A stretch of DNA of 64,000 nt from Tichowtungia aerotolerans (GCF_009905215.1 NZ_CP047593.1:3104900-3168899); one strand, 5' to 3'; shown: positions 1 through 64,000, counted from the first letter of the stretch. A program made the numbers and translations. The notes: generated by a model from the letters alone, not told the origin.

Positions 1-1209
1 CCATGGTTGTGCAGGAGTTACGGAAACCTGGATTTCCAGGAATTGCTGAACGAAATGGGGTTGGCTGATTTTCATACAACGATCGCCTATATTCCGTGGA
101 ATTATGATCAGAAATCTGCTCCTGAAGTATTGAAAATGTTCAGAGACCGGCCGGATCGTTTTTCTCTCTGCGTTCACGGCAATAATCATGACCATCGCGA
201 ATTTTACAGTTATGAGCCAAGGCCGGATGCCGAGTGGCCTGCCCGCCCGCTGGCGGATCAGGATGCGGATCTGCGTCAGGGACTGGCTCGTATTGCACGG
301 TTTGAGCAGGGCAGCGGGCTGTCGGTTGACCGGGTCATGGTTTTTCCCCATGGAATTGCACCGGACCCAACCCTCGGTCTGCTTAAGAGATACAATTATA
401 AAGCCACATCCAATGCGGGGTATGTTCCGCTGGATACTCCTCCGCCGGAAGATTCTTTGTTCTGGCTGCGTCGAGTGAGTGACCGCTTCGGCGGCGGATT
501 TGCCTCATTGGACCGCACGGAGCCGGCAAATCGAACTTCTGCCGATATTGCCATCGATCTGTTTTTGGATAACCCCGTTCTGTTCGTCGAGCATTTGCGC
601 TTCTTTTCCGGAAGCCGGGCTGCGTTCAATCCATTTGCACGGGAGGTGAATACCATTCAGCCCGATGTGCACTGGGTCGGACTCGGCTCGCTGATTGAAC
701 ATTTGTACCTGATGCGTCTGGAGGATGACGGCACATGGACGGTTCATTCGTTCTCGCCGGAGATTGTGCTCGAAAACCCTGACGGACAGTCTCGACGGTA
801 CCGCGTTTTGAAATCTGATGATGGACGTGTTCCTGTGGCACAGGTTTTGGTCGATGGGGCTGATGCTGAGTTTACCTGGAACCATGAGGGGCTGCTGGTG
901 GTAGACCTTTCTGTTCCTCCTTACCAGCAGCGGCGCATACAGATTGTTTTCGAGAACAATTTCGCAGTAGAAAATGAAGACCTTTCCAAACCGGATCGGC
1001 GGGTCAATATGCTGCGCTATTTGTCCAGCATTCGCGATCAATACCTGACGGCAGGTCCGCTGGGCGCATTGATTGATCGCTATTATTACAATTCAAATCT
1101 CTATCACTTCGGAATGAAAATTCTGTTGCCGGTCGCAGCTGTTCTGCTGCTGCTTCCGGTGCTCCTGTTTGTCTTTGTCCGTAAAAAAATGAAACGACGT
1201 CATGGTTGA
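1..1209 (+). CDS. NodB-like polysaccharide deacetylase-type membrane-anchored protein (5' truncated)
   Basis: The frame is open from the first base (CCA TGG TTG TGC), so the true start lies upstream of the window. The visible part has a deacetylase-like stretch, HGNNHDH near codon 60, followed by FPHGIAPD near codon 115, which resembles the metal-binding and later motifs of the NodB fold. The C-terminus ends in one hydrophobic helix (about codons 372-393) and a KKMKRR tail, consistent with a membrane anchor. It is the first visible gene of an exopolysaccharide operon and overlaps the next start by 8 bases. Deacetylation of a surface glycan is an inference; the family assignment rests on motif resemblance only. 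Confidence 0.6.
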   Translation, partial: PWLCRSYGNLDFQELLNEMGLADFHTTIAYIPWNYDQKSAPEVLKMFRDRPDRFSLCVHGNNHDHREFYSYEPRPDAEWPARPLADQDADLRQGLARIARFEQGSGLSVDRVMVFPHGIAPDPTLGLLKRYNYKATSNAGYVPLDTPPPEDSLFWLRRVSDRFGGGFASLDRTEPANRTSADIAIDLFLDNPVLFVEHLRFFSGSRAAFNPFAREVNTIQPDVHWVGLGSLIEHLYLMRLEDDGTWTVHSFSPEIVLENPDGQSRRYRVLKSDDGRVPVAQVLVDGADAEFTWNHEGLLVVDLSVPPYQQRRIQIVFENNFAVENEDLSKPDRRVNMLRYLSSIRDQYLTAGPLGALIDRYYYNSNLYHFGMKILLPVAAVLLLLPVLLFVFVRKKMKRRHG

Positions 1210-2089
1210 TTACTCATACATTCTGGTTTCTGCCGCGCGCAATGAAGCGGATCATATTGGATATACCATCCAGTCTGTTGCGTCACAGACTCATCGACCG
1301 GACCGCTGGCTGATTGTCAGTGACGGTTCGACCGACGCGACCGATCAGATCGTTTCCGAGGCTGCGCAATGGTATCACTTCATCGAACTGTTGCGGGTTG
1401 ATGCGGATTCCGACCGGAACTTCGGGTCGAAAGCAGCCGCGATCAACGCCGGTTACAAACAGATTGCTTCACTTCCGCACGATTTTATCGGGGTGCTCGA
1501 TGCTGATGTCTCATTTGGCCAGGACTATTATGAGCAGGTGCTCGCTCGTTTTTCTGCCGATCCGAAACTCGGTATTGCCGGCGGTGTTTTGACCGATATT
1601 GTAGACGGGAAACCGGTACGCCAGCTGACGGATCCGGAGTGGAGTGTCAGTGGTCCGGTGCAGATGTTTCGGCGGGAATGTTTTGAGCAGATTGGCGGCT
1701 ATCTGCCACTGCGCGGCGGCATTGATGCCGCGGCGGAAGTGATGGCTCGGATGCGCGGCTGGCGTGTTCGTGCGTTCCCGGAAATATCAGCTCTGCATCA
1801 TCGTCAGACCGGAAAGGAAAACCACAGTCGTCTCGGGATCTTTTTCCATCGCGGTCTGGAAGATTTCCGTCTGGGATACCATCCGCTGTTTTTTGCTGCC
1901 CGGGCATTGCTTCGGTTTCGGGAAAAACCGTTTGTGCTCGGCGGGCTGACGATGCTCGGAGGCTATCTCTGGGCCGGGCTGACCCGGTCGAAGAAGAAGG
2001 TCTCTGATGAATTCATCCGTTTTCTGCGGGAGGAACAGAAGTCCCGTTTGTTTGCCCGGTTAAAATGGAGAGGGGAGGCCGCCGGATGA
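1202..2089 (+). CDS. Family 2 glycosyltransferase (GT-A fold)
   Basis: A 295-residue GT2 enzyme that would transfer a sugar from a nucleotide-sugar donor to a growing glycan on the cytoplasmic side of the membrane. The N-terminal pattern VSAARNEADHIGYTIQS is typical of GT2. The donor-site DGSTD lies at residues 41-45, and the metal-binding DAD is at 100-102. No strong membrane segment is seen apart from moderately hydrophobic stretches near the C-terminus. The start overlaps the previous gene's stop, and the gene ends in an ATGA overlap with the next one, indicating translational coupling. Donor and acceptor sugars cannot be read from the sequence. Confidence 0.85.
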   Translation: MVDYSYILVSAARNEADHIGYTIQSVASQTHRPDRWLIVSDGSTDATDQIVSEAAQWYHFIELLRVDADSDRNFGSKAAAINAGYKQIASLPHDFIGVLDADVSFGQDYYEQVLARFSADPKLGIAGGVLTDIVDGKPVRQLTDPEWSVSGPVQMFRRECFEQIGGYLPLRGGIDAAAEVMARMRGWRVRAFPEISALHHRQTGKENHSRLGIFFHRGLEDFRLGYHPLFFAARALLRFREKPFVLGGLTMLGGYLWAGLTRSKKKVSDEFIRFLREEQKSRLFARLKWRGEAAG

Positions 2090-3762
2090 TCAGTGTTGCC
2101 GTCCATCCGAATCGTGCCCGTGCCGTGGCCGAATTTTTCGAGCTGTTTAAAACGGCCTGGCAGCCATATTTCGAGGATGAGTCCTGTACAGTTCTTCTCA
2201 CAGATGGGAGTGCTTCGCCGGATGCGTCTGCAGAGGTGTATATTCTGTTCAGCCCGGAACGCCAAGATGGAGACGTCTCTGCAGCTGAACCTCAGACGTC
2301 GCCATCTGACGGATTTCGTGTTCAGATGGCTGACAGCAGAGATCTTCCTGTTTATACCGCCTGCCGGTTTTTCCAGGGGTTGGAAAAAGCACTGCTCACC
2401 GAGGCGTCCGGGGATGTTCTGGCCTATAAGAAAACAGTAAACGGACAGCAGATCATCCGGGTGGGCTATGATTTGTTTGACGAGGTGACTTATCTGCTGA
2501 CGACGGGGCAGCCGGTGGCCAATGCCGGCGTTGCCGCACTGGATCGGCATGTTGAGTTTCTTCGTCGGTGCATTCTGGATGCGGGACTGCCGGTTTTTGA
2601 GCTGTCCCCATGTCCTCCGGGTCACCCGTACATGGTGTGTCTGACACATGATGTTGATTTTGTCGGAATCCGGTCTTACGGAATTGGCCGGACTTTTCAG
2701 GGGTTTGTAAAACGCGCTTTTGTTGATTCCTGGAAACGGGTTCGCAACGGCAGCCTGACCTGGCGAGGACTGCTGAAAAACTATGCAGCGGTTTTGTCGG
2801 TTCCTTTGGTTCATCTGGGGCTGGTGAAAGATTTCTGGATGCAGTTTGATGGATATCGCCGGATAGAGGATCCGAATCGCTCCACCTTTTTTCTGATTCC
2901 GTTTAAAAACCGATCCGGCGAGCAGGTGTCTCAACCGTATCCGAAAATGAGGGCCACCCGTTATGATGTGGAAGATGTTCGGGGCGACGTTTTATCGATG
3001 CTGGAGGATGGCTGGGAAATAGGGCTGCATGGAATTGATGCCTGGCGCGATTCAGAGTGCGGTCGATCCGAAAAAGACCGGATTGATTCTGTCCTGGGCC
3101 GGACAATCAGTGGAACCCGGATGCATTGGCTGTGCAGGAATGCGCATACGGAACAGGTGCTGGACGAAGCCGGCTTTGATTACGATTCCACCTGCGGCTA
3201 CAACGAAACGGTCGGTTTCCGTGCCGGAACATCCCGGGTGTTTCGGCCTCTGTCTGCAGATCACTTGCTGGAAGTTCCCATGCATATCCAGGATGTTGCA
3301 TTGTTTTATTCGGCGTTTCTCGGGCTGGACAATAATGCTGCATGGAAGCGATGTGAGGCGATTCTCGATGAATGCAGCAGGAGTCACGGGGTTTTGACGA
3401 TTCTATGGCATATGCGCAGCCTGGCTCCGGAACGACTCTGGGGGGATTTTTATCAGAAACTGCTGAACCGGTTTCGGGCCGATGGGGCGTGGTTCGGCAC
3501 GGCCTGCGAAATTACGGAGCGGTTCCGAAAATTCCGGGAGGTTCAGGTGAGCCAGCGTATCGCCGCCGATGGAGAACGGGTGATCTGTCTGGAGGGTAAT
3601 TCTGAGTTTCCGGTGACTGTGCGCGTGTATCAGCCTTCGGAGTTCAGCTGGAAGATGGAACCTCAGTTTACAGATATCGCCCAGTCAGAGCCGGCGGAGA
3701 TTCGAACCGGGTTTTATGTGGATGCAATGACGCGATCAGATGTTTGGACGACTGCTGTATGA
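2086..3762 (+). CDS. Polysaccharide deacetylase-family protein
   Basis: A 558-residue protein with a THDVD motif at about residues 187-191, the first NodB metal-binding motif. Later come GWEIGLHG, a conserved RMHWL segment and TILWHMRS, which fit the rest of a NodB barrel. The start at 2086 is preferred over the upstream ATG at 2065 because a GGGGAGG ribosome-binding site precedes it and it forms an ATGA overlap with the glycosyltransferase stop. About 185 residues precede the catalytic domain and a beta-rich segment of roughly 100 follows. Residues 95-101 (FFQGLEK) are encoded by a copy of the dispersed 17-bp palindrome. Confidence 0.8.
   Translation: MISVAVHPNRARAVAEFFELFKTAWQPYFEDESCTVLLTDGSASPDASAEVYILFSPERQDGDVSAAEPQTSPSDGFRVQMADSRDLPVYTACRFFQGLEKALLTEASGDVLAYKKTVNGQQIIRVGYDLFDEVTYLLTTGQPVANAGVAALDRHVEFLRRCILDAGLPVFELSPCPPGHPYMVCLTHDVDFVGIRSYGIGRTFQGFVKRAFVDSWKRVRNGSLTWRGLLKNYAAVLSVPLVHLGLVKDFWMQFDGYRRIEDPNRSTFFLIPFKNRSGEQVSQPYPKMRATRYDVEDVRGDVLSMLEDGWEIGLHGIDAWRDSECGRSEKDRIDSVLGRTISGTRMHWLCRNAHTEQVLDEAGFDYDSTCGYNETVGFRAGTSRVFRPLSADHLLEVPMHIQDVALFYSAFLGLDNNAAWKRCEAILDECSRSHGVLTILWHMRSLAPERLWGDFYQKLLNRFRADGAWFGTACEITERFRKFREVQVSQRIAADGERVICLEGNSEFPVTVRVYQPSEFSWKMEPQFTDIAQSEPAEIRTGFYVDAMTRSDVWTTAV
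2370..2386. repeat. 17-bp palindrome, copy 1 (inside deacetylase)
   Basis: TTTCCA-GGGGT-TGGAAA, both arms perfect. It is read in the FQxLE frame of the host gene. The central bases differ from the commoner AACCT/AGGTT and ATGTT/AACAT spacers, so this is the least typical of the perfect-arm copies. Confidence 0.55.
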
Positions 3763-4952
3763 ACAAAAAATCACAGAGAATCTGTATTGTTCGGCATGGA
3801 TATTATCCATCTGATCCGCGCGTGTATAAGGAAGTCCGGGCACTGGCTGATGCCGGATATGAGGTGGATGTGGTCTGCCTTCGTGAAACCCGTGAGCCGC
3901 TCAGAGAAACGATGGAGAATGTTCGGGTGTACCGGATGCCTCATTCGCACCGGCGCGGTTCTATGGGCCGCTATTTTTTTGAATATGGGCTTTCGATGCT
4001 GCTGATGAGTTTGGTTCTGTCAGTGCTGTTTCTTCGTCGCTGGTACAGTGTTGTTCAAGTGAATACCCTTCCGGATTCGCTGGTGTTTTCTACATTGCTT
4101 CCGCGCATTTTCGGTGCCCGTGTTCTACTGGATATGCATGAGCCGTCGCCGGAGCTGCTGCTGACCAAACATGCCAATCAGGCTCCTGAACACATGCTGA
4201 AGTTGCAGATTTTTATCGAAAAGGCAGCGATTCGCTATGCCAACAAGGTGATGACGGTAAACGATACAATTCGGCAGCGGTTTATTGAACGCGGGGCTTC
4301 AGCCTCCAAACTGTTTGTGGTTCGAAATGTTCCGGCAGATGATTTCGGAAAGAACGTTGCATCGGCGCCGCCTCACGATGAATTGGTGATTATGACGCAT
4401 GGAACGCTTCAGCCCCGGTATGGACAGAGTGTGATTCTTCATGCTTTGCCTCTGATTCGTAAGGAGTTTGATTCAGTTCGGCTGATTATTGCCGGTTCCG
4501 GAGAGACCCTGGATGAGCTTAAGGAACTGGCAGAAGATCTGCAGTGTGATGATATCACGGAATTTACCGGTCTGGTTTCCCGGGATGAGATTGCCTCGCT
4601 GATTTCTCAGGCGGATATCGGCATCGTTCCATTGCTTCCGGGACCGTTTGCTGAACTTTGCCAGCCCAATAAGCTGTTCGAATATATTGCGTTGAAAACG
4701 GCGGTTATAGCTTCTCGGCTGCCGGCGATTGAAGAGAGTTTTGACAACCAGTGTATTCATTTTTTTGATGCAGGCGATGCGGCCGGCCTGGCTCAGGCTG
4801 TTATTGAACTGGGGAGGAATCCATCGCTGAGACAATCTTTGTCGGAACGGGCGTATGCCGTTTATCAGGATTTGCGCTGGAGTAAAGCCAACCGGGATTA
4901 TGTCGAGATTGTCAAGTCAATGACCGGAAAGAGGAAAAATGCCGAGTTTTAA
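3759..4952 (+). CDS. Family 4 glycosyltransferase (GT-B fold)
   Basis: About 397 residues with the usual two-domain GT4 layout. The N-terminal domain begins with ICIVRHGYYPSDPRVYKE, a common opening of GT4 exopolysaccharide enzymes. The C-terminal donor-binding domain contains IIAGSGETLDEL and an E-x7-E-like segment around LFEYIALKTAVIASRLPAIEE. The start at 3759 gives an ATGA overlap with the upstream stop and is preferred to the ATG at 3744. A hydrophobic stretch around residues 75-92 may tether the enzyme to the membrane. The 3' end overlaps the polymerase gene by 14 bases. Confidence 0.85.
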   Translation: MNKKSQRICIVRHGYYPSDPRVYKEVRALADAGYEVDVVCLRETREPLRETMENVRVYRMPHSHRRGSMGRYFFEYGLSMLLMSLVLSVLFLRRWYSVVQVNTLPDSLVFSTLLPRIFGARVLLDMHEPSPELLLTKHANQAPEHMLKLQIFIEKAAIRYANKVMTVNDTIRQRFIERGASASKLFVVRNVPADDFGKNVASAPPHDELVIMTHGTLQPRYGQSVILHALPLIRKEFDSVRLIIAGSGETLDELKELAEDLQCDDITEFTGLVSRDEIASLISQADIGIVPLLPGPFAELCQPNKLFEYIALKTAVIASRLPAIEESFDNQCIHFFDAGDAAGLAQAVIELGRNPSLRQSLSERAYAVYQDLRWSKANRDYVEIVKSMTGKRKNAEF

Positions 4953-6429
4953 AACAGTCATGCTGAAGAACGCTTCTTTCGCCGGTATGATCGACGAGGT
5001 CCCGTCCTTTATTTTTCCGGTTGCCGCCGGGATTGCTGTCGGTCTGTTTGCGGTTTCGGTGCCGCTGATGGTTTCTGCAATTATGTTTGCGGGGATGGTG
5101 GCACTGCTGGTGACGGTGGCTCGTCCGGACTGGGCGCTGTGCCTTTATTTCTGTGGTGTGGCGTTTATGACGGATGATACACCAAAGCCGGGGGCCGATT
5201 ATTTTATAATTCCGGACGCAGATATCATTGAGGGACTGCCGTCTGCGCTGGTTACGTTCTTCCTGCTGATGTTCTGCGTCACAACTGCACGCCTTATGAT
5301 TCTGGAGCAGCGGCGCCCGCCGGTTTCGCTGATTCCTCTTGCTGTGTTCGGTTTCTTTTTGGTGGTTGCATTGCTGACCGGGTTCTATCGCGGAGGCGAT
5401 CCGGAACTCTACCGGGTTGATTTTACCGGAATGCTTTTTCCGGTTCTGGGTTTTTATCTGTGCCAGACTCTCCTGAACAGCCGGGAACGGATCATGCGAA
5501 TGCTGTATCTGCTGCTGGGAGTTGCCGCCGTAAAAGCATTGATTCTTACGGCTTATTATCTGGCCGGCCGTGGATGGATTTATCAGCTGGACAGCAACGC
5601 CGCTTATCGGATTACCACGATGGACTCCGCCGATCTTCTGCTGTTTATTACGTTGTTGCTGATGGTTGCGCACCTGATCGTTCGTGGAGATATCAAAGGA
5701 TTTCAGGCGATTGCTGCCGGGGCGGCCTGCCTGCCTCTTTTGTATATCGTTGTGTTTTCCTATCGCCGCGCGCAGTGGGTTGGACTGGTGTTTTCCGCAG
5801 GGCTTCTGTTTTTGGGTGCGTCCCGGAAAACCCGCAACAAGATGGCAATGCTGATTCTCGCCGTACTGCTGCTCGGCATCGCGGGTGCGGTGACTGCGGG
5901 GCTGGATGCGGATAAGGCGGCCCGTATCGGATCGCGCATCGGGTCTATATTTGATACGAAGCAGTCCTCGAATGTTTATCATGTGCTGGAGTCCCGGCAG
6001 GTTTTAATTGATTTATCCGGTTCGCCTGTGCTCGGTTTGGGACTCGGGAGTAAGCATTCGCCGTTGGGGCTGTATGAAGTCGATGAGGTTCCTGCGAATG
6101 TGGTGCATAATGCATTTTTGTATATCTGGATGAAGATTGGACTGCCGGGGCTTCTGTTTTTCTTTTGGGCGGCGGCAGTTTTCGGGCGGCGCATTCTGCG
6201 GTTCAGAAAAATGTATATTGAGAGCGATCAGTGGGGGCTGGTTCTTCCGGTGGCTGCCTCCACGGGGCTGTGGCTAGCAACATTTCTCACCGGACCGGTT
6301 CCGTGGTATCTCCACCAAACCGGATTAATCGCGCTGTTTGCATCCATCGCTGTAACGTTGATGCGGCAGGCCGAAGACGTATCGATTCAGACAGGGGGGG
6401 ATTCTGATGAAAGTTCTGATTGCGAATGA
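4939..6429 (+). CDS. O-antigen ligase/Wzy-type polymerase, multipass membrane protein
   Basis: A 496-residue hydrophobic protein with roughly ten to twelve predicted membrane helices. The large loop followed by VVHNAFLYIWMKIGLPGLLF matches the HN...G signature of the Wzy_C/O-antigen ligase family. These proteins join lipid-linked repeat units, or ligate the finished chain, on the periplasmic side. A GGAAAGAGG ribosome-binding site precedes the ATG. Beside a Wzx-type flippase and a Wzz-type kinase further downstream, polymerase is the likelier role than lipopolysaccharide ligase, but the family does not settle this. The gene overlaps its neighbours by 14 and 23 bases. Confidence 0.8.
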   Translation: MPSFKTVMLKNASFAGMIDEVPSFIFPVAAGIAVGLFAVSVPLMVSAIMFAGMVALLVTVARPDWALCLYFCGVAFMTDDTPKPGADYFIIPDADIIEGLPSALVTFFLLMFCVTTARLMILEQRRPPVSLIPLAVFGFFLVVALLTGFYRGGDPELYRVDFTGMLFPVLGFYLCQTLLNSRERIMRMLYLLLGVAAVKALILTAYYLAGRGWIYQLDSNAAYRITTMDSADLLLFITLLLMVAHLIVRGDIKGFQAIAAGAACLPLLYIVVFSYRRAQWVGLVFSAGLLFLGASRKTRNKMAMLILAVLLLGIAGAVTAGLDADKAARIGSRIGSIFDTKQSSNVYHVLESRQVLIDLSGSPVLGLGLGSKHSPLGLYEVDEVPANVVHNAFLYIWMKIGLPGLLFFFWAAAVFGRRILRFRKMYIESDQWGLVLPVAASTGLWLATFLTGPVPWYLHQTGLIALFASIAVTLMRQAEDVSIQTGGDSDESSDCE

Positions 6430-7663
6430 TTGTCCGCTGGGACTGAGCGGATCCGGGGGGGTGGAAACACACATCCGGCAGCTGAAAGAAGCCCTGAAAG
6501 CGCGCGGGATTTCCGTGGCCCTTCTGGTTGCGCAGCGTCGGGGACTCCCGGAGCAGATCGAAGAGGATCTTTTTGCCATTCCAAACCTGAATGCTCCGCC
6601 GCTGCGAAAGCATGTGCTGAGCAACTATCGGCAGCAGCGGGCGGCTTTGGCGCGGGCGAAAGAATTGATCCAGCAGTACGATCCGGACGTCATAAATATT
6701 CATAATTTTGTTAACCCGGGAGTTCTGCATATGCTGCGCAAGTGCGGTCCGGTTGTGAAATCGCTTCATGACTGCCGGCCCTTTTGCATCAAACCGCCTC
6801 CGGTCGGCTGTTCACGGCTGATTGGCGATACCAAGGCGTTTTGTGATATGAAATTCGGGTTGAAGTGCTGGACACACTGCTATGCTCATGCCGGACACAC
6901 TCCCATTGAACGGATTGAAGCGTGGTCCTATTTCCCATCCAACCTGATGGCGCGGAATGAAACCATACACTGCGATCATATTGTAACATATGGAAGTTAT
7001 CTGAAAGAACTCGCTGGCCGGTTGTTTCCTGATCCGGATCGGCTGCATGTTGTCTATCATTTTACCGATGCGGAACGGGAGTCGGCCGGGTTTGAAATCC
7101 GTCCGCAGAAAGAGCCGGTATTTCTGTTCGCCGGACGGCTTTCTGCAGAAAAAGCACCGCAGCATATTTTTGATGCGTTGGATCGCATTCCAGAAGTTTC
7201 CTGCCGGGTCATTATTGCCGGGGATGGCGCGCTCCGTGATAATGTGGAAGCCCGTGCCCGCAATGCGTCTCCGAACCATAAAATTGAAATCAAAGGGTAC
7301 GTCGGCCAGCAGGAGTTGTATGACCTCTATCGGCAGGCTTCGGTTCTGCTGTTTACTTCGATCGGCTCTGAAGGGTGTCCGCTGGTGGGACTCGAAGCGA
7401 TGTATTTCGGGAACACAGCGATTGGCTATGATACCGGCGGTGCAGGAGAGTGGCTGGTGGACGGACAGACGGGCGTGTGCGTGGAGATCGGTGATGTGGA
7501 CGGTCTGGCGCGCGCAATGGCCCGAATGATCCGGTATCCCGATGAGCGGTTGCGGCTGAGACGCCAGGCCCGGGAATATGTTCAGCAGAAATTCAGGCGG
7601 GAACAGCACATTGATCATCTGATCGACGTTTACGAACAGACGGTTCGGGATCGAGCTGGGTAA
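6407..7663 (+). CDS. Family 4 glycosyltransferase
   Basis: A 418-residue GT-B enzyme. The acceptor-domain opening GLSGSGGVETHIRQL is the glycine-rich loop of GT4 proteins. The donor domain shows VFLFAGRLSAEKAPQ and the catalytic SIGSEGCPLVGLEAMYFG stretch. A cysteine-rich stretch (CRPFCIKPPPVGCSRL and nearby cysteines, residues about 125-165) is not typical of every GT4 and may bind a metal or be structural. An AGGGGGG-type site precedes the ATG, and the start lies inside the polymerase gene. It sits 3 bases from the flippase. Confidence 0.85.
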   Translation: MKVLIANDCPLGLSGSGGVETHIRQLKEALKARGISVALLVAQRRGLPEQIEEDLFAIPNLNAPPLRKHVLSNYRQQRAALARAKELIQQYDPDVINIHNFVNPGVLHMLRKCGPVVKSLHDCRPFCIKPPPVGCSRLIGDTKAFCDMKFGLKCWTHCYAHAGHTPIERIEAWSYFPSNLMARNETIHCDHIVTYGSYLKELAGRLFPDPDRLHVVYHFTDAERESAGFEIRPQKEPVFLFAGRLSAEKAPQHIFDALDRIPEVSCRVIIAGDGALRDNVEARARNASPNHKIEIKGYVGQQELYDLYRQASVLLFTSIGSEGCPLVGLEAMYFGNTAIGYDTGGAGEWLVDGQTGVCVEIGDVDGLARAMARMIRYPDERLRLRRQAREYVQQKFRREQHIDHLIDVYEQTVRDRAG

Positions 7664-7666
7664 TTT

Positions 7667-9202
7667 ATGAAAATTGGCGAACGTACAGTTAATAATGCAT
7701 TGTTCAATACTGTCAGCGGGGTGATTCCGCTGATTCTGAGCTTTGTATTCTGGCCCTATATTGTGGATAAGCTTGGAGATGCCTCCTACGGAATCTTTGC
7801 GCTGGTTACAACGGTAATCGGCTATTTTTCCCTGCTTGATTTGGGGCTGGGCAATGCTGTTGTGAAATATGTGGCGCAGTATGCCGGACGTGATCATGAT
7901 CATACGGAGTCGATTATCGGCACTGCGATGACGGTCTTCCTGATAGCCGGGATGCTCGGGGTTCTGCTGATTCTGTCCATTGCCCGGATGTTGGCAACAA
8001 AATGGCTGAAAGTTCCGCAGGAACTGATCGATATTGCATTTTATTCATTCTGTGCCGCTTCGCTCGGTTTTTTCATGACCATTCTGCTGACGCTTTTTAC
8101 AGCGATCATCAACGGCCTCAGCCGCTATGACATCAGCGGCAGTGCAATGGCTGTGATGGGGGTGACAACCACCATCGGATCGGTGCTGCTTCTGCGGGCC
8201 GGTTTTGGACTGCTTCATCTGGTTTGGCTGAATATCCTGATTCCTTTCATCGTTGTGCTGTTTTATGTGCTGATGGTGCGCCGCCTGATGCCAGGCATCA
8301 GCCTCCGCCTGAGGTTGAGAATATCTACATTGAAAGAAATCCTGCACTTCGGAATGTTTGCGATGCTCAGCCGGCTGACAGATGTGATTTCCAATCAGGT
8401 TAACCTGCTGGTAATCGGGGCAATCCTTGGCGTGGCGTCTGTTACGTATTACGTGATTCCGTTCACCATTCTCAGTCGTCTGACCAATCTGCTGTGTCGA
8501 ATCGGTATGGTGATCTTTCCGGCGATCAGTGAACTTCAGGGACAGCAGCGCCACGACACCATTCGTGAGCTGTATCTCACGACATCCCGCATTATTTTTT
8601 CATTCGCCACGGCCTTTATGCTCCCTTTGCTGATATTCGGCGTTCATTTCCTCCGACTGTGGATGGATCCCGAGTTCGCGCAGCGTGGCGGCCCGGTCCT
8701 CCAGATCATTACCGTCGGTGTCTTTTTGAGTCTGTGCACCAATGTGCCGACCTTTGTGGTCAATGGATTGGGCCATCCTAAAATCAGCGGGCTGGCCGCC
8801 GTCTCAACGGCACTGCTGTTTTTTATACTGATGCTTCCGGGAGCCTTCTGGGGTGGGATTATTGGTGTGGCTGCTGCACAGCTGATCAGTGCCGCGGTCA
8901 TTGCTCCGCTCTTTATCCGCTATGTTAACTGCCGGGTGCTGCACCTGCCGCTGCGAATGCTGCTGGGCGAGGCGTACGCCCGGCCATTGCTCGCTGCTGC
9001 GGTTGCTGCCGTTCCAATGCTGCTGGTTCCCCAGGGCCGGATTGAAAGCCTGCTGGTTTTACTGGCCGTGATGGGAGCGGGAATGTGTTTCTATTTTTTC
9101 GTGGCATTGCTGCTGGGGGTCTATCAGGAGCGTGAACGCAGAGTGCTGATGGAATATATCCAACGTAAATGGAACAGTCTGAGAAGGAAATCTGTATTGT
9201 GA
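7667..9202 (+). CDS. Wzx-type oligosaccharide flippase (MOP superfamily)
   Basis: A 511-residue multipass protein with about fourteen hydrophobic helices, the usual size and layout of polysaccharide flippases. The N-terminal SGVIPLILSFVFWPYIV followed by DLGLGNAVVKYVAQ matches the family consensus. It would move lipid-linked repeat units from the cytoplasmic to the periplasmic leaflet, supplying the polymerase at 4939-6429. It begins 3 bases after the preceding glycosyltransferase and ends in a GTGA overlap with the next gene. Confidence 0.88.
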   Translation: MKIGERTVNNALFNTVSGVIPLILSFVFWPYIVDKLGDASYGIFALVTTVIGYFSLLDLGLGNAVVKYVAQYAGRDHDHTESIIGTAMTVFLIAGMLGVLLILSIARMLATKWLKVPQELIDIAFYSFCAASLGFFMTILLTLFTAIINGLSRYDISGSAMAVMGVTTTIGSVLLLRAGFGLLHLVWLNILIPFIVVLFYVLMVRRLMPGISLRLRLRISTLKEILHFGMFAMLSRLTDVISNQVNLLVIGAILGVASVTYYVIPFTILSRLTNLLCRIGMVIFPAISELQGQQRHDTIRELYLTTSRIIFSFATAFMLPLLIFGVHFLRLWMDPEFAQRGGPVLQIITVGVFLSLCTNVPTFVVNGLGHPKISGLAAVSTALLFFILMLPGAFWGGIIGVAAAQLISAAVIAPLFIRYVNCRVLHLPLRMLLGEAYARPLLAAAVAAVPMLLVPQGRIESLLVLLAVMGAGMCFYFFVALLLGVYQERERRVLMEYIQRKWNSLRRKSVL

Positions 9203-10299
9203 TTTATCTGCCGACAGAACATCTTCGGGAAATGGCCCGCACCGTTCAGGACCATGTGGGACCGAAGGCCGTGGTTCTGATTTATCATCGGGTCGTGGAT
9301 GATATTCCCGACCCGCAGCGGATGAGAGTGAGTCCGGAGAATTTTTCGGAGCAGATGAAGGCGCTGACCGATATGACCTGTCCGGTTCCTGTCGAAGAGA
9401 TACTGGACCGACTCAAAGATCGTTCCCAGGACGATCTGCCGCTGTCTGCCGTGACGTTTGATGACGGATACGCTGATAACCTGACGTTTGCGGCTCCGAT
9501 CCTGTCCGGATACGGGATTCCTGCAACGGTGTTTGTGGCTGCAGGCGCGATTGGTCAGTCCGGGGAATTCTGGTGGGACGATCTCGAGCGGATTCTTCTG
9601 CGGCCTGATCTGCCCGATGAACTGACTCTTCGAATCGGCGAGGAAACCCGCACCTGGTCTTTTCGTGAAGATGATGCCAGGCTGAACAGCGGCTGGGATG
9701 TTTATATGAACCCTCGGCTCACATCTCAGAAGGCTTATTTATATATCGCGTGTCGCATGCGTTCGTTGTCTGTGGAAGAGCAGCAGAAAACAATAGAGCA
9801 GCTCCATCGCTGGTCTGGAATTGATGCTCGGGCCCGCGACAGCTTCAGGGCGTTGACCGAGGATCAATTGAAGCAGATTTCCGAAGGGGAGTTAATTTCC
9901 ATCGGGGCGCACACCATCAATCATCCGGTTCTTGCAAATCTCAGCAGTGATTCTCAGTTTTTCGAAATTAATACCAGTCGACAGCGGCTGGAAAAGCTTC
10001 TTGGCGCCGAGGTCAAGACGTTTGCATATCCATACGGACGAGGGATCGATTATTGTCACTCTACGGTTCAATGTCTCAGGAAGGCCGGATTTGCCTGTGC
10101 GTGCACAACAATTCCGCATTTGATTGGGCGCTGGACGGATGCTCTGCAAATGTCCCGGTTTTCCGTCGGAAATTGGAATGGAGGTGTCTTCAGGAAAAAT
10201 CTGGCAGAATTTATGCTTATAAATTCACAAAACAACACCTGCCGCGGTGCTGGAAACCCATGTAATGATGAGAATTCTGTACGGGAAGGGGTCAGCTAA
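9199..10299 (+). CDS. Polysaccharide deacetylase (NodB domain)
   Basis: About 366 residues. The NodB motif TFDDGYADN is followed by SIGAHTINHPVL (the H-x3-H metal pair) and FAYPYGRG, so all visible catalytic landmarks are present. The GTG at 9199 is proposed as the start because AGAAGGAAA lies just upstream and it overlaps the flippase stop as GTGA. The ATG at 9169 lacks a ribosome-binding site and would overlap by 34 bases. There is no clear signal peptide, so the acting compartment is uncertain. It would remove N- or O-acetyl groups from the glycan made by this cluster. Confidence 0.87.
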   Translation: MIYLPTEHLREMARTVQDHVGPKAVVLIYHRVVDDIPDPQRMRVSPENFSEQMKALTDMTCPVPVEEILDRLKDRSQDDLPLSAVTFDDGYADNLTFAAPILSGYGIPATVFVAAGAIGQSGEFWWDDLERILLRPDLPDELTLRIGEETRTWSFREDDARLNSGWDVYMNPRLTSQKAYLYIACRMRSLSVEEQQKTIEQLHRWSGIDARARDSFRALTEDQLKQISEGELISIGAHTINHPVLANLSSDSQFFEINTSRQRLEKLLGAEVKTFAYPYGRGIDYCHSTVQCLRKAGFACACTTIPHLIGRWTDALQMSRFSVGNWNGGVFRKNLAEFMLINSQNNTCRGAGNPCNDENSVREGVS

Positions 10300-10383
10300 A
10301 CAGCTTTGCATTCCCGGCCTACAGGTTTATTCTTGCCGCGTTGGGAACTCAAGTTGTCGGTACTCAAATATTAGGGGGAGACC

Positions 10384-12717
10384 ATGAAAGTTCTGACTGC
10401 ATCCATTTTGCTTTTGAGCAGCTTCATTGTGCTGCCGGTTTACGCCGCCGATTATTACGTTTCATCGACACGTTCCGGTCGCAGTGATTCCAATGCCGGA
10501 ACCGATCCTGATGCTCCGTGGGCCACTTTCGATAAAGTGGTCAGTCGTTGGGGGAGTCTTTCGTCCGGCGATACCGTGCATCTTGAGCGGGGAAGTCAGT
10601 GGAACCTTTCGTTTTCATCAGACTATTTTATTATTAAGAATGGCGGGAGTTCTTCCGGAGGACCGGTCACGCTGCGCGGTGACGACTACGGCAGTGGCAG
10701 TAAGCCGATTCTGAAACGAACCGGCGGCAGTGGCAGCTGTGCGTTTATTCTGATTACAAGCAGCTATGTTACCGTTCGGGATATTGAACTCGATGGAGGA
10801 CATTCTGATTACGGTAAAAACACCACCGGGATGCTGATTTTAGCCGATGGACGCGACGTGAGCAACGCACAGATCCTGAATATGAAAATTCATAATCTGG
10901 GCGGAAACACCACGGCATATATCTGCGGAATCTGGCTTGCTTCGTGGACGCAGAATACTACTTCGGACTGCCTCATTGAGGGGAATGAGGTTTCAGACTA
11001 CGCCGCCCACGGGCTCAATCATTATTCACAGGGTCGGATGAATAATATTACCTGGCGGAACAACTATGTACACAACAGCTATACGGGCGGACGTTACCCG
11101 TCGGCGAATGCTGCCATGCAGATCACCAGCGGGGGAAGCGGCTGTGTTTTTGAATATAACTGGCTGGAGGACAGAACCACGACCGAAGGATCTCTTTTCG
11201 GTTTCGGTAAATATGCCGGGGATACCGGGGTCAACACCATCCGGTATAACGTCATCACAGGCTCTCCGGCATACGGAATGATTTTTACGATTGATTATTC
11301 CAACATGAAGCTGCTCTACGATGTTTATGGAAATATCATTATGAACAATGTGAAGTCCGGATTTGCATTGCATCCATATAACTCGTACGCGTCCGGAACC
11401 AGGTTTAATATTTACAATAATACATTTTATAACAATGCCACTGGAGGCGACAGCAGTCGCAGTGAAATGGAAATCGATTCGTACTGTGACAATACGACCA
11501 TCGATTTTGCAAACAACCTGATTGTTCACCGCAATACCGCCAATACCGGTTTCACGATCGACAGCGGGTTCAGTGGTACCTTTTCGCATCGCAACAATCT
11601 TTACTGGCATGAGAGCGGCACCTCGCGCAGTATCGTCAGCAGCTACGGGCAGTCCTATACGGTTGCTTCTGTGCGGAACTATGAATCGACCGCTGTAAAC
11701 GAAGATCCGCGGTTTAACGATGCCGCACAGCTTCCAATTTCAATCTCGTCTGATAAAGGACCCGTTCCAAACGGACTTTCGCTGCAGGATTCTTCGCCAG
11801 CCATCAGTGCCGGCGCAACCCTTGGCAGTACCTATGCATTGGATATTATCAAAACTGCCCGTACGGCCCCGTGGTCGATTGGGGCCTATGAAACCGCAGG
11901 AGAGACGCTTCCTGAAGATACTGAGGCGCCGCGGATTTCGTTGACGGCACCAACCGATGGATCGACGGTGGCCGGTTCGGCGGTTTCGATTGCGGCAGAT
12001 GCTTCGGACGATATTTCCGTGGCCGGTGTGTCTTTTCTGCTGGATGGCACAAAGCTGGCTGCGGAAGACACCTCTTCTCCATATTCTTTGTCATGGGATA
12101 CAACCGCTGTTGCAAACGGAAAATACACTCTGACCGCCATTGCCCGCGACTCCTCCGGCAATACCTCAACAGATTCAACTTCCGTTACGGTTAATAATAT
12201 CGAGATTCCGGCGGATGCCATTATCAGCGAGGCCGACACCTGGCAGAATCAGAGCTTTTCGGCCGAGACTGGATTGTTCGGAGTTGAGTTCGAAGCCATT
12301 CCTCAAAGTGTGCCGGTTGATTGTGTGACAGGATTAGCGCAGGGCAGTGCTGCAGCCTACGATGATTTGGCAGTGATTGTCCGATTTAACACAAGCGGAC
12401 AGATTGATGTCCGCAACGGAGACGTTTACACTGCCGATACTTCGCTCAGTTATACGGTCGGAACCTCTTACCGGTTCCGATTGCGGATTAATATCGAAAC
12501 ACACGTTTACAGCGTGTATGTCGCGGTTGATGGAGACCCGGAAATCCTCCTCGCCGAAGACTACGCCTTCCGCACCTCGCAGAGCGCAGTCACCAGTCTT
12601 GACACCATTGCGGTTACGGCCGCTGCCGGAAGTCATATTGTATTTAACTTTGCTGAAAACCAGGTATCCGTCGCCATACCTATGCCGCCGACAGGACTCC
12701 GAATCCGAGAAAACTGA
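10384..12717 (+). CDS. Secreted right-handed beta-helix protein with Ig-like domain
   Basis: A 777-residue protein with a clean signal peptide (cleavage likely after VYAA, residue 22). Residues about 25-500 look like a pectate-lyase-type parallel beta-helix, with repeated short strands and NNLIVH/YNWLEDR-like turns. Residues about 515-605 form a bacterial Ig-like domain starting TEAPRISLTAPTDGSTV. The last 150 residues are a beta-rich module I do not recognise. An AGGGGGA site precedes the ATG. Such proteins in glycan operons may cleave or trim the polymer, but binding or epimerisation are also possible and no catalytic residues can be assigned. Confidence 0.75.
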   Translation: MKVLTASILLLSSFIVLPVYAADYYVSSTRSGRSDSNAGTDPDAPWATFDKVVSRWGSLSSGDTVHLERGSQWNLSFSSDYFIIKNGGSSSGGPVTLRGDDYGSGSKPILKRTGGSGSCAFILITSSYVTVRDIELDGGHSDYGKNTTGMLILADGRDVSNAQILNMKIHNLGGNTTAYICGIWLASWTQNTTSDCLIEGNEVSDYAAHGLNHYSQGRMNNITWRNNYVHNSYTGGRYPSANAAMQITSGGSGCVFEYNWLEDRTTTEGSLFGFGKYAGDTGVNTIRYNVITGSPAYGMIFTIDYSNMKLLYDVYGNIIMNNVKSGFALHPYNSYASGTRFNIYNNTFYNNATGGDSSRSEMEIDSYCDNTTIDFANNLIVHRNTANTGFTIDSGFSGTFSHRNNLYWHESGTSRSIVSSYGQSYTVASVRNYESTAVNEDPRFNDAAQLPISISSDKGPVPNGLSLQDSSPAISAGATLGSTYALDIIKTARTAPWSIGAYETAGETLPEDTEAPRISLTAPTDGSTVAGSAVSIAADASDDISVAGVSFLLDGTKLAAEDTSSPYSLSWDTTAVANGKYTLTAIARDSSGNTSTDSTSVTVNNIEIPADAIISEADTWQNQSFSAETGLFGVEFEAIPQSVPVDCVTGLAQGSAAAYDDLAVIVRFNTSGQIDVRNGDVYTADTSLSYTVGTSYRFRLRINIETHVYSVYVAVDGDPEILLAEDYAFRTSQSAVTSLDTIAVTAAAGSHIVFNFAENQVSVAIPMPPTGLRIREN

Positions 12718-12732
12718 CCGAAATAAAGCAGC

Positions 12733-13971
12733 ATGGCAAGATCCCTGAACATCCTGATGAGCCTGTTCACCCGACGTTATGAAGGGACGTTCTACCGTGC
12801 GCTGCCCTGGGCTTCCTTTCTGGTTTCACAGGGTCATCGGGTAACAATTCTGTGTACATCCAAAGATCATCTGTTTCGCACAACGGTATCGGAAGAAAAC
12901 GGTGTGCGCATTGTGGAAACCCCGGCGCTGTTTTCCGGGCGCTATGTGATGACCCGCCTGTGCGGCATGTACGGTTGGGGGCCCTTGGATATTTTTGCCC
13001 GTTGGCGGGAGGCCTGTCGCGGTGGGTATGATGTTGCCGTTGCGTTTGAACATCATTTTCATGTGGTGCTTCCGCTCTGGCTTGCTGGAAGAAAAAATAT
13101 TCCGATCTGGATTGCCGACAGCTGCGATCACTACGGAGAGGGCGGATTCCGGGAGTTCGAATACAGTCCGTATCGGCTCTACGGTTTGTATCAGCTGATC
13201 GGCTGGCCGTTTCGGAAACTCATGGATCATCTGGAGCTTTTTATTCGTCGTCGTGCGGACGCGGTGACAGTCATCAGCAGCTACATTCGGGATCGGGTGA
13301 TCGGGCAGGGCATTCCTGCCGGAAAAGTTCATTTGATTCCCGGCAGCGCTGACGTGGAAAGCATACACGTACAGCCCAAAACAGATGCCTGCCAGCAACA
13401 GGGACTCGATCCCGATCTGCATTATGCTCTGTTCTTTGGTGCCGGGCAGTTTGATGTTGATTTCTCACTCGAAGCTTTTGAACGTGTGCAGAAGAAGATT
13501 CCGGACAGCCGTTTTGTTGTCATTGGTAAAAAAGATCCGGCAGTAACCCGCCGGGCGACGGAGCTGGGCCTTCAGAAAAAACTCATTCAGACCGGGTGGA
13601 TTGAGGATGGACAGCTGGGAGGCTGGCTGGCCTGTGCCGATGTCTGTCTGCTGCCAATGAAAGACAATGCTCCAAACCATGCTCGTTGGCCCAACAAAAT
13701 CGGATTCTACATGGCCGCCGGGCGACCGGTTGTGGCCACCGATGTCAACGATATCGGTCCTTTAATCCGGCAGCGGGAAATCGGCCGATCCGGGCCGGTG
13801 GATGTGCAGGCTTTTGCCGATCAAATCATTGAGCTTTTTGAAAATCCGAACGCTTGCGTAGAGATGGGGCGACGTGCCCGTGAAACCGCAGAACGTGAAT
13901 TTTCCTTGCCCATCCATGGTTCCGAACTGGAACGGCTTTTCCTCACCCTTGCAGGAGCACATCATGCCTGA
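12733..13971 (+). CDS. Family 4 glycosyltransferase
   Basis: A 412-residue GT-B protein. The N-terminal domain has RRYEGTFYRALPWASFL and a conserved DSCDHYGE segment. The donor domain contains FVVIGKKDPAV and DVCLLPMKDNAPNHARWPNK, then a typical GRPVVATDV loop. It follows the beta-helix gene by 15 bases without a visible terminator and overlaps the next glycosyltransferase by 8 bases, so it belongs to the same transcription unit. No membrane segment is evident. Substrate unknown. Confidence 0.83.
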   Translation: MARSLNILMSLFTRRYEGTFYRALPWASFLVSQGHRVTILCTSKDHLFRTTVSEENGVRIVETPALFSGRYVMTRLCGMYGWGPLDIFARWREACRGGYDVAVAFEHHFHVVLPLWLAGRKNIPIWIADSCDHYGEGGFREFEYSPYRLYGLYQLIGWPFRKLMDHLELFIRRRADAVTVISSYIRDRVIGQGIPAGKVHLIPGSADVESIHVQPKTDACQQQGLDPDLHYALFFGAGQFDVDFSLEAFERVQKKIPDSRFVVIGKKDPAVTRRATELGLQKKLIQTGWIEDGQLGGWLACADVCLLPMKDNAPNHARWPNKIGFYMAAGRPVVATDVNDIGPLIRQREIGRSGPVDVQAFADQIIELFENPNACVEMGRRARETAEREFSLPIHGSELERLFLTLAGAHHA

Positions 13972-15178
13972 AATCCGTACACTCAACCTGATTTACTCAT
14001 TACCCGATCCACCGCTCAACGGCTATGATCTGAGGCATCTCAATTTGATGAAAAATCTGTCTGATCGTGTTGATCAGACTGTGCTTTGTCGCATTATGGC
14101 TCCGCTCACTCCGGAACAGAAAGGCCTTCTGGAAAGTCTCCCGTATAATGTGCGTACGGTGCTGATTCCCCGCCCGACACTCATCCAGAAAATCTGCAAG
14201 GGGGTCCGTTTTCTATTCAGTCGTTTTCCGGTTATGGCCGGAGGCTGGTATTACTGCGAGATGGAACAGGCCTTGCGAGAGCTTCTTGACGAAAAAGAAT
14301 TCGACTTTATTGTGCTCGAAGGAATCTGGAACGCGGTGTACCGGCCGGTGATTCGTCAGGCAAAGGCACAAACCGTTCTGAATCTCTACGACCTCGAAGA
14401 AGGCCTGCTTCAGCGGCAGGCGGATGTTCTGCCGTTCGGGCTGAAAAAATGGATTTATTCCAACGGTGCCAAACGAATGGCGGCGCTTGAAAAAACATTA
14501 CCGCGCGAAGCCGACCTCATCTGGACCGTTTCCGAAAAAGAGCGGCAGGAACTGCTGGCGCATTCGCCGGACCTGCCGGCATTTCTCGCGCCCGGCGGTG
14601 TTGACTGCGACGCTATTCATCCGCTGCCGCCCCCCGATAAGAATGGGAAGGAAATTCTTTTTGTGGGATCCCTCCAGTATCTTCCGAACGTGGACGGTGC
14701 GCAGTTTATGTCGACCGACGTTATGCCGGAGGTTCTCAAGCGCTGTCCGGATGCGAAGCTTAAAATTGTCGGGCGCGGTCCGGATGAACGAACGCTGAAG
14801 CTTCACAATCCACCGTCTTTCGACGTCGTTGGTGAAGTCGAAGAGCTCGAGCCGTGGTACCGCAACTGTCAGCTCAGTATTGTTCCGCTTCGGTCCGGCG
14901 GTGGTACGCGGCTGAAAATTCTCGAATCCATGGCCTATGGACGTCCGGTCGTGGCAACCAGTATCGGTGCGGAAGGCATTGATATCACCCCCGGGAAAAA
15001 CATTCTTATTGCTGATACTCCGGAAGAACTTGCCGACTGTGTTGCGCGGATCCTGAATAACCCCGACCAGGGGCGAAGTATTGCTGAAGAAGGCCGGAAG
15101 CTCGTGGAAGAATGCTATTCGTGGAAAAGCATCGCCAATATTCTCTACGAACGATACGCACGTGTTATCGAAAAATAA
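13964..15178 (+). CDS. Family 4 glycosyltransferase (GT-B)
   Basis: About 404 residues from the ATG at 13964. This start is preferred over the ATG at 13874 because GCAGGAGC lies just upstream and it gives a short overlap with the previous gene. The C-terminal domain shows ILFVGSLQYLPNVDG, LKIVGRGPDE and the RSGGGTRLKILESMAYGRPV signature, as in GT4 enzymes of PEP-CTERM/exosortase-type exopolysaccharide clusters. It is followed by another transferase 26 bases on. Confidence 0.83.
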   Translation: MPEIRTLNLIYSLPDPPLNGYDLRHLNLMKNLSDRVDQTVLCRIMAPLTPEQKGLLESLPYNVRTVLIPRPTLIQKICKGVRFLFSRFPVMAGGWYYCEMEQALRELLDEKEFDFIVLEGIWNAVYRPVIRQAKAQTVLNLYDLEEGLLQRQADVLPFGLKKWIYSNGAKRMAALEKTLPREADLIWTVSEKERQELLAHSPDLPAFLAPGGVDCDAIHPLPPPDKNGKEILFVGSLQYLPNVDGAQFMSTDVMPEVLKRCPDAKLKIVGRGPDERTLKLHNPPSFDVVGEVEELEPWYRNCQLSIVPLRSGGGTRLKILESMAYGRPVVATSIGAEGIDITPGKNILIADTPEELADCVARILNNPDQGRSIAEEGRKLVEECYSWKSIANILYERYARVIEK

Positions 15179-15204
15179 TAGCGGCATGCAGATAGGTACA
15201 GTCG

Positions 15205-16212
15205 ATGAAGAAACTGTTGTTTATTGGGATTGGATTTCACACAAAAACGAGGTCCTGTCAGTTTGTCCTCGACCTACTGACAGATCATTTTGATGTGACG
15301 GTCTGTCATGTGGATCAGTATCAGAGCGATCCTTTCCGTGCTCTTCCCGGAGCGTCCGGGCGCTATGATGTACTCGTTTGCTGGCAGATTATGCCGCCTC
15401 GGGATCTGCTGGACCGATACTTTAAATGGAAGCATGCCGCACTGTTCCCCATGTATGACAGTGCGTCTGAAGATGGGAATCCGGAACACTGGTATCCTTA
15501 CAGGGATTTCAATATCATCTGTTTTTCAGAAAAGCTCCACAAGCGCGTTTCGCGAATGGGATTTTCCTCTCAGTATATTCAGTATTTTCCCGAGCCGACT
15601 CCAATGGCGGGATGGGGCGATCCGCATGCGGTATTCTTCTGGGCCCGACAGGAAGCTGTTAATTGCCGATCGGTTGAAAAGCTTCTTCAGCATACGGATA
15701 TAAAAAAGATGCATGTGCACCGAGCCATGGACCCTCATCAGACTTTTGTGGAGCCGACCTTGGATGGGGCCATTCAATACAGTTTTTCCACCTGGTTCGA
15801 AGACCGGCAGGAGATGAAACAGCTGGTCAACGATTCCGCCTTCTATATTGCTCCACGCTTGCGGGAGGGAATCGGAATGTCATTTCTGGAAGCCATGGCC
15901 GCCGGGCGCTGTGTAATTGCTCCAGATGACTCAACAATGAATGAGTATATTGTTCATGGAAAAACCGGTTATCTGTACGATCCGGACAATCCGGTTCCGC
16001 TTTATATTCCCGACGTTAAAACGATCCAGATGCAGACAAGGTCGGCGATTGAAAAGGGGTATGCTCGTTGGCAGAGCGAGAAGGAGACCATAATCAGTCG
16101 GATAACAGCATCGGTGTCCGTCAACCGGCGAAAACTGACAGCAAGTATCGGCTGTCGAACTTTCAGCCGGCCGTTGTCTGTTACTAAGATTCTTTGGAAA
16201 CGGTTTTTTTAA
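15205..16212 (+). CDS. Glycosyltransferase family 4-like protein
   Basis: A 335-residue protein with a GT-B-like C-terminal half. PRLREGIGMSFLEAMAAGRC followed by APDDSTMNEYIVHGKTGYL corresponds to the donor-binding signature. The N-terminal half is divergent from the other transferases here. The last 50 residues are basic (ending in ILWKRFF), which may associate with the membrane. The ribosome-binding site is weak (ATAGGTAC). This is the last gene of the first exopolysaccharide block. Confidence 0.72.
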   Translation: MKKLLFIGIGFHTKTRSCQFVLDLLTDHFDVTVCHVDQYQSDPFRALPGASGRYDVLVCWQIMPPRDLLDRYFKWKHAALFPMYDSASEDGNPEHWYPYRDFNIICFSEKLHKRVSRMGFSSQYIQYFPEPTPMAGWGDPHAVFFWARQEAVNCRSVEKLLQHTDIKKMHVHRAMDPHQTFVEPTLDGAIQYSFSTWFEDRQEMKQLVNDSAFYIAPRLREGIGMSFLEAMAAGRCVIAPDDSTMNEYIVHGKTGYLYDPDNPVPLYIPDVKTIQMQTRSAIEKGYARWQSEKETIISRITASVSVNRRKLTASIGCRTFSRPLSVTKILWKRFF

Positions 16213-16242
16213 TCATATTAGAGAAACGAAAGGATTTTCAGT

Positions 16243-16713
16243 ATGAACCGCAAACGGTTGGGAGAACTTGTTATTCGCAGTGAAAACCCGCAGGCACTGG
16301 TTCGTTTCTATCGCGAGGTTATTGGATTGAAGTCGTTTGCTGCATTCGAAACGGCAACTTTTTTGAAAATCGCCGATGATTTCAAAGGGCATCCCCAGTT
16401 GCTGGCCATCTTTGATAAAGCGCATAAATACAGCGGACCTCAGGCCATGCAGGTCGATCGGGCAGAATCTGCCGCTGGAACACTGCATCATTTTGCATTT
16501 GCTATGGATCTTGAAGAGTTCAAGGCCGAGCAGGATCGCTTGCAGAAACTGGGCGTTGAGCTTGAACTCGGCGAGCATCCACCGTTCGGCTGGCGTTCCA
16601 TCTATATGCATGATCCTGATGGCAATTCGGTTGAGATGGTTTGTTACGACGCATCCGTTTTAGATCCGATCCTGAATCAGAAAGTCCGGTCGGCCAGTGA
16701 GGATATTGAGTAG
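16243..16713 (+). CDS. VOC-family (glyoxalase/dioxygenase fold) protein
   Basis: A 156-residue protein of the vicinal-oxygen-chelate superfamily. The opening GELVIRSENPQALVRFYREV, the central HHFAFAM and the closing YMHDPDGNSVEMV are the recurring betaalphabetabetabeta-module landmarks, with candidate metal ligands His in HHFAF and Glu in NSVEM. GAAAGGA precedes the ATG. Members include glyoxalases, dioxygenases and resistance proteins, so the reaction cannot be named. It lies 30 bases after the glycosyltransferase gene and is followed by three palindrome copies. Confidence 0.8.
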   Translation: MNRKRLGELVIRSENPQALVRFYREVIGLKSFAAFETATFLKIADDFKGHPQLLAIFDKAHKYSGPQAMQVDRAESAAGTLHHFAFAMDLEEFKAEQDRLQKLGVELELGEHPPFGWRSIYMHDPDGNSVEMVCYDASVLDPILNQKVRSASEDIE

Positions 16714-16733
16714 GTCGCGGCTTGTGCGTGCCT

Positions 16734-16750
16734 TTTCTAAACCTTGGCAA
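16734..16750. repeat. 17-bp palindrome, degenerate copy
   Basis: TTTCTA-AACCT-TGGCAA: two arm mismatches to TTTCCA-N5-TGGAAA, but with the common AACCT spacer. It is the first of three copies in the 80 bases after the VOC gene. Confidence 0.5.
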
Positions 16751-16764
16751 ATTCCAGCGCAGTT

Positions 16765-16781
16765 TTTCCTAGGTTTGGAAC
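16765..16781. repeat. 17-bp palindrome, degenerate copy
   Basis: TTTCCT-AGGTT-TGGAAC: two arm mismatches, spacer AGGTT (the reverse complement of AACCT). Second of the intergenic triplet. Confidence 0.55.
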
Positions 16782-16795
16782 GTTTTGCTTCAGTT

Positions 16796-16812
16796 TTTCC
16801 AATGTCTGGAAA
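16796..16812. repeat. 17-bp palindrome, perfect arms
   Basis: TTTCCA-ATGTC-TGGAAA with flanking T and A runs, so a transcript could fold into a short hairpin. Third of the intergenic triplet. From here to the IS3 end at about 17002 no gene is seen. Confidence 0.75.
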
Positions 16813-17077
16813 AAATATTTCCAGATATTAACCCTGCGCTACGCTAAAAACCGCAAATGGACATAAAACGCCAACAGCACATCCAGCCAGTTTGTTTTGC
16901 GAAAACACTTTCGAACAAGAAATCGGCTTAAATGGTTTTCCGAAAGGAAGACAATTGCTTTGGGTTATGCGAAGAATATACTTTTGGAATTGGTACAAGT
17001 GTGACGTTCACCCCGAAAACTGGACCAGTTGATACTTTAGGATTCGGCTTCGTTTAACCTCATGATAAGGAGGACGA

Positions 17078-17344
17078 ATGAAGCGGAAGAGATACACAGA
17101 GGAACAGATCGTATATGCCCTGAAGCAGGCGGAGAACGGCGAGAAGATAGCCGAACTATGCCGGTCGATGGGAGTCAGTGAGGCCACGTTTTACAACTGG
17201 CGCAAGAAGTACAAGGGGCTTGGAGTAAGCGAGGTGCGGGAGTTACGCATGTTACGTGATGAAAACCGCAAGTTGAAGCAGCTCGTAGCCGACCTGAGTC
17301 TGGACAAGCACATCTTGCAGGAGGTCATTGCAAAAAAGCTCTGA
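17078..17344 (+). CDS. IS3-family transposase OrfA (helix-turn-helix)
   Basis: An 88-residue protein. The HTH region contains [16 protein letters not shown] and [17 protein letters not shown], and a leucine-rich coiled segment follows ([20 protein letters not shown]), as in IS407-group OrfA. It binds the terminal repeats. AAGGAGG lies just before the ATG. The frame ends at TGA 17342-17344, directly after an A6G slippery run that would feed ribosomes into OrfB. Confidence 0.9.
17332..17338 (+). promoter_or_regulatory. A AAA AAG programmed -1 frameshift site
   Basis: The heptamer is in the correct phase for OrfA (GCA AAA AAG). A one-base backward slip moves the ribosome to GCT CTG AAG, the OrfB frame, which stays open to 18237. 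This is the classic way IS3 elements make the OrfAB fusion transposase. Confidence 0.8.
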
Positions 17345-18237
17345 AGCCTGCACGGAAGCGCGAACTGGCCGAGGGGGCATGTGATGCATACGGACTCTCG
17401 GGCCGCCGGGCGTGCGGGCTTTTTGAGTTAAGCCGGACCACCTTTTTCTACAAAGCGAAGCCTCGGGACGATGAGGCGCTTCGTCTGCGGATTAAGGAAC
17501 TGGCCGCTAAACGTGTCCGGTTCGGTTACCGGCGCATTCATGTTCTGTTGCGCCGGGAAGGATGGGAGATTAATCACAAAAGAGTCTATCGGGTCTACAT
17601 GGAGGAAAACCTTGCCGTTCGCACGAAACCCCGTAAAAAGTTGGCGAACCGGCCTCGTGTTCCTCTTGAGCAGGCTGCCGGGCCCAACGAGCAATGGAGT
17701 ATGGACTTTGTGATGGATCGCACCGAGGACGGGCGTCACTTCAGGATACTGACGGTAGTCGATAACTTTAGTCGGGAATGCCTGGCGCTATATGCTGACC
17801 GATCCATCACCGGTGAAAAGGTCGCGTCTTGTCTGAACGGAGTGGCTAATCAACGCGGTTATCCCAAAAGCATTCGTGTGGACAACGGAAGCGAGTTTTA
17901 CTCCAGGTCGATGGATGCCTGGACATATCATCATGAGGTCGCCATGGAGTTTATCCGACCGGGTAAGCCGACCGAAAATGGATACATCGAAAGCTTCAAC
18001 GGAAAGTTGAGGGATGAATGTTTGAATGTGGAGCTTTTCTTCGGAGTGGACGATGCCCGTGATAAACTCGCAGCATGGAAAAAAGATTACAATGAGCAGC
18101 GACCGCATAAGTCGCTTGATAACAAGACTCCGACGGAATATATAGGTGCGTGGATGGAGGCGTCCGCGCTTCCCTCCCTCCTCCGGAGGAGGGAGGGAAC
18201 CCAGAGAACACAGCAACTATTAGAAGCCGTATTTTAG
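17338..18237 (+). CDS. IS3-family transposase OrfB (DDE catalytic part, via -1 frameshift)
   Basis: Read in the -1 frame from the slippery site, the sequence is open from 17338 to the stop at 18235-18237. An HTH_21-like segment ([16 protein letters not shown]) is followed by the rve integrase core. The catalytic triad is visible as [16 protein letters not shown] and [14 protein letters not shown]. An internal ATG at 17548 gives a shorter product lacking the HTH_21 segment. The frame looks intact, so the element may still be active, although the missing target duplication argues for past rearrangement. Confidence 0.85.
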
Positions 18238-18244
18238 AGGCTCA

Positions 18245-18321
18245 GTGGTCCAATCGACGGGGGCAGGTCATACCCGTGCTGGACTCTCATTAGAACCTGT
18301 CCAGTCCATGGGGGCAGGTCA
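18245..18321. repeat. Two tandem IS3 right-end-like sequences
   Basis: GGGGGCAGGTCA ends at 18270 and again at 18321, each preceded by a GTCCA-T-type segment. One end suffices for the IS3 element. The second abuts the truncated transposase at 18322 and is probably what is left of another IS3 copy. Confidence 0.65.
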
Positions 18322-18591
18322 GCGCTTTGAGCACATCTGCCCGGATTTTAGCCATAGCCTCTTCAGGGCCTTTGTCAGTTCAGGATCATCATATTCGCTC
18401 TTGCGCCCGCGCTTCTTTTTTGACGGCTGTTTGCTCCGGCCCAACAGCTTAATAGCATACTTCCGGTCGTAGCCGCACACCTCGCACACTTCATCGAGCA
18501 GGCGGGTTTTATACGCTTTTGCAGCCCGGCAATAACGCCGCCTCTGAACCTCAATATATTCCTGTTTTGATTCGCAACTTATCTTCTGCAT
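18322..18591 (-). pseudogene. N-terminal fragment of an integrase-core transposase
   Basis: About 90 codons reading MQKISCESKQEY, then RLLDEVCEVCGYDRKYAIKLL, a KKKRGRK linker and LKSGQMCSKR. This is the HTH/linker part of integrase-catalytic-core transposases of about 400 residues. The coding sequence stops abruptly after CSKR exactly where the IS3-like end begins, so the DDE core is gone. The exact IS family is uncertain. Confidence 0.7.
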
Positions 18592-18680
18592 CCCCCGTTT
18601 TTCACGGTGTCATTAATTATGAGTCAACGAATCCGTTGAGCCCGCGCCCGGTCAGGCGCTACGGTATTATTTAATTTGAG

Positions 18681-19117
18681 TCAATTCGCTGAAGGAATAT
18701 GAATGCCTTCCAACTCGCCGGCACGATAGAGCCGTGTGAGCTTGCGGGCGTCGCGTCGGTCCGTCTTGACCCGATCGACGGACTGCGTCGGGATCTTCGA
18801 CGGCGCAACCACGATGCACTCAACCCCCAGTTTAATAAGACGTCTTGCCAGTACGAACCCTGTCGGTCCCGCCTCGTAGCACAGCGCCATATCCTCCTTC
18901 GCCAGATCATACTTTTTCATGATCCGCCGCAGCACTGCCTCAAACGCTTTCAAATCAGCCGTCGTCTTCCCATACATCTCCGGCGCTTCCGTCCCAGAAA
19001 AGGCTAATGCAAGAACATTTGATGAACCGTTCCTTTTTGGAACTATTTTCTTCGAAAATTATTTATCACTTTGCTTTCAGTTTTGTGCACATCGATTCCT
19101 ATGTATACTCGCTTTAT
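18681..19117 (-). pseudogene. Decayed IS110-family transposase (N-terminal part)
   Basis: Reading the minus strand from 19117, KRVYIGIDVHKTESKV is the IS110 N-terminus with its first catalytic Asp, but the expected start codon is ATA. The frame hits a stop after about 20 codons (NNFRRK-stop) and resumes in a shifted frame as FSGTEAPEMYGK. It continues through YEAGPTGFVLARRLIKLG and VKTDRRDARKLTRLY to a stop at 18681. The C-terminal Tnp_20 half with the serine is missing. Start loss, frameshift and truncation make it a pseudogene. Confidence 0.8.
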
Positions 19118-19671
19118 GGCGTACTCCTTTGGTTTGAATGCATTGTTCGTTCAATGTTGGATAGGCCCTGGCCCGTCCGGGGCAGCCCACGAGACATCAA
19201 CCCATGGAGTACGCCGCCAGTTTAAAAACAAAAGGCCGAAGCTCTCGCTTCTGCCATAAGGTCTGTTGAGCCGGGGTTGCTTGATTGGCGATTATGAGGT
19301 GTTCCGGTCAGCGTGTGACGCATCGATCTTTTATTGCCAGGATTTCATTTGTGTCAGGCTGTGTTTTGTTCTGCGTTAAGTGATTGGTGTTGTATGTGGA
19401 CTGTTGAATCTGCGGTGTTTACGGCGTGGGTAGAGGTGAGGGCGCGAGGTCTTTCTTGATTATTCGTTTGCGTGACCTTGGGTTTTAAGCTGAAAAAATA
19501 TCGATGTTTCTTTTGTTTGTGGGGTTAAGCTGCTGCTTGAGAGCGCTGTTGCTGTTTGTTCGTCGTTCATTCATAAAATTTTAGAGTTTTTATGACGGAG
19601 AAAGAGGTGAGGAAAGATTCACCATTGCCTTCTTGCTTTGTTTTCTCTTGTTGAGGTATTGCTTGTGAACT
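19118..19671. other. Non-coding stretch upstream of secreted-protein genes; possible IS110 end
   Basis: No open frame with coding character is seen. Bases 19118-19260 lie just upstream of the dead IS110 start, where these elements carry their non-coding left end and bridge RNA, so this part may be an IS110 remnant. The rest is T-rich and presumably holds the promoter of the 19672-24750 genes; I could not pick a convincing -35/-10 pair. Confidence 0.4.
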
Positions 19672-20148
19672 GTGAAAAGAGTTTTTGGCCAGACATTGTT
19701 GTTTTTGTTTATTCTTGGATTGCGAGGAGCCGCCGTCCCGACGTTTGGAGATTTAGCGGTACTGTTAGCCAAGGGCTATTTTGGAAATGCAGTTCAGCCG
19801 GATGCGTCTTTAGAAGATTGCGTTGTGTTTTTGAATCGATACGGAATTCATTTCTCCATGTTTGATTTGATGGATCCGCATGCTTTGGTAACAAAAGAGG
19901 ATTTTGCCAGGGCTGTAGGCCAGTCCCGTCTGCTTTTTTCAGGAGAGGCGGTGGTTGAAAACGGGGTAATTAAAAGGCCAAACGGGATAGACAGTTGGGT
20001 TGACTACTGCCTGCTGAATGATGTAGATTTAAATGAACTTTGGAACAGGTTCCTTCTTAAAACAGAGAGGAAATCAGTTCCAGAGGTAGAGAAATTCTTT
20101 AATGGCGCTGTCCGGGACAGCTCTGGCGGAATGATAAGGAAAGGGTGA
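19672..20148 (+). CDS. Secreted protein of unknown function
   Basis: A 158-residue protein starting with GTG; no strong ribosome-binding site is seen (GAGGT about 15 bases upstream). Residues 1-20 form a signal peptide (MKRVFGQTLLFLFILGLRGA). The mature part begins with DLAVLLAKGYFGNAV and contains LEDCVVFLNRYGI, somewhat like a small helical repeat. No known family is recognised. It overlaps or abuts the next gene and heads the segment encoding the beta-barrel, chain-length kinase and export lipoprotein, suggesting a periplasmic accessory role in polysaccharide export. That role is inferred from position only. Confidence 0.65.
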   Translation: MKRVFGQTLLFLFILGLRGAAVPTFGDLAVLLAKGYFGNAVQPDASLEDCVVFLNRYGIHFSMFDLMDPHALVTKEDFARAVGQSRLLFSGEAVVENGVIKRPNGIDSWVDYCLLNDVDLNELWNRFLLKTERKSVPEVEKFFNGAVRDSSGGMIRKG

Positions 20149-20150
20149 TT

Positions 20151-20729
20151 ATGCTTAAGAAAAGAAGTGCCGTTCGTTTGTTGTTGGCTGTCGGATTACT
20201 GACAATATCTTCCGTTCGGGCGGAGTTAGGTCTCCAAAGTATTTTATCATCTGATGGTGTAACCGCCGTAGGAAAGACAGTGAAGTCAGCTGTTGAGTCG
20301 ATATACAGCTCTGTCAATAATCCGTCAGAAATCAAAAGTCAGATTGTTGACATTTTGAATGAAGCTGTTGCGACCGGTGATGAGGGAGCGATTCGCTATA
20401 CAATTGTTGCCGTGATGATGGCTGGCGGCAAAGAAAATCTTGATTTGAGCAAATCGGCAGTTGATGACAGTGATGCGTTTAAGAATTTTCCAGAAGTGAC
20501 TGCTTTTACCGTCTCTGCTGCGGAATCAATGCTTTCTGGTTCTTCCGAGGCAGAAAAAACCACTAAATCTGATGAGTCCAGTGGCGGTCAAAATCTCACA
20601 GGATCTTCTGAAGAGGAAGGTGGTGGTGTGCCGGTAGAAGAGTTAGGCGGTGGCGATGGTCTCAGTCTTTTCGATGATGGAAGTGATGCTGACATTAAAG
20701 ATAAAGATCGGCCGGCAACTCCTCATTAA
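20151..20729 (+). CDS. Small secreted protein with acidic low-complexity tail
   Basis: About 192 residues from ATG 20151; a GTG at 20145 overlapping the upstream stop is the alternative. AAGGAAAGGG precedes both, with better spacing for the ATG. A signal peptide (about 24 residues, ending SSVRA) is followed by a helical region of about 100 residues (VGKTVKSAVESIYSSVNNP, VDILNEAV). The tail is rich in Ser, Gly, Asp and Glu (SSEEEGGG, DDGSDADIKDKD). I do not recognise the family. It is co-oriented with the beta-barrel gene 60 bases downstream. Confidence 0.65.
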   Translation: MLKKRSAVRLLLAVGLLTISSVRAELGLQSILSSDGVTAVGKTVKSAVESIYSSVNNPSEIKSQIVDILNEAVATGDEGAIRYTIVAVMMAGGKENLDLSKSAVDDSDAFKNFPEVTAFTVSAAESMLSGSSEAEKTTKSDESSGGQNLTGSSEEEGGGVPVEELGGGDGLSLFDDGSDADIKDKDRPATPH

Positions 20730-20789
20730 TAACAAATGGTTCAGTGTCAGTTTGATTTCTATCGATAACCCTTACTTTTGGAAGCTAGT

Positions 20790-21938
20790 ATGAAAAAACA
20801 ACAACTACTCATTCCCGTTCTGATCGGTCTTGTTACCGGGCAGGTTTTCGCAGAAGGTGATCGTCCTTTCTCTGTGGTCAATACTCTTCGAGTTGGTTAT
20901 AGCGATAACATTGACCGAAGCAGTGATGATAAAGACGGGTCTGCCTTTATCCGGGACATGGTGGATTTGTCATTTAGAGCAGCATTGTCAGACCGAACCG
21001 ATCTGATTTTTAAATCACGATTTGATTATCGTTCAGATAAAGATGAGGATAATCTTTATCCGAGTCTTTATGCCGTCTTAACACATTCTGTTTCCCAGCG
21101 GATGTTGCTCCAGCTTTCTGACAAATTCAAAAGTGGTGAAATGACCAGTCGGTATGGCGATGGACGATTTGATTACTTTGAGAATACCGCGTCTCTTGTT
21201 TCGAGCTATATCATGACGCCCAAAGACAGTCTGAGTGTTCCTGTCAGCTACACAATAGAGCGTCATGACAATGAGATTAAAGAAGAAGATACTGATATCA
21301 TTGTTGCCGGAGTCAACTGGAAACGTGAGCTCAGCCCTCAAAGAACCTGGGCAGCATTGAATGTAAATCAGATTTTGGTCGACTATACTGAACGTGATTC
21401 TTCTTTTGAGTCGACTCGTTTAACAGCGGAGATTTCTCACACTTTTAACCCGGAGTGGCAGGGAAATCTTGAAGCGGGTCTGTCTTTTGATGAGTCTGAC
21501 CGAGGAGGGCTTAGGGGGGATTCTAAAGGTGAAAGTCCGTATCTGCGTGCTGGGTTGGCATATACTCCTTCGCCGAGAACACGTCTGACCGGTGATTTTA
21601 CGCATCAATACAAAGAATCTGACAATAGCGGTTATTCTGCTGAGACATCGTCGGAGATTCGGTTAGGAGCTCAACATGATTTCACTGCAAAAATCATGGG
21701 TAAAGTGACGGCTCGTTTTGAAAAGATGGACTATGATGCCGGTGATACTGAAGATCCTGTGCCTGTAGAAGAGGATGAAACGATTGATCGGTTTGATTTC
21801 GATATTCGTTTCCACTATAAGTTGAACCGAATTAATTTCCTGGAATTGGGCTACCGGTATACTGAAAAAACCTATGATACAGCAGACACTGACTGGGACG
21901 AGAATATGGTGGATGTTGGCTGGCGGGTTGAGCTCTAA
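20790..21938 (+). CDS. Outer-membrane beta-barrel protein of the exopolysaccharide system
   Basis: About 382 residues with a signal peptide ending QVFA-EG. The mature part has alternating hydrophobic/polar strands and many aromatic-ended segments (LELGYRYTEKTYD, VDVGWRVEL at the C-terminus), as expected of an outer-membrane barrel. It resembles the BBP2_2/PEP-CTERM-system barrel proteins found beside Wzz-kinases, which may form the outer-membrane exit for the polymer. The ATG at 20790 is chosen because TGGAAG precedes it; the TTG at 20778 would lengthen the signal peptide needlessly. A hairpin terminator follows the stop. Confidence 0.72.
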   Translation: MKKQQLLIPVLIGLVTGQVFAEGDRPFSVVNTLRVGYSDNIDRSSDDKDGSAFIRDMVDLSFRAALSDRTDLIFKSRFDYRSDKDEDNLYPSLYAVLTHSVSQRMLLQLSDKFKSGEMTSRYGDGRFDYFENTASLVSSYIMTPKDSLSVPVSYTIERHDNEIKEEDTDIIVAGVNWKRELSPQRTWAALNVNQILVDYTERDSSFESTRLTAEISHTFNPEWQGNLEAGLSFDESDRGGLRGDSKGESPYLRAGLAYTPSPRTRLTGDFTHQYKESDNSGYSAETSSEIRLGAQHDFTAKIMGKVTARFEKMDYDAGDTEDPVPVEEDETIDRFDFDIRFHYKLNRINFLELGYRYTEKTYDTADTDWDENMVDVGWRVEL

Positions 21939-21969
21939 GCATGATGTTTCATGCTTATTTTGTGAACTA

Positions 21970-21994
21970 ATGGTGAGGCTTTTTGCCTCACCAT
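21970..21994 (+). terminator. Rho-independent terminator/attenuator hairpin
   Basis: A perfect 10-bp stem (ATGGTGAGGC/GCCTCACCAT) with a T5 loop, followed by a T-containing stretch. A smaller hairpin around GCATGA/TCATGC lies just upstream. It separates the barrel gene from the kinase gene, so the two may be expressed at different levels. Confidence 0.7.
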
Positions 21995-22019
21995 CGTTAT
22001 TTAATAAGGGAATTTTTAG

Positions 22020-24140
22020 ATGAACGAGAACCAAAGCAAAGAGACTACACTTCATTTTCTGGACTACTGGCGTGTTATTCGTTCTCGTAAGGAAATCGTT
22101 CTTGCGGTTCTTTTCCTCGTGGTAATTACCGGCACTGTATATACGTTCACATTGCCTAAAATTTATGCTGCAGAAGCCAGGATTGAAGTAAACAATGATA
22201 ATGTGAATCTGGACCCATTCAGTTACTCTCCGATGGATGGGTCAAGATATGATCCTTATTTTCTGAGAACCCAGTATGAAATCATAAAATCAAAACCGAT
22301 CTTATATGAGGTGATCAACCGATTGAATCTTCAGGAGGCCTGGGGAAAAGATGGCCAGAATGTTCCCAAAGAAAAAGCATATAAGATTCTCTTTTCCAGT
22401 TTGGATGTCGCCCAGTCTCGCGATACCAGTTTGATAGCTCTTCGTGCAAGACGTCAGGATCCCAGAGAGGCAATGAGAATTGCTAATACACTTGCGGATG
22501 TTTATCGGGATCAACGATTGGATCTTAAATATAAAGAAATGACGCGTTCGATAGATGCATTGCGTCGTGAATTGGAAAATCAGCAGGAAAAAGTTGATAC
22601 TGCGGAGCAGCAGGTGGAAGAGCTTCGCGAAAAACTAGGCATTACAGTGTTGTCTGAAGGGGTCGATGGTGGTTCGGCCAGCATTGAAAAATTACGCTTG
22701 CAGCAATTGGAGGGTGATCGCGTTTCTGCTCGAGTGGATATGTTGGTCCAGAAAGCCCGTTATGAGCAGTTAGAGGCGATGAGTAATGATGACCTGCTGA
22801 CTGCTTCTGCATATTTGGCTTCAGATCCTTTTGTAGAGTCTATGCGGACGGAAATCAAGAATCTGGATGTTCAACTGAGTTCGTTATTGGAGAATTATGG
22901 AGTAAATCATCCAGAGGTAAAGCAGGCAAAAGCTGCCAGAGATGAGCTGATGGGAAAGCTGGCTCAGGCCCTGGATGGAATTAAAAAAGGAGTAAAGGCG
23001 CAGTACGTCATCTCGAAGTCCAAGTTTGATGCTTTGGAGGAAGAGTTGCGTGGTGCTCAAAGTGAAGACCGGCAGTCTCAGCGTGAGAAACTTCTTCCAT
23101 TTAATAAGGCTCAGCGAGAGCTGGATCTCCAGCGATCTTTGTTGGATGCGCTTAAGGCTCGTCTTGCTCAAGAGGGAATCACTCTGAAGGTTCCTCGTAC
23201 TCCGGTTGAGATTGTTGATGCCGCGGAGGAATCCAATCGTCCAGTCAGTCCGAATTTGTTTCTCAATATGCTGTTGAGTATTTTTGTCGGGCTGGGGGCT
23301 GGTGTAGGTCTGGCATATTTTATTGAGTACCTTGATACATCAATTAAGACCGCTGATGATGTGGAACGTTGGGTTGACCTTCCGGTGCTTGGGTTGATTC
23401 CGCAAAAAGTTCGCCCTCTGATTGAAGAAGGTCCAGATAGTGATCATGCTGAAGGATATCGGGTTCTCAGAACCAATATGTCTTTTACAGATGCAGGCGG
23501 ACCGACCAAAGGTGCGTTTGCTGTTCTTAGTGGGGGTGCAGGGGAAGGAAAATCAACAACAGCCTTTAATTTAGCCTATGTTTGCGCTCAGCAGGGTGAA
23601 AAGGTGCTGTTGGTTGATGCCGACCTTCGCCGCCCGGTTCAGCACACGATTCTGGGGGTTTCCAACCGGTTTGGATTAACAAATGTTTTACTCCGAGATG
23701 TTCCTGTTGAAGAGACGATTAAAACAACAAGTGTGCCAAACCTTCACTTCCTTCCCAGTGGGCGTTTGCCAAGGACGTCCTTGGGGGTGCTCGATCCCAA
23801 GCGAATTGGTGAGCTGGTCAGCAGTCTGAAGTCAAAATATGATGTTGTGATTTTTGACACTCCGCCGTTGGTTGGTATTAGTGATTCAGCTGTGATTGCG
23901 AAAGAAGTCGATGGAATTATTATGGTTGTTCAATACCGCAAATATCCTCGTGATATGATTATTCGTGCGAAACAGATGCTTGATACTCTCGGCGTTGAGC
24001 AGGTGGGAGTGGTCTTGAATAACATCAATATTATGCGTGATGATTATTACTATTATTATCATTCATATTATTCGAATTATTATTATTACCGCTCGGACGA
24101 GTCATTGCCTGCAGGTTCTCCTGAGCATTCCGAATCCTAA
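22020..24140 (+). CDS. Polysaccharide chain-length regulator fused to BY-type tyrosine kinase
   Basis: A 706-residue Wzz/GumC-BY-kinase fusion that controls exopolysaccharide chain length and export. A Wzz domain with the first membrane helix (residues about 29-49) is followed by a long periplasmic coiled coil, and a second helix lies near residues 417-440. The cytoplasmic kinase has Walker A GGAGEGKSTT (Lys about 511), Walker A' VLLVDADLRRP and Walker B VVIFDTPPL. The C-terminus carries a striking tyrosine cluster (about residues 674-691, including YYYYYHSYYSNYYYY), the autophosphorylation tail. A clear Wza-like partner follows 19 bases downstream. Confidence 0.93.
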   Translation: MNENQSKETTLHFLDYWRVIRSRKEIVLAVLFLVVITGTVYTFTLPKIYAAEARIEVNNDNVNLDPFSYSPMDGSRYDPYFLRTQYEIIKSKPILYEVINRLNLQEAWGKDGQNVPKEKAYKILFSSLDVAQSRDTSLIALRARRQDPREAMRIANTLADVYRDQRLDLKYKEMTRSIDALRRELENQQEKVDTAEQQVEELREKLGITVLSEGVDGGSASIEKLRLQQLEGDRVSARVDMLVQKARYEQLEAMSNDDLLTASAYLASDPFVESMRTEIKNLDVQLSSLLENYGVNHPEVKQAKAARDELMGKLAQALDGIKKGVKAQYVISKSKFDALEEELRGAQSEDRQSQREKLLPFNKAQRELDLQRSLLDALKARLAQEGITLKVPRTPVEIVDAAEESNRPVSPNLFLNMLLSIFVGLGAGVGLAYFIEYLDTSIKTADDVERWVDLPVLGLIPQKVRPLIEEGPDSDHAEGYRVLRTNMSFTDAGGPTKGAFAVLSGGAGEGKSTTAFNLAYVCAQQGEKVLLVDADLRRPVQHTILGVSNRFGLTNVLLRDVPVEETIKTTSVPNLHFLPSGRLPRTSLGVLDPKRIGELVSSLKSKYDVVIFDTPPLVGISDSAVIAKEVDGIIMVVQYRKYPRDMIIRAKQMLDTLGVEQVGVVLNNINIMRDDYYYYYHSYYSNYYYYRSDESLPAGSPEHSES

Positions 24141-24159
24141 TTTAGTTCAAGGAGAGTTA

Positions 24160-24750
24160 ATGAGAAAAGTCGGTGTTTTTATCGTTTTGCTGTGTATTAG
24201 TGCTATTACTGGCTGTGTTGGTCCGGTTTCGGTTGACGTGCCTGTTGAAGCGCCTGTTGAGGGGGTCGTTGGGCTCTATAATTTAAATCCTCTTGATCCT
24301 CTGTATATTTCTTTCCTGGGAATTCCAGAGGAGAAAGCCATCGAGACGGTGATTGATGAGTATGGACAGATTACGTTGCCTTATATTGAAGAACCGGTGC
24401 AGGCTTCCGGGCGCACAATTTCAGAATTGGAGCGTGAGGTGCAGCGTATTTATATTGATGGTGGAATTTACCGGAATATCACCGTGAATATTCAAACTTC
24501 TGCAAAATCATACTACATGGAGGGGGAGGTTGCTCGCCCTCAGGAATATCCTCTGAGTCGCCGGATTACTCTCTTACAGGCGATTGCTGCTGCTGGCGGT
24601 TATACAGAATATGCGGATAAAAAAGATGTTCTGATTACTCGGAATGGCGAAATTATCAAGGTGAACGCCAAGGAGCTTGAGAAAAATCCGGAAAGGGACA
24701 TTCCCATTGAGGCCGGAGACCGGATTAAAGTGGATCGTTCGTTTTATTAA
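24160..24750 (+). CDS. Wza-like polysaccharide export lipoprotein
   Basis: About 196 residues. The signal peptide ends in a lipobox (SAITGC), so the protein is lipid-anchored. Residues about 45-130 match the Poly_export domain (LDPLYISFLGIPEEKAI, YGQITLPYIEEP), and a SLBB-type domain follows (YYMEGEVARPQEYPL, LLQAIAAAGGYTEYA). AAGGAGAG precedes the ATG at 24160; the longer frame from 24037 only translates the kinase's tyrosine-tail codons out of frame. It lacks Wza's C-terminal amphipathic helix, so the barrel protein at 20790 may supply the outer-membrane pore. Confidence 0.9.
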   Translation: MRKVGVFIVLLCISAITGCVGPVSVDVPVEAPVEGVVGLYNLNPLDPLYISFLGIPEEKAIETVIDEYGQITLPYIEEPVQASGRTISELEREVQRIYIDGGIYRNITVNIQTSAKSYYMEGEVARPQEYPLSRRITLLQAIAAAGGYTEYADKKDVLITRNGEIIKVNAKELEKNPERDIPIEAGDRIKVDRSFY

Positions 24751-24767
24751 TGTTTAGGTTGGTCTGG

Positions 24768-24796
24768 AGGCGTTAGATGTTCTAACGCCTTATTTT
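24768..24796 (+). terminator. Rho-independent terminator
   Basis: A 10-bp stem AGGCGTTAGA/TCTAACGCCT with a TGT loop is followed by TATTTTT. It ends the export operon and sits against the 3' end of the convergent DciA-like gene, so it may work in both directions. Confidence 0.85.
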
Positions 24797-25203
24797 TAAC
24801 TTCTTCGGTATCTTTTTGTTTGAAGCGATGGGTCCAGCTTGAAACGGATATTATGAATTTCCGGCAGGGACCGAACCTGATTGATCTTTTTCAGAATGGG
24901 TTGCAATGGCAGGCGGCGAACTTCTGTGAGCCAGCCCGGATGGTCAACGTTTACAATAAGGGTTGCGTTCTGTATTCCCTCAGGTGAGGTATGCTTGGCA
25001 ATCTGACTTCCGGCAGCAATGCGCCAGTATTCTTCCATTTTTTCAGGAAGCAGGTCTTGTGGCTCTTCTTCTTTAAGAATGTCCGATAAAATCGATTCTA
25101 TTTGGCGTTCTTTTCTGTTTTTGGATGGCGGGAACGGATCAGAAATGTGAAATCTTTCCCGCATAAGAAGCCATTTGGCATGCACTTTTTTCTGATTCTT
25201 CAT
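24796..25203 (-). CDS. DUF721/DciA-like protein
   Basis: A 135-residue protein. The C-terminal two thirds contains WRIAAGSQIAKHTSPEGI and LIVNVDHPGWLTEVRRL, the recurring pattern of DUF721/DciA, a family linked to loading of the replicative helicase. The N-terminal 40 residues are basic. No good ribosome-binding site is seen before ATG 25203, so the start is uncertain. It is divergently oriented to the CNNM pair, with 64 bases between them. Confidence 0.72.
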   Translation of the reverse strand: MKNQKKVHAKWLLMRERFHISDPFPPSKNRKERQIESILSDILKEEEPQDLLPEKMEEYWRIAAGSQIAKHTSPEGIQNATLIVNVDHPGWLTEVRRLPLQPILKKINQVRSLPEIHNIRFKLDPSLQTKRYRRS

Positions 25204-25267
25204 TATTTTATGTTCTGTCAGTGGCCTTTTTTGCAGGATCGTCTACAATCTCTGCATATTCAGAACA

Positions 25268-26545
25268 ATGCCGAGCATGATAGATTTTCTCCAGCAAAAT
25301 ATGATATTCGCGGTGTCGATGACTGTGTTGTTGCTGTGCTCTGCTTTATTTTCAGGCACAGAGACAGCTCTTTTTTCTCTTACTCCTGAAAATGCTCGTC
25401 GTTTAAGTTCGCATCGCCAGGCGGGATACTTAGTTGAAATTCTTCGTCGGAATCCATCGGACCTGCTGTCAGCCATTCTTTTTGGGAATCTAATCGTAAA
25501 TATTCTTTTCTTTTGTACAGGAGCAGCCGCGGCTGGACAATGGGGTGGCCAGCATGGAGCTTGGGGAGAAGCGGTTGGTGGTGTTGTCGTTTTGCTTCTG
25601 GTCATTTTTTTAGGAGAAATTGTTCCCAAAGCGATCGGAGTGAGCCATCCGATAATGATTTTAGGCGTAACGGGAGCTTTCCTTGTGGCGTGGTTTAAGG
25701 TCAGTCGACCGTTTCGCATACTCATTGATCGTATTTTGCGCCTGTTTCGATTGGGAGGGGCTCTGCCTGTTGCAGAAGCCGGGCTGACAACCGAAGAATT
25801 TAAAGAATTATTGGATGCAGTTAGACATGAACCAGGTTTTGGTGTGCGTGAAAAGGTGATCCTGGAGGACATCGTGAACCTGCCGGATATCCGAGTTCGT
25901 GAAATTATGATTCCTAGAGTTCAGCTGTTCAGTAAGGATGAGTCCTCGTCTAAAGAGGAAATTCTCAGGGAAGCAAGATCCGGTGAGTACAGTCACGTTT
26001 TTGTGTATAAGGATCAGGATGATGATTTGCTTGGGTATGTGAAAATTCGGGAGCTGTATTTTTGCCAGGATCAAAAAGGCTTGGAAGCTTTGATTCACCC
26101 GTTGATGTTTGTTCCTGAAACCAAACGTGCAGACCAGCTGCTGAAAGAAATGCTGGATGGAGGATGGCCACTGGCTGCTGTCGTTGATGAGTATGGAGGG
26201 TTGGCAGGTATGTTGACCTTGGAGGATCTGTTTGCAGAGGTGGTCGGAGATTTCGAGCCGGCCGATGATGCTGTTTTACAATTAGATAGAAATACCTACA
26301 GACTGGATGGGCAGCTTCCGATTCGGGCATGGAAAGAATTATTAACCGGGATTCTTCCCGGACAGGATGTTCAGGCCTTGGCCTTTGATACTCTGGGAGG
26401 CTTTGTTATTTCTCTGCTGGGTCGGATGCCCCGGTGTGGTGATGTCGTTTTTGTGAGAAACCTTAGGTTGACTGTTGAGACGATGCAGCATCGGCGAATA
26501 CAGACCGTCCTGCTGCATTTGAATCCACCGGAGGCATTGGAATGA
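25268..26545 (+). CDS. CNNM/CorC-family transporter-type protein (DUF21, CBS pair, CorC_HlyC)
   Basis: A 425-residue membrane protein. The DUF21 domain occupies about residues 1-180 with four hydrophobic segments and the ALFSGTETALFSL motif. A CBS pair follows (VREIMIPRVQL near 210 and AAVVDEYGGLAGMLTLEDLF near 300), then a C-terminal CorC_HlyC domain (about 340-420). Family members are linked to magnesium or cobalt efflux. The start could be ATG 25268 or 25277; neither has a strong ribosome-binding site. It overlaps the next, related gene by 4 bases. Confidence 0.88.
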   Translation: MPSMIDFLQQNMIFAVSMTVLLLCSALFSGTETALFSLTPENARRLSSHRQAGYLVEILRRNPSDLLSAILFGNLIVNILFFCTGAAAAGQWGGQHGAWGEAVGGVVVLLLVIFLGEIVPKAIGVSHPIMILGVTGAFLVAWFKVSRPFRILIDRILRLFRLGGALPVAEAGLTTEEFKELLDAVRHEPGFGVREKVILEDIVNLPDIRVREIMIPRVQLFSKDESSSKEEILREARSGEYSHVFVYKDQDDDLLGYVKIRELYFCQDQKGLEALIHPLMFVPETKRADQLLKEMLDGGWPLAAVVDEYGGLAGMLTLEDLFAEVVGDFEPADDAVLQLDRNTYRLDGQLPIRAWKELLTGILPGQDVQALAFDTLGGFVISLLGRMPRCGDVVFVRNLRLTVETMQHRRIQTVLLHLNPPEALE

Positions 26546-27549
26546 GTGGGTGGATTGTTTCAATATGCATGCTTGTGTTGTATCTTGCTGGGTCTGCATT
26601 TTTCTCTGGTGTGGAGACCGGAGGTTATCTTCTGAATCGCCTTCGTCTGCGTCGCCGGGTTCGTTTGGGAGATAAAAGTGCAAAACGACTGCATCATGGA
26701 CTGAGTGATGCCCATCGTTTTATTTTTACCGTATTAATCGGAAACAATCTGGCTATTTATCTTTTATCTCGCGATGTGACCCGACTTTACTCAGATCGCG
26801 GGGGGATGGATGAGGGCCTTCTGTTCGGAGTTCTTCCTTGGAATGCAGAGACGGCAGCCACGTTGACGCTGTTGTTGCCTCTTTTTATTTTCGGTGAATT
26901 GTTGCCGAAGAATTGGTTTCATCGCCATGCTGATACGTTGATGTACCGTTGCTCTTGGTTATTGCTGTTTTTTGAAAAGGTGTTTTTTCCCCTGACTGTT
27001 TTGCTGAAGCGGTTGTCTGCATTGGTGAGTGGCCGTGATTCAGACCAGCAGATATTTAGCGGAGTTTCGTTATCGTTGCAGGGGTTGCAGGAATATTTTA
27101 GAGGCGAATCCTGTAATGATTTACTCAGCTCTCATCAGCATGGAATGATCAACAATCTGGTTTCTCTGCGGAGGATTCCTGTACGCAATCTAATGATACC
27201 TGTTTCTCAGATTGTTTGTCAGTCAGATCAGGTTTCTGTCGCAGAAATTCTGGAAGTTATGAGGGAACGGGATTGCGAGCAGGTGGTTTTATATAGGGGG
27301 GGAGTTCGGCAGGTGGTTGGTTATGTGACCATTTTCGATCTGATGGCGCCGGAAGTTAATTCTTTGGAGCCGGTTGCTTCTCATGTGAGAAAGATGGTGC
27401 GGTTTGCGTCTACTCTTCCTGCAAACCGGGCTTTGCGTCGGTTGCGGCAGGCTCCCGGAACTCCGGCTGTGATTCTGGATCGTTCTTCAAAAGCAGTTGG
27501 AGTGCTTCACTTGAAGGATCTTGCGGCGTATATCGTTTCTGAAGCCTGA
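26542..27549 (+). CDS. CNNM-family protein, second copy (DUF21 and CBS)
   Basis: A 335-residue paralogue of the preceding gene. SAFFSGVETGGYLLNRLRLR is the DUF21 signature, and VRNLMIPVSQIVCQS starts a CBS pair ending near VGVLHLKDLAAYIV. It lacks the C-terminal CorC_HlyC domain of its neighbour. The 4-base ATGA overlap implies coupled translation. The pairing suggests a two-subunit assembly, which is an inference. Confidence 0.83.
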   Translation: MSGWIVSICMLVLYLAGSAFFSGVETGGYLLNRLRLRRRVRLGDKSAKRLHHGLSDAHRFIFTVLIGNNLAIYLLSRDVTRLYSDRGGMDEGLLFGVLPWNAETAATLTLLLPLFIFGELLPKNWFHRHADTLMYRCSWLLLFFEKVFFPLTVLLKRLSALVSGRDSDQQIFSGVSLSLQGLQEYFRGESCNDLLSSHQHGMINNLVSLRRIPVRNLMIPVSQIVCQSDQVSVAEILEVMRERDCEQVVLYRGGVRQVVGYVTIFDLMAPEVNSLEPVASHVRKMVRFASTLPANRALRRLRQAPGTPAVILDRSSKAVGVLHLKDLAAYIVSEA

Positions 27550-27653
27550 AAAATCGGTCGTGATGCAGAGAGGTATTGCGGTCATCTGAATGGATTGCTA
27601 TATTTAGCGGTTTTGAGGGGTTTGTAGCCCTGTATATTGTATTTCGGGGAAAA

Positions 27654-29480
27654 ATGGCTGATAATAAAAAAAAACATGTCTACGATGAGAGTAAGATCAA
27701 AACACTCTCGTCTTTGGAGCACATTCGCGCCCGGACCGGTATGTACATTGGTCGAACCGGGAACGGAAATCACTACGACGATGGGATTTATGTCCTTCTG
27801 AAAGAGGTGATCGACAACGCCATTGATGAGTTCATCATGGGCCATGGCAAAAAGGTCGAGATTACATTGGAAGAGGATACAGTTTCGGTGCGTGACTACG
27901 GGCGGGGGATTCCGCTCGGGAAACTGGTGGAATGCGTTTCTCGGATTAACACGGGTGCAAAATACAATGATGACGTTTTTCAGTTCAGTGTTGGACTGAA
28001 CGGAGTCGGCACCAAAGCTGTGAATGCTCTGTCCACTTATTTTGTGGCTCGAGCGCATCGTGATGGGAAATTTGCTGAGGCTCGGTTTGTGCGAGGGATC
28101 CTTGACGGCGAAGACCAGGGATCCGCGAAAAATGAAGAAAACGGAACGTATATCAGTTTCTCTCCTGATCCGGAGATCTTCAGGAATTTCAAATTTCGCG
28201 AAGATCACATCAACCGTCGGCTGCGTTTTTATTCATACCTGAACGCTGGTCTGGTTATTGTTTTCAATGGAAAAAGAGTGGTGTCCCAAGGCGGGCTTCT
28301 TGATCTGATCCGCGATGAAAGCGAGTTTGAGAAAATCTATCCGCCATTTCATTATCGCGATAAAATGCTGGAGTTTGCGTTTACCCATACGAACCGCTTC
28401 AGTGAAGACTACTACTCTTTTGTCAACGGACAGTTCACCAGTGACGGGGGAACGCATCTCAGCGCCTTCCGGGAAGGTCTTCTGAAGGGAATCAACGAAT
28501 ACGCCAGCGCCAAGTTTGACGGCAATGATGTTCGTGAAGGTATTCTGGGCGCGGTGGCTATTCGGCTGAAAGAGCCGATATTTGAGTCGCAGACCAAAAA
28601 TAAGCTGGGAAATACAGAGATACGTTCCGATATCGTTGCCAGCGTGAAAAAAGCCGTCGTTGAGTTGCTGCATCGCAATAAACCGTCTGCAGAAAAACTC
28701 ATTGATAAAATTAAAGAGAGCCAGAAACTTCGGAAAGAACTCAACTCGGTTAAAAAGCTGGCCCGGGAACGTTCCAAGGCTGTATCGATTCGTGTGCCGC
28801 AGCTCAAAGACTGCAAAAAGCATTTTAATAAATCCAAGGGAAACCACGATGATACGATGATATTTATCACCGAGGGACAGTCCGCCGCAGGGTCTTTGGT
28901 CAGTTGCCGGGATGTGAACACCCAGGCGATCTACACCCTTAAGGGTAAGCCGCTCAATGTGTGGGACCTCAAGCGTGATGCGATTTATAAAAACGTCGAA
29001 ATTTATAACCTCATGCGTTCGCTTAATATCGAAGAGGATTCGAACTGCCTGCGCTATAATCACGTCGTTCTCGCGACGGATGCCGATGTGGACGGCTTGC
29101 ATATTCGAAATCTGATGATTACCTTCTTTTTGCGCTTTTTCGAGTCGGTTGTGCGTGACGGCCACCTGCAGATTCTGGAAACGCCGCTGTTTCGGGTTCG
29201 AAACAAAAAGGATACGCTTTACTGCTACTCGGAAGCCGAACGCGATTCTGCAATGAAAAAGCTTGGGCGCAGTGCCGAGGTGACACGATTCAAAGGGCTG
29301 GGCGAAATATCGCCCAAGGAATTTGGTGCTTTCATCGGGCAGGACATGCGCCTGACTCCGGTGGTCGTTGATGAAGACCACTCCATTTCCGAGGTCTTGA
29401 GCTTCTACATGGGCAAAAATACACAGGAACGCCGTTCCTACATCATGGACAATCTTGTAGTGGACGAAGAAATTTTATGA
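27654..29480 (+). CDS. parE: Type II DNA topoisomerase subunit B (ParE-like)
   Basis: A 608-residue GHKL ATPase subunit of a topoisomerase IV-type enzyme. ATP-site motifs are DNAIDE, GRGIPLGK and GLNGVGTKAVN. The TOPRIM region has FITEGQSAAGS and ATDADVDGLHIRNL. The ATG at 27654 after TCGGGGAAA is preferred; an upstream ATG at 27576 would add 26 unrelated residues. At this length it lacks the long insert seen in some GyrB proteins. It overlaps the A subunit by 4 bases. GyrB versus ParE is judged from size and pairing, so the symbol is moderately secure. Confidence 0.85.
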   Translation: MADNKKKHVYDESKIKTLSSLEHIRARTGMYIGRTGNGNHYDDGIYVLLKEVIDNAIDEFIMGHGKKVEITLEEDTVSVRDYGRGIPLGKLVECVSRINTGAKYNDDVFQFSVGLNGVGTKAVNALSTYFVARAHRDGKFAEARFVRGILDGEDQGSAKNEENGTYISFSPDPEIFRNFKFREDHINRRLRFYSYLNAGLVIVFNGKRVVSQGGLLDLIRDESEFEKIYPPFHYRDKMLEFAFTHTNRFSEDYYSFVNGQFTSDGGTHLSAFREGLLKGINEYASAKFDGNDVREGILGAVAIRLKEPIFESQTKNKLGNTEIRSDIVASVKKAVVELLHRNKPSAEKLIDKIKESQKLRKELNSVKKLARERSKAVSIRVPQLKDCKKHFNKSKGNHDDTMIFITEGQSAAGSLVSCRDVNTQAIYTLKGKPLNVWDLKRDAIYKNVEIYNLMRSLNIEEDSNCLRYNHVVLATDADVDGLHIRNLMITFFLRFFESVVRDGHLQILETPLFRVRNKKDTLYCYSEAERDSAMKKLGRSAEVTRFKGLGEISPKEFGAFIGQDMRLTPVVVDEDHSISEVLSFYMGKNTQERRSYIMDNLVVDEEIL

Positions 29481-31525
29481 GCAAGAATCAGGAACTCCTT
29501 TTCGACGATGAGTCCGTCGAAAAAAACGATGTGGAACCCGGACTTCAGGATGAGCACAATCCGTTGGAAACGGAACATGGCCCATTGCGCGAGCTGGTCG
29601 ATTTCAACTTTCTTCAGTATGCCTCCTACGTCATCTGTGACCGGGCGATTCCGAATGTGGCTGATGGACTGAAGCCGGTTCAACGTCGCATCATGCATGC
29701 GCTGTATGAAAAGGATGACGGGCGCTTTATCAAAGTGGCCAATGTCGTTGGGCACACCATGCAGTATCATCCGCATGGAGATGCTTCTATCAATGATGCC
29801 CTGGTTTCTCTCACTAACCGCGGGGGCTACCTGATCGAGGGGCAGGGGAATTTTGGGAACATTTTCACTGGTGACCGGGCCGCTGCCGGTCGTTACATCG
29901 AATGCCGCCTGACCAAACTGGCAAGGGAAGAGCTTTTTAATAAAGAGCTGACCCGATTTCTGCCCAGTTATGACGGACGCAATCAGGAGCCAGTCACGCT
30001 GCCGTCCAAACTGCCGCTGCTGTTAATGCTTGGCGCCGACGGAATTGCTGTTGGACTTTCCACCTTCATTCTCACCTATAACTTCATTGAACTGCTTGAA
30101 GAGCAGGTTGAAATTCTGCGTGAGAAAAAACGGACTCCATACAAAGCCGATCCGATGCCGGACTTCCTGACCGGCGGCGTCATGGATGCGTCCGAGTATG
30201 AAAACGGAAACGGAAAAGTCAAAGTCCGGGCCAAAATTGAAGAACGCAAAGGCCGGCTTGTTATCACCGAATTGCCGTTTGGACAGACAACTGAAAAACT
30301 GACGGCTTCGATTGAGGATGCGGTTAAAAAGAAAAAAGTAGCCGTACGCGCGATCAACGATTACACCGCAGAAAACGTTGAAATCGAACTGGTTCTTTCG
30401 CAGGGAGCGAAACCTGAGAAGGTTGAAAAGGCCCTCTATGCATTTACCAACTGCGAAGTATCCGCGTCGAGCCGCATTGTCGTTATCCGTGATAATCGTC
30501 CGGTCGAAATGACCGTGGATGAAATCCTGCATCTCAACACGCAGCAGCTTCTGTGGGTTCTGGAGGGCGAACTCAACCTTCGGCGCGACAAACTGCTCGA
30601 TGCATTCCACACCAAAACGCTGGTGCAGATTTTTGTCGAGAACCGTATCTATAAGAAAATCGAGCAGTGCAAAACCGGCGAAGCCGTTCGTAAAGCGATT
30701 AGGGAAGGGTTGGAGCCGTTTAAAAAACAGTTAAAGCGGGCGATTGTTGAAGACGATATCGATATGCTGCTGGGTATACCGATTAAGCGCATCTCGCTGT
30801 TTGATATCAATAAGAACAAGTCGGACCTGGATAAAATCCTAGAAGAGCTTGCTGAGGTGGAGAAAAACCTCCAGTCGCTCAATGGATATGCAATTCGCTA
30901 CGTGAAGAATCTCATCAAAAAATATAAAGCGGAATATCCTCGTCGTACGCGGGTTTCCACCTTCAAAGAGATTGAAGTGCGAGCTCTGACTGCCACAGAG
31001 CTGACCATCGGCCACGATCCTGAAATTCAATTCGCAGGTTCCACTGTCAAAGGGGAAGAACTTCTACAGTGTTCTTCTCTGGATAAACTGATGTTTGTCT
31101 GGGGCGACGGGCGTTATCAGATGATGCCGCCGCCGGAAAAACTGTTTGTGGATGGGAATCTGTTGTATTGCTCCATTTTTGATCGCGATCGGGAAATGAC
31201 CTGCATCTACACGCATCGAAAAGAGACCTACATTAAACGTTTCAAGTTCGGCGGAACCATCATGAACCGCGACTATCAGTTGGCGCCTGATGGATCAAAA
31301 ATTCTGCTATTTATGGAGGGCTGTCCGGAAGAAATTTATGTGCGTTATCGTCCGGCCAAAGGACAGCGTATTCATCAGCAGATGTTTAAACCGGAAAACC
31401 TGCTCGTCAAAGGGGCCAAGGCCAAAGGCAACCGGTTGACCACGAAGTCGATTCAGTACATCGATACAAAACCCGGCCGCTGGTGGCGCGCTGATGAAGA
31501 TACTCCGCAGGGAGTTCTTCTATAG
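29477..31525 (+). CDS. parC: Type II DNA topoisomerase subunit A (ParC-like)
   Basis: A 682-residue breakage-reunion subunit. YASYVICDRAIPNVADGLKPVQRR and YHPHGDASINDALV mark the winged-helix region, and the catalytic tyrosine is Tyr140 in RAAAGRYIECRL. A coiled-coil tower region with the conserved exit gate follows. The C-terminal domain (after about residue 490) is shorter than in GyrA, with no GyrA box recognised, supporting a decatenating ParC-type enzyme. A strong terminator follows. Confidence 0.87.
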   Translation: MSKNQELLFDDESVEKNDVEPGLQDEHNPLETEHGPLRELVDFNFLQYASYVICDRAIPNVADGLKPVQRRIMHALYEKDDGRFIKVANVVGHTMQYHPHGDASINDALVSLTNRGGYLIEGQGNFGNIFTGDRAAAGRYIECRLTKLAREELFNKELTRFLPSYDGRNQEPVTLPSKLPLLLMLGADGIAVGLSTFILTYNFIELLEEQVEILREKKRTPYKADPMPDFLTGGVMDASEYENGNGKVKVRAKIEERKGRLVITELPFGQTTEKLTASIEDAVKKKKVAVRAINDYTAENVEIELVLSQGAKPEKVEKALYAFTNCEVSASSRIVVIRDNRPVEMTVDEILHLNTQQLLWVLEGELNLRRDKLLDAFHTKTLVQIFVENRIYKKIEQCKTGEAVRKAIREGLEPFKKQLKRAIVEDDIDMLLGIPIKRISLFDINKNKSDLDKILEELAEVEKNLQSLNGYAIRYVKNLIKKYKAEYPRRTRVSTFKEIEVRALTATELTIGHDPEIQFAGSTVKGEELLQCSSLDKLMFVWGDGRYQMMPPPEKLFVDGNLLYCSIFDRDREMTCIYTHRKETYIKRFKFGGTIMNRDYQLAPDGSKILLFMEGCPEEIYVRYRPAKGQRIHQQMFKPENLLVKGAKAKGNRLTTKSIQYIDTKPGRWWRADEDTPQGVLL

Positions 31526-31526
31526 G

Positions 31527-31543
31527 TTTCAAACCTTGGGAAA
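31527..31543. repeat. 17-bp palindrome, degenerate copy
   Basis: TTTCAAACCTTGGGAAA, a rearranged form of TTTCCAAACCTTGGAAA, immediately after the parC stop. A separate imperfect dyad (TTTTTCCGGCATCGGAAAAA) follows within 25 bases. Confidence 0.4.
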
Positions 31544-31576
31544 TTCCATGCTGATTTTTCCGGCATCGGAAAAAAG

Positions 31577-31609
31577 AAAAAAGCGCTCCCGGTTACGGAG
31601 CGCTTTTTT
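31577..31609. terminator. Strong bidirectional rho-independent terminator
   Basis: A 13-bp stem AAAAAAGCGCTCC/GGAGCGCTTTTTT with a 7-base loop. The A run on one side and the T run on the other allow it to end both parC and the convergent gene at 31633-32376. Confidence 0.9.
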
Positions 31610-31632
31610 CATTTGCAATGACTGGAGCTTTT

Positions 31633-32376
31633 TCAGAACTGCCAGTTCACAAACAGCATGGTCGGCAGAGATTCTTTCTGTGAGGCAATGTTGACCAATC
31701 CAATCTGCAGGCCGTCCAGAGTCTGGCACTGGTTGATCAGTCCAAGCTGGAACCCACGGGCATCGCGTACGCCGTTGTAGATTCCGAATTGTGCTCCGGT
31801 CATGTCATTATAGGTAATATTGACGAGGCCAACGTGCAGCCCGCAAAAGCTTTCTGTGTAATTGTAGAGCCCGACCATCACACCTTTGGAATCGTAAGCG
31901 ACATTCACCAGTCCGCCCTGTACGCCGCGCAGGGTGCTGGCCTGGTTAAACAGTCCGCCCTGGGCGCCGTTGCACTGGCCGTGTACAAAGTTGAAAGCGC
32001 TCCACCAGCTGATGAAAGGAATTCCCTGAAAACCTTTTACATCGCCATTGGCATGGTTGATGAGCCCGATACTGAGCCCTTCGGAGTTGCCTTTGCTCAG
32101 GTTGACTGCGCCGATGCCGACTCCGCGAAAAATATCATCCGTCTGATTGATCAGCCCGATATCAACGCCGGACACGTTGCGGTTTGCTCCGATAATGTTC
32201 AGGCGAAGCCCGGCAAAGTCACCGTCGTAGGGAACCAGTTGAACCGTCGGATAAAGCGCGAGCTGAAGCGGATAGTAGACTCCGCCGGTATCTTCAGAAA
32301 AAACGACTTCCTGTGCCGAGGCGAGACCGGTGCACATCAGGATAAAAGTGGACAGAACAGCAACTGTTTTTTTCAT
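31633..32376 (-). CDS. Secreted LA_2272-like surface repeat protein
   Basis: A 247-residue protein with a signal peptide (residues 1-21, ending LASA). The rest consists of 18-22-residue repeats of the form G-x-x-x-G-L-x-N (VDIGLINQT, VGIGAVNLS, LSIGLINHA, VHVGLVNIT, LQIGLVNIA). It resembles the LA_2272 surface-repeat family, which likely folds as stacked beta elements at the cell surface. Function unknown. It ends in an aromatic residue (NWQF), as outer-membrane beta-proteins often do. Confidence 0.72.
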   Translation of the reverse strand: MKKTVAVLSTFILMCTGLASAQEVVFSEDTGGVYYPLQLALYPTVQLVPYDGDFAGLRLNIIGANRNVSGVDIGLINQTDDIFRGVGIGAVNLSKGNSEGLSIGLINHANGDVKGFQGIPFISWWSAFNFVHGQCNGAQGGLFNQASTLRGVQGGLVNVAYDSKGVMVGLYNYTESFCGLHVGLVNITYNDMTGAQFGIYNGVRDARGFQLGLINQCQTLDGLQIGLVNIASQKESLPTMLFVNWQF

Positions 32377-32467
32377 ACGGTATTCCTTGGTTTGAGAACC
32401 TTCAATGCCCGCTCATCCGGGCGCTCTAGAAAAACTATCAAAATTCCGACTGATGGCAATCGCATTC

Positions 32468-33403
32468 TTAACAGCACCAGTAAGAGCGGACATGCGGATT
32501 TCCAATGGTTGGAAAATCTGCGGGAGATTTCAAGGGCTCAACTTTAGGGAATTGCTGCTGTAATACGGAAAAATAGAAGCTGTCATTTCCTGCCCGATGA
32601 TTGTTTGCAAAAAGGGCGGCTCCGCCGGGAGACAGAATGGAATGGATGCTTTTGGAAAGGAAGGGCCATTCTTTCTCTACCGAAAAGGCGGTTCCTTTTT
32701 TCGGTGCCGCCGCGAAGACCGGTGGGTCGCAGATAATCAGGTCCCATTTGGGAAAACCGGACGGGTCAGAGTCCTGGCGACGTAACTGGCGCGCCAGCCA
32801 TTTGCGGACGTCTTCCTGAATAAACTTTCCGCGCCCGCTTTCCGCCAGTCCGTTTGCTTCAAAATTCCGTTTTCCCCGGTCGAGGCAGCCCCCGGCAAGA
32901 TCAACCGAAAAAACCACTTCCGCACCCGCTGCGGCTGCGGTGACTGAAAACGAACAGGTGAATGAGAAAAGGTTGGCAACCCGCTTGCCGGACGCGGCCG
33001 CGGCTACGCGGCGGCGCGACTCGCGCTGGTCGAGGAACAGGCCCGGATGCTGTGAATCGTTCAGCGAAATTTCGTACTTTAGCCCGTGCTCTGTCACAAA
33101 GAAAGATTCCGGAACCGGTTCGCCGAAAGCGACTGTATCCTTGAACAGTTTGCGACGGTGAGGATCGCGCACATTGGTGCGGACAATTCCTCCGCGGTAT
33201 GGAAGTTTCCGAAGTTCGGGCTCCAGCCGCTTTAGGAGTTCGGCAGAGGAAATCGATTCGTCATAGCCGGTCACCAGCAGCCACTCGCCGTAGCGGTCAA
33301 TCGAAAACGGCCCGCACTCGTCCCGGTGCACCAACCGGTATGCATCCGTCACCTTTTCCAATCCAGCCCGTTTCTCTATCGCATTTCCAAACATTGGAAC
33401 CAT
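32468..33403 (-). CDS. RlmI-like class I SAM-dependent RNA methyltransferase
   Basis: About 311 residues. A substrate-binding N-terminal part is followed by SLNDSQHPGLFLDQRESRR, the SAM site NLFSFTCSFSVTAAAAGA and the catalytic-type DLIICDPPVF. This is the Methyltrans_SAM pattern of RlmI/RlmK-type 23S rRNA methyltransferases. The ATG at 33403 is chosen; a TTG at 33430 lies inside a palindrome copy and is not needed. Two palindromes sit in the frame, encoding VPMFG at the N-terminus and FPTIG near the C-terminus. The PUA domain of full-length RlmI is not evident. Confidence 0.75.
   Translation of the reverse strand: MVPMFGNAIEKRAGLEKVTDAYRLVHRDECGPFSIDRYGEWLLVTGYDESISSAELLKRLEPELRKLPYRGGIVRTNVRDPHRRKLFKDTVAFGEPVPESFFVTEHGLKYEISLNDSQHPGLFLDQRESRRRVAAAASGKRVANLFSFTCSFSVTAAAAGAEVVFSVDLAGGCLDRGKRNFEANGLAESGRGKFIQEDVRKWLARQLRRQDSDPSGFPKWDLIICDPPVFAAAPKKGTAFSVEKEWPFLSKSIHSILSPGGAALFANNHRAGNDSFYFSVLQQQFPKVEPLKSPADFPTIGNPHVRSYWCC
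32499..32515. repeat. 17-bp palindrome, perfect arms
   Basis: TTTCCA-ATGGT-TGGAAA, inside the methyltransferase gene near its 3' end, read in the FPxxG frame (FPTIG). Confidence 0.75.
33384..33400. repeat. 17-bp palindrome at methyltransferase N-terminus
   Basis: TTTCCA-AACAT-TGGAAC, one arm mismatch, spanning codons 2-7 (VPMFGN). It is 23 bases from the next copy. Confidence 0.65.
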
Positions 33404-33423
33404 AATATGGTTATGTTTAAATT

Positions 33424-33440
33424 TTTCCAAGGTTTGGAAA
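33424..33440. repeat. 17-bp palindrome between divergent genes
   Basis: TTTCCA-AGGTT-TGGAAA, perfect arms, flanked by a T run and lying in the short gap between the methyltransferase (minus) and the DUF1456 gene (plus). Position fits a regulatory or boundary role, unproven. Confidence 0.75.
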
Positions 33441-33485
33441 ACTCATTTGTGCAAAACATCGCGCCGATTATTTACGAAAGAAACT

Positions 33486-33935
33486 ATGACCAATAACGAC
33501 ACACTGCGCCGTCTACGCTATGCCCTGAACCGCAACGACCTGGCTATCGCCGAAATCACCTCAAAATCTGGCCGCAAAACGACCGAGGCTGAAGTTGCCG
33601 CCTGGCTGAAACTTGAAGATGAGCCGGGTTTCGCTGTGCTTCCCGATCAGGATCTTTGCAGCTTTCTGGATGGACTGATCATTGAAAAGCGCGGCCCGCA
33701 TCCATCAGGAAACGTACCGGAGCCGGTCGAATACCTTTCCAACAACGAAATTCTCAAAAAGCTGCGGATCGCCTACAGCTTCAAATCCGACGATATGCTT
33801 GCTGTTTTCACAAAAGTCGACTTCGACGTTTCAAATGCTGAGCTTGGCTCTTTTTTTCGCAGCGCCGGTCATCCCAAATTTGCAAAATGTCCCGAACAGG
33901 TTCTCCGCAAATTCATCAAAGGCCTTAGCCTGTAA
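33486..33935 (+). CDS. DUF1456 (YehS-like) protein
   Basis: About 149 residues made of two similar halves. Each has a (N/D)(D/E)xLRRLRYALN-like helix (NNDTLRRLRYALNRNDL and NNEILKKLRIAYSFKSDDM) and a later LxxFLxGL stretch. This duplicated layout is that of DUF1456, a family without an established function. The start at 33486 is preferred over 33447, with GAAAG upstream. A palindrome lies just past the stop. Confidence 0.82.
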   Translation: MTNNDTLRRLRYALNRNDLAIAEITSKSGRKTTEAEVAAWLKLEDEPGFAVLPDQDLCSFLDGLIIEKRGPHPSGNVPEPVEYLSNNEILKKLRIAYSFKSDDMLAVFTKVDFDVSNAELGSFFRSAGHPKFAKCPEQVLRKFIKGLSL

Positions 33936-33942
33936 CGGCCGT

Positions 33943-33959
33943 TTTCCAATCATTGGAAA
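33943..33959. repeat. 17-bp palindrome after the DUF1456 gene
   Basis: TTTCCA-ATCAT-TGGAAA, perfect arms, 7 bases after the stop codon. A long stem-loop follows. Confidence 0.75.
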
Positions 33960-33964
33960 CTAAA

Positions 33965-34042
33965 CGCAAAGACGCTGGGGTCGCAAACTGGGGTCGCAAA
34001 GCTTCGCAGAGGATTGCTTGGCGAAGCTCCGCGGTCTTTGCG
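33965..34042. repeat. Structured intergenic stem-loop with tandem 13-bp repeat
   Basis: CGCAAAGAC (33965-33973) pairs perfectly with GTCTTTGCG (34034-34042). Inside, GCTTCGC (34001-34007) pairs with GCGAAGC (34021-34027). Between them CTGGGGTCGCAAA occurs twice in tandem (33975-33987 and 33988-34000). The unit lies between two convergent genes and could be a bidirectional terminator or a dispersed structural repeat. Confidence 0.65.
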
Positions 34043-34057
34043 ATTCTGCGTTGAATA

Positions 34058-35734
34058 TCAATGATGTGACACAGGCCGGAATTTGATGCGGTGCGGCTTG
34101 TCGGCGTCATCGCCGAGCAGGCGGCGGCGCTCTTCGTGGTAGGCCTCGTAGTTTCCTTCGAACCAGGTTACTTTACTGTCGCCTTCAAACGCCAGGATGT
34201 GCGTGGCGATGCGGTCGAGGAACCAGCGGTCATGGCTGACGACCACGGCGCAACCGCCGAAGCTTAAGAGCGCTTCTTCGAGCGCGCGCAGGGTGGTTAC
34301 ATCGAGGTCGTTGGTCGGTTCGTCGAGCAGCAGCAGGTTGCCGGCGCGCTGCAGCAGTTTGGCCAGATGCACGCGGTTGCGTTCTCCGCCGGACAGGATG
34401 CCGACCGGCTTCTGCTGTTCGCTGCCTTTAAAGTTGAATTTGCCGCAGTAGGCACGGCCGTTCATCCGTTTTCCGCCAAGGTCAACCCACTCGTTGCCGT
34501 TGCAGATTTCTTCATAGATCGTGTTGTCCGGATTCAGGTCATCGCGGCTCTGATCGACGTAGGACAGGTTGACGGTCGGGCCGATTTCGAGCGAGCCGCC
34601 GGTTGGTTCCTCCTGTCCGGTGATCATGCGGAAGAGGGTGGTTTTCCCCGCTCCGTTACCGCCGATCACGCCGACGATTCCGCCGGGCGGCAGGTCGAAG
34701 CTGACGTTTTCCATGATGACGCGTTCGCCGTAGTATTTGGTCAGTCCATTGGCGCGCACAACCAGATTTCCGAGCCGTTCGCCGGATGGAATCTGGATTT
34801 CGACGCTTTCTTCGCGGGTATCAATTTCCTGCGCAGCGAGCTTCTCGTAGTTTTTCAGACGGGCCTGGCTTTTTGCGCGGCGGCCGGACGGGTTGGCGCG
34901 CACCCATTCGAGCTCGCGCGCCAGCACTTTGCTGCGCGAGGCGGCCTGCTTGTTCTGCATGGCGAGCATCGCCTGTTTCTGTTCCAGCCACGCTTCATAG
35001 TTGCCTTTGTAGGGGAAGGTGCGGCCCGCATCGAGTTCAAGAACCCATTCGGTGACGTTATTAAGGAAGTAACGGTCATGGGTAATCACAATCAGCGTGC
35101 CCGTGAAGCGCACCAGATATTCCTCCAGCCACGCGACCGACTCTGCGTCGAGATGGTTGGTCGGCTCGTCGAGCAGCAGCACATCCGGATTGGAAATCAG
35201 CAGGCGGCACAGCGCCACGCGGCGCTTTTCACCGCCGGACAGCTTGTCGGCCTGTGCGTCACCCGGCGGCAGACGCAGGGCATCCATTGCCATTTCCACC
35301 TTGTTGTCGAGGTTCCACAGATCCTGTGTGTCGATCACATCCTGCAGTTTGGCGACTTCATCGTTTAACGCCTCGGATTCCTCGTCGGACACATCGCCGG
35401 AAAGAAGCTCCCAGATTTCGTCGTAGCGATCGAGCATCGCCTGCGCTTCAGCGACTCCTTCCATGACATTGCCCATCACGGTTTTTGAATTGTCGAGCTG
35501 CGGTTCCTGTTCGAGGTAGCCGATACGTGCACGCTTAGCGATTTGTACTTCGCCCATGTAGTCGGTATCCACGCCCGCCATAATGCGCAGCAGGCTTGAT
35601 TTACCCGAGCCGTTGCTTCCGATCACTCCGATCTTGGCGCCGAAGAAAAAGGCGAGGGTCACGTCGTCGAGCACCGTCTTGCTGTCGTGCTGTTTGGTCA
35701 GATTCTGCAGGTTGTAAACGTATTCGCCGGCCAT
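34058..35734 (-). CDS. ettA: Energy-dependent translational throttle protein EttA (ABC-F)
   Basis: A 558-residue soluble ABC-F ATPase with two nucleotide-binding domains. The first has GSNGSGKSSLL, LSGGEKRRVAL and LLLDEPTNHLD; the second has GGNGAGKTTLF, LSGGERNRVHL and LLLDEPTNDLD. The linker (FPYKGNYEAWLEQK onward) and the overall length fit EttA, which gates entry into translation according to ATP/ADP. ATG 35734 with AAAGGA upstream is preferred to a longer frame starting at 35782. No membrane segment is present, as expected. Confidence 0.93.
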   Translation of the reverse strand: MAGEYVYNLQNLTKQHDSKTVLDDVTLAFFFGAKIGVIGSNGSGKSSLLRIMAGVDTDYMGEVQIAKRARIGYLEQEPQLDNSKTVMGNVMEGVAEAQAMLDRYDEIWELLSGDVSDEESEALNDEVAKLQDVIDTQDLWNLDNKVEMAMDALRLPPGDAQADKLSGGEKRRVALCRLLISNPDVLLLDEPTNHLDAESVAWLEEYLVRFTGTLIVITHDRYFLNNVTEWVLELDAGRTFPYKGNYEAWLEQKQAMLAMQNKQAASRSKVLARELEWVRANPSGRRAKSQARLKNYEKLAAQEIDTREESVEIQIPSGERLGNLVVRANGLTKYYGERVIMENVSFDLPPGGIVGVIGGNGAGKTTLFRMITGQEEPTGGSLEIGPTVNLSYVDQSRDDLNPDNTIYEEICNGNEWVDLGGKRMNGRAYCGKFNFKGSEQQKPVGILSGGERNRVHLAKLLQRAGNLLLLDEPTNDLDVTTLRALEEALLSFGGCAVVVSHDRWFLDRIATHILAFEGDSKVTWFEGNYEAYHEERRRLLGDDADKPHRIKFRPVSHH

Positions 35735-36251
35735 AAGTACTGTTCCTTTAAAATTTGAGAGGGGACGGTATCGAAAAGCCACGTTTAAATCTAACGGTAT
35801 TTCGAATTTTTAACGGAAAAGAGCATGTTATAGAACTCATTCAGGGAGGGGCATGACCCCGACAGGAGCAGGCGCGGGAGCCGGGACGCTATTTTTAATT
35901 TGAAATGCCGCACGTGGAGCATGTCCGTCGCACGCGGGGTTTAGAGCCGTTTGGCGGATACGGGGGTGTTCAAAGTTCGCATCGCACAGAATGCGATTAT
36001 CCAGGATGTACTGATTATTTGTTTACATTTATAAATTGCAGAGAAGTTTTGCTGGCATGAAAGATATCGTGTTGTTTGAGGGCGTGGGCTTGGGTTATAT
36101 TTGACAGAGTATATAAACGGTGCTGCCGGGTGATGGTTGATCGGTTTGCTGGTTACGGGAGGATCTAGTCCTGCTTTGGATGGCCATATTTTCTTGAAAT
36201 CTGCATGGGATGCCTGTGCAGAAAAGATATGAATGCTGAAAGGGATTTTTT
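35735..36251. other. Intergenic region without recognised gene
   Basis: About 517 bases between the divergent ettA and the membrane-protein gene. It must hold the ettA promoter. Only very short open frames occur, none with a convincing ribosome-binding site. A TTGACA at about 36100 is followed too closely by TATATA to form a normal promoter. Confidence 0.5.
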
Positions 36252-36923
36252 GTGAAAATTCATGAATTGCTGCGGATGCTGTTGTGGCCTGCTGTTGTTG
36301 TGTGTGCTGTTCTGGTCGGAATTACGTTCTTTACCCAGTTCATCGAGGGGCGCTCGGCTGTTTTAGATTATTTTCTGGGAATTGTTGATTTAAGAGATGA
36401 GCGTACGTTCGGAACCTGGTTTGAAGGTTGTCTTTTCATTCTGACCGGAGTCTCATTTTTTCTGGTGAGTCGACATCCAGATCTGCCCTTGTTTGGCAGC
36501 ATCTTTTTCGTGTTGTCTGCATTGGCGTTCTGTTTTCTCTCTGCAGACGAATCGATGTCGCTTCATGAATTTTTTGGGTATGAATTCGAGCAGTTGACCG
36601 GGAATGTTGATGGTACCCGGTTGGCGGAGCGAGGGTACTCATGGGTTATGCTGTATGCTCCGGCAGCCATTCTAATGCTTGGAATCATGCACCGGTTCTA
36701 TAAAACCTTGTGCCGGCGAGTGCGCCCGGCAGCGCATGTTTTGTTTGCGGGGGCATGGATTGGAATTACTGCTGTTATGCTGATGGAAAATGCGGAGAGC
36801 TGGTCGGTTCTGATCGGTGCAGACTGGCCTTATCTGACCTGTTTTGAAGAGCTGTTCGAGCTGGCCGCTTTGCTCCTGTTCCTTTCAGCGAACCTTTTTA
36901 TTGCTGAAGAGAACGATCTTTAG
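36252..36923 (+). CDS. Multipass membrane protein of unknown function
   Basis: A 223-residue protein, GTG start, with AAAGGGA upstream. Six hydrophobic segments are visible (about residues 10-30, 55-72, 80-97, 133-147, 160-178 and 200-216). Charged motifs sit between them (ADESMSLHEFFG, LMENAESWS), suggesting conserved polar sites facing one side. No family recognised. Its last 26 bases overlap the 3' end of the convergent PEP-CTERM gene. Confidence 0.65.
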   Translation: MKIHELLRMLLWPAVVVCAVLVGITFFTQFIEGRSAVLDYFLGIVDLRDERTFGTWFEGCLFILTGVSFFLVSRHPDLPLFGSIFFVLSALAFCFLSADESMSLHEFFGYEFEQLTGNVDGTRLAERGYSWVMLYAPAAILMLGIMHRFYKTLCRRVRPAAHVLFAGAWIGITAVMLMENAESWSVLIGADWPYLTCFEELFELAALLLFLSANLFIAEENDL

Positions 36924-37788
36924 ACTGTTTCATTCGTCTTGAGATCATCAGGACAAGCCCCCCGGTTCCCAGAAGAGCAACCACTGCCGGCTCTGGAACA
37001 CCATCCGGCGAGAATGTGTCCGATGTGGCTCCAAGCTCGGAAAATGTCAGCGTGGAGTCAGTTCCTCCGTTCACGCCGTTCAGGTCCATGTTTAAGCTGT
37101 TGTTCTGCGTGGCGGTAGCCATTACATAATTGATTGGCGTGCTCTGATCGATGCTGATGCCGTTGGAGCTGAGAACCGAGACGATATCGTTAAAGTTAAA
37201 GCTGAAGCTGATGAATGCGTCTGTACTTCCTCCTCCATCGACATCATAACTTGATGCATTTGGGTCAATTTCAGCGCCGATCAGTGTGAAATAGTAATTT
37301 ACTCCGATAACCTCATCAAAAGTAAGTGTTGGAGGAGATACGATTGTTGTTGTGCTTGGTCCGGTATTGGCCCCGTTTCCGGGGAACCAGATGGCCAGCT
37401 GTCCGGTTCCGTTCGGGTTGTTATCTATGCCAAGAAACAGATCCAGGGCTCCGTCCAGGTTTGCATCCATTCCAACAAAGAGGTTGTAGTCGAAATCCAT
37501 CTTCGATTCATTTTTTACGGAGTTGATACGGGCGCGAAAGGCGATTGTTCCATCTGTCAGGTCGGCTGTCCCGGCATCGTCAAACTGGGTATAAAATGCA
37601 GCATGATTTTCGTCTCCGACCAGATCTCCGGAAACGAGGCCGGTCTGCTGATCCGCAAATGCGTCCGGAGTGTTTGTTCCGTAGGTGACAGGAACCCAGT
37701 AGGTAGTATCGGAGGTGATGGATAAATCACCAAAGCTTTGTGTGCACATCACTATAATGGTTAGCAGAAGATGTTTTATTAATTTCAT
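36898..37788 (-). CDS. PEP-CTERM sorted extracellular protein
   Basis: About 296 residues with an N-terminal signal peptide. The C-terminus is a textbook PEP-CTERM tail: VPEPA, a hydrophobic helix (VVALLGTGGLVLMI) and a basic end (SRRMK). Exosortase cuts such tails and releases or anchors the protein at the surface. The mature part is a beta-rich domain with calcium-type Asp runs (DANLDGALDLFLGIDNNPNG). ATG 37788 is chosen over 37797 and 37800. No exosortase gene occurs in this window. Confidence 0.82.
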   Translation of the reverse strand: MKLIKHLLLTIIVMCTQSFGDLSITSDTTYWVPVTYGTNTPDAFADQQTGLVSGDLVGDENHAAFYTQFDDAGTADLTDGTIAFRARINSVKNESKMDFDYNLFVGMDANLDGALDLFLGIDNNPNGTGQLAIWFPGNGANTGPSTTTIVSPPTLTFDEVIGVNYYFTLIGAEIDPNASSYDVDGGGSTDAFISFSFNFNDIVSVLSSNGISIDQSTPINYVMATATQNNSLNMDLNGVNGGTDSTLTFSELGATSDTFSPDGVPEPAVVALLGTGGLVLMISRRMKQSKDRSLQQ

Positions 37789-37895
37789 ATCGCTCATCAA
37801 TAGAATTGTATTTAAATGTAATTAAATTAGTTTTGTTTTTTTTGCGTGAGCGAGGTCAAACGAAATTTTTGAAAATTCTTTCTCAGAAATAATAT

Positions 37896-39056
37896 TTATT
37901 TCTCGAGAGTGCGAATGAGCGTTTGCACCGATTTTTGCCAGCTCAGCCGGTTATGGTAGTCATCAAATGCGTTGATAGACAATGCGCGATATTTTTCGGG
38001 GCTTTGGAAATGCTCAGAGATTCGATTTGCATATGCGTCCACATCTTCAACATTCACGCAGTATCCGTTGATTCCGTCGTGCACCGCAGTCGGAATACCG
38101 CCGGTATTTGAGGCAATAGCCGGCAGGGCAAAACTGTTGGCTTCCGGGAAAATGTGACCAAAGCATTCTGCCCGACAGGGTTGGAGCAGGAAATGAGCAT
38201 TGCGGTAGAGCTGTTTCATTTTTTCCAGTTCATCCGGTTTGTTCAGAGATAGAAATCCGGCGCAATGTACAAACTCGGGAATCGAATCCATGTGTTTGCC
38301 TGGATCTGTTCCGAGAAAGGTGATTTCGACGGAGATTCCGGAGGAACGCAGTTTTTCGACGACTCGGATTGCTGTATCGCCGCCTTTGCGGGTCCATTCT
38401 ACACCGGCAAAGAGGAGGCGGCATGGGCCGTCGAATCGTTTGGATTCAACGAGATTTTCGGCCTCGTTTCGTGTCATTCCGGAGGTGAAGTTGGCTCCAT
38501 AAGGGATTGTTTTTACTTTGTCGGGGTTCGCTCCGTAGAGCCGGATGGCGTTCTGGCTCGCCCAGTCAGAGGCAAACACCAGTAAGTCGCAATTTTCAAC
38601 CGCGGCGCGATCCATTTGTTCCATGGCCCTGCGGGTGCGGCTGCACAGGTTGCTGAACGTTTGGTAATAATCAAAAATTCCTCCGTACAGCGTATCCGTC
38701 CACAGAGCAACTTTGCGGTCTGTATGCAGGTAAGCCGCGTGTTTGGTTTCATTGCACAGCACAACGTCTACATCGCTGTATTTGAGTTTGCGGGCCATTT
38801 GGCGTCCGTAATTGCGACTTAAAGACGGTTCTGCCCATCCGTAATACAGCCTGCTGCAGATCCTTTGATAGCCCGCAATTCGAGCTGCCGCTATCGGTGA
38901 ACAGAGATTGCGAAGCGGGCCGAGCTGCTCGATGGAGCCGGTTTCCGCTTCGAGGCTGAGCGCAATGTTTTCTGCGGCAGTATGGAGTCCGAATGTCCCG
39001 GGGCGGGTTTCCCCCTGATGCAGAAAGTTGCGATGATGTCCAAACGCCAGTTTCAT
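37896..39056 (-). CDS. Family 4 glycosyltransferase
   Basis: About 386 residues. LLFAGVEWTRKGGDTAIRV and CFGHIFPEANSFALPAIASN are GT4 donor-domain features. The ATG at 39056 forms an ATGA overlap with the preceding gene; the longer frame to 39392 belongs to that gene. A degenerate palindrome encodes FQSPEK near the C-terminus. It is the last gene of a minus-strand three-gene cluster. Substrate unknown. Confidence 0.83.
   Translation of the reverse strand: MKLAFGHHRNFLHQGETRPGTFGLHTAAENIALSLEAETGSIEQLGPLRNLCSPIAAARIAGYQRICSRLYYGWAEPSLSRNYGRQMARKLKYSDVDVVLCNETKHAAYLHTDRKVALWTDTLYGGIFDYYQTFSNLCSRTRRAMEQMDRAAVENCDLLVFASDWASQNAIRLYGANPDKVKTIPYGANFTSGMTRNEAENLVESKRFDGPCRLLFAGVEWTRKGGDTAIRVVEKLRSSGISVEITFLGTDPGKHMDSIPEFVHCAGFLSLNKPDELEKMKQLYRNAHFLLQPCRAECFGHIFPEANSFALPAIASNTGGIPTAVHDGINGYCVNVEDVDAYANRISEHFQSPEKYRALSINAFDDYHNRLSWQKSVQTLIRTLEK
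37994..38010. repeat. 17-bp palindrome, degenerate copy
   Basis: TTTCGG-GGCTT-TGGAAA, left arm altered, within the glycosyltransferase gene. Confidence 0.35.
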
Positions 39057-40132
39057 GATGCAAGGCTTTCTGCGCTGCTGGATGTATCGCGCCAGATCGA
39101 TGAACGGTTCTTCTGGATCACCCGTCTTGCGTCCTGATAGACCACCGAGTCGAGTGCCAGTTGAAAAAGCAGCAGCGGCAGCTGGGTCAGTTTTTTGGTC
39201 GTGGTGCTGTGTTTCCAGCGGCTGATACGTGTTCTGATCACAATGCGGTAGTGGCGTTTTGTGTCGCTTTCTTTCACTTTTCGGTCGACCAGTTCGGTGG
39301 ACCAGTGCGGGTTTTCTTTTGTAAGGCGCATGATGACATCGCCGGCATCTTCGCCTTTCTGTATTTGCGATTTGAGGAAAGTCCAGTGCCATTCATGGAT
39401 CATGTATCCGCTGATCTGTCGACGCTGGGTGGCATAAATGTCGTATGGACGGGTGTAGGCCTCGAACAGGTGATAGGCTGCATGAGCGGAAGCTACGCGC
39501 CGTTCCGGATCATCCGGTTCAGTCAAAAAATTAGTGACAGCCATTTTTTTAACGAATCCGTCGTCCTGAATGATTTCGTGCGGAAGCAGGAAGTGGCGCA
39601 TGAAATCGCCGCGGGCGATGTACAGCTGTCCGAAAATCTGTCCCGGGGCATTTTGGTTGATGTAGGATGTGCGCATCGAAATGCGGTCGAACAGGTTCTG
39701 CCTTTTTTTGAAAGCGACATGTTTTACCGGTCGATCGCTGGCGATGAATGCATCGGGTTTGGCTTCCAGGGCATCGATCATGCTTTGAATCACATCGGTG
39801 GTAATGAAGCTGATGTCTGCATCAATAAAAAAGAAGTAGTCGGTTTCCGGATGTCCAAAGTTATGAACCGTATGGTTGATCACATTGTTTTTGCCGGGAG
39901 TTTCTGTTTCAAAAACCTCAAGGCGAAGTCGGGAAGGGTTCTCTGTTTTTTCAAGAAAGGCATCGATGGTTTCCTGTGCAACCTGAGCCGTTCTGTCGGT
40001 GCAGTTGTTTGCCACGCAGATAAACTCCACATCAATATCCGAGCTGAAAACAGACTGAGCAAACAGGCTTCTCAGGGTGGTCGGGATGATCTCCTGCTCA
40101 TTGCGTGCAGCCATGCCGAAACAGATTCTCAT
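39053..40132 (-). CDS. Family 2 glycosyltransferase
   Basis: A 359-residue GT-A protein. FGMAARNEQEIIPTTLRSLF opens the fold, VANNCTDRT is the donor loop, and FFFIDADISF holds the metal-binding DAD. Later QDDGFVKKM is the likely catalytic ED/DD region. The start overlaps the upstream phosphopantetheinyl transferase gene by 4 bases and the end overlaps the next glycosyltransferase, indicating one transcription unit. Confidence 0.85.
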   Translation of the reverse strand: MRICFGMAARNEQEIIPTTLRSLFAQSVFSSDIDVEFICVANNCTDRTAQVAQETIDAFLEKTENPSRLRLEVFETETPGKNNVINHTVHNFGHPETDYFFFIDADISFITTDVIQSMIDALEAKPDAFIASDRPVKHVAFKKRQNLFDRISMRTSYINQNAPGQIFGQLYIARGDFMRHFLLPHEIIQDDGFVKKMAVTNFLTEPDDPERRVASAHAAYHLFEAYTRPYDIYATQRRQISGYMIHEWHWTFLKSQIQKGEDAGDVIMRLTKENPHWSTELVDRKVKESDTKRHYRIVIRTRISRWKHSTTTKKLTQLPLLLFQLALDSVVYQDARRVIQKNRSSIWRDTSSSAESLAS

Positions 40133-40800
40133 TGGATATGCACCTCCGGTGGGTCTTCATCAAACGAACGTTTTTTCCATACTAAAGCGGCCGAATAATG
40201 CGGGTCAATTTCCAAAGACTGGAAACCCCAGTTCGCATCTGTATCTGCCGCGGGTATTCCGGAGCGGTATGGAAGCGGAACGCAAAATGAGCGAAGTTCT
40301 CTGAAAATGCCTTCCCCTCGGGCTTTAACATACGCTTCTTTCAGGGCCCAGATGTCAAAAAATCCGGTTTGAGGGTCTTCCAAACCTTGGAAAAACTCTT
40401 TTTCCGCTGGGGCAAACCAGCGTTTGGCAATGGCCGTCATCGGAACTCCATCCCGACGGAACTCAATATCCACGCCGACGGCCCGGTCGGCCGCGATGGC
40501 GATCAGCAGCCGATCGCGGGAGTGCGACACATTAAACTCCAGTTCTCTGTTCGGAAGATAGGGTTTCCCCAGTGCGTTGCGATTGAAAACAATGGCGGCA
40601 GGATCGCGGCTGAGCATTTCGGACAGGGTTCGGCGCAGCATTCCTCGGCAGAGGATGTAGCGTTCCTGATCTGCGGCGTTTATGAACCTGGCTGCGCGCT
40701 CATGCTCTGAGCTGGTTAAGATATCGCGACATGCAGGAACCTGGTCCCGGTGTTCAGGAATCCGGAGGCTCCAAAGAGTAATGGAATTTGCTTTTTTCAT
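40129..40800 (-). CDS. 4'-phosphopantetheinyl transferase (Sfp type)
   Basis: A 223-residue enzyme that would attach the 4'-phosphopantetheine arm to acyl- or peptidyl-carrier proteins. NVSHSRDRLLIAIA, VGVDIE and WALKEAYVKARGEG are the conserved motifs, containing the Mg-binding Asp/Glu and Lys. No carrier protein or synthase is seen in this window. It is first in a cluster with two glycosyltransferases, which is unusual and may mean an acyl-modified glycan, an inference. Two palindromes lie in the frame (FFQGLEDP and FQSLEID). Confidence 0.87.
   Translation of the reverse strand: MKKANSITLWSLRIPEHRDQVPACRDILTSSEHERAARFINAADQERYILCRGMLRRTLSEMLSRDPAAIVFNRNALGKPYLPNRELEFNVSHSRDRLLIAIAADRAVGVDIEFRRDGVPMTAIAKRWFAPAEKEFFQGLEDPQTGFFDIWALKEAYVKARGEGIFRELRSFCVPLPYRSGIPAADTDANWGFQSLEIDPHYSAALVWKKRSFDEDPPEVHIQ
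40209..40225. repeat. 17-bp palindrome, perfect arms
   Basis: TTTCCA-AAGAC-TGGAAA in the phosphopantetheinyl transferase gene, read as FQSLE. Confidence 0.75.
40377..40393. repeat. 17-bp palindrome, near-perfect
   Basis: CTTCCA-AACCT-TGGAAA in the same gene, read as FQGLE; one terminal mismatch. Confidence 0.7.
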
Positions 40801-41104
40801 TGATTTAAAGGCGTTTTATAGCATGGGTCTGTGTTGTATGCGAGTTTCCTGACCTTCTGAATTCCGGGGGCGAATAAAGCCTGGTTTTCTCGTTTTTCTG
40901 TCAGGTTGAACGGGCCAAGCCCGCAGGACCGACTTGGTTTTGTTGTGGCCAATTGCGGCGCTCTGGTGCTGTGGGCCGCGCAGAGTTTTTTAAATGCAGG
41001 TGAAAACCCGGAACTGCGCGATTCGGTCTGAGTAAAGCGGTCGGATCTGATGAAGACTGGGATGTTTTTTGATGCTCGGAAAGTGGAGAACGGCAAGAAA
41101 GAAC

Positions 41105-41133
41105 TTGAACGAAGCTGTGAAATCACAATAATG
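41105..41133 (+). promoter_or_regulatory. Candidate sigma-70-type promoter of the riboflavin operon
   Basis: TTGAAC at 41105-41110, then a 17-base spacer and ATAATG at 41128-41133. Transcription would begin about 41140, just before the FMN aptamer. The 300 bases upstream (40801-41104) show no convincing gene. Confidence 0.55.
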
Positions 41134-41140
41134 AATATTT

Positions 41141-41246
41141 CTTCAGGGCAGGGTGAAATTCCCGACCGGCGGTTACAGCCCGCGAGCCGAAAGGCAGATG
41201 CAGTGCAATTCTGCGGCCGACAGTTACAGTCTGGATGAGAGAAGAA
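41141..41246 (+). ncRNA. FMN riboswitch (RFN element)
   Basis: The conserved aptamer segments occur in order: AGGGCAGGGTGAAATTCCCG, ACCGGCGGTTACAGCCCGCG, AGCCGAAAGG, then GCCGACAGTTACAGTCTGGA and TGAGAGAAG. FMN binding normally shuts down riboflavin synthesis. It lies in the leader of ribBA, matching the classic arrangement. Confidence 0.95.
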
Positions 41247-41250
41247 CAAA

Positions 41251-41295
41251 GCAAAAGCCGTTTGCCCTGAAGACGTATGTTTTCAGGGCTTTTGC
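41251..41295 (+). terminator. Expression-platform hairpin of the FMN riboswitch
   Basis: GCAAAAGC (41251-41258) can pair with GCTTTTGC (41288-41295). Nested CCCTGAA (41265-41271) pairs with TTCAGGG (41282-41288). The hairpin lies between the aptamer and the ribBA ribosome-binding site (AGAAGGA), so it could act as terminator or by controlling initiation. Confidence 0.65.
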
Positions 41296-41314
41296 GTGTA
41301 TAGAAGGAACGATG

Positions 41315-42520
41315 ATGAGCAACAAGCTGTTTGATCCGGTCGAGGACGTGCTCGACGCGCTGCGACGCGGCGAAATGATTGTGGTGACGGACGATGAGGA
41401 TCGGGAGAATGAAGGCGATGTGATTTGCGCCGCCGAATTCTGTACGCCGGAGCAGATTAATTTCATGATTACCCACGCACGAGGGCTGGTTTGCGTTCCG
41501 ATTACTCAGGAACGTGCCTCCCACTTAGGATTGGCGCGCATGAATATCTCCCACGAAGGTGACAAGTTTCAGACGGCCTTCACGGTGTCCGTCGATGCAG
41601 TCGGCAGTACGACCGGTATCAGCGCTGCGGAACGCGCCCAAACCATTCATGCAATTATTGATGAAAAAACCAGCCCGGAGGGGTTGCTTTGCCCCGGACA
41701 TGTTTTTCCTCTGATTGCCATGCCCGGAGGAGTTCTGGAGCGTGCCGGCCACACCGAAGCAACCGTGGACCTGGCCAAAATGGCAGGTCTGAAGCCGGCC
41801 GGCGTCATCTGTGAGATTACCAATGATGACGGATCGATGGCTCGTCTGCCGGAACTGGTGAGTTTTGCCAAAAAACATAAGCTTAAAATGACCTCTGTCG
41901 CGGAGATCACCAAATATCGTTATCTCAACGAAATTCTGGTCAATCGCGAGCGCTCGGTTGCCATGCCGACGGATGCAGGAGCTTTTCAGCTGCGCATTTA
42001 CAGTTCCTTTGTGGATGATAAAGATCATCTCGCATTGTTTATGGGAGAGCCGACGGAAGAAAAGCCGTATCCGCTGGTTCGCGTGCACAGCGAATGCCTG
42101 ACCGGCGATGTGTTCGGTTCGCAACGCTGCGACTGCGGAACCCAGCTGAAGCGTGCGATGGAAATGATTGCGGATTACGGCTACGGTGCGCTGGTTTACA
42201 TGCGGCAGGAAGGCCGCGGCATCGGGCTGACCAAAAAGATTCATGCCTACGAACTTCAGGATCAGGGCCTCGACACTGTCGAGGCCAATGTGGAGCTCGG
42301 TTTTGCGCCCGATCTTCGCGATTACGGCATCGGTGCCCAGATTCTGCGGGATCTGGAGATGACGAATATTCGACTGCTCACCAACAACCCGGCGAAAATC
42401 GAGGGGCTGGATAAATACGGTATCGTTGTTCAGGAACGGGTTTCGATCACCTGTGCGGCAACTCCGCACAACGAACGTTATCTCAACACCAAGCGTGAAA
42501 AAATGAAACACATGCTTTAA
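41315..42520 (+). CDS. ribBA: Bifunctional DHBP synthase / GTP cyclohydrolase II
   Basis: About 402 residues supplying both precursors of riboflavin. The N-terminal RibB domain (about 1-205) has [14 protein letters not shown] and a [14 protein letters not shown] stretch. The C-terminal RibA domain (about 206-400) has the zinc site [17 protein letters not shown] and [15 protein letters not shown] lies 6 bases before ATG 41315; ATG 41312 is equally in frame. It is the first gene after the FMN riboswitch and begins the rib operon. Confidence 0.95.
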
Positions 42521-42537
42521 GCTTCGGAGTATCAGTG

Positions 42538-43020
42538 ATGGGTAAAGGATTTGAACAGTCGAATAATCTGGATGCGAGCGGGATGACGTTCGCGATCGTT
42601 GTCAGTCGTTTCAACGAGGAGCTGACGAGCCAGCTGGCGAACGATGCGCTCCAGTGTTTGAAAAAAAACGGCGCAGACGTTGCAGCCATTGGAACGTTTC
42701 AGGTGCCGGGCGCTTACGAAATTCCGGTGGTAGCCAATCAGCTGGCCGCTTCCGGAAAATATGATGCGCTGATTGTTCTCGGTGTTGTCGTTGAAGGTGA
42801 AACGCAGCACGCTCAAATGATTATCGATACGACCGGTCGGACCATTCTCGATATTTCCTGTCGTTACAATCTTCCCGTGATTAACGAGATCGTCGGTGTC
42901 CGTACCTGGGAGCAGGCGGTGGCCCGCTGTTCCAGCAGCGAAGAGAGCCGCGGCTGGTACGCTGCCGAGGCGGCCATTGAAACCGCCAAACTTATGAAAG
43001 CCATAAAGGAATCTAAATGA
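42538..43020 (+). CDS. ribH: 6,7-dimethyl-8-ribityllumazine synthase
   Basis: A 160-residue enzyme condensing the RibA and RibB branch products. FAIVVSRFNEELTSQL, GTFQVPGAYEIPVVA and IVLGVVVEGETQHAQMI are family landmarks. The usual catalytic histidine motif (GETxHxxxI) is present with Gln inserted after Thr (GETQHAQMI). GGAG precedes the ATG; the GTG at 42535 is unlikely. It overlaps nusB by 4 bases. Confidence 0.94.
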   Translation: MGKGFEQSNNLDASGMTFAIVVSRFNEELTSQLANDALQCLKKNGADVAAIGTFQVPGAYEIPVVANQLAASGKYDALIVLGVVVEGETQHAQMIIDTTGRTILDISCRYNLPVINEIVGVRTWEQAVARCSSSEESRGWYAAEAAIETAKLMKAIKESK

Positions 43021-43469
43021 AAAAAATAACCGGACGCCGGCAGGCGCGCGAATGGGTGGTGCAGTTTCTCTTCCAGACGGAGTTTAATCCGGAAGAACTC
43101 GATCAGGCGCTGGAAGATTTTTGGAATGATGAAGAAAAAAAACCACTGGATCGGGACCGCAATTATGTGAACGAAGTCATTCGCGGCGTGTTGGATCAGC
43201 AGTTTAAGATTGATCGTACGCTGAAGCGCTATACGGACAACTGGGATGTGGAGCGTCTGGGGGCGCTCGACCGCACGGTTTTGCGTGTGGCGGTGTACGA
43301 AATGCTTTTCCGTGACGATGTGCCGCCGGTGGTTTCTATTAATGAAGCGATAGAAATTGCCAAAGCCTACAGTGGGCAGAAGTCGGCCCGGTTTGTGAAC
43401 GGTGTGCTCGATCGGATTCAGAAGGAACTGAAACGGCCCTCGCGGACTCCAAATACTGACAATGGATGA
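43017..43469 (+). CDS. nusB: Transcription antitermination protein NusB
   Basis: A 150-residue all-helical RNA-binding factor. RRQAREWVVQFLFQTEF opens the fold, and the C-terminal half has ERLGALDRTVLRVAVYEML, PPVVSINEAIEIAKAY and ARFVNGVLDRI. Placement right after ribH is common in bacteria. Overlaps ribH (ATGA) and ribD (8 bases). Confidence 0.94.
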   Translation: MKKITGRRQAREWVVQFLFQTEFNPEELDQALEDFWNDEEKKPLDRDRNYVNEVIRGVLDQQFKIDRTLKRYTDNWDVERLGALDRTVLRVAVYEMLFRDDVPPVVSINEAIEIAKAYSGQKSARFVNGVLDRIQKELKRPSRTPNTDNG

Positions 43470-44469
43470 GCATGAGCTATTTATGGAGCGCGCCCTGGTG
43501 CTCGCGCGGCGCGGTGAGGGATTGACCCGACCCAACCCTCCGGTCGGTGCCGTGCTGGTTGAAAACGGAAAAATCATTTCCGAGGGCTGGCACAAAAAGG
43601 CCGGCGGACCGCATGCAGAAGTGAACTGCCTGAAAAAAGTTTCAGGCATTGGAAAATCAGCGGTTCTGTATGTAACGCTGGAACCCTGTTCGACGATCGG
43701 TCGTACGCCGCCGTGCACGGATCTGATTCTGGAACGCGGTATTCGTCGCGTTGTAATCGGCTGCAAAGATCCCAATCCGTCTCACGCAGGCCGGGGAATC
43801 CGTAAGCTGCGCCGCGCCGGAGTGGACGTGGTTACGGGCGTCTGTCGCAAAGAGGCGCACGCCCTGATTGTTCCGTTTACTAAACGAATGCTGACGGGAC
43901 TGCCGTTTGTGACGCTGAAGCTCGGCGTGACGCTGGACGGACGTATTGCCGACAGTTCCGGAACATCTCAATGGATTACCGGTCCGACGGCCCGCAAAAA
44001 GGTGCAGGAAATGCGCCGAAAAGTGGATGCTGTGATGGTTGGAGCGGGGACTGTGCGCGCTGATAATCCATCGCTGCTGCCGCGTCCGGCCAAAGGCCGT
44101 GCGCCGTGGCGGGTTGTGGTTGGTTCGGATATTTCTGAAAAATCGAAGGTGTTGACCGATGAGGCTGCTGCCCGGACCGTGATAGTCGATGGTTCGGTGA
44201 AAAAAGCGTTGCGCGCCCTCGCAAAGGAGCACGGTGTGATGCATGTGCTGTGCGAGGGTGGTGGTGAGCTGGCCGGGTCGCTGATTCGTGCGGGGCTGGT
44301 GGATGAATTTATGATTTTTATGGCGCCGTCTGTGCTGGGTGGATCCGGGTTTCCAATGTTTGGAAAAAAAGGATGGTCGCTGCCAAAAATGCCGCGTTGG
44401 GTTTTCCAAACCTTGGAAAAATGCGGGGATGATGTTTTGATACGGGCCGTGCCCGAGAAGGAGAAATAG
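43462..44469 (+). CDS. ribD: Bifunctional deaminase/reductase RibD
   Basis: A 335-residue enzyme for the second and third steps of the GTP branch. The deaminase domain has PNPPVGAVLV, GGPHAEVNCL and the zinc-binding LEPCSTIGRTPPC. The reductase domain has LKLGVTLDGRIA and CEGGGELAGSLI. Near the C-terminus two palindrome copies, 36 bases apart, encode FPMFG and FQTLEK, in two different reading frames. Confidence 0.94.
   Translation: MDEHELFMERALVLARRGEGLTRPNPPVGAVLVENGKIISEGWHKKAGGPHAEVNCLKKVSGIGKSAVLYVTLEPCSTIGRTPPCTDLILERGIRRVVIGCKDPNPSHAGRGIRKLRRAGVDVVTGVCRKEAHALIVPFTKRMLTGLPFVTLKLGVTLDGRIADSSGTSQWITGPTARKKVQEMRRKVDAVMVGAGTVRADNPSLLPRPAKGRAPWRVVVGSDISEKSKVLTDEAAARTVIVDGSVKKALRALAKEHGVMHVLCEGGGELAGSLIRAGLVDEFMIFMAPSVLGGSGFPMFGKKGWSLPKMPRWVFQTLEKCGDDVLIRAVPEKEK
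44350..44366. repeat. 17-bp palindrome, perfect arms
   Basis: TTTCCA-ATGTT-TGGAAA within ribD, read as FPMFG. Its spacer is shared with the copy at 60244. Confidence 0.8.
44403..44419. repeat. 17-bp palindrome, perfect arms
   Basis: TTTCCA-AACCT-TGGAAA within ribD, read as FQTLE; 36 bases after the previous copy. Confidence 0.8.
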
Positions 44470-44471
44470 TT

Positions 44472-45104
44472 ATGTTTACAGGAATTGTTCGCACAGGCCG
44501 CATTGAGTCGATTGTGATGCAGGGCGAGGCTGGCCGCATTAAGGTGACGCCGGAACGTCCTTTTGAACAACCGGTTGATCTGGGTGACAGTATTGCGGTG
44601 AATGGAGCCTGTCTGACGGTGGCGGCCATTGAGGATGGTAGTTACTGCTTTGATGTGCTGGCGGAAACATTTGATAAAACCAATCTGGGAGAGAAAACCA
44701 GTGGTTCAATGGTGAATCTGGAGAGGGCTCTTGCGCTGGGAGATATGCTTGGGGGGCACATTGTGACGGGGCATGTCGATGGAACCGGACGAGTGAAAAA
44801 TATTGAGCAGGTGGACCGCGATTGGAAATTTACCATCCAATGTGCACAGGAAATGCTTATGTTAATGGTTTACAAAGGATCGATTGCTCTTGATGGGATT
44901 TCTTTGACGGTTGCTGAGTTGCTGGATGACGGTTTCGTGGTTCATATTATTCCGCATACGATCGAGGAAACAGACATGTCGGAGTTTAAAATCGGTACAA
45001 AAGTGAATTTAGAGGCCGATATTCTGGGAAAACATGTTCAACGTATCCTTGAGTTCGGCGGGGGACAGGATTATCGTCTCAATTTTGAGAATATGCAAGT
45101 TTGA
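44472..45104 (+). CDS. ribE: Riboflavin synthase, alpha subunit type
   Basis: A 210-residue protein made of two lumazine-binding repeats. MFTGIVRTGRIESI opens the first; NGACLTVAAI and its counterpart DGISLTVAEL are the repeat motifs, with GHIVTGHVDGTGRV at the junction. It dismutates two lumazines to riboflavin, completing the pathway in this operon. It starts two bases after the ribD stop. Confidence 0.95.
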   Translation: MFTGIVRTGRIESIVMQGEAGRIKVTPERPFEQPVDLGDSIAVNGACLTVAAIEDGSYCFDVLAETFDKTNLGEKTSGSMVNLERALALGDMLGGHIVTGHVDGTGRVKNIEQVDRDWKFTIQCAQEMLMLMVYKGSIALDGISLTVAELLDDGFVVHIIPHTIEETDMSEFKIGTKVNLEADILGKHVQRILEFGGGQDYRLNFENMQV

Positions 45105-45133
45105 GAGAGAAATAAGGAAGGTTTGCCGGGATA

Positions 45134-45523
45134 ATGAAAAAAATTCTGCTTGTAGATGATGAGGCAGCAATTCGCTCTATGTTGAGTGTGCTTCTAAAAA
45201 CGGATACGCGTTCATTTGTGGAAGCACCCAACGGGACTGTGGCTCAGGAAATCTTGGCATCCGATTCTTTCGATTTGATTATCAGTGATGTGATTATGCC
45301 GGATTGTGACGGAATTGAACTGGTGATGGCTATTCGCCGTAAGCTGCCCGAGGTCCCGGTGATTATTATGTCCGGCGGGGGGCGGGTACACGCTTCTCAT
45401 TATTTAAATTTAGCAGAAAAGCTGGGTGCGGCCCGGGTTTTTGAAAAGCCTTTTGATGCGACGGAGCTTCGCAGCACAGTTACCGAGCTTCTGGACGAAG
45501 CGGAGACGGTTCCGCAGACGTAG
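45134..45523 (+). CDS. Receiver-domain-only response regulator
   Basis: A 129-residue single receiver domain. The acidic pair in LLVDDEAAIR, the phospho-acceptor Asp52 in ISDVIMPDCDG and the Lys near 105 in VFEKPFD are all present. There is no output domain, so it works by protein interaction or in a relay. No cognate kinase is adjacent; it sits between ribE and pyrE, an odd place for signalling. Confidence 0.88.
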   Translation: MKKILLVDDEAAIRSMLSVLLKTDTRSFVEAPNGTVAQEILASDSFDLIISDVIMPDCDGIELVMAIRRKLPEVPVIIMSGGGRVHASHYLNLAEKLGAARVFEKPFDATELRSTVTELLDEAETVPQT

Positions 45524-45537
45524 GATTAGGAAATTTT

Positions 45538-46113
45538 ATGAACGACACAAATTTATTGAAACACTTTGAGGAAACAAGCGCCTTGTTGAATGGCCATTTT
45601 GAGCTTCGCTCGGGCCTGCATTCCAACCAGTTTTTCCAGTGCGCGCTGTTGCTTCAGTATCCCCGTATTGCCGGTGAAGTCTGCGCGGCATTGGTGGATA
45701 AAGTGAAGGAGGAACTGGGGCCGCTGGAAATCGATACCGTCATTGCTCCGGCTCTTGGCGGAATTTCAGTCGGGCATGAGGTGGGGCGTGCATTGGGGGT
45801 TCGGTTTATCTTTGCTGAAAAGAACGCCGACGGCGCGTTGATGATGCGACGGTTCAAGATTGAAAAAGGCGAACGGTTTCTGGTTGCTGAAGATGTGATT
45901 ACCCGCGGTGGCCGTGTGCAGGAAACCGTTAATATTGTCAAAGAGCATGGCGGCGTTGTTCAAGCTGTTGGAGTTCTGGTGGACCGCAGTGGCGGGAAAG
46001 CACAGTTTGATGCTCCGTTGGTCAGTTTGCTGAGAATGGAGCCGGTTACGTGGGATCCCGCAGAGTGTCCGTTGTGTCAGGAAGGCCAGCCTCTGGTTCA
46101 TCCCGGCAGCTGA
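45538..46113 (+). CDS. pyrE: Orotate phosphoribosyltransferase
   Basis: A 191-residue type I phosphoribosyltransferase that makes OMP from orotate and PRPP in pyrimidine synthesis. FELRSGLHSNQFFQ, APALGGISVGHEV and the PRPP loop FLVAEDVITRGGRVQET are visible. The usual VEDVxTTGG loop has Arg in place of the first Thr (ITRGG), a known variation. A short gap of 14 bases separates it from the receiver gene. Confidence 0.92.
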   Translation: MNDTNLLKHFEETSALLNGHFELRSGLHSNQFFQCALLLQYPRIAGEVCAALVDKVKEELGPLEIDTVIAPALGGISVGHEVGRALGVRFIFAEKNADGALMMRRFKIEKGERFLVAEDVITRGGRVQETVNIVKEHGGVVQAVGVLVDRSGGKAQFDAPLVSLLRMEPVTWDPAECPLCQEGQPLVHPGS

Positions 46114-46205
46114 TCGGTTTCGCTTTAAGCAGTAAAGAGTTGAGTTAGTCCGTTTTTTTTGCAAAAAATCCGGGATGCTTATTCAACTGCAACAGGAGGC
46201 TGCCG

Positions 46206-49200
46206 ATGGCCGCTGAGTCGACCAATCGTCGTTTTCTGAATCTGTTGAAGCCGCTGTGGCTTCCGGTTTCGGCAACCATTTTATGCCTGATTCTTCTTAC
46301 GGCGGTAAATATGGTTACGCCGATGCTGATAGGCACGGTGTTCAGTCGGGTTTTTCCCGAGCGCAACTGGTCTTTGCTGTGGATGATTCTGGGCGGGCTG
46401 ACCCTTCTGTTTTTGGTTCGGAACCTTCTTTTTTATCACAGCAAGTGCATCGCTGTACGTGTCGGGGAAGAGGTTTGCTTTAATCTTCGAACCCAGCTTT
46501 TTGATCGTATTCAGCAGAAAAGCCTGATTTTTACCCGCACGCAGAATCCAGGCAAGCTTTCCAGCAAGGTGATGAATGACTCCCTGAAGATTCAGGAGTT
46601 TATTCAGGGCGTAATGCCGAAGTTTATCCAGTCAGCTCTCTTGTTTGCAGGGGTGATGGTGATGATCTATGTGCTGAACTGGCAGTTGGCACTGGCTTCG
46701 ACATTTGTTCTGCCGCTGCATGTGCTGACCTACCGTTATTTCGGCGAACGTATCAAGCAGGCCAGCCGCCGTTCCCGTGAATCCATTGATTTTGCTGCCG
46801 GCAACATCGTCGAGAGTCTGGTAGGTGTGGAGGTCGTAAAAGGATTCAGCGGCGAGGAGCGTGAAAGTCAGGCTTTTAAGGATGCGATTGCTTCGTCCCG
46901 TCGCAGTCAGGTGGAAAGCCTTCGGTATGTTGCTTTGCAGAAAGTCTGGGCGGATCTGCTGGTAGGAGCCGGAATGCTTGCGCTGATCGGATTCGGGGCC
47001 TGGCAGGTGATCGGAAAGCCGGAGGGCCAATCCATGCTGGCAGGTGATTTTATTGCATTTTTCTGGTATATCCGCTTGCTGTATCCAACCGTCATTGAAC
47101 TGATGAGCAGCGGGGGAAAGCTTGCCGGTGCTCATGCCAGTGTTGAGCGCGCACTGGAACTGTTTGATGAAGTGCCACAGTCTGTGGACCGCAAAGCCGG
47201 CGGGTTGAGACCGAGTATGCGTGAAGACATTGTTTTTGAAAATGTTTCATTTGCGTTTAACCCTGAAGAGGAGGGGCTTGCTGTTATCAAAGGAGTTTCC
47301 TTTGCGGTTCGAAACGGGGACGTCTGTGCGATTACAGGTCCTTCCGGGGCCGGCAAAACCACGATGGTCAGCATGCTGCCGCTTCTGATTACTCCCGATA
47401 AGGGAACCATCCGTATTGGGGAGCACGATATCCTGTCGGTCGATCTTGCACATTTAAGGGATTCGATCGGTGTGGTATTTCAGGAATGTTTCCTGTTTAA
47501 TACGACGATTATGGAAAATCTGCGCTATGCCCGACCCGACGTCCGGATTCGCCGAATCAAAGAAATCTGCCGCCAGACCGGCGCCGATGACTTTATTCGT
47601 CAACTTCCGCAGGGCTATGACAGTATTGTTGGTGAAAACGGGATTACACTTTCCCGTGGCCAGAAACAAATGATCACCTTGACGCGAGCAGTTATTAAAA
47701 ATCCGGAAATACTGATTCTCGATGAAGCGACTGCTTCGCTGGATCCTTCTTTAGAATCATATGTGATTCCCACAATTCTGGATCTTATGAAAGGACGGAC
47801 GACGCTTATGATCACGCACAATCCCAGACTGCTTGAACACGCTGATTGCGAACTGATTCTTGACGATGGGCAGGTCGCATCGTTTAATCAGCTGCGTAGA
47901 CCGTCTGCACGACCATTTGGATCGAAAGCCGGAAAAACAGTGGCTGCAGCTCTCGTTGCCGGATGCATTGCTTTTGGGTTGCTGCCGCAAACCGCTCGCG
48001 GCGGAGAGATGATCAGCCGGCGCGTGCGACTCAGCTACATTGCTCCGGAGCGTTGTGTCCAAATGCTCCAGTTGTACGGGATTTCTATCGGGCAGGCAGG
48101 CAAGCCGGTGAATGCGAAAACGCTTCCTACAGTGGTTGCCCAGCCTTCCACTCCAGCTCATGATTTACTCCCTAAAATGGGGACCGGGTTTAAACCTACA
48201 GATTCGGATCCCATTGGAGATCTTTTAGTCTTTTATGATGAAGATAAGCCCGAGCAGTTCAGCCGGGTTCAGACGGTGATTCGCCGGGATATCGACCTTC
48301 CGGCCCGTCAGATTATGCTGGAAGCGATGGTGATGGAGATTTCCGAGGATTCGATTGACCGACTGGGAGTGGAATGGTCCCGGGATATTTCTTCAGGGGG
48401 GGACGTCGAATTTGGAGCGGGGCTGGGAGATATTACCGGCCAGTTAACAGTTAATGTGGATGATATTTTTTATGATTTCAATATGAAGCTTCGCGCACTG
48501 ATCCGTGAAGGTGAGGCGGAAATTATTTCCCGGCCCAGTGTGCTGACGCTAAATAACCGCATGGCTTTCATCAACGTGTCCGATTTAGTGCCGGTTGCCC
48601 AATCAAAGTATCACGGTAATCAGGCAATCAGCACGGTGGATTTTAAAGATAAAGAGGTCGGTATCCAGCTGGCTATCCGTCCCCGGATTAATGAAGACGG
48701 TAAAGAGGTCAGTCTGCAGGTGAACGCAGTTGTTTCTGCCGTGGTTGCCGGAGAGGATGTCGAGGTTAAAAAGGATGATGATGTGGTTGCCAGCAGTCCG
48801 ACCATTTCGGTTCGTGAGGTCAAAACCTATGCTCGCATTGCCAACAATACTCCATTTATTATCGGTGGACTGATCGCCAAAGATGATACTAGCACTCGCG
48901 ACCGGGTGCCGGTTCTCGGGGCTATTCCGTATCTGGGGAAACTGTTTCGTTTCGAATCCATTACAGAAGTGAAGCGGGAAGTGATTATTGTCATTACGCC
49001 GTTTGTTCTTCCGGAGGCGGATGGCCTGCGGTCTGATCAGCAGATTGTGGGACGCAACCTGCCTCAGGATGAGGATCAATTCGATTCTATTGGTAACCGT
49101 CTGTTCCGAGATGCCTACCGCATTCGTGAAGAGGATGTGTATGATCTAGACTTCCTTGTTTCCAACGAAGAACTTATGCGTCTGCAAACGCTGGCCGATC

Positions 49201-50039
49201 AGGCTGCCTCCGGCAATTTGACAATGAAGGAGACATACCCTTACAGCCACTTTGTAAACGGAAAGATCCCGGGCGAGCAGGTCCTTGTTTATCGTCAGAT
49301 CTATTCGGTCATTCGCCGGATTGGTTTGGATAAACAGGTCGATACAGATCATCTGATTTTCTTTAAAAAGACTCCTGACCAGTCAACGGGGTTTGATGTG
49401 GTGTTTCTCGGCAAATTCCTGCAGAAGGAGGCAGAGCGGATTTGGACGAAAAATCATCCGGATGAACGCTGTCCCGAGGATATCTGGGAGGCGCTTGGCG
49501 ATCATGCGATCGCTCTGACCTATACCAACCGCAAAAAAGAAGCGGATGCCGCTGAGATTATGTTTGAGGAGGTGCCGGATGTTCAGATTGTTCCCTGCAC
49601 AAGTCGGGAGGAATTTGATCGCTTGCTCTGGGACCTCAATCAGCCGGATGAGCAGGGGCGTGGGCGAGGGACTATTCTCCTGCACACGGAGCGGGATCTG
49701 CAGCGTGTGAAGCAGGCCATTGTGCTGCGTGAAGCCATCGACCTCAATGGAACCGGTGACACGATGACTCTTGCTAACTTCAGCACAGGTCGGTTGCTGT
49801 TGTTGCCGGATCGCGATGATAACCAGGTTGATTTGATCGGAGGGAACATAGCCCGTCTGTTCCTGACTACGGACCGTTATTATGACCTTCTTCGAGAATC
49901 TCTGCGCACCGATATGGATGCTTTGCGGAACGCACTTAACCTGTCACCGAAGTCGCAGGCGGCCCCTGCGAAACCAGCTCCAGCACCTAAGGCAGAACCG
50001 AAGCCTGTTCCCAAAGAGGACGCGAAGCCGGCCTCTTAG
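46206..50039 (+). CDS. ABC exporter-secretin fusion protein
   Basis: A single open frame of 1277 codons, with AGGAGG just upstream. Residues about 1-320 are a six-helix ABC exporter membrane domain. Residues 340-560 are its ATPase (Walker A GPSGAGKTT 378-386, signature LSRGQ 482-486, Walker B ILILDE 502-507, H-loop His538). Residues 573-599 form a signal-peptide-like helix (VAAALVAGCIAFGLLPQTARG). Residues about 600-935 are a secretin domain, with SRPSVLTLNN and VPVLGAIPYLGKLFRFES. Residues 940-1277 are unrecognised and end in a Pro/Ala/Lys tail. Topology is consistent: the ATPase is inside and the secretin outside. An in-frame GTG at 47940 could also start the secretin part alone. The fusion could instead be a processed polyprotein. 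Confidence 0.88.
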   Translation: MAAESTNRRFLNLLKPLWLPVSATILCLILLTAVNMVTPMLIGTVFSRVFPERNWSLLWMILGGLTLLFLVRNLLFYHSKCIAVRVGEEVCFNLRTQLFDRIQQKSLIFTRTQNPGKLSSKVMNDSLKIQEFIQGVMPKFIQSALLFAGVMVMIYVLNWQLALASTFVLPLHVLTYRYFGERIKQASRRSRESIDFAAGNIVESLVGVEVVKGFSGEERESQAFKDAIASSRRSQVESLRYVALQKVWADLLVGAGMLALIGFGAWQVIGKPEGQSMLAGDFIAFFWYIRLLYPTVIELMSSGGKLAGAHASVERALELFDEVPQSVDRKAGGLRPSMREDIVFENVSFAFNPEEEGLAVIKGVSFAVRNGDVCAITGPSGAGKTTMVSMLPLLITPDKGTIRIGEHDILSVDLAHLRDSIGVVFQECFLFNTTIMENLRYARPDVRIRRIKEICRQTGADDFIRQLPQGYDSIVGENGITLSRGQKQMITLTRAVIKNPEILILDEATASLDPSLESYVIPTILDLMKGRTTLMITHNPRLLEHADCELILDDGQVASFNQLRRPSARPFGSKAGKTVAAALVAGCIAFGLLPQTARGGEMISRRVRLSYIAPERCVQMLQLYGISIGQAGKPVNAKTLPTVVAQPSTPAHDLLPKMGTGFKPTDSDPIGDLLVFYDEDKPEQFSRVQTVIRRDIDLPARQIMLEAMVMEISEDSIDRLGVEWSRDISSGGDVEFGAGLGDITGQLTVNVDDIFYDFNMKLRALIREGEAEIISRPSVLTLNNRMAFINVSDLVPVAQSKYHGNQAISTVDFKDKEVGIQLAIRPRINEDGKEVSLQVNAVVSAVVAGEDVEVKKDDDVVASSPTISVREVKTYARIANNTPFIIGGLIAKDDTSTRDRVPVLGAIPYLGKLFRFESITEVKREVIIVITPFVLPEADGLRSDQQIVGRNLPQDEDQFDSIGNRLFRDAYRIREEDVYDLDFLVSNEELMRLQTLADQAASGNLTMKETYPYSHFVNGKIPGEQVLVYRQIYSVIRRIGLDKQVDTDHLIFFKKTPDQSTGFDVVFLGKFLQKEAERIWTKNHPDERCPEDIWEALGDHAIALTYTNRKKEADAAEIMFEEVPDVQIVPCTSREEFDRLLWDLNQPDEQGRGRGTILLHTERDLQRVKQAIVLREAIDLNGTGDTMTLANFSTGRLLLLPDRDDNQVDLIGGNIARLFLTTDRYYDLLRESLRTDMDALRNALNLSPKSQAAPAKPAPAPKAEPKPVPKEDAKPAS

Positions 50040-50210
50040 TCTCTGGCCGATATAAAGCGGTCGATAATTGTGAGCAGTTTTTTCAGCTTTTTCGGCTTGT
50101 GTTGGCGGTTGGTTGGCAGATTATTCCATTCATTTTTCAGTTGTCGCTTTCCGGTTCCGGGCGTATTCTCTCCGCTCATTTTTGTTCTAAAACCTAGAGG
50201 AATCCGAATT

Positions 50211-50912
50211 ATGGCACATCCGCTTGAAGCCCTGCTGGCCCTTCAGCAGAAAGACCGCAAAATTGCAAAATTAGAGCGAGAGATTAATGATATTCCGGCG
50301 CGCAAAGCTGAAGTGGAAACCCAGCTCGATCAAGCCAAGGCAAAACTTGCAGCTGTTCGCGAAGAGCATGTAGGTGTCCAGTCCGATCTCAAACAGCTTG
50401 AGGTGGAAGCGGAAGCTCATAAAGAGAAGATTACCCGTTATAAACAGCAGCAGATGGAGGCCCAGAACAACGACCAGTACCGTGCTTTGCTGATCGAGGT
50501 GGCCAATGAAGAAAAAGCGGTTTCAGATCTGGAAGATCGCGAAATTCAATTGATGGAACAGCTTGAGCTTTCCAAAAAAGCGATTGATGAACGCGAAGCG
50601 GAAATGAAAGAGGAAGAAAACGGCATTCGTGACGAACAGGATATGCTGATGGAGCGCCTTGAAGAAGTTCAGGAAGATCTGGAAGCCCAAAAAGAAAAAC
50701 GCGCTAAAATGGCTGCTGAAGTGGAACCGAGACTTCTTTCCCGCTATGAACGCATTTTGGCCAATAAACGCGATTTTGCTGTTGTCCGTGTTGAAAACGG
50801 ACATTGTCGTGGTTGCAATATGAAACTGCCGCCGCAGGTGGTTAACGACGCCATTAATCCCGCCAAACTGGTTTCATGCAACTACTGCGGTCGATTGCTG
50901 ATTAATATCTGA
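50211..50912 (+). CDS. Coiled-coil C4-type zinc-ribbon protein
   Basis: A 233-residue protein: a long coiled coil rich in Glu/Lys (about residues 10-190), then a zinc ribbon with CRGCNMKLPP and CNYCGRLL. This layout is that of the DUF164/zf-RING_7 family, proposed to bind nucleic acid. ATG 50211 with AGAGGA upstream is preferred to 50070. It follows the fusion gene by 171 bases that contain no recognised gene; a terminator lies downstream. Confidence 0.85.
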   Translation: MAHPLEALLALQQKDRKIAKLEREINDIPARKAEVETQLDQAKAKLAAVREEHVGVQSDLKQLEVEAEAHKEKITRYKQQQMEAQNNDQYRALLIEVANEEKAVSDLEDREIQLMEQLELSKKAIDEREAEMKEEENGIRDEQDMLMERLEEVQEDLEAQKEKRAKMAAEVEPRLLSRYERILANKRDFAVVRVENGHCRGCNMKLPPQVVNDAINPAKLVSCNYCGRLLINI

Positions 50913-50941
50913 TTCCACGACCGCTGATTATCACAAATCGG

Positions 50942-50990
50942 AAAACTGCAACCGCTTCCCGACAGGGTTTATAACGGTTGCAGTTTTTTT
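50942..50990 (+). terminator. Rho-independent terminator
   Basis: A 13-bp stem AAAACTGCAACCG/CGGTTGCAGTTTT with a 20-base loop and a T run. It ends the zinc-ribbon gene before the polysaccharide-degradation cluster. Confidence 0.85.
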
Positions 50991-51024
50991 ATGCCGCAGT
51001 GTCTTTGCGGTTGATTTTTCCTTC

Positions 51025-51045
51025 ACCTAGAGGTTTCTCCAGTAG
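51025..51045 (+). promoter_or_regulatory. Shared 21-bp motif upstream of the first sulfatase gene
   Basis: ACCTAGAG-G-TTTC-T-CCAGTAG, identical in 19 of 21 positions to 63544-63564. A TTATAC box lies about 25 bases downstream. It contains an imperfect dyad CTAGAG/CTCCAG. It could be the binding site of the NarL-type regulator at 62627, an inference. Confidence 0.55.
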
Positions 51046-51146
51046 ATTCTTGGAGCCTGTTTTCGGCACATTATACCCCGTAGTCAGGTAGCGTGTGTCT
51101 GGATTTGGTCTGCACCGATTATCTGTCGATATACTGGAGATCCAAG

Positions 51147-52694
51147 ATGAATATAGTGAAGACAATGAGCCTGCTGGTGCCGATCGTGGCTGGATCAGCT
51201 TTTGCCGATAAGCCCAATATTCTTTTTATTTATGGCGATGACATCGGCTACGGCGATTTCGGGTGTTATGGCGCAGAGGGAGTGGATACTCCAAATATTG
51301 ATCGGGTTGCAGAGCAGGGCGTTCGGTTCCTGTCCGGTTACTGCACTGCGGCAACCTGCACGCCGTCACGCTACTCACTGCTGACCGGAGAGTATGCGTT
51401 TCGCAATCAGTCCGCAAAAATCCTGCCGGGGAATGCTCCTCTGATCATTGATCCGGCCCGGCCGACCATTGCCGCTTTTCTGCGTGACAACGGATATGCC
51501 ACTGCTCTGTCTGGTAAATGGCATCTGGGACTGGGCTCGGCAACTGAGCCGCTGGACTGGAATGGACAGATCAAACCCGGCCCGAAGGAAGTCGGTTTTG
51601 AGTATTCATTCCATATGGCAGCCACAGCCGACCGCGTTCCATCGGTCTATATTCGGGATGGCCGGATCGTCAACCTTGATCCGGCGGACCCGGTGCGGGT
51701 GAATTACAAAGGGAAGGTCGGAAATGACCCGACCGGAACCTCTCATCCTCAGCTCTTGCGGATGCAGGCCGACGAACAGCACTCCTGTACGATTGTCAAC
51801 GGTATCAGCCGTATCGGGTATATGAGCGGCGGACATCAGGCGCGTTTCCGGGATGAAGATATGGCGGATACCTATCTGTCCGAAGCCATGCAGTTTATCC
51901 GCAAACACAAAGAGAATCCCTTTTTCCTTTATTTTGCTCCGAATGAAAGCCATGTGCCGCGCGTAGTGCATCCACGTTTTCAGGGTTCATCTGCGCTCGG
52001 TCCGCGCGGGGATGCTTTGGCGCTGTTTGACTGGTGTGTCGGCCGGCTGGTCGAAACTCTGAAAGAAACCGGGCAGTATAAGAATACTTTGATTTTTATT
52101 TCTTCAGATAATGGTCCGGTTCTGTTCGACGGCTACTGGGACGGGGCGCTGGAAAAAAATGGTGACCACAGGCCGGCCGGGCCATGGCGCGGCGGAAAGT
52201 ACAGCCGGTGGGAGGGCGGAACCCGTGTGCCGTTCATTGTTTCCTGGCCGGACCGCTCTACGCCCGGTATTTCACAAGCCATGGTGAGTCAGGTCGACCT
52301 GTACGCCTCGATTGCCGCGCTGATCGGTCAGCCGATGCCGGATAATGCCGGACAGGATGGTCAGAACCTGCTGCCTGCTCTGCTGGGAGAGACCGATCAG
52401 GGTCGCGATTATGTCATCGAAGAAGCGCTCTCGCAGATTGCCGTTCGCAAAGACAACTGGAAATATGTTCCGCCGGGCAGCGTGACTGAACGCGGAGGAG
52501 TCGACGAATGGGTTAAGACTGATGTGCCGGAACCGGGGATGCTGTTCCATCTTGCGGAAGATCCCGGAGAAACGCGTGATCTCGCCCATGTCTATCCGGA
52601 TAAAGTCGACGAGCTTCGCCAGATTATCTACGATATTGCGCCGGACAAAGTCAGTGGTCCGAGGCTGCTGAATAAGAATCAATTGGGGTTTTGA
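51147..52694 (+). CDS. Sulfatase, type I (formylglycine) family
   Basis: A 515-residue secreted arylsulfatase-like enzyme. A signal peptide (residues 1-20) is followed by NILFIYGDDIGYGDFGCYG, the metal-binding Asp pair. The C-T-P-S-R motif is at residues 71-75, with Cys71 the predicted formylglycine. SGKWHLG and SDNGPV are later active-site elements. It removes sulfate esters from glycans. ATG 51147 with TGGAGA upstream is chosen. It is first in an operon with a beta-helix protein, an esterase and a GH50-like enzyme. No formylglycine-generating enzyme is in the window. Confidence 0.93.
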   Translation: MNIVKTMSLLVPIVAGSAFADKPNILFIYGDDIGYGDFGCYGAEGVDTPNIDRVAEQGVRFLSGYCTAATCTPSRYSLLTGEYAFRNQSAKILPGNAPLIIDPARPTIAAFLRDNGYATALSGKWHLGLGSATEPLDWNGQIKPGPKEVGFEYSFHMAATADRVPSVYIRDGRIVNLDPADPVRVNYKGKVGNDPTGTSHPQLLRMQADEQHSCTIVNGISRIGYMSGGHQARFRDEDMADTYLSEAMQFIRKHKENPFFLYFAPNESHVPRVVHPRFQGSSALGPRGDALALFDWCVGRLVETLKETGQYKNTLIFISSDNGPVLFDGYWDGALEKNGDHRPAGPWRGGKYSRWEGGTRVPFIVSWPDRSTPGISQAMVSQVDLYASIAALIGQPMPDNAGQDGQNLLPALLGETDQGRDYVIEEALSQIAVRKDNWKYVPPGSVTERGGVDEWVKTDVPEPGMLFHLAEDPGETRDLAHVYPDKVDELRQIIYDIAPDKVSGPRLLNKNQLGF

Positions 52695-52706
52695 TTGGAA
52701 CGTTCA

Positions 52707-54284
52707 ATGACCTGTAGAAAACTTGTTTTCGTTTTACTTTTAGCCGGTGCATTCGCATCGGCTGACACCTATTATGTCGACAGCGAATCGGGAGACGATC
52801 AGCAAAGCGGGACCTCTGAAGCAGGTGCATGGAAAAGCCTTGCTCGGATTGGTGAGTCAACACTGGCTGCAGGGGATCAGCTGCTGCTCAAACGCGGATG
52901 CCGGTTTGAAGGCGCTTTGAAAATATCCGTAACCGGAACCGAAAAAGATCCGGTTGTAATTGGTGCTTACGGCAACGGTCCGGCGCCGGTTATTGATGCA
53001 AAAGGATATCCGGCCGGAATCTGCCTGGTTAAGTCTCATTATGTGACAGTTAAAGATCTGGAAATCTCTGCTGATGGCGGCAGTGTGGGCACCGGTCAAA
53101 AAGACAGACGCTACGGCGTCTATGTGCAGGGAATCTGGGGAGGCACATCGCACATCACACTTGATAACCTGACCATTTATAAAATTTATCCGGAGACCGG
53201 ATCCAAGCATGAGGGAATTAATCCCACCAGTTACATCGGTACCGGTATTCTGATTCAAGGTGGAGAAAAGATTTCCTCGACCGGCTTTGTCGTTAAAAAC
53301 TGTCGAATCTCCGATGTCGGCTTTAAAGCAATAGAATTGAAAAACATTGAGCAGGTCGACGTGCTTGATAATTTTATGAAGGATATCGGAGGGCCTGCCA
53401 TCCAGCCTGGAAACGTGAATGACCTGGTTGTGCGCGGCAACACCGTAGACGGTTCCGGTTCCTTTAAAGATCCGCGCATGCACGGACGGGGCAGTGGAAT
53501 CTGGCCATGGACCTGCAGCCGGGTCCTGATCGAAAAAAACCGTTTTATGCATGCTCGCGGTCCCGGCGATTCCTGTGGAATTCACATCGATTTCAACTGC
53601 AGTGATGTGGTTGTTCAATACAATCTCAGTGTGGATAATGAAGGCGGATTTGTTGAGATTCTCGGCAACAATCACAACTGTGCCTATCGCTACAATATCA
53701 GCATTAATGACGGTGCGAGGGTGAAAGGTATAGACGGAGCCTTTCAGGAAGGAAAAATTCTCTGGACCAGCGGTTTTGTCGGTTCTAAAAAAGAAAAACA
53801 CGGGCCGTATAATTCATACATCTACAACAATACGGTTTATATTAAAGAGGGCAGCCGTTCCTGTTTTTCATTCACGCCAACCACCGACGGTTTGCTGGTG
53901 GCCAACAATATCTTCTACATTCTGGGACAAACCAGAAATGTGTCGGGAGATCAGACATGGGGAAAGTTTAAAACCAAAGGACCGATGCAGCGGGCGGTCA
54001 TAGAGAACAACCTGTATGCACGCCTGGCATCCTGGCCGGCTGATCTGGAATTCCGAGAAACAGATATGACAATCGGTGACCCGCAGTTTGCCCGTCCCGG
54101 CGGCCTGAATCCGGAAGATTATATTCCGCAGAATGCCGGGCTGATCCGTAATCAAGGAACCCGGATTAAACAACTGGCCGGTGATGAGGTCGGTCTGCGG
54201 ATTGGTCTGGATGTGAAAGAAGACTTTTTCGGAAACCCCATTGTTGGAAATCCTGATCTCGGAGCGGTGGAGATGATCCGTTGA
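52707..54284 (+). CDS. Secreted right-handed beta-helix protein (lyase-like)
   Basis: About 525 residues with a signal peptide ending FASA-DTYY. The whole mature part reads as parallel beta-helix turns (FVVKNCRISDV, VVRGNTVDGSG, VVQYNLSVDNEG, YIYNNTVYIK). Its N-terminus (YYVDSESGDD) resembles that of the beta-helix protein at 10384 (YYVSSTRSGR), so the two are probably paralogues used in synthesis and breakdown. A polysaccharide lyase or sulfated-glycan hydrolase role is likely from context; catalytic residues are not assigned. Confidence 0.75.
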   Translation: MTCRKLVFVLLLAGAFASADTYYVDSESGDDQQSGTSEAGAWKSLARIGESTLAAGDQLLLKRGCRFEGALKISVTGTEKDPVVIGAYGNGPAPVIDAKGYPAGICLVKSHYVTVKDLEISADGGSVGTGQKDRRYGVYVQGIWGGTSHITLDNLTIYKIYPETGSKHEGINPTSYIGTGILIQGGEKISSTGFVVKNCRISDVGFKAIELKNIEQVDVLDNFMKDIGGPAIQPGNVNDLVVRGNTVDGSGSFKDPRMHGRGSGIWPWTCSRVLIEKNRFMHARGPGDSCGIHIDFNCSDVVVQYNLSVDNEGGFVEILGNNHNCAYRYNISINDGARVKGIDGAFQEGKILWTSGFVGSKKEKHGPYNSYIYNNTVYIKEGSRSCFSFTPTTDGLLVANNIFYILGQTRNVSGDQTWGKFKTKGPMQRAVIENNLYARLASWPADLEFRETDMTIGDPQFARPGGLNPEDYIPQNAGLIRNQGTRIKQLAGDEVGLRIGLDVKEDFFGNPIVGNPDLGAVEMIR

Positions 54285-54300
54285 TTCGCAGAAAGGAAAA

Positions 54301-55599
54301 ATGAAAACAAGAGGACTGATTTTTTATTTTGTCTGTTGGGTTTTTGGACAGATCTGTTCGGCACAGACGGAAGTATCCATTGTTCCTGATAACGGCACTG
54401 CACTGTATCGCTGCGGCGAAGCAGCCACATGGAATATTTATCTGGAAAAGGACGGGGAGCCGTTGAACGATCCGGTTGAATATACGGTTAAGCGGGGAGG
54501 CCTGGAGGTTGTTGACAGCGGCACGCTGGAACTGAAGGACGGTCAAGCGTCTGTGTCGGCCTCTCGCAGCGATCCCGGGGCGCTGCTGATGCAGTTGAAA
54601 TTGGATGCCGGCAGCTGGAAACTGAATGGGAAGCAGATGCAGAAGGCGGCGGGCGGTGCAATTTTTGATCGGGAAAAGATCCATCCTTCTGGAGAAGAGG
54701 CTCCGGAATTTGATGCGTTCTGGGAGAGAAAACTCGCTGAACTGGCGGCCGTTCCGGTGAATGTGAAGCTTGAAAAAGTCGATAATGATGAAGTCGATCT
54801 TTGGGAAATCTCTATGGATAATATCCGGGGAACAAAAATCTGCGGTCATCTTGCTCGACCGAGAAATTCTGACGGGCCTTTTCCGGCGTGTGCCAACTTT
54901 GAGGGTGCCGGCGTTCGGCGTGCAAACCCATACAGCGTCATTCAACAGGCAAAGAACGGCTGGCTGTCACTCAATATTATTGCTCACAGCATTGATGCTT
55001 ATCGGGAACCGGCGTACTACGAAAAGCTCAGCCGCAATGAGTTGAAAGGATATCCTGAGATGGGCAGGGATAATCCTGAAACCTGTTACTTCCTGCGGAT
55101 GATGCTGGCGACATTCCGTTGCGTCGATTATCTGTCGCAGCGTGACGACTGGAATGGGACGGTGTTGCGGGCCAATGGCGGCAGTCAGGGCGGCTGGCAG
55201 GCAATCGCCGCAGCCGCACTCAATCCGAAAGTAACGGTTCTGACCGCCAATGTTTCCGCAGGATGTGATCAGACCGGACCTTTGATCGGTCGTCAGGCCG
55301 GCTGGCCGAAAGCGTTCTGGCAGAAGGAAGACTCTATTCGTACCTCGAAATATTTTGATGCCGTTTTCTTTGCGCGACGGGTGAAGTGCCCGGCGCTGAT
55401 CGGAGTCGGGGCAATTGATCCGGTTTGTCCGCCGGAAGGTGTCTGTGCAATGTATAACCAGCTGGCCGGTCCGAAACAGCTGATCGTGATGCCCGCCGGA
55501 GCACATAACGGCGTGGGGCATCAGTCATGGCAGGCAGCTCTCAGAAGATTGGAAAACAATTTTAAGACCGGTAACATTCAGTTGGAAGATCGTCCATAA
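54301..55599 (+). CDS. Acetylxylan-esterase-like alpha/beta hydrolase
   Basis: A 432-residue secreted protein. Signal peptide 1-21, then a beta-sandwich N-terminal part (about 22-110). The AXE1-type hydrolase domain has the nucleophile GGSQGG with Ser295, an acidic residue in GAIDPVCP and the histidine in GAHNG. Such enzymes remove acetyl groups from sugars. AGAAAGGA precedes the ATG. It lies 16 bases after the beta-helix gene. Confidence 0.83.
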   Translation: MKTRGLIFYFVCWVFGQICSAQTEVSIVPDNGTALYRCGEAATWNIYLEKDGEPLNDPVEYTVKRGGLEVVDSGTLELKDGQASVSASRSDPGALLMQLKLDAGSWKLNGKQMQKAAGGAIFDREKIHPSGEEAPEFDAFWERKLAELAAVPVNVKLEKVDNDEVDLWEISMDNIRGTKICGHLARPRNSDGPFPACANFEGAGVRRANPYSVIQQAKNGWLSLNIIAHSIDAYREPAYYEKLSRNELKGYPEMGRDNPETCYFLRMMLATFRCVDYLSQRDDWNGTVLRANGGSQGGWQAIAAAALNPKVTVLTANVSAGCDQTGPLIGRQAGWPKAFWQKEDSIRTSKYFDAVFFARRVKCPALIGVGAIDPVCPPEGVCAMYNQLAGPKQLIVMPAGAHNGVGHQSWQAALRRLENNFKTGNIQLEDRP

Positions 55600-55609
55600 G
55601 AGGGCGCGG

Positions 55610-57634
55610 ATGAAAAAAATCATTTTATTCATTTTTACGGCTGTTCTGGAGACGGCGTTTGCTTCGGACCTGTTGGCGAATCGGATGCTGATTGATTTTG
55701 AACAGGGTTTTGAAGCTCAGCAGCTTGCGGCGAATGAGGGATCAGCGTTTATTGTGGAAGCAAACGGCAACCGGTCGCTGGAACTAAGGGCTGCGCCCGG
55801 TGAGCGCGTGAAAGTCCGGCTTTTTCCAAGGTTTGGAAACTGGGACCTGCGGGAATTTGTCAACCTGACGCTGGACGTATCCAATGCGTCGGAAGGCGAC
55901 GCCTTTTTCCGGGTGCTGATCAAAGATCCGACGACGGCGGATGAGTCGTGGTATCGTCCAAACCTGTCGCATAACGGCTGGGTGAAGCCGGGCGAAACAC
56001 GGGTGTTTCCGGCGCTGTTGGTGCGACATAAACAAAAGAGTCCGCATCCGTCATACATGGGCCTGTTCCCGCAGATGCACGGATTGCCGAACGCTCAGAT
56101 GTTTATATGGTTCGGAGTTGATGTTTCTCGAGTTAGCGAGGTGGTGCTGAGTCTCGAACCGCAGGAGTTTGCTCAATGTGTGCGGATTGATAACCTGCGC
56201 GGCAGCCGCCGCGCGTCGCCGTCAGTTTTGGAAACCGACCCGGATGCGTTTTTTCCGTTCATCGATATCTACGGACAGTACATGCACGAAGACTGGCCGA
56301 ACAAAGTGCATTCGGATGCCGACCTGATCGCGCAAAAAGAAGCCGAGGAAAAAGATTTGGCGGCTCATTCCTGGCCGAAAAGTTTTAATCAATACGGCGG
56401 CTGGTCCGGCGGACCCACCTTTGAGGCAACCGGCCATTTTCGAACACAGAAGGTTGATGGAAAGTGGTGGTTTGTTGATCCCGAAGGAAAACTGTTCTGG
56501 TCGCTGGGTTGCAATAATGTCGGCCTGCACATGAAGACGGTTGATCTTGGCGAAAAAGAACGGTTCTACGCCGATCTGCCGGCGCCGAATGATCCAATTC
56601 TTGGAAAATACCGGACTCAAAAAGGAAATCGCTATGACTCCAAGGGACCGGTGTATGAAAAAAAATACGGTTCGGATTATGAAGAGTTTTATCACCGCCT
56701 GTCACTGCGTCGTACCCGCTCGTGGGGTTTGAATACGCTGGGGGGGTGGTCGCCATCGGTGGAAAATCAGCCGATTGGTCTTCGCGTGCCGTATGTGATC
56801 AATCTGTACATCAAAGGTCAAAAAGTAAAGCCGATCGAGAAGCTGGCCGATCCGTTTGATCCCGGGTTTGAACAGGCGGTGAAAGATGCGGTCCGTGAAA
56901 AAGGATTCAGCGCAAAAGACCCGTTTTGTATCGGTTATTTCGACAACAACGAAATACCCTGGGGAAAAGATGCCGCAAAAACCATGCGCAGGGTGCTGGA
57001 GCAGTGCGATGACCGCCAGCCAATGAAACAAGAACTGCTTCGTTTCCTGAAGAAAAAAGGAATCGATGACCGTGCGGCGCTGGTTGAGTTTTATCGGACG
57101 ATGCTGGAGACCTATCACCGCAAATGTCGTGACGCTATCCGCGCAACGGCGCCCGGAAAGCTCTATCTTGGAAATCGAATTCATGACGGTGCCATGCGCA
57201 ACGATCTGGTCGAAGTGCAGGCAGAATACTGCGATGTGATCAGCTTCAATATCTACGAAAAGGATGTCGATCAGTTCAATGTTCGAGACCGTCGACAGCA
57301 ACCGTTCTTTGAAATCGATAAGCCGTTTTTGATCGGCGAATTCAACTTCGGCGCAGTGGACCGCGGCAAGTTTTTTACCGGGATCGGTTTTGCTGCCGAC
57401 CAGCGCAACCGGGGCGAGAACTATATCCGTTACGTTCAGAGTGCCTTGAACAACCCGCGCTGCATCGGCGCGCATTGGTTTACTTACTGTGACTCGCCGA
57501 CCGGCGGGCGTACACTTAATGGCGAAAATGCCAACTGTGGCGTCATCAGCATGGCCGATACGCCGTACCCGGAAATTATCGAGGCTATGCGTTTGTCTGG
57601 TAAAATGATATATTCGATCCGACATGGAGAGTGA
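55610..57634 (+). CDS. GH50-like (beta-agarase-type) glycoside hydrolase
   Basis: A 674-residue secreted protein. Residues about 20-200 are a carbohydrate-binding-like beta-sandwich, followed by a (beta/alpha)8 hydrolase with WWFVDPEGKLFWSLG. The acid/base is plausibly Glu448 in FDNNEIPWG and the nucleophile Glu577 in FLIGEFNFGA. These fit GH50, but GH-A relatives cannot be excluded without a search. A palindrome copy encodes FPRFG at the N-terminal domain. It is followed by a sulfatase, consistent with a sulfated galactan target. Confidence 0.7.
   Translation: MKKIILFIFTAVLETAFASDLLANRMLIDFEQGFEAQQLAANEGSAFIVEANGNRSLELRAAPGERVKVRLFPRFGNWDLREFVNLTLDVSNASEGDAFFRVLIKDPTTADESWYRPNLSHNGWVKPGETRVFPALLVRHKQKSPHPSYMGLFPQMHGLPNAQMFIWFGVDVSRVSEVVLSLEPQEFAQCVRIDNLRGSRRASPSVLETDPDAFFPFIDIYGQYMHEDWPNKVHSDADLIAQKEAEEKDLAAHSWPKSFNQYGGWSGGPTFEATGHFRTQKVDGKWWFVDPEGKLFWSLGCNNVGLHMKTVDLGEKERFYADLPAPNDPILGKYRTQKGNRYDSKGPVYEKKYGSDYEEFYHRLSLRRTRSWGLNTLGGWSPSVENQPIGLRVPYVINLYIKGQKVKPIEKLADPFDPGFEQAVKDAVREKGFSAKDPFCIGYFDNNEIPWGKDAAKTMRRVLEQCDDRQPMKQELLRFLKKKGIDDRAALVEFYRTMLETYHRKCRDAIRATAPGKLYLGNRIHDGAMRNDLVEVQAEYCDVISFNIYEKDVDQFNVRDRRQQPFFEIDKPFLIGEFNFGAVDRGKFFTGIGFAADQRNRGENYIRYVQSALNNPRCIGAHWFTYCDSPTGGRTLNGENANCGVISMADTPYPEIIEAMRLSGKMIYSIRHGE
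55823..55839. repeat. 17-bp palindrome, perfect arms
   Basis: TTTCCA-AGGTT-TGGAAA within the GH50-like gene, read as FPRFG. Confidence 0.8.
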
Positions 57635-57636
57635 AC

Positions 57637-60480
57637 ATGCGGAACGGTACAAAAGAGATGACTGCGCTGGGGAGTCTGGCGGTATCGGTACTTTTTGCCT
57701 CGGACCTGCCGAATGTGGTGATGATTATGGCGGATGACTGGGGCTGGTCGGATATTGCCGCCTACCGCCGTTTCCAGGGGTTGGATGATCCGATTCCAAC
57801 ACCGAATCTCGATCGGCTGGTCGCCGGCGGAATGATGTTCACGGATGCCCATTCCCCGGCTGCTCTCTGTGCGCCGACCCGTTTCAGCATGATGACCGGC
57901 TCCAACCCTTATCGCAATGGAATTCAGTGGGGGACATGGGGCTTTACCGCGAATTGCGCGTTTTCCAATGGTCGGAAACATGTCACGGTTGGAGAGATCG
58001 CTCAGACGGCCGGGTATCGCACCTCCTTTTTCGGAAAAATGCATTTCGGCGGCGGTTCGATCGACTATGAATCGGTGATGCCGGAGTTTCCGACGACCTA
58101 CGGGTTTGACTACACATTCTGTTCGCACGGTGGAATCCAGGATCCGCCGTACCTCTATTTTGAAAACGACCGGTTTGTTAAAATCGATCCGACGAATCCG
58201 CTGATCCCGTCGCTGCCCGGCATGAATTCAAACCTGGTTGAATGGGCTGCGGGTCACTACACGATTGCCAACGGAACAGGAGTGATTCAGGTGGATCACG
58301 CGGGAACCGGTGATGCGTACTGGAACTCCAGCCAGAACGGAATCATCAACTCAAAGAAAGCGGCAGATTTTATTGCCGACCATGTGGTGAACTATTCCGA
58401 CCGTCCGTTTATGATGTATTACTGCGCACCGCAGGTCCATCTACCGCATACGCCGCCGATTGACTTCAATCCGAATGCCGATGGCGTGCCGCACGCGGCC
58501 GGTGATCCGGATTTTGTGCCGGTGGATGGCTTAACCGGTGGAACCGAGGTGGCCGATATGGTTCATGAACTGGACCTGCAGGTTGGCCGGATCATAAACC
58601 GTCTGGAAGACCCGAACGGTGACGGCGATTTCTCCGACAGCATTCTGACGAACACGCTGGTGATGTTTACCTCCGATAACGGCGGATTGGCCACGGACCG
58701 CGGGCTGGCGGATTACGATTCAACCGGAGTGCTGCGCGGCTGGAAGGCCAGTTCTTACGAAGGCGGTCATCGTGTGCCGTTTGTTGCGGCATGGCCGGGT
58801 CATATCGCAACCAATTCTGTCAGTGACCAGCTGATCTGCAGTTCGGACTGGGTCGGGCTCATGTATGCCCTGACGACCAACAGTATGGCAGCCGACCAGG
58901 CGATGGACTGTGTGAATATTCTTCCGATTCTGCTGGGCGAACAGCCGGAAAACGAACCGGTGCACGATTTCCTGATCCTGCAGGGGCACAGTGTCAGCAA
59001 ATCAGAAAACTCCTTTATCATGCGGCAGGGCGATTATGTGCTGCTGATGGACGACAACCGCGACCCGGTCGAACTGTATAACCTGGCCACTGATTTTTCC
59101 CAGGAAACCAATCTGATTGCCGAAGCCTCTGAACAGACGCGTGTTGCCGATATGGAGGCGTTGTTTAAGCAGTACGATCAGCAGAATGATCCTCGTTCAA
59201 CAGAGGCCTATATTGCCCCGGATGTACATCCTCCGCTTCCGGACCCGGCCGGGTTTTCGGTTGCACCGTTTGCCATTGCCGGTTCGTCAGTTTTTATGAC
59301 GGCGGAAATCGGCGCCGATTTCAGCGAGCCGGTTGAATATCGATTTATCGAACAAAGCGGGCACGAGGGCGGGACCTCATCGGAGTGGCAGCAGTCTCCG
59401 GATTACACAGATAAAGGTCTGCTCCCGGGACTGACCTATTCCTATTCGGTCCAGATGCGCGATGCTTTGGGCCGTACAGGGACCATGAGTGCCGATTTAG
59501 ATGTTACCACAACAACCAATCACGCGCTTCTTTTTGAGAGTTTTGAGAGATCGGCAGATGCCGGCGACATTACATTTCCGCCGTATCCGGTCGAAATGTG
59601 GCACCATCAGGTGGACGGTTCATGGACAAGAGATGAGTCTTCTGCCGACACCTCAGTTGAGATCGGAGATTACGGCACATTGTCTGGAAATGAAATGCGG
59701 ATCGGATGGGGGTATGATGAAGTGGTTACGCTTTATTCGACCGCCTTGGTCATCGATACAAACCGCACCTATTACCTGTCCGGAAAATGGGAAATGGACA
59801 GCGGTCCGTTTTTGCCGCTGGGCTTTATTGCCGGACTTGCTGAATTCAATGCCACGGACGGCACGCTCATTCAGCGATTGACGCCGGATTCGCATGTGTT
59901 TGGCGATACCAATTCTCCGGTGCCCGGAGAGAGCGGAACGTTTAGCCTGTCTCTCTCTCCTGCCGAAATGGCCGGCGCAGGTATCACTGCCGGGAGTTAT
60001 ATTGGAATTTTTTTCCATCATGATGACGACGGCGTTCTGTACAGCGAGCACGATTCGCTGAAAGGGGATGTGTACCTGGTCGACGATGTGCTGCTTTCGA
60101 TGGATACGGGAGGTATGTTCGGTCAGTGGATGATCAACTACGATGTTGAAGGTCCTTTGGACGACTCGGACGGGGACGGACTGAACAACCTGAGTGAATT
60201 TGCGCTGGGCGGAAGTCCGGTCGATCCGGTCCGGAAAGGAAATATTCCAATGTTTGGAAAAAACGGTGACACGTTTTTTTATATCTATCCGCGCCGCAGA
60301 AATTGCGGACTGAATTACTGGCTGGAAACGGCAACCAATCTCGTTTTCGGTCCGTGGATTGCCGGTGGATATACAGAGTTTCCAACCTTTGGAAATATTG
60401 ATGCCGATTTTGAGGCCGTCACCAACGAGTTTCCAATCTATGGAGATGAGTCTTTTATTCGTCTGAGAGTCTCTGAGTAA
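57637..60480 (+). CDS. Large multidomain sulfatase with DSDGDGLNN-type tail
   Basis: About 947 residues. A sulfatase domain (about 25-520) has VVMIMADDWGWSD and a C-A-P-T-R motif with Cys78 the predicted formylglycine; Thr replaces the usual Ser. Then come a fibronectin-like segment (about 540-630), a jelly-roll-like segment (about 635-820) and a DSDGDGLNNLSEFALGGSP calcium-type tail. ATG 57637 with GGAG upstream is chosen; GTG 57631 overlaps the previous stop. Four palindrome-type sequences lie in the gene, three in the last 240 bases. The C-terminal part probably targets the enzyme to the surface. Confidence 0.88.
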   Translation: MRNGTKEMTALGSLAVSVLFASDLPNVVMIMADDWGWSDIAAYRRFQGLDDPIPTPNLDRLVAGGMMFTDAHSPAALCAPTRFSMMTGSNPYRNGIQWGTWGFTANCAFSNGRKHVTVGEIAQTAGYRTSFFGKMHFGGGSIDYESVMPEFPTTYGFDYTFCSHGGIQDPPYLYFENDRFVKIDPTNPLIPSLPGMNSNLVEWAAGHYTIANGTGVIQVDHAGTGDAYWNSSQNGIINSKKAADFIADHVVNYSDRPFMMYYCAPQVHLPHTPPIDFNPNADGVPHAAGDPDFVPVDGLTGGTEVADMVHELDLQVGRIINRLEDPNGDGDFSDSILTNTLVMFTSDNGGLATDRGLADYDSTGVLRGWKASSYEGGHRVPFVAAWPGHIATNSVSDQLICSSDWVGLMYALTTNSMAADQAMDCVNILPILLGEQPENEPVHDFLILQGHSVSKSENSFIMRQGDYVLLMDDNRDPVELYNLATDFSQETNLIAEASEQTRVADMEALFKQYDQQNDPRSTEAYIAPDVHPPLPDPAGFSVAPFAIAGSSVFMTAEIGADFSEPVEYRFIEQSGHEGGTSSEWQQSPDYTDKGLLPGLTYSYSVQMRDALGRTGTMSADLDVTTTTNHALLFESFERSADAGDITFPPYPVEMWHHQVDGSWTRDESSADTSVEIGDYGTLSGNEMRIGWGYDEVVTLYSTALVIDTNRTYYLSGKWEMDSGPFLPLGFIAGLAEFNATDGTLIQRLTPDSHVFGDTNSPVPGESGTFSLSLSPAEMAGAGITAGSYIGIFFHHDDDGVLYSEHDSLKGDVYLVDDVLLSMDTGGMFGQWMINYDVEGPLDDSDGDGLNNLSEFALGGSPVDPVRKGNIPMFGKNGDTFFYIYPRRRNCGLNYWLETATNLVFGPWIAGGYTEFPTFGNIDADFEAVTNEFPIYGDESFIRLRVSE
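57962..57978. repeat. 17-bp palindrome, one arm mismatch
   Basis: TTTCCA-ATGGT-CGGAAA in the sulfatase domain, read in the third frame as SNGRK. Confidence 0.6.
60244..60260. repeat. 17-bp palindrome, one arm mismatch
   Basis: ATTCCA-ATGTT-TGGAAA near the sulfatase C-terminus, read as IPMFG. Confidence 0.7.
60379..60395. repeat. 17-bp palindrome, perfect arms
   Basis: TTTCCA-ACCTT-TGGAAA near the sulfatase C-terminus, read as FPTFG. Confidence 0.75.
60430..60446. repeat. 17-bp palindrome, one arm mismatch
   Basis: TTTCCA-ATCTA-TGGAGA, 34 bases from the previous copy, read as FPIYG. Confidence 0.55.
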
Positions 60481-60545
60481 AATCACTGCCGGAAGATTTT
60501 CGCTTATAATCAATCTCGAATGCTGTTAATCTCGTAAAGTTTCTG

Positions 60546-62624
60546 ATGGATACCTCCCGGCAAAAACAATTTGGATGGATCAACGGCATATTGCTTTTGG
60601 CATTTGCTGCGTTTCCTGAATCCGTGGACCCCTGTTTTCCGGAGCAGTGGCATACCCGGCAGGCGGCAGAAACCCGTTCTTTGACGCGCTGGCCGCCGGC
60701 GCGGATCCATCAGTTGGAGGCGGAGAAGATACGGCTTCAGAAAAAAATCGCGGTTCTTCCCCAACACGATCCAAAGGTTCTGCCGGATCATTTAGGATAT
60801 CATTCTTCATGCGAAATCCCTGGTTCAGAGGGATCGTCCCCGGTATCGACAATTGATCTGAAAATGGAATGGCCGCGCATGGTTTCTATCGCGATGGCAC
60901 CCGCTTTTAATCCCCAGGAACCCGGTGACGGCCCGTACGCTTTTCCTACGCGGTTCAAGATTGAAGTGCGTGATGCGGGCTCTGGAACGTTCAGCGAGGT
61001 GGTGAACTGGATGGATGAGGACTTCCCGGATCCTGGACCTTATCCTGTCTTTTTTTCAGATATTAATCTGACGATTGATCAGGTGCGGATCACGGTGCCT
61101 CGGGTGGAGCGGGAATCCGGCGTGGCCTATTTTGCGCTTGGCGAGCTTTATCTGTTCCTGGAGCAGGAGGGGCAGCTGGCGGATAATATGGCGGTTTGGG
61201 CCAGTGTTGACGTGAGCGAGTCAGAATCGTTCGATATGCCGCCGCTGTGGGATGGGCGGTATCTTTGCGATAATATTGTCGGACTGGGCGTTCCGCTGAG
61301 CGGTGAAAAAAACTCGGTGAAGGATTTGGTGATCCCCTATGAAAACGAATCGCTTTCCGAGCCGGTGCAGATTGTGCTCGATCTCGGACAGATGCAGAAA
61401 GTGGGACGCGTAGACCTCTGGCCGGCAGAGGCTCCGTACCTGCTTGCGATTCCATCCATCGGGTTCCCGCGTGAGATTACTCTGGAACTTTCTGCTGATC
61501 CGGAGTTTAAAACCTCAGAAACGATCCATGTGGAAAACGTGGGGCGTCGAATGCAGCGCGAGGATCGGCTCTCTGTGCTTTGCCGGGCATATAAGGCCCG
61601 TTATGTGCGGATTGTCATGGACGACCTGCCCGAGTTTATGGGACAGCGAATGCTGGGGCTCGGTGAGATTTCGGTTTCGGAATATGGGCAGGTTTTTTCG
61701 GTAGGATGCGACGTGTCTTCCAAAGGGATTCCGGCGGGATATGTTGATCAGCTGCCGCGGTTGGTGGATGGTTATACGCGTTCTCGTCGGATTTTACCGG
61801 ATGGAGAGTGGATTAAAGGATTGGCTTATCGACGTCCTCTGGACCGACGCTTGGCACGGGTTGAGGACGAACTCGTTGAGGCGCGGGAGGCATGGCGCAG
61901 AATGGAGCTTCAGTTCAGTATATGGATTGGAGGTCTTCTTTGTATTGGACTTCTGGGAGCCATGGGGCTGCAGCGGCTTCAGCGCCGCCGAATTCTTAAA
62001 AAGCTGAAGTTGCGCATTACCCGCGACCTGCATGATGAGGTCGGAAGTAATCTTGGCAGCATTACGCTGGCGGCGAAACGGATGGAGGATGCGGGGTCCT
62101 CTCCGGAAGATCTTTCAGAGTTGTCGCTAATGGCTCGGGAAGCTTCTGCTTCTTTGCGCGATGTGGTTTGGCTGACCGATCAATCAGTTATTCGTCTGCC
62201 GGCGCTGCTGCAGAAATTAGCCGAGCGAGCCGAGCGTATTCTCAGCGGTGTTGAACTGTCGATCGATCTGGCTCCGGATTGTCCCGGCCGGATTGTTCCA
62301 TTAACGTTCAAACGTCATTTAATCCTGTTTTTTAAGGAGGCTGTGCATAACTGTGCAAGACATTCCCATGCAACGTGGGTTCGAATTGTTATTGCCGCCG
62401 GAGAAGAGCAGTTGACCCTTTCAGTGCAGGACAACGGATGCGGTTTTGATCCGTCACAAAAATCAGATGGGTGGGGTGTGGACAGCATGCAGAAGCGTGC
62501 GCATGAGCTGGGGGGGACAATGGTCCTGCAGTCGACACCGGGAAATGGAACCACTGTATCGCTGACAATCCCTTTGAGTACGCTGATGAAAAAAACAGAT
62601 TATTTGTATAAAACCTCTAACTGA
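60546..62624 (+). CDS. Sensor histidine kinase with periplasmic discoidin-like domains
   Basis: A 692-residue kinase of the NarX/HisKA_3 type. A signal-like N-terminus precedes ESVDPCFPEQWHTRQ and a long periplasmic region with repeated F5/8-type C features (RVDLWPAEAPYLLAI, ARYVRIVMDD, LGLGEISVSEYG), likely a glycan-binding sensor. A membrane helix lies at about 456-476, the phospho-accepting His496 in RDLHDEVGSNL, and the ATPase part has VHNCARHSHA and DNGCGFDP. It is followed 2 bases later by its probable response regulator and probably senses polysaccharide fragments. Confidence 0.85.
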   Translation: MDTSRQKQFGWINGILLLAFAAFPESVDPCFPEQWHTRQAAETRSLTRWPPARIHQLEAEKIRLQKKIAVLPQHDPKVLPDHLGYHSSCEIPGSEGSSPVSTIDLKMEWPRMVSIAMAPAFNPQEPGDGPYAFPTRFKIEVRDAGSGTFSEVVNWMDEDFPDPGPYPVFFSDINLTIDQVRITVPRVERESGVAYFALGELYLFLEQEGQLADNMAVWASVDVSESESFDMPPLWDGRYLCDNIVGLGVPLSGEKNSVKDLVIPYENESLSEPVQIVLDLGQMQKVGRVDLWPAEAPYLLAIPSIGFPREITLELSADPEFKTSETIHVENVGRRMQREDRLSVLCRAYKARYVRIVMDDLPEFMGQRMLGLGEISVSEYGQVFSVGCDVSSKGIPAGYVDQLPRLVDGYTRSRRILPDGEWIKGLAYRRPLDRRLARVEDELVEAREAWRRMELQFSIWIGGLLCIGLLGAMGLQRLQRRRILKKLKLRITRDLHDEVGSNLGSITLAAKRMEDAGSSPEDLSELSLMAREASASLRDVVWLTDQSVIRLPALLQKLAERAERILSGVELSIDLAPDCPGRIVPLTFKRHLILFFKEAVHNCARHSHATWVRIVIAAGEEQLTLSVQDNGCGFDPSQKSDGWGVDSMQKRAHELGGTMVLQSTPGNGTTVSLTIPLSTLMKKTDYLYKTSN

Positions 62625-62626
62625 TA

Positions 62627-63262
62627 ATGATTCCGATTAATATATGGCTGGTGGAAGACGATGCCGGGTATCGCCGCAACCTGCGGCTGTCTCTGGATCG
62701 TGAAGAGCATATTACATGCAGTTGCGTGTTTCCGTCGTGTATTGAATTCTTTGAGGCGCTGCAGGAGGATGTTCCGCCTGATGTGGTCTTGATGGACCTG
62801 GGGCTGCCCGGAATGAGTGGACTGGAAGGAATTCGCCGGCTTGCCCAGGAGTTTCCGGACGTCGCCGTGGTTGTGCTTACCGTTTTTAAGGATAAAGAAA
62901 AAGTTCTGCAGGCGTTGGATGCCGGTGCGGCAGGGTATCTGCTTAAAGAATCCACCGGGCCGGAAATTGTTCAGGGGCTTCAGCAGGTTTTTTTCGGCGG
63001 TTCTGCGCTGAGTCCTTCGGTGGCCAAGATAGTGGTTGAAGAGCTTCGCAAACCGTCTCCGGCTGAAGATTTCAAGCTGTCCCGACGGGAAGTTGAAGTG
63101 CTTGAAAAACTGGCGGAAGGACTGGCGGTTAAAGAAATTGCTGCGGCCCTTGATATCAGCATTGGAACCGCCGGGTTTCATCTTACCAATATTTACAAAA
63201 AACTGCAGGTGCAGTCACAGACCGGGGCCGTGGCCAAGGCGCTTCGGTCCGGCATTATCTGA
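62627..63262 (+). CDS. NarL/FixJ-type response regulator
   Basis: A 211-residue DNA-binding regulator. The receiver has EDDAG, phospho-acceptor Asp57 in LMDLGLPGMSG and Lys107 in YLLKES. The LuxR-type HTH follows (LSRREVEVLEKLAEGLAVKE, IAAALDISIGTAGFHLTNIYKKL). It starts 2 bases after the kinase stop, so the two form a two-component pair that probably controls the sulfatase/hydrolase genes. Confidence 0.9.
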   Translation: MIPINIWLVEDDAGYRRNLRLSLDREEHITCSCVFPSCIEFFEALQEDVPPDVVLMDLGLPGMSGLEGIRRLAQEFPDVAVVVLTVFKDKEKVLQALDAGAAGYLLKESTGPEIVQGLQQVFFGGSALSPSVAKIVVEELRKPSPAEDFKLSRREVEVLEKLAEGLAVKEIAAALDISIGTAGFHLTNIYKKLQVQSQTGAVAKALRSGII

Positions 63263-63273
63263 TGTCAGATGAT

Positions 63274-63549
63274 GAGTAAACAGCTAATACGGTTAGCAGG
63301 GATGATGGGGGGCTGGTTTTGGCATCCGCTGTTTTCGCTGAATCGGTGGATCCCTGTTCTCCTGCTCAGTGGCACGCCCGCCAGACAGCGGAAAGAGAAC
63401 CTCTGAAGCACTGGCTTCCGTCCCGCATCCGACAGCTGGAATCGGAGCGCACGCGTATTCTTGAAGAGTCTGATATTGCGTGCCGTTTGCATCTGTTGCG
63501 GGTGAAAATGAATTCTTTTACCCCGAAAGATCTCAGTTCGGAGACCTAG
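63274..63549 (+). pseudogene. Frameshifted copy of the sensor-kinase N-terminus
   Basis: The frame from ATG 63274 (MSKQLIRLAGMMGG) breaks at a run of six G at 63307-63312. Adding one G would continue as LVLASAVFAESVDP, a complete signal peptide. The rest, QWHARQTAEREPLKHWLPSRI, matches the kinase's QWHTRQAAETRSLTRWPPARI region before diverging and stopping at 63549. It is a truncated duplicate, a gene that varies in phase at the G run, or a sequencing error. Confidence 0.6.
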
Positions 63550-63564
63550 AGATTTCACCAGTAG
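63544..63564 (+). promoter_or_regulatory. Shared 21-bp motif upstream of the last gene
   Basis: ACCTAGAG-A-TTTC-A-CCAGTAG, matching 51025-51045 at 19 of 21 positions. AT-rich TATTAT follows about 22 bases downstream. Confidence 0.55.
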
Positions 63565-63649
63565 TCGGAATCCAGCTCCCTGCGATATTATTTATCTGTA
63601 ATACGGAGAAATTAGCTTGGATCTGCGGACTTGTTTCGTGCGTAACGCT

Positions 63650-64000
63650 ATGAAAATAAAGGTGATTTCAATATTTATAGCAGTGGGAGTGGCTTTTTTG
63701 GGATACTCGGATGCTGTCAGCAACCGAATTGCAGACGCCGGATTTGAGGTCCTTGCCGGTAATGAACCGAATGTAGCCACCGCTCCATGGTTTACTTCCG
63801 GAGAAGGCGGAGACGAAAGCTTTATAACGGATACCAACCGGGCACATAGTGGCAGTCAGTCGGGACTGTTTAAATTCTACTATGACAACGGAGCGTTTGT
63901 TCAAAACCTGAATATTCAGGTCGATCCTTCCAGGGAGTATGAGGCATCCATCTGGATGCTGACCGGCGAGCCGAGCAGCAATTCCACTCATACCAATGCT
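63650..64000 (+). CDS. Secreted carbohydrate-binding-like protein (3' truncated by window end)
   Basis: ATG 63650 opens a frame that continues past the window. MKIKVISIFIAVGVAFLGYS is a signal peptide. The mature start (RIADAGFEVLAG, APWFTSGEGG, HSGSQSGLFKFYYDN, LNIQVDPSREYEASIWM) has the pattern of CBM4/9-type beta-sandwich modules. It is probably another enzyme or binding protein of the island and carries the shared upstream motif. Confidence 0.72.
   Translation, partial: MKIKVISIFIAVGVAFLGYSDAVSNRIADAGFEVLAGNEPNVATAPWFTSGEGGDESFITDTNRAHSGSQSGLFKFYYDNGAFVQNLNIQVDPSREYEASIWMLTGEPSSNSTHTNA

Follow-up and report, generated by a model that had tools for sequence, protein, structure and literature searches.

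To our knowledge, TolC-type channels are what ABC pumps use to reach the cell exterior, and secretins belong to type II and type III secretion, pili and phages. One gene of Tichowtungia aerotolerans joins an ABC exporter and a secretin in one reading frame. Is this frame real, and, if so, what is made from it? The first-pass annotation of the window, i.e. of the whole stretch of 64,000 nucleotides analysed here, had offered two answers, a new kind of trans-envelope exporter or a polyprotein.

The fused gene and its domains

The gene lies on the + strand (46206..50039), as do all the features described below. It is a single open frame of 1277 codons, with 0 internal stops, from an ATG at 46206, preceded by an AGGAGG Shine-Dalgarno sequence, to a stop ending at 50039. 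The 1277-aa product consists of an ABC exporter, a signal-peptide-like linker, a secretin and a tail. Pfam matches ABC_membrane at residues 24-292 (E 4e-39), ABC_tran at 362-510 (1e-28) and Secretin at 764-935 (6e-40), all far over the cut-off, so that translation, Pfam and sequence motifs agree with the first reading of the locus as one uninterrupted frame holding both an exporter and a secretin. The window genome is a single 3.88-Mb contig. A second species of the genus (G002) has the fusion at 70% amino acid identity, in a frame that breaks solely at 'nn' scaffold joins, and the fusion is intact in 33 further genomes. Hence, relatives carrying the same frame exclude a sequencing error, be it a stop or a frameshift, near base 47930.

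The ABC half is a full TMD-NBD half-transporter, made of a transmembrane domain (PF00664, residues 24-292, 46275..47081) and an ATPase domain (PF00005, residues 362-510, 47289..47735). The motifs expected of an ABC exporter are all present: Walker A (GPSGAGKTT, 378-386), the signature (LSRGQ, 482-486), the Walker B/D-loop (ILILDEATASLD, 502-513) and, just past the ABC_tran match, the H-loop (MITHN, 535-539). TM_0288 and Sav1866 match it over the full length among PDB sequences. The nearest NCBIfam model is MsbA, and none of the named exporter models listed is matched above its cut-off. With 308.7 bits for the MsbA lipid A flippase model (TIGR02203), far under the cut-off of 602, we rejected an identification as MsbA. 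The relatives of this ABC family suggest an amphipathic substrate, i.e. a lipid, a peptide or a small natural product.

The secretin domain (PF00263, residues 764-935, 48495..49010) scores 137.1 bits against a cut-off of 27.5 and carries the hallmark VPVLGAIPYLGKLF at residues 901-914 (48906-48947), which places it by sequence in the secretin family. It is preceded by a periplasmic N-domain-like region of alpha/beta segments (residues 603-763, 48012..48494) that amounts to about one N-domain in the AlphaFold model; the secretins of the Phycisphaeraceae relatives (see below) have an additional N-terminal region of ~200 aa without Pfam match. The best PDB sequence matches of the secretin part are GspD/XcpQ, and all its Foldseek matches at E<=0.001 are secretins or complexes containing one, with GspD, PilQ and InvG folds. 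We considered whether it might be the secretin of a type II secretion system or type IV pilus and rejected this: there is no GspE/PilB-type ATPase and there are no platform genes at the locus, and the score for the GspD model TIGR02517 (162.8 bits) is under the cut-off (351.35). Inspection of the neighbouring translations revealed a ribBA/ribH/nusB/ribD/ribE-like riboflavin operon, a response regulator, pyrE, a zinc-ribbon protein and then sulfatase-like genes; no type II secretion genes adjoin the fused gene, as had been noted at first sight. The window genome has five PF00437 ATPase matches elsewhere, two of them flanking a different secretin at 3,423,873, and none at the fused-gene locus.

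The secretin is followed by a tail of 340 residues, about 320 of which are conserved in all 68 family members with 13 invariant columns. In the window, this conserved domain spans about residues 936-1260 (49011..49985) and gives way to a low-complexity A/P/K-rich end that is not conserved (49986..50036). The tail was already described as unrecognised in the first-pass annotation, and this stands: it has no Pfam match in 68 of 68 family members and no PDB sequence match. AlphaFold models it confidently (mean pLDDT 88.7, pTM 0.84), and searches with the model returned no convincing fold (Foldseek best E 0.19; VIA-align best Z 4.5 over 97 residues, to GGDEF domains). We judged these matches uninformative, and disregarded a weak match to Capsule_synth (E 0.11). 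A search for the tail on plasmids found none. One might guess that the tail replaces the missing N-domains as a link toward the inner membrane.

The joint between exporter and secretin

The two halves meet in a signal-peptide-like linker (residues 564-601, 47895..48008) with a basic n-region, a hydrophobic core, a lipobox-like LVAGC (583-587) and a signal-peptidase-I-like site, ARG|G (597-600). Both motifs lie in the segment RRPSARPFGSKAGK-TVAAALVAGCIAFGLLPQTARG|GE, and their counterparts in G002 are LLTAC and VRA|A. A single hydrophobic segment occupies the same place between ATPase and secretin in 35 of 35 fusions and matches the signal peptides of unfused homologues, which bears out the helix first seen in the window. 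Secretins that are not fused start with signal peptides, of the signal peptidase I type in one clade of Phycisphaeraceae relatives and of the lipobox type in the other, and fused members carry the signal class of their own clade, as the unfused members do.

A relaxed motif (signal peptidase I or lipobox) follows the segment in 34 of the 35 fusions, against a mean of 20.8 and a maximum of 29 in 2000 shuffles, but it was picked after a stricter motif had given 20/35 against 13.5 in shuffles. Since this choice was post hoc, we put more weight on the homology with the unfused signal peptides. Taken alone, the lipobox class exceeds the shuffles (15 observed, no more than 10 in any of 2000), unlike the signal peptidase I motif in the 35 fusions (19 observed, 18.5 expected). 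The motif statistic is thus carried by the lipobox class. The linker is also the least conserved part of the protein (31% identity between G000 and G002, dN/dS 0.43), and a joint that is variable yet always hydrophobic is what one expects a signal peptide to look like. Judged by these sequence comparisons, the helix at the joint and the cleavable signal peptide of unfused secretins are homologous.

Internal initiation at a GTG (47940) had been put forward as a way of making separate secretin subunits. The codon exists, at position 579 of the frame, and initiation there seems doubtful: it lacks a good Shine-Dalgarno sequence, a chain starting from it would lose the basic n-region, and G002 has TTG at the aligned position.

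A family with two kinds of partner

A first contig scan with the whole secretin-tail as query gave no match, and the family was found with a profile of the tail. It was detected in 18 Verrucomicrobiota genomes and in 51 of 201 relatives of G488, a Phycisphaeraceae genome; we call Phycisphaeraceae relatives the genomes obtained by the kinship search around G488. Most genomes are draft assemblies, and the counts given here describe samples and not a full census.

ABC exporter, secretin and tail form a single frame in 35 genomes across two phyla, i.e. the window genome, 3 other Verrucomicrobiota and 31 relatives of G488. The fusion is intact in two other families of the window genome's phylum (G353 and G129), and the sole frame break of its kind, inside the ABC part, is found in G725. 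Relatives do not always have two genes, contrary to the condition set for refuting the first reading: 12 genomes have ABC and secretin as separate same-strand neighbours, and the ABC gene comes first, as in the fusion, in 11 of them (the order is reversed in G727). The secretin has its own signal peptide in these two-gene forms. Stop and start overlap by 4 nt in four genomes (G694, G700, G790, G846); in G337 the secretin starts 150 bases past the ABC stop, again with its own signal peptide, and is split over two contigs with nearly overlapping ends. In eight Verrucomicrobiota the secretin-tail gene has as its neighbour an MscS channel that carries a cyclic-nucleotide domain (5 identified by Pfam, 3 by similarity). 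It has no recognised neighbour in another 8 genomes and is cut by contig ends in 5. On the secretin tree, the two genes must have switched between fusion and adjacency at least 4 times, and the partner between ABC and MscS at least 2 times. Both the wide spread of the fusion and the pairing with MscS elsewhere lie beyond the reach of a reading of one sequence.

The ABC partners are nearly exclusive to this association. In a tree with 42 other exporters from the same or related genomes, they form with the stand-alone candidates one separate clade with 100% support. Among the 201 genomes, 45 have both this ABC clade and the secretin-tail, 6 the secretin-tail only, 1 the ABC only (G789) and 149 neither (Fisher p 4e-37, a significance overstated by counting related genomes as independent). 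The 6 genomes of the 51 in which no ABC partner was detected include 1 with a frame-broken ABC and 3 on short contigs. G488 and G240 each have a solitary secretin-tail gene and, elsewhere in the same genome, a member of the ABC clade. Genomes with an MscS neighbour have no ABC match above 35% identity. The secretin-tail can therefore do without the ABC pump in lineages where its neighbour is MscS. All comparisons of ABC, secretin and tail with unsaturated dS gave dN/dS of 0.02-0.11, which indicates purifying selection. ABC and secretin distances are correlated (Mantel r 0.91), but shared ancestry would give the same correlation.

Explanations and known systems

We think it rather likely that the gene encodes an ABC exporter and a dedicated outer-membrane secretin as a polyprotein, the freed secretin being the exit for the pump. 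The ABC half, with six transmembrane helices and a cytoplasmic ATPase, would assemble in the inner membrane. Past the ATPase domain, the helix would act as an internal signal peptide for the Sec pathway and take the secretin to the periplasm. The secretin would be released by signal peptidase I or, where a lineage has a lipobox, by signal peptidase II. The freed subunits would form an outer-membrane ring, the cell exit for the ABC pump, and the tail would be the likely contact of this ring with the pump or the envelope. We found what is expected of a polyprotein, i.e. a single frame kept across species (35 genomes) with a signal-peptide-like segment between the parts. Yet, a polyprotein yields its parts 1:1, which mismatches a pump made of two ABC halves and a ring made of 12-15 secretins, unless there are surplus pumps or each ring recruits several of them.

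Alternatively, the chain might stay uncut. The helix would then anchor it in the membrane, and a covalent tether would hold the secretin ring to ABC exporters in one trans-envelope machine. The topology allows it (ATPase inside, one helix, secretin outside), and the frame is unbroken and under purifying selection in both halves, as one would then expect. But the covalent link is dispensable, since the halves are separate in 12 genomes, and 12-15 tethered subunits would force 12-15 exporter protomers round one ring. Moreover, the helix resembles the cleavable signal peptides of unfused homologues, lipoboxes included, so that a processed polyprotein fits better than a permanent chain of 1277 residues, and we regard the tether as quite unlikely. 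We are equally sceptical of two products arising by translation, the exporter from the full frame and a secretin precursor from internal initiation in the linker. The idea draws on an ATG (MKHP...) conserved ahead of the hydrophobic segment in a six-genome clade (G759, G767, G777, G811, G815, G819), where an internal start is conceivable, on ATG codons near the segment in several other fusions, and on the two-gene relatives with 4-nt overlaps, which look translationally coupled. However, no Shine-Dalgarno-like sequence lies ahead of the MKHP starts, neither ATG nor GTG occurs over the 28 codons that lead up to the segment in G353, G682, G714, G731 and G737, and the sole candidate in the window, the GTG discussed above, comes after the basic residues and compares poorly with the AGGAGG of the true start.

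Exporter and secretin could also be joined through co-expression or shared envelope assembly without forming one conduit. For example, the ABC protein might flip a lipid for outer-membrane insertion and the secretin serve some other purpose. That the secretin-tail pairs with MscS and its cNMP domain in eight Verrucomicrobiota implies that partners need not share a substrate, and NCBIfam does put the ABC part nearest to MsbA, though far under the cut-off. Nevertheless, ABC clade and secretin-tail hardly occur without each other in the 201 genomes. Moreover, the ABC exporter and the MscS channel are both transport proteins of the inner membrane, which is what one would predict for the partners of an outer-membrane exit. 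This leaves the explanation rather unlikely. We can practically dismiss an error of sequencing or assembly, as well as a fortuitous read-through from one gene into an unrelated one: nothing was found in favour of either, the frame break within the ABC part of G725 being isolated, and both are refuted by 35 genomes in two phyla, by selection on all parts and by the order conserved in unfused relatives. The proposal of a trans-envelope exporter or a polyprotein has thus gained a pairing conserved in fused and two-gene forms, an ABC clade of its own and a signal-peptide joint; that the two proteins touch and export together as a physical machine is what we infer.

How does the presumed polyprotein compare with known systems? 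Type I secretion and tripartite pumps (HlyB-HlyD-TolC, MacAB-TolC) likewise rely on an ABC exporter of the homodimer type whose partner is a channel in the outer membrane. The fused protein has their ABC transporter component, but its outer-membrane part is a secretin instead of a TolC-type factor, both are in one reading frame, and a tail domain of unknown kind is added. In the model of type I secretion, a membrane-fusion adaptor is encoded with the ABC gene (PMC4793230), and inspection of the translated ORFs neighbouring the fused gene revealed no such adaptor. The secretins of type II and type III secretion, type IV pili, Tad and filamentous phages (GspD, SctC, PilQ, RcpA, pIV) share PF00263 and the hallmark VPxLGxIPxLGxLF with the fused one, which differs by its one N-domain-like region, the lack of assembly-platform genes beside it and its ~320-aa tail. 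Exporters of the MsbA, Sav1866, TM287-288 and P-glycoprotein types have the same TMD-NBD half-transporter with all ATPase motifs, whereas the fused ABC half belongs to a separate clade tied to the secretin-tail. MscS-type cyclic-nucleotide-gated channels are absent from the fusion and represent a second kind of inner-membrane partner, found beside the gene in the eight Verrucomicrobiota. Among bacterial polyproteins, FbcH of Bradyrhizobium (cytochrome b / c1) has an internal signal peptide at which signal peptidase cleaves it. It is similar in making a membrane protein and an exported partner as one chain, although the proteins are unrelated and cleavage of the fusion is a prediction. Judged from its own locus, the fused system answers neither to the definition of type I secretion nor to that of type II, and would in principle work as a type I system does. 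The open-licence literature, including that on Planctomycetes and Phycisphaerae, yielded no description of an ABC-secretin fusion or pair or of an MscS-secretin pair. Within that literature the architecture is new, and its role as a new secretion route is putative.

It is quite possible, if short of probable, that these genes form an undescribed two-component trans-envelope export system of PVC bacteria, in which a secretin with a dedicated C-terminal coupling domain, acting as the way out through the outer membrane, plugs into either an ABC exporter, often as one cleaved polyprotein, or a cyclic-nucleotide-gated MscS channel. If true, the direct coupling of an ABC exporter to a secretin would be an additional class of trans-envelope transport, would account for some of the orphan secretins in PVC genomes, and would provide a rare bacterial polyprotein with testable processing. 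The tail is a conserved domain without recognised fold or function. With ABC pump and MscS exchanged between lineages, nature provides an experiment on the matching of an outer-membrane pore to more than one kind of partner in the inner membrane. The recurrence of the ABC-secretin pairing in two phyla points to an undescribed export system across both membranes.

Possible internal starts and a frame change within the fusions

An ATG opening the peptide MKHP is conserved directly ahead of the internal signal segment, the hydrophobic stretch between ATPase and secretin, in six of the fusion loci (L151, L179, L180, L181, L182 and L184), and the clade that bears it has small genomes of 1.8-2.0 Mb. 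This ATG may be an internal start, either a remnant or one that still works. The fusion of genome G725 (locus L140) shifts frame partway through its ABC portion and is no longer intact; sequencing error, pseudogene formation or recoding may each account for this.

Exporters and secretins outside the pairing

Among the 201 surveyed relatives of the Phycisphaeraceae genome G488, only G789 has members of the partnering ABC clade (C119:153-1796 and C351:20698-22335) with no secretin-tail protein detected. The stand-alone ABC protein of G337 (L098:7399-9144, plus strand) carries MVVPET at the position expected for the H-loop histidine and, judging from this sequence, its ATPase may thus be impaired. 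The window's own genome encodes a further secretin at 3,423,873, and the two type II/IV-pilus ATPase genes that flank it (C1:3422494-3426654) show that the genome also has a conventional secretin system, away from the fusion.

Neighbours and variants of the secretin-tail protein

At eight loci (L075, L101, L148, L149, L150, L185, L186 and L187) an MscS channel gene lies at most 140 bases from the secretin-tail gene, on the same strand and in either order; in five of them Pfam confirms the channel together with a cyclic-nucleotide-binding domain. The secretin-tails so paired fall in separate parts of the tree. Two such pairs are followed by a gene for a Sel1/TPR-repeat protein, a possible third component (L149:64-1989, minus strand; L150:8044-9456, plus strand).

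Stand-alone secretin-tail genes at L146 and L147 each have nearby a NUDIX-like gene and one for an outer-membrane protein, which at L147 belongs to Pfam LpxR, a family of lipid A deacylases. The C-terminus of another secretin-tail protein (L102:1025-4576, minus strand) matches a CBM9-like domain with a Pfam E-value of 6e-7, a hint that in this lineage its role is related to polysaccharides.
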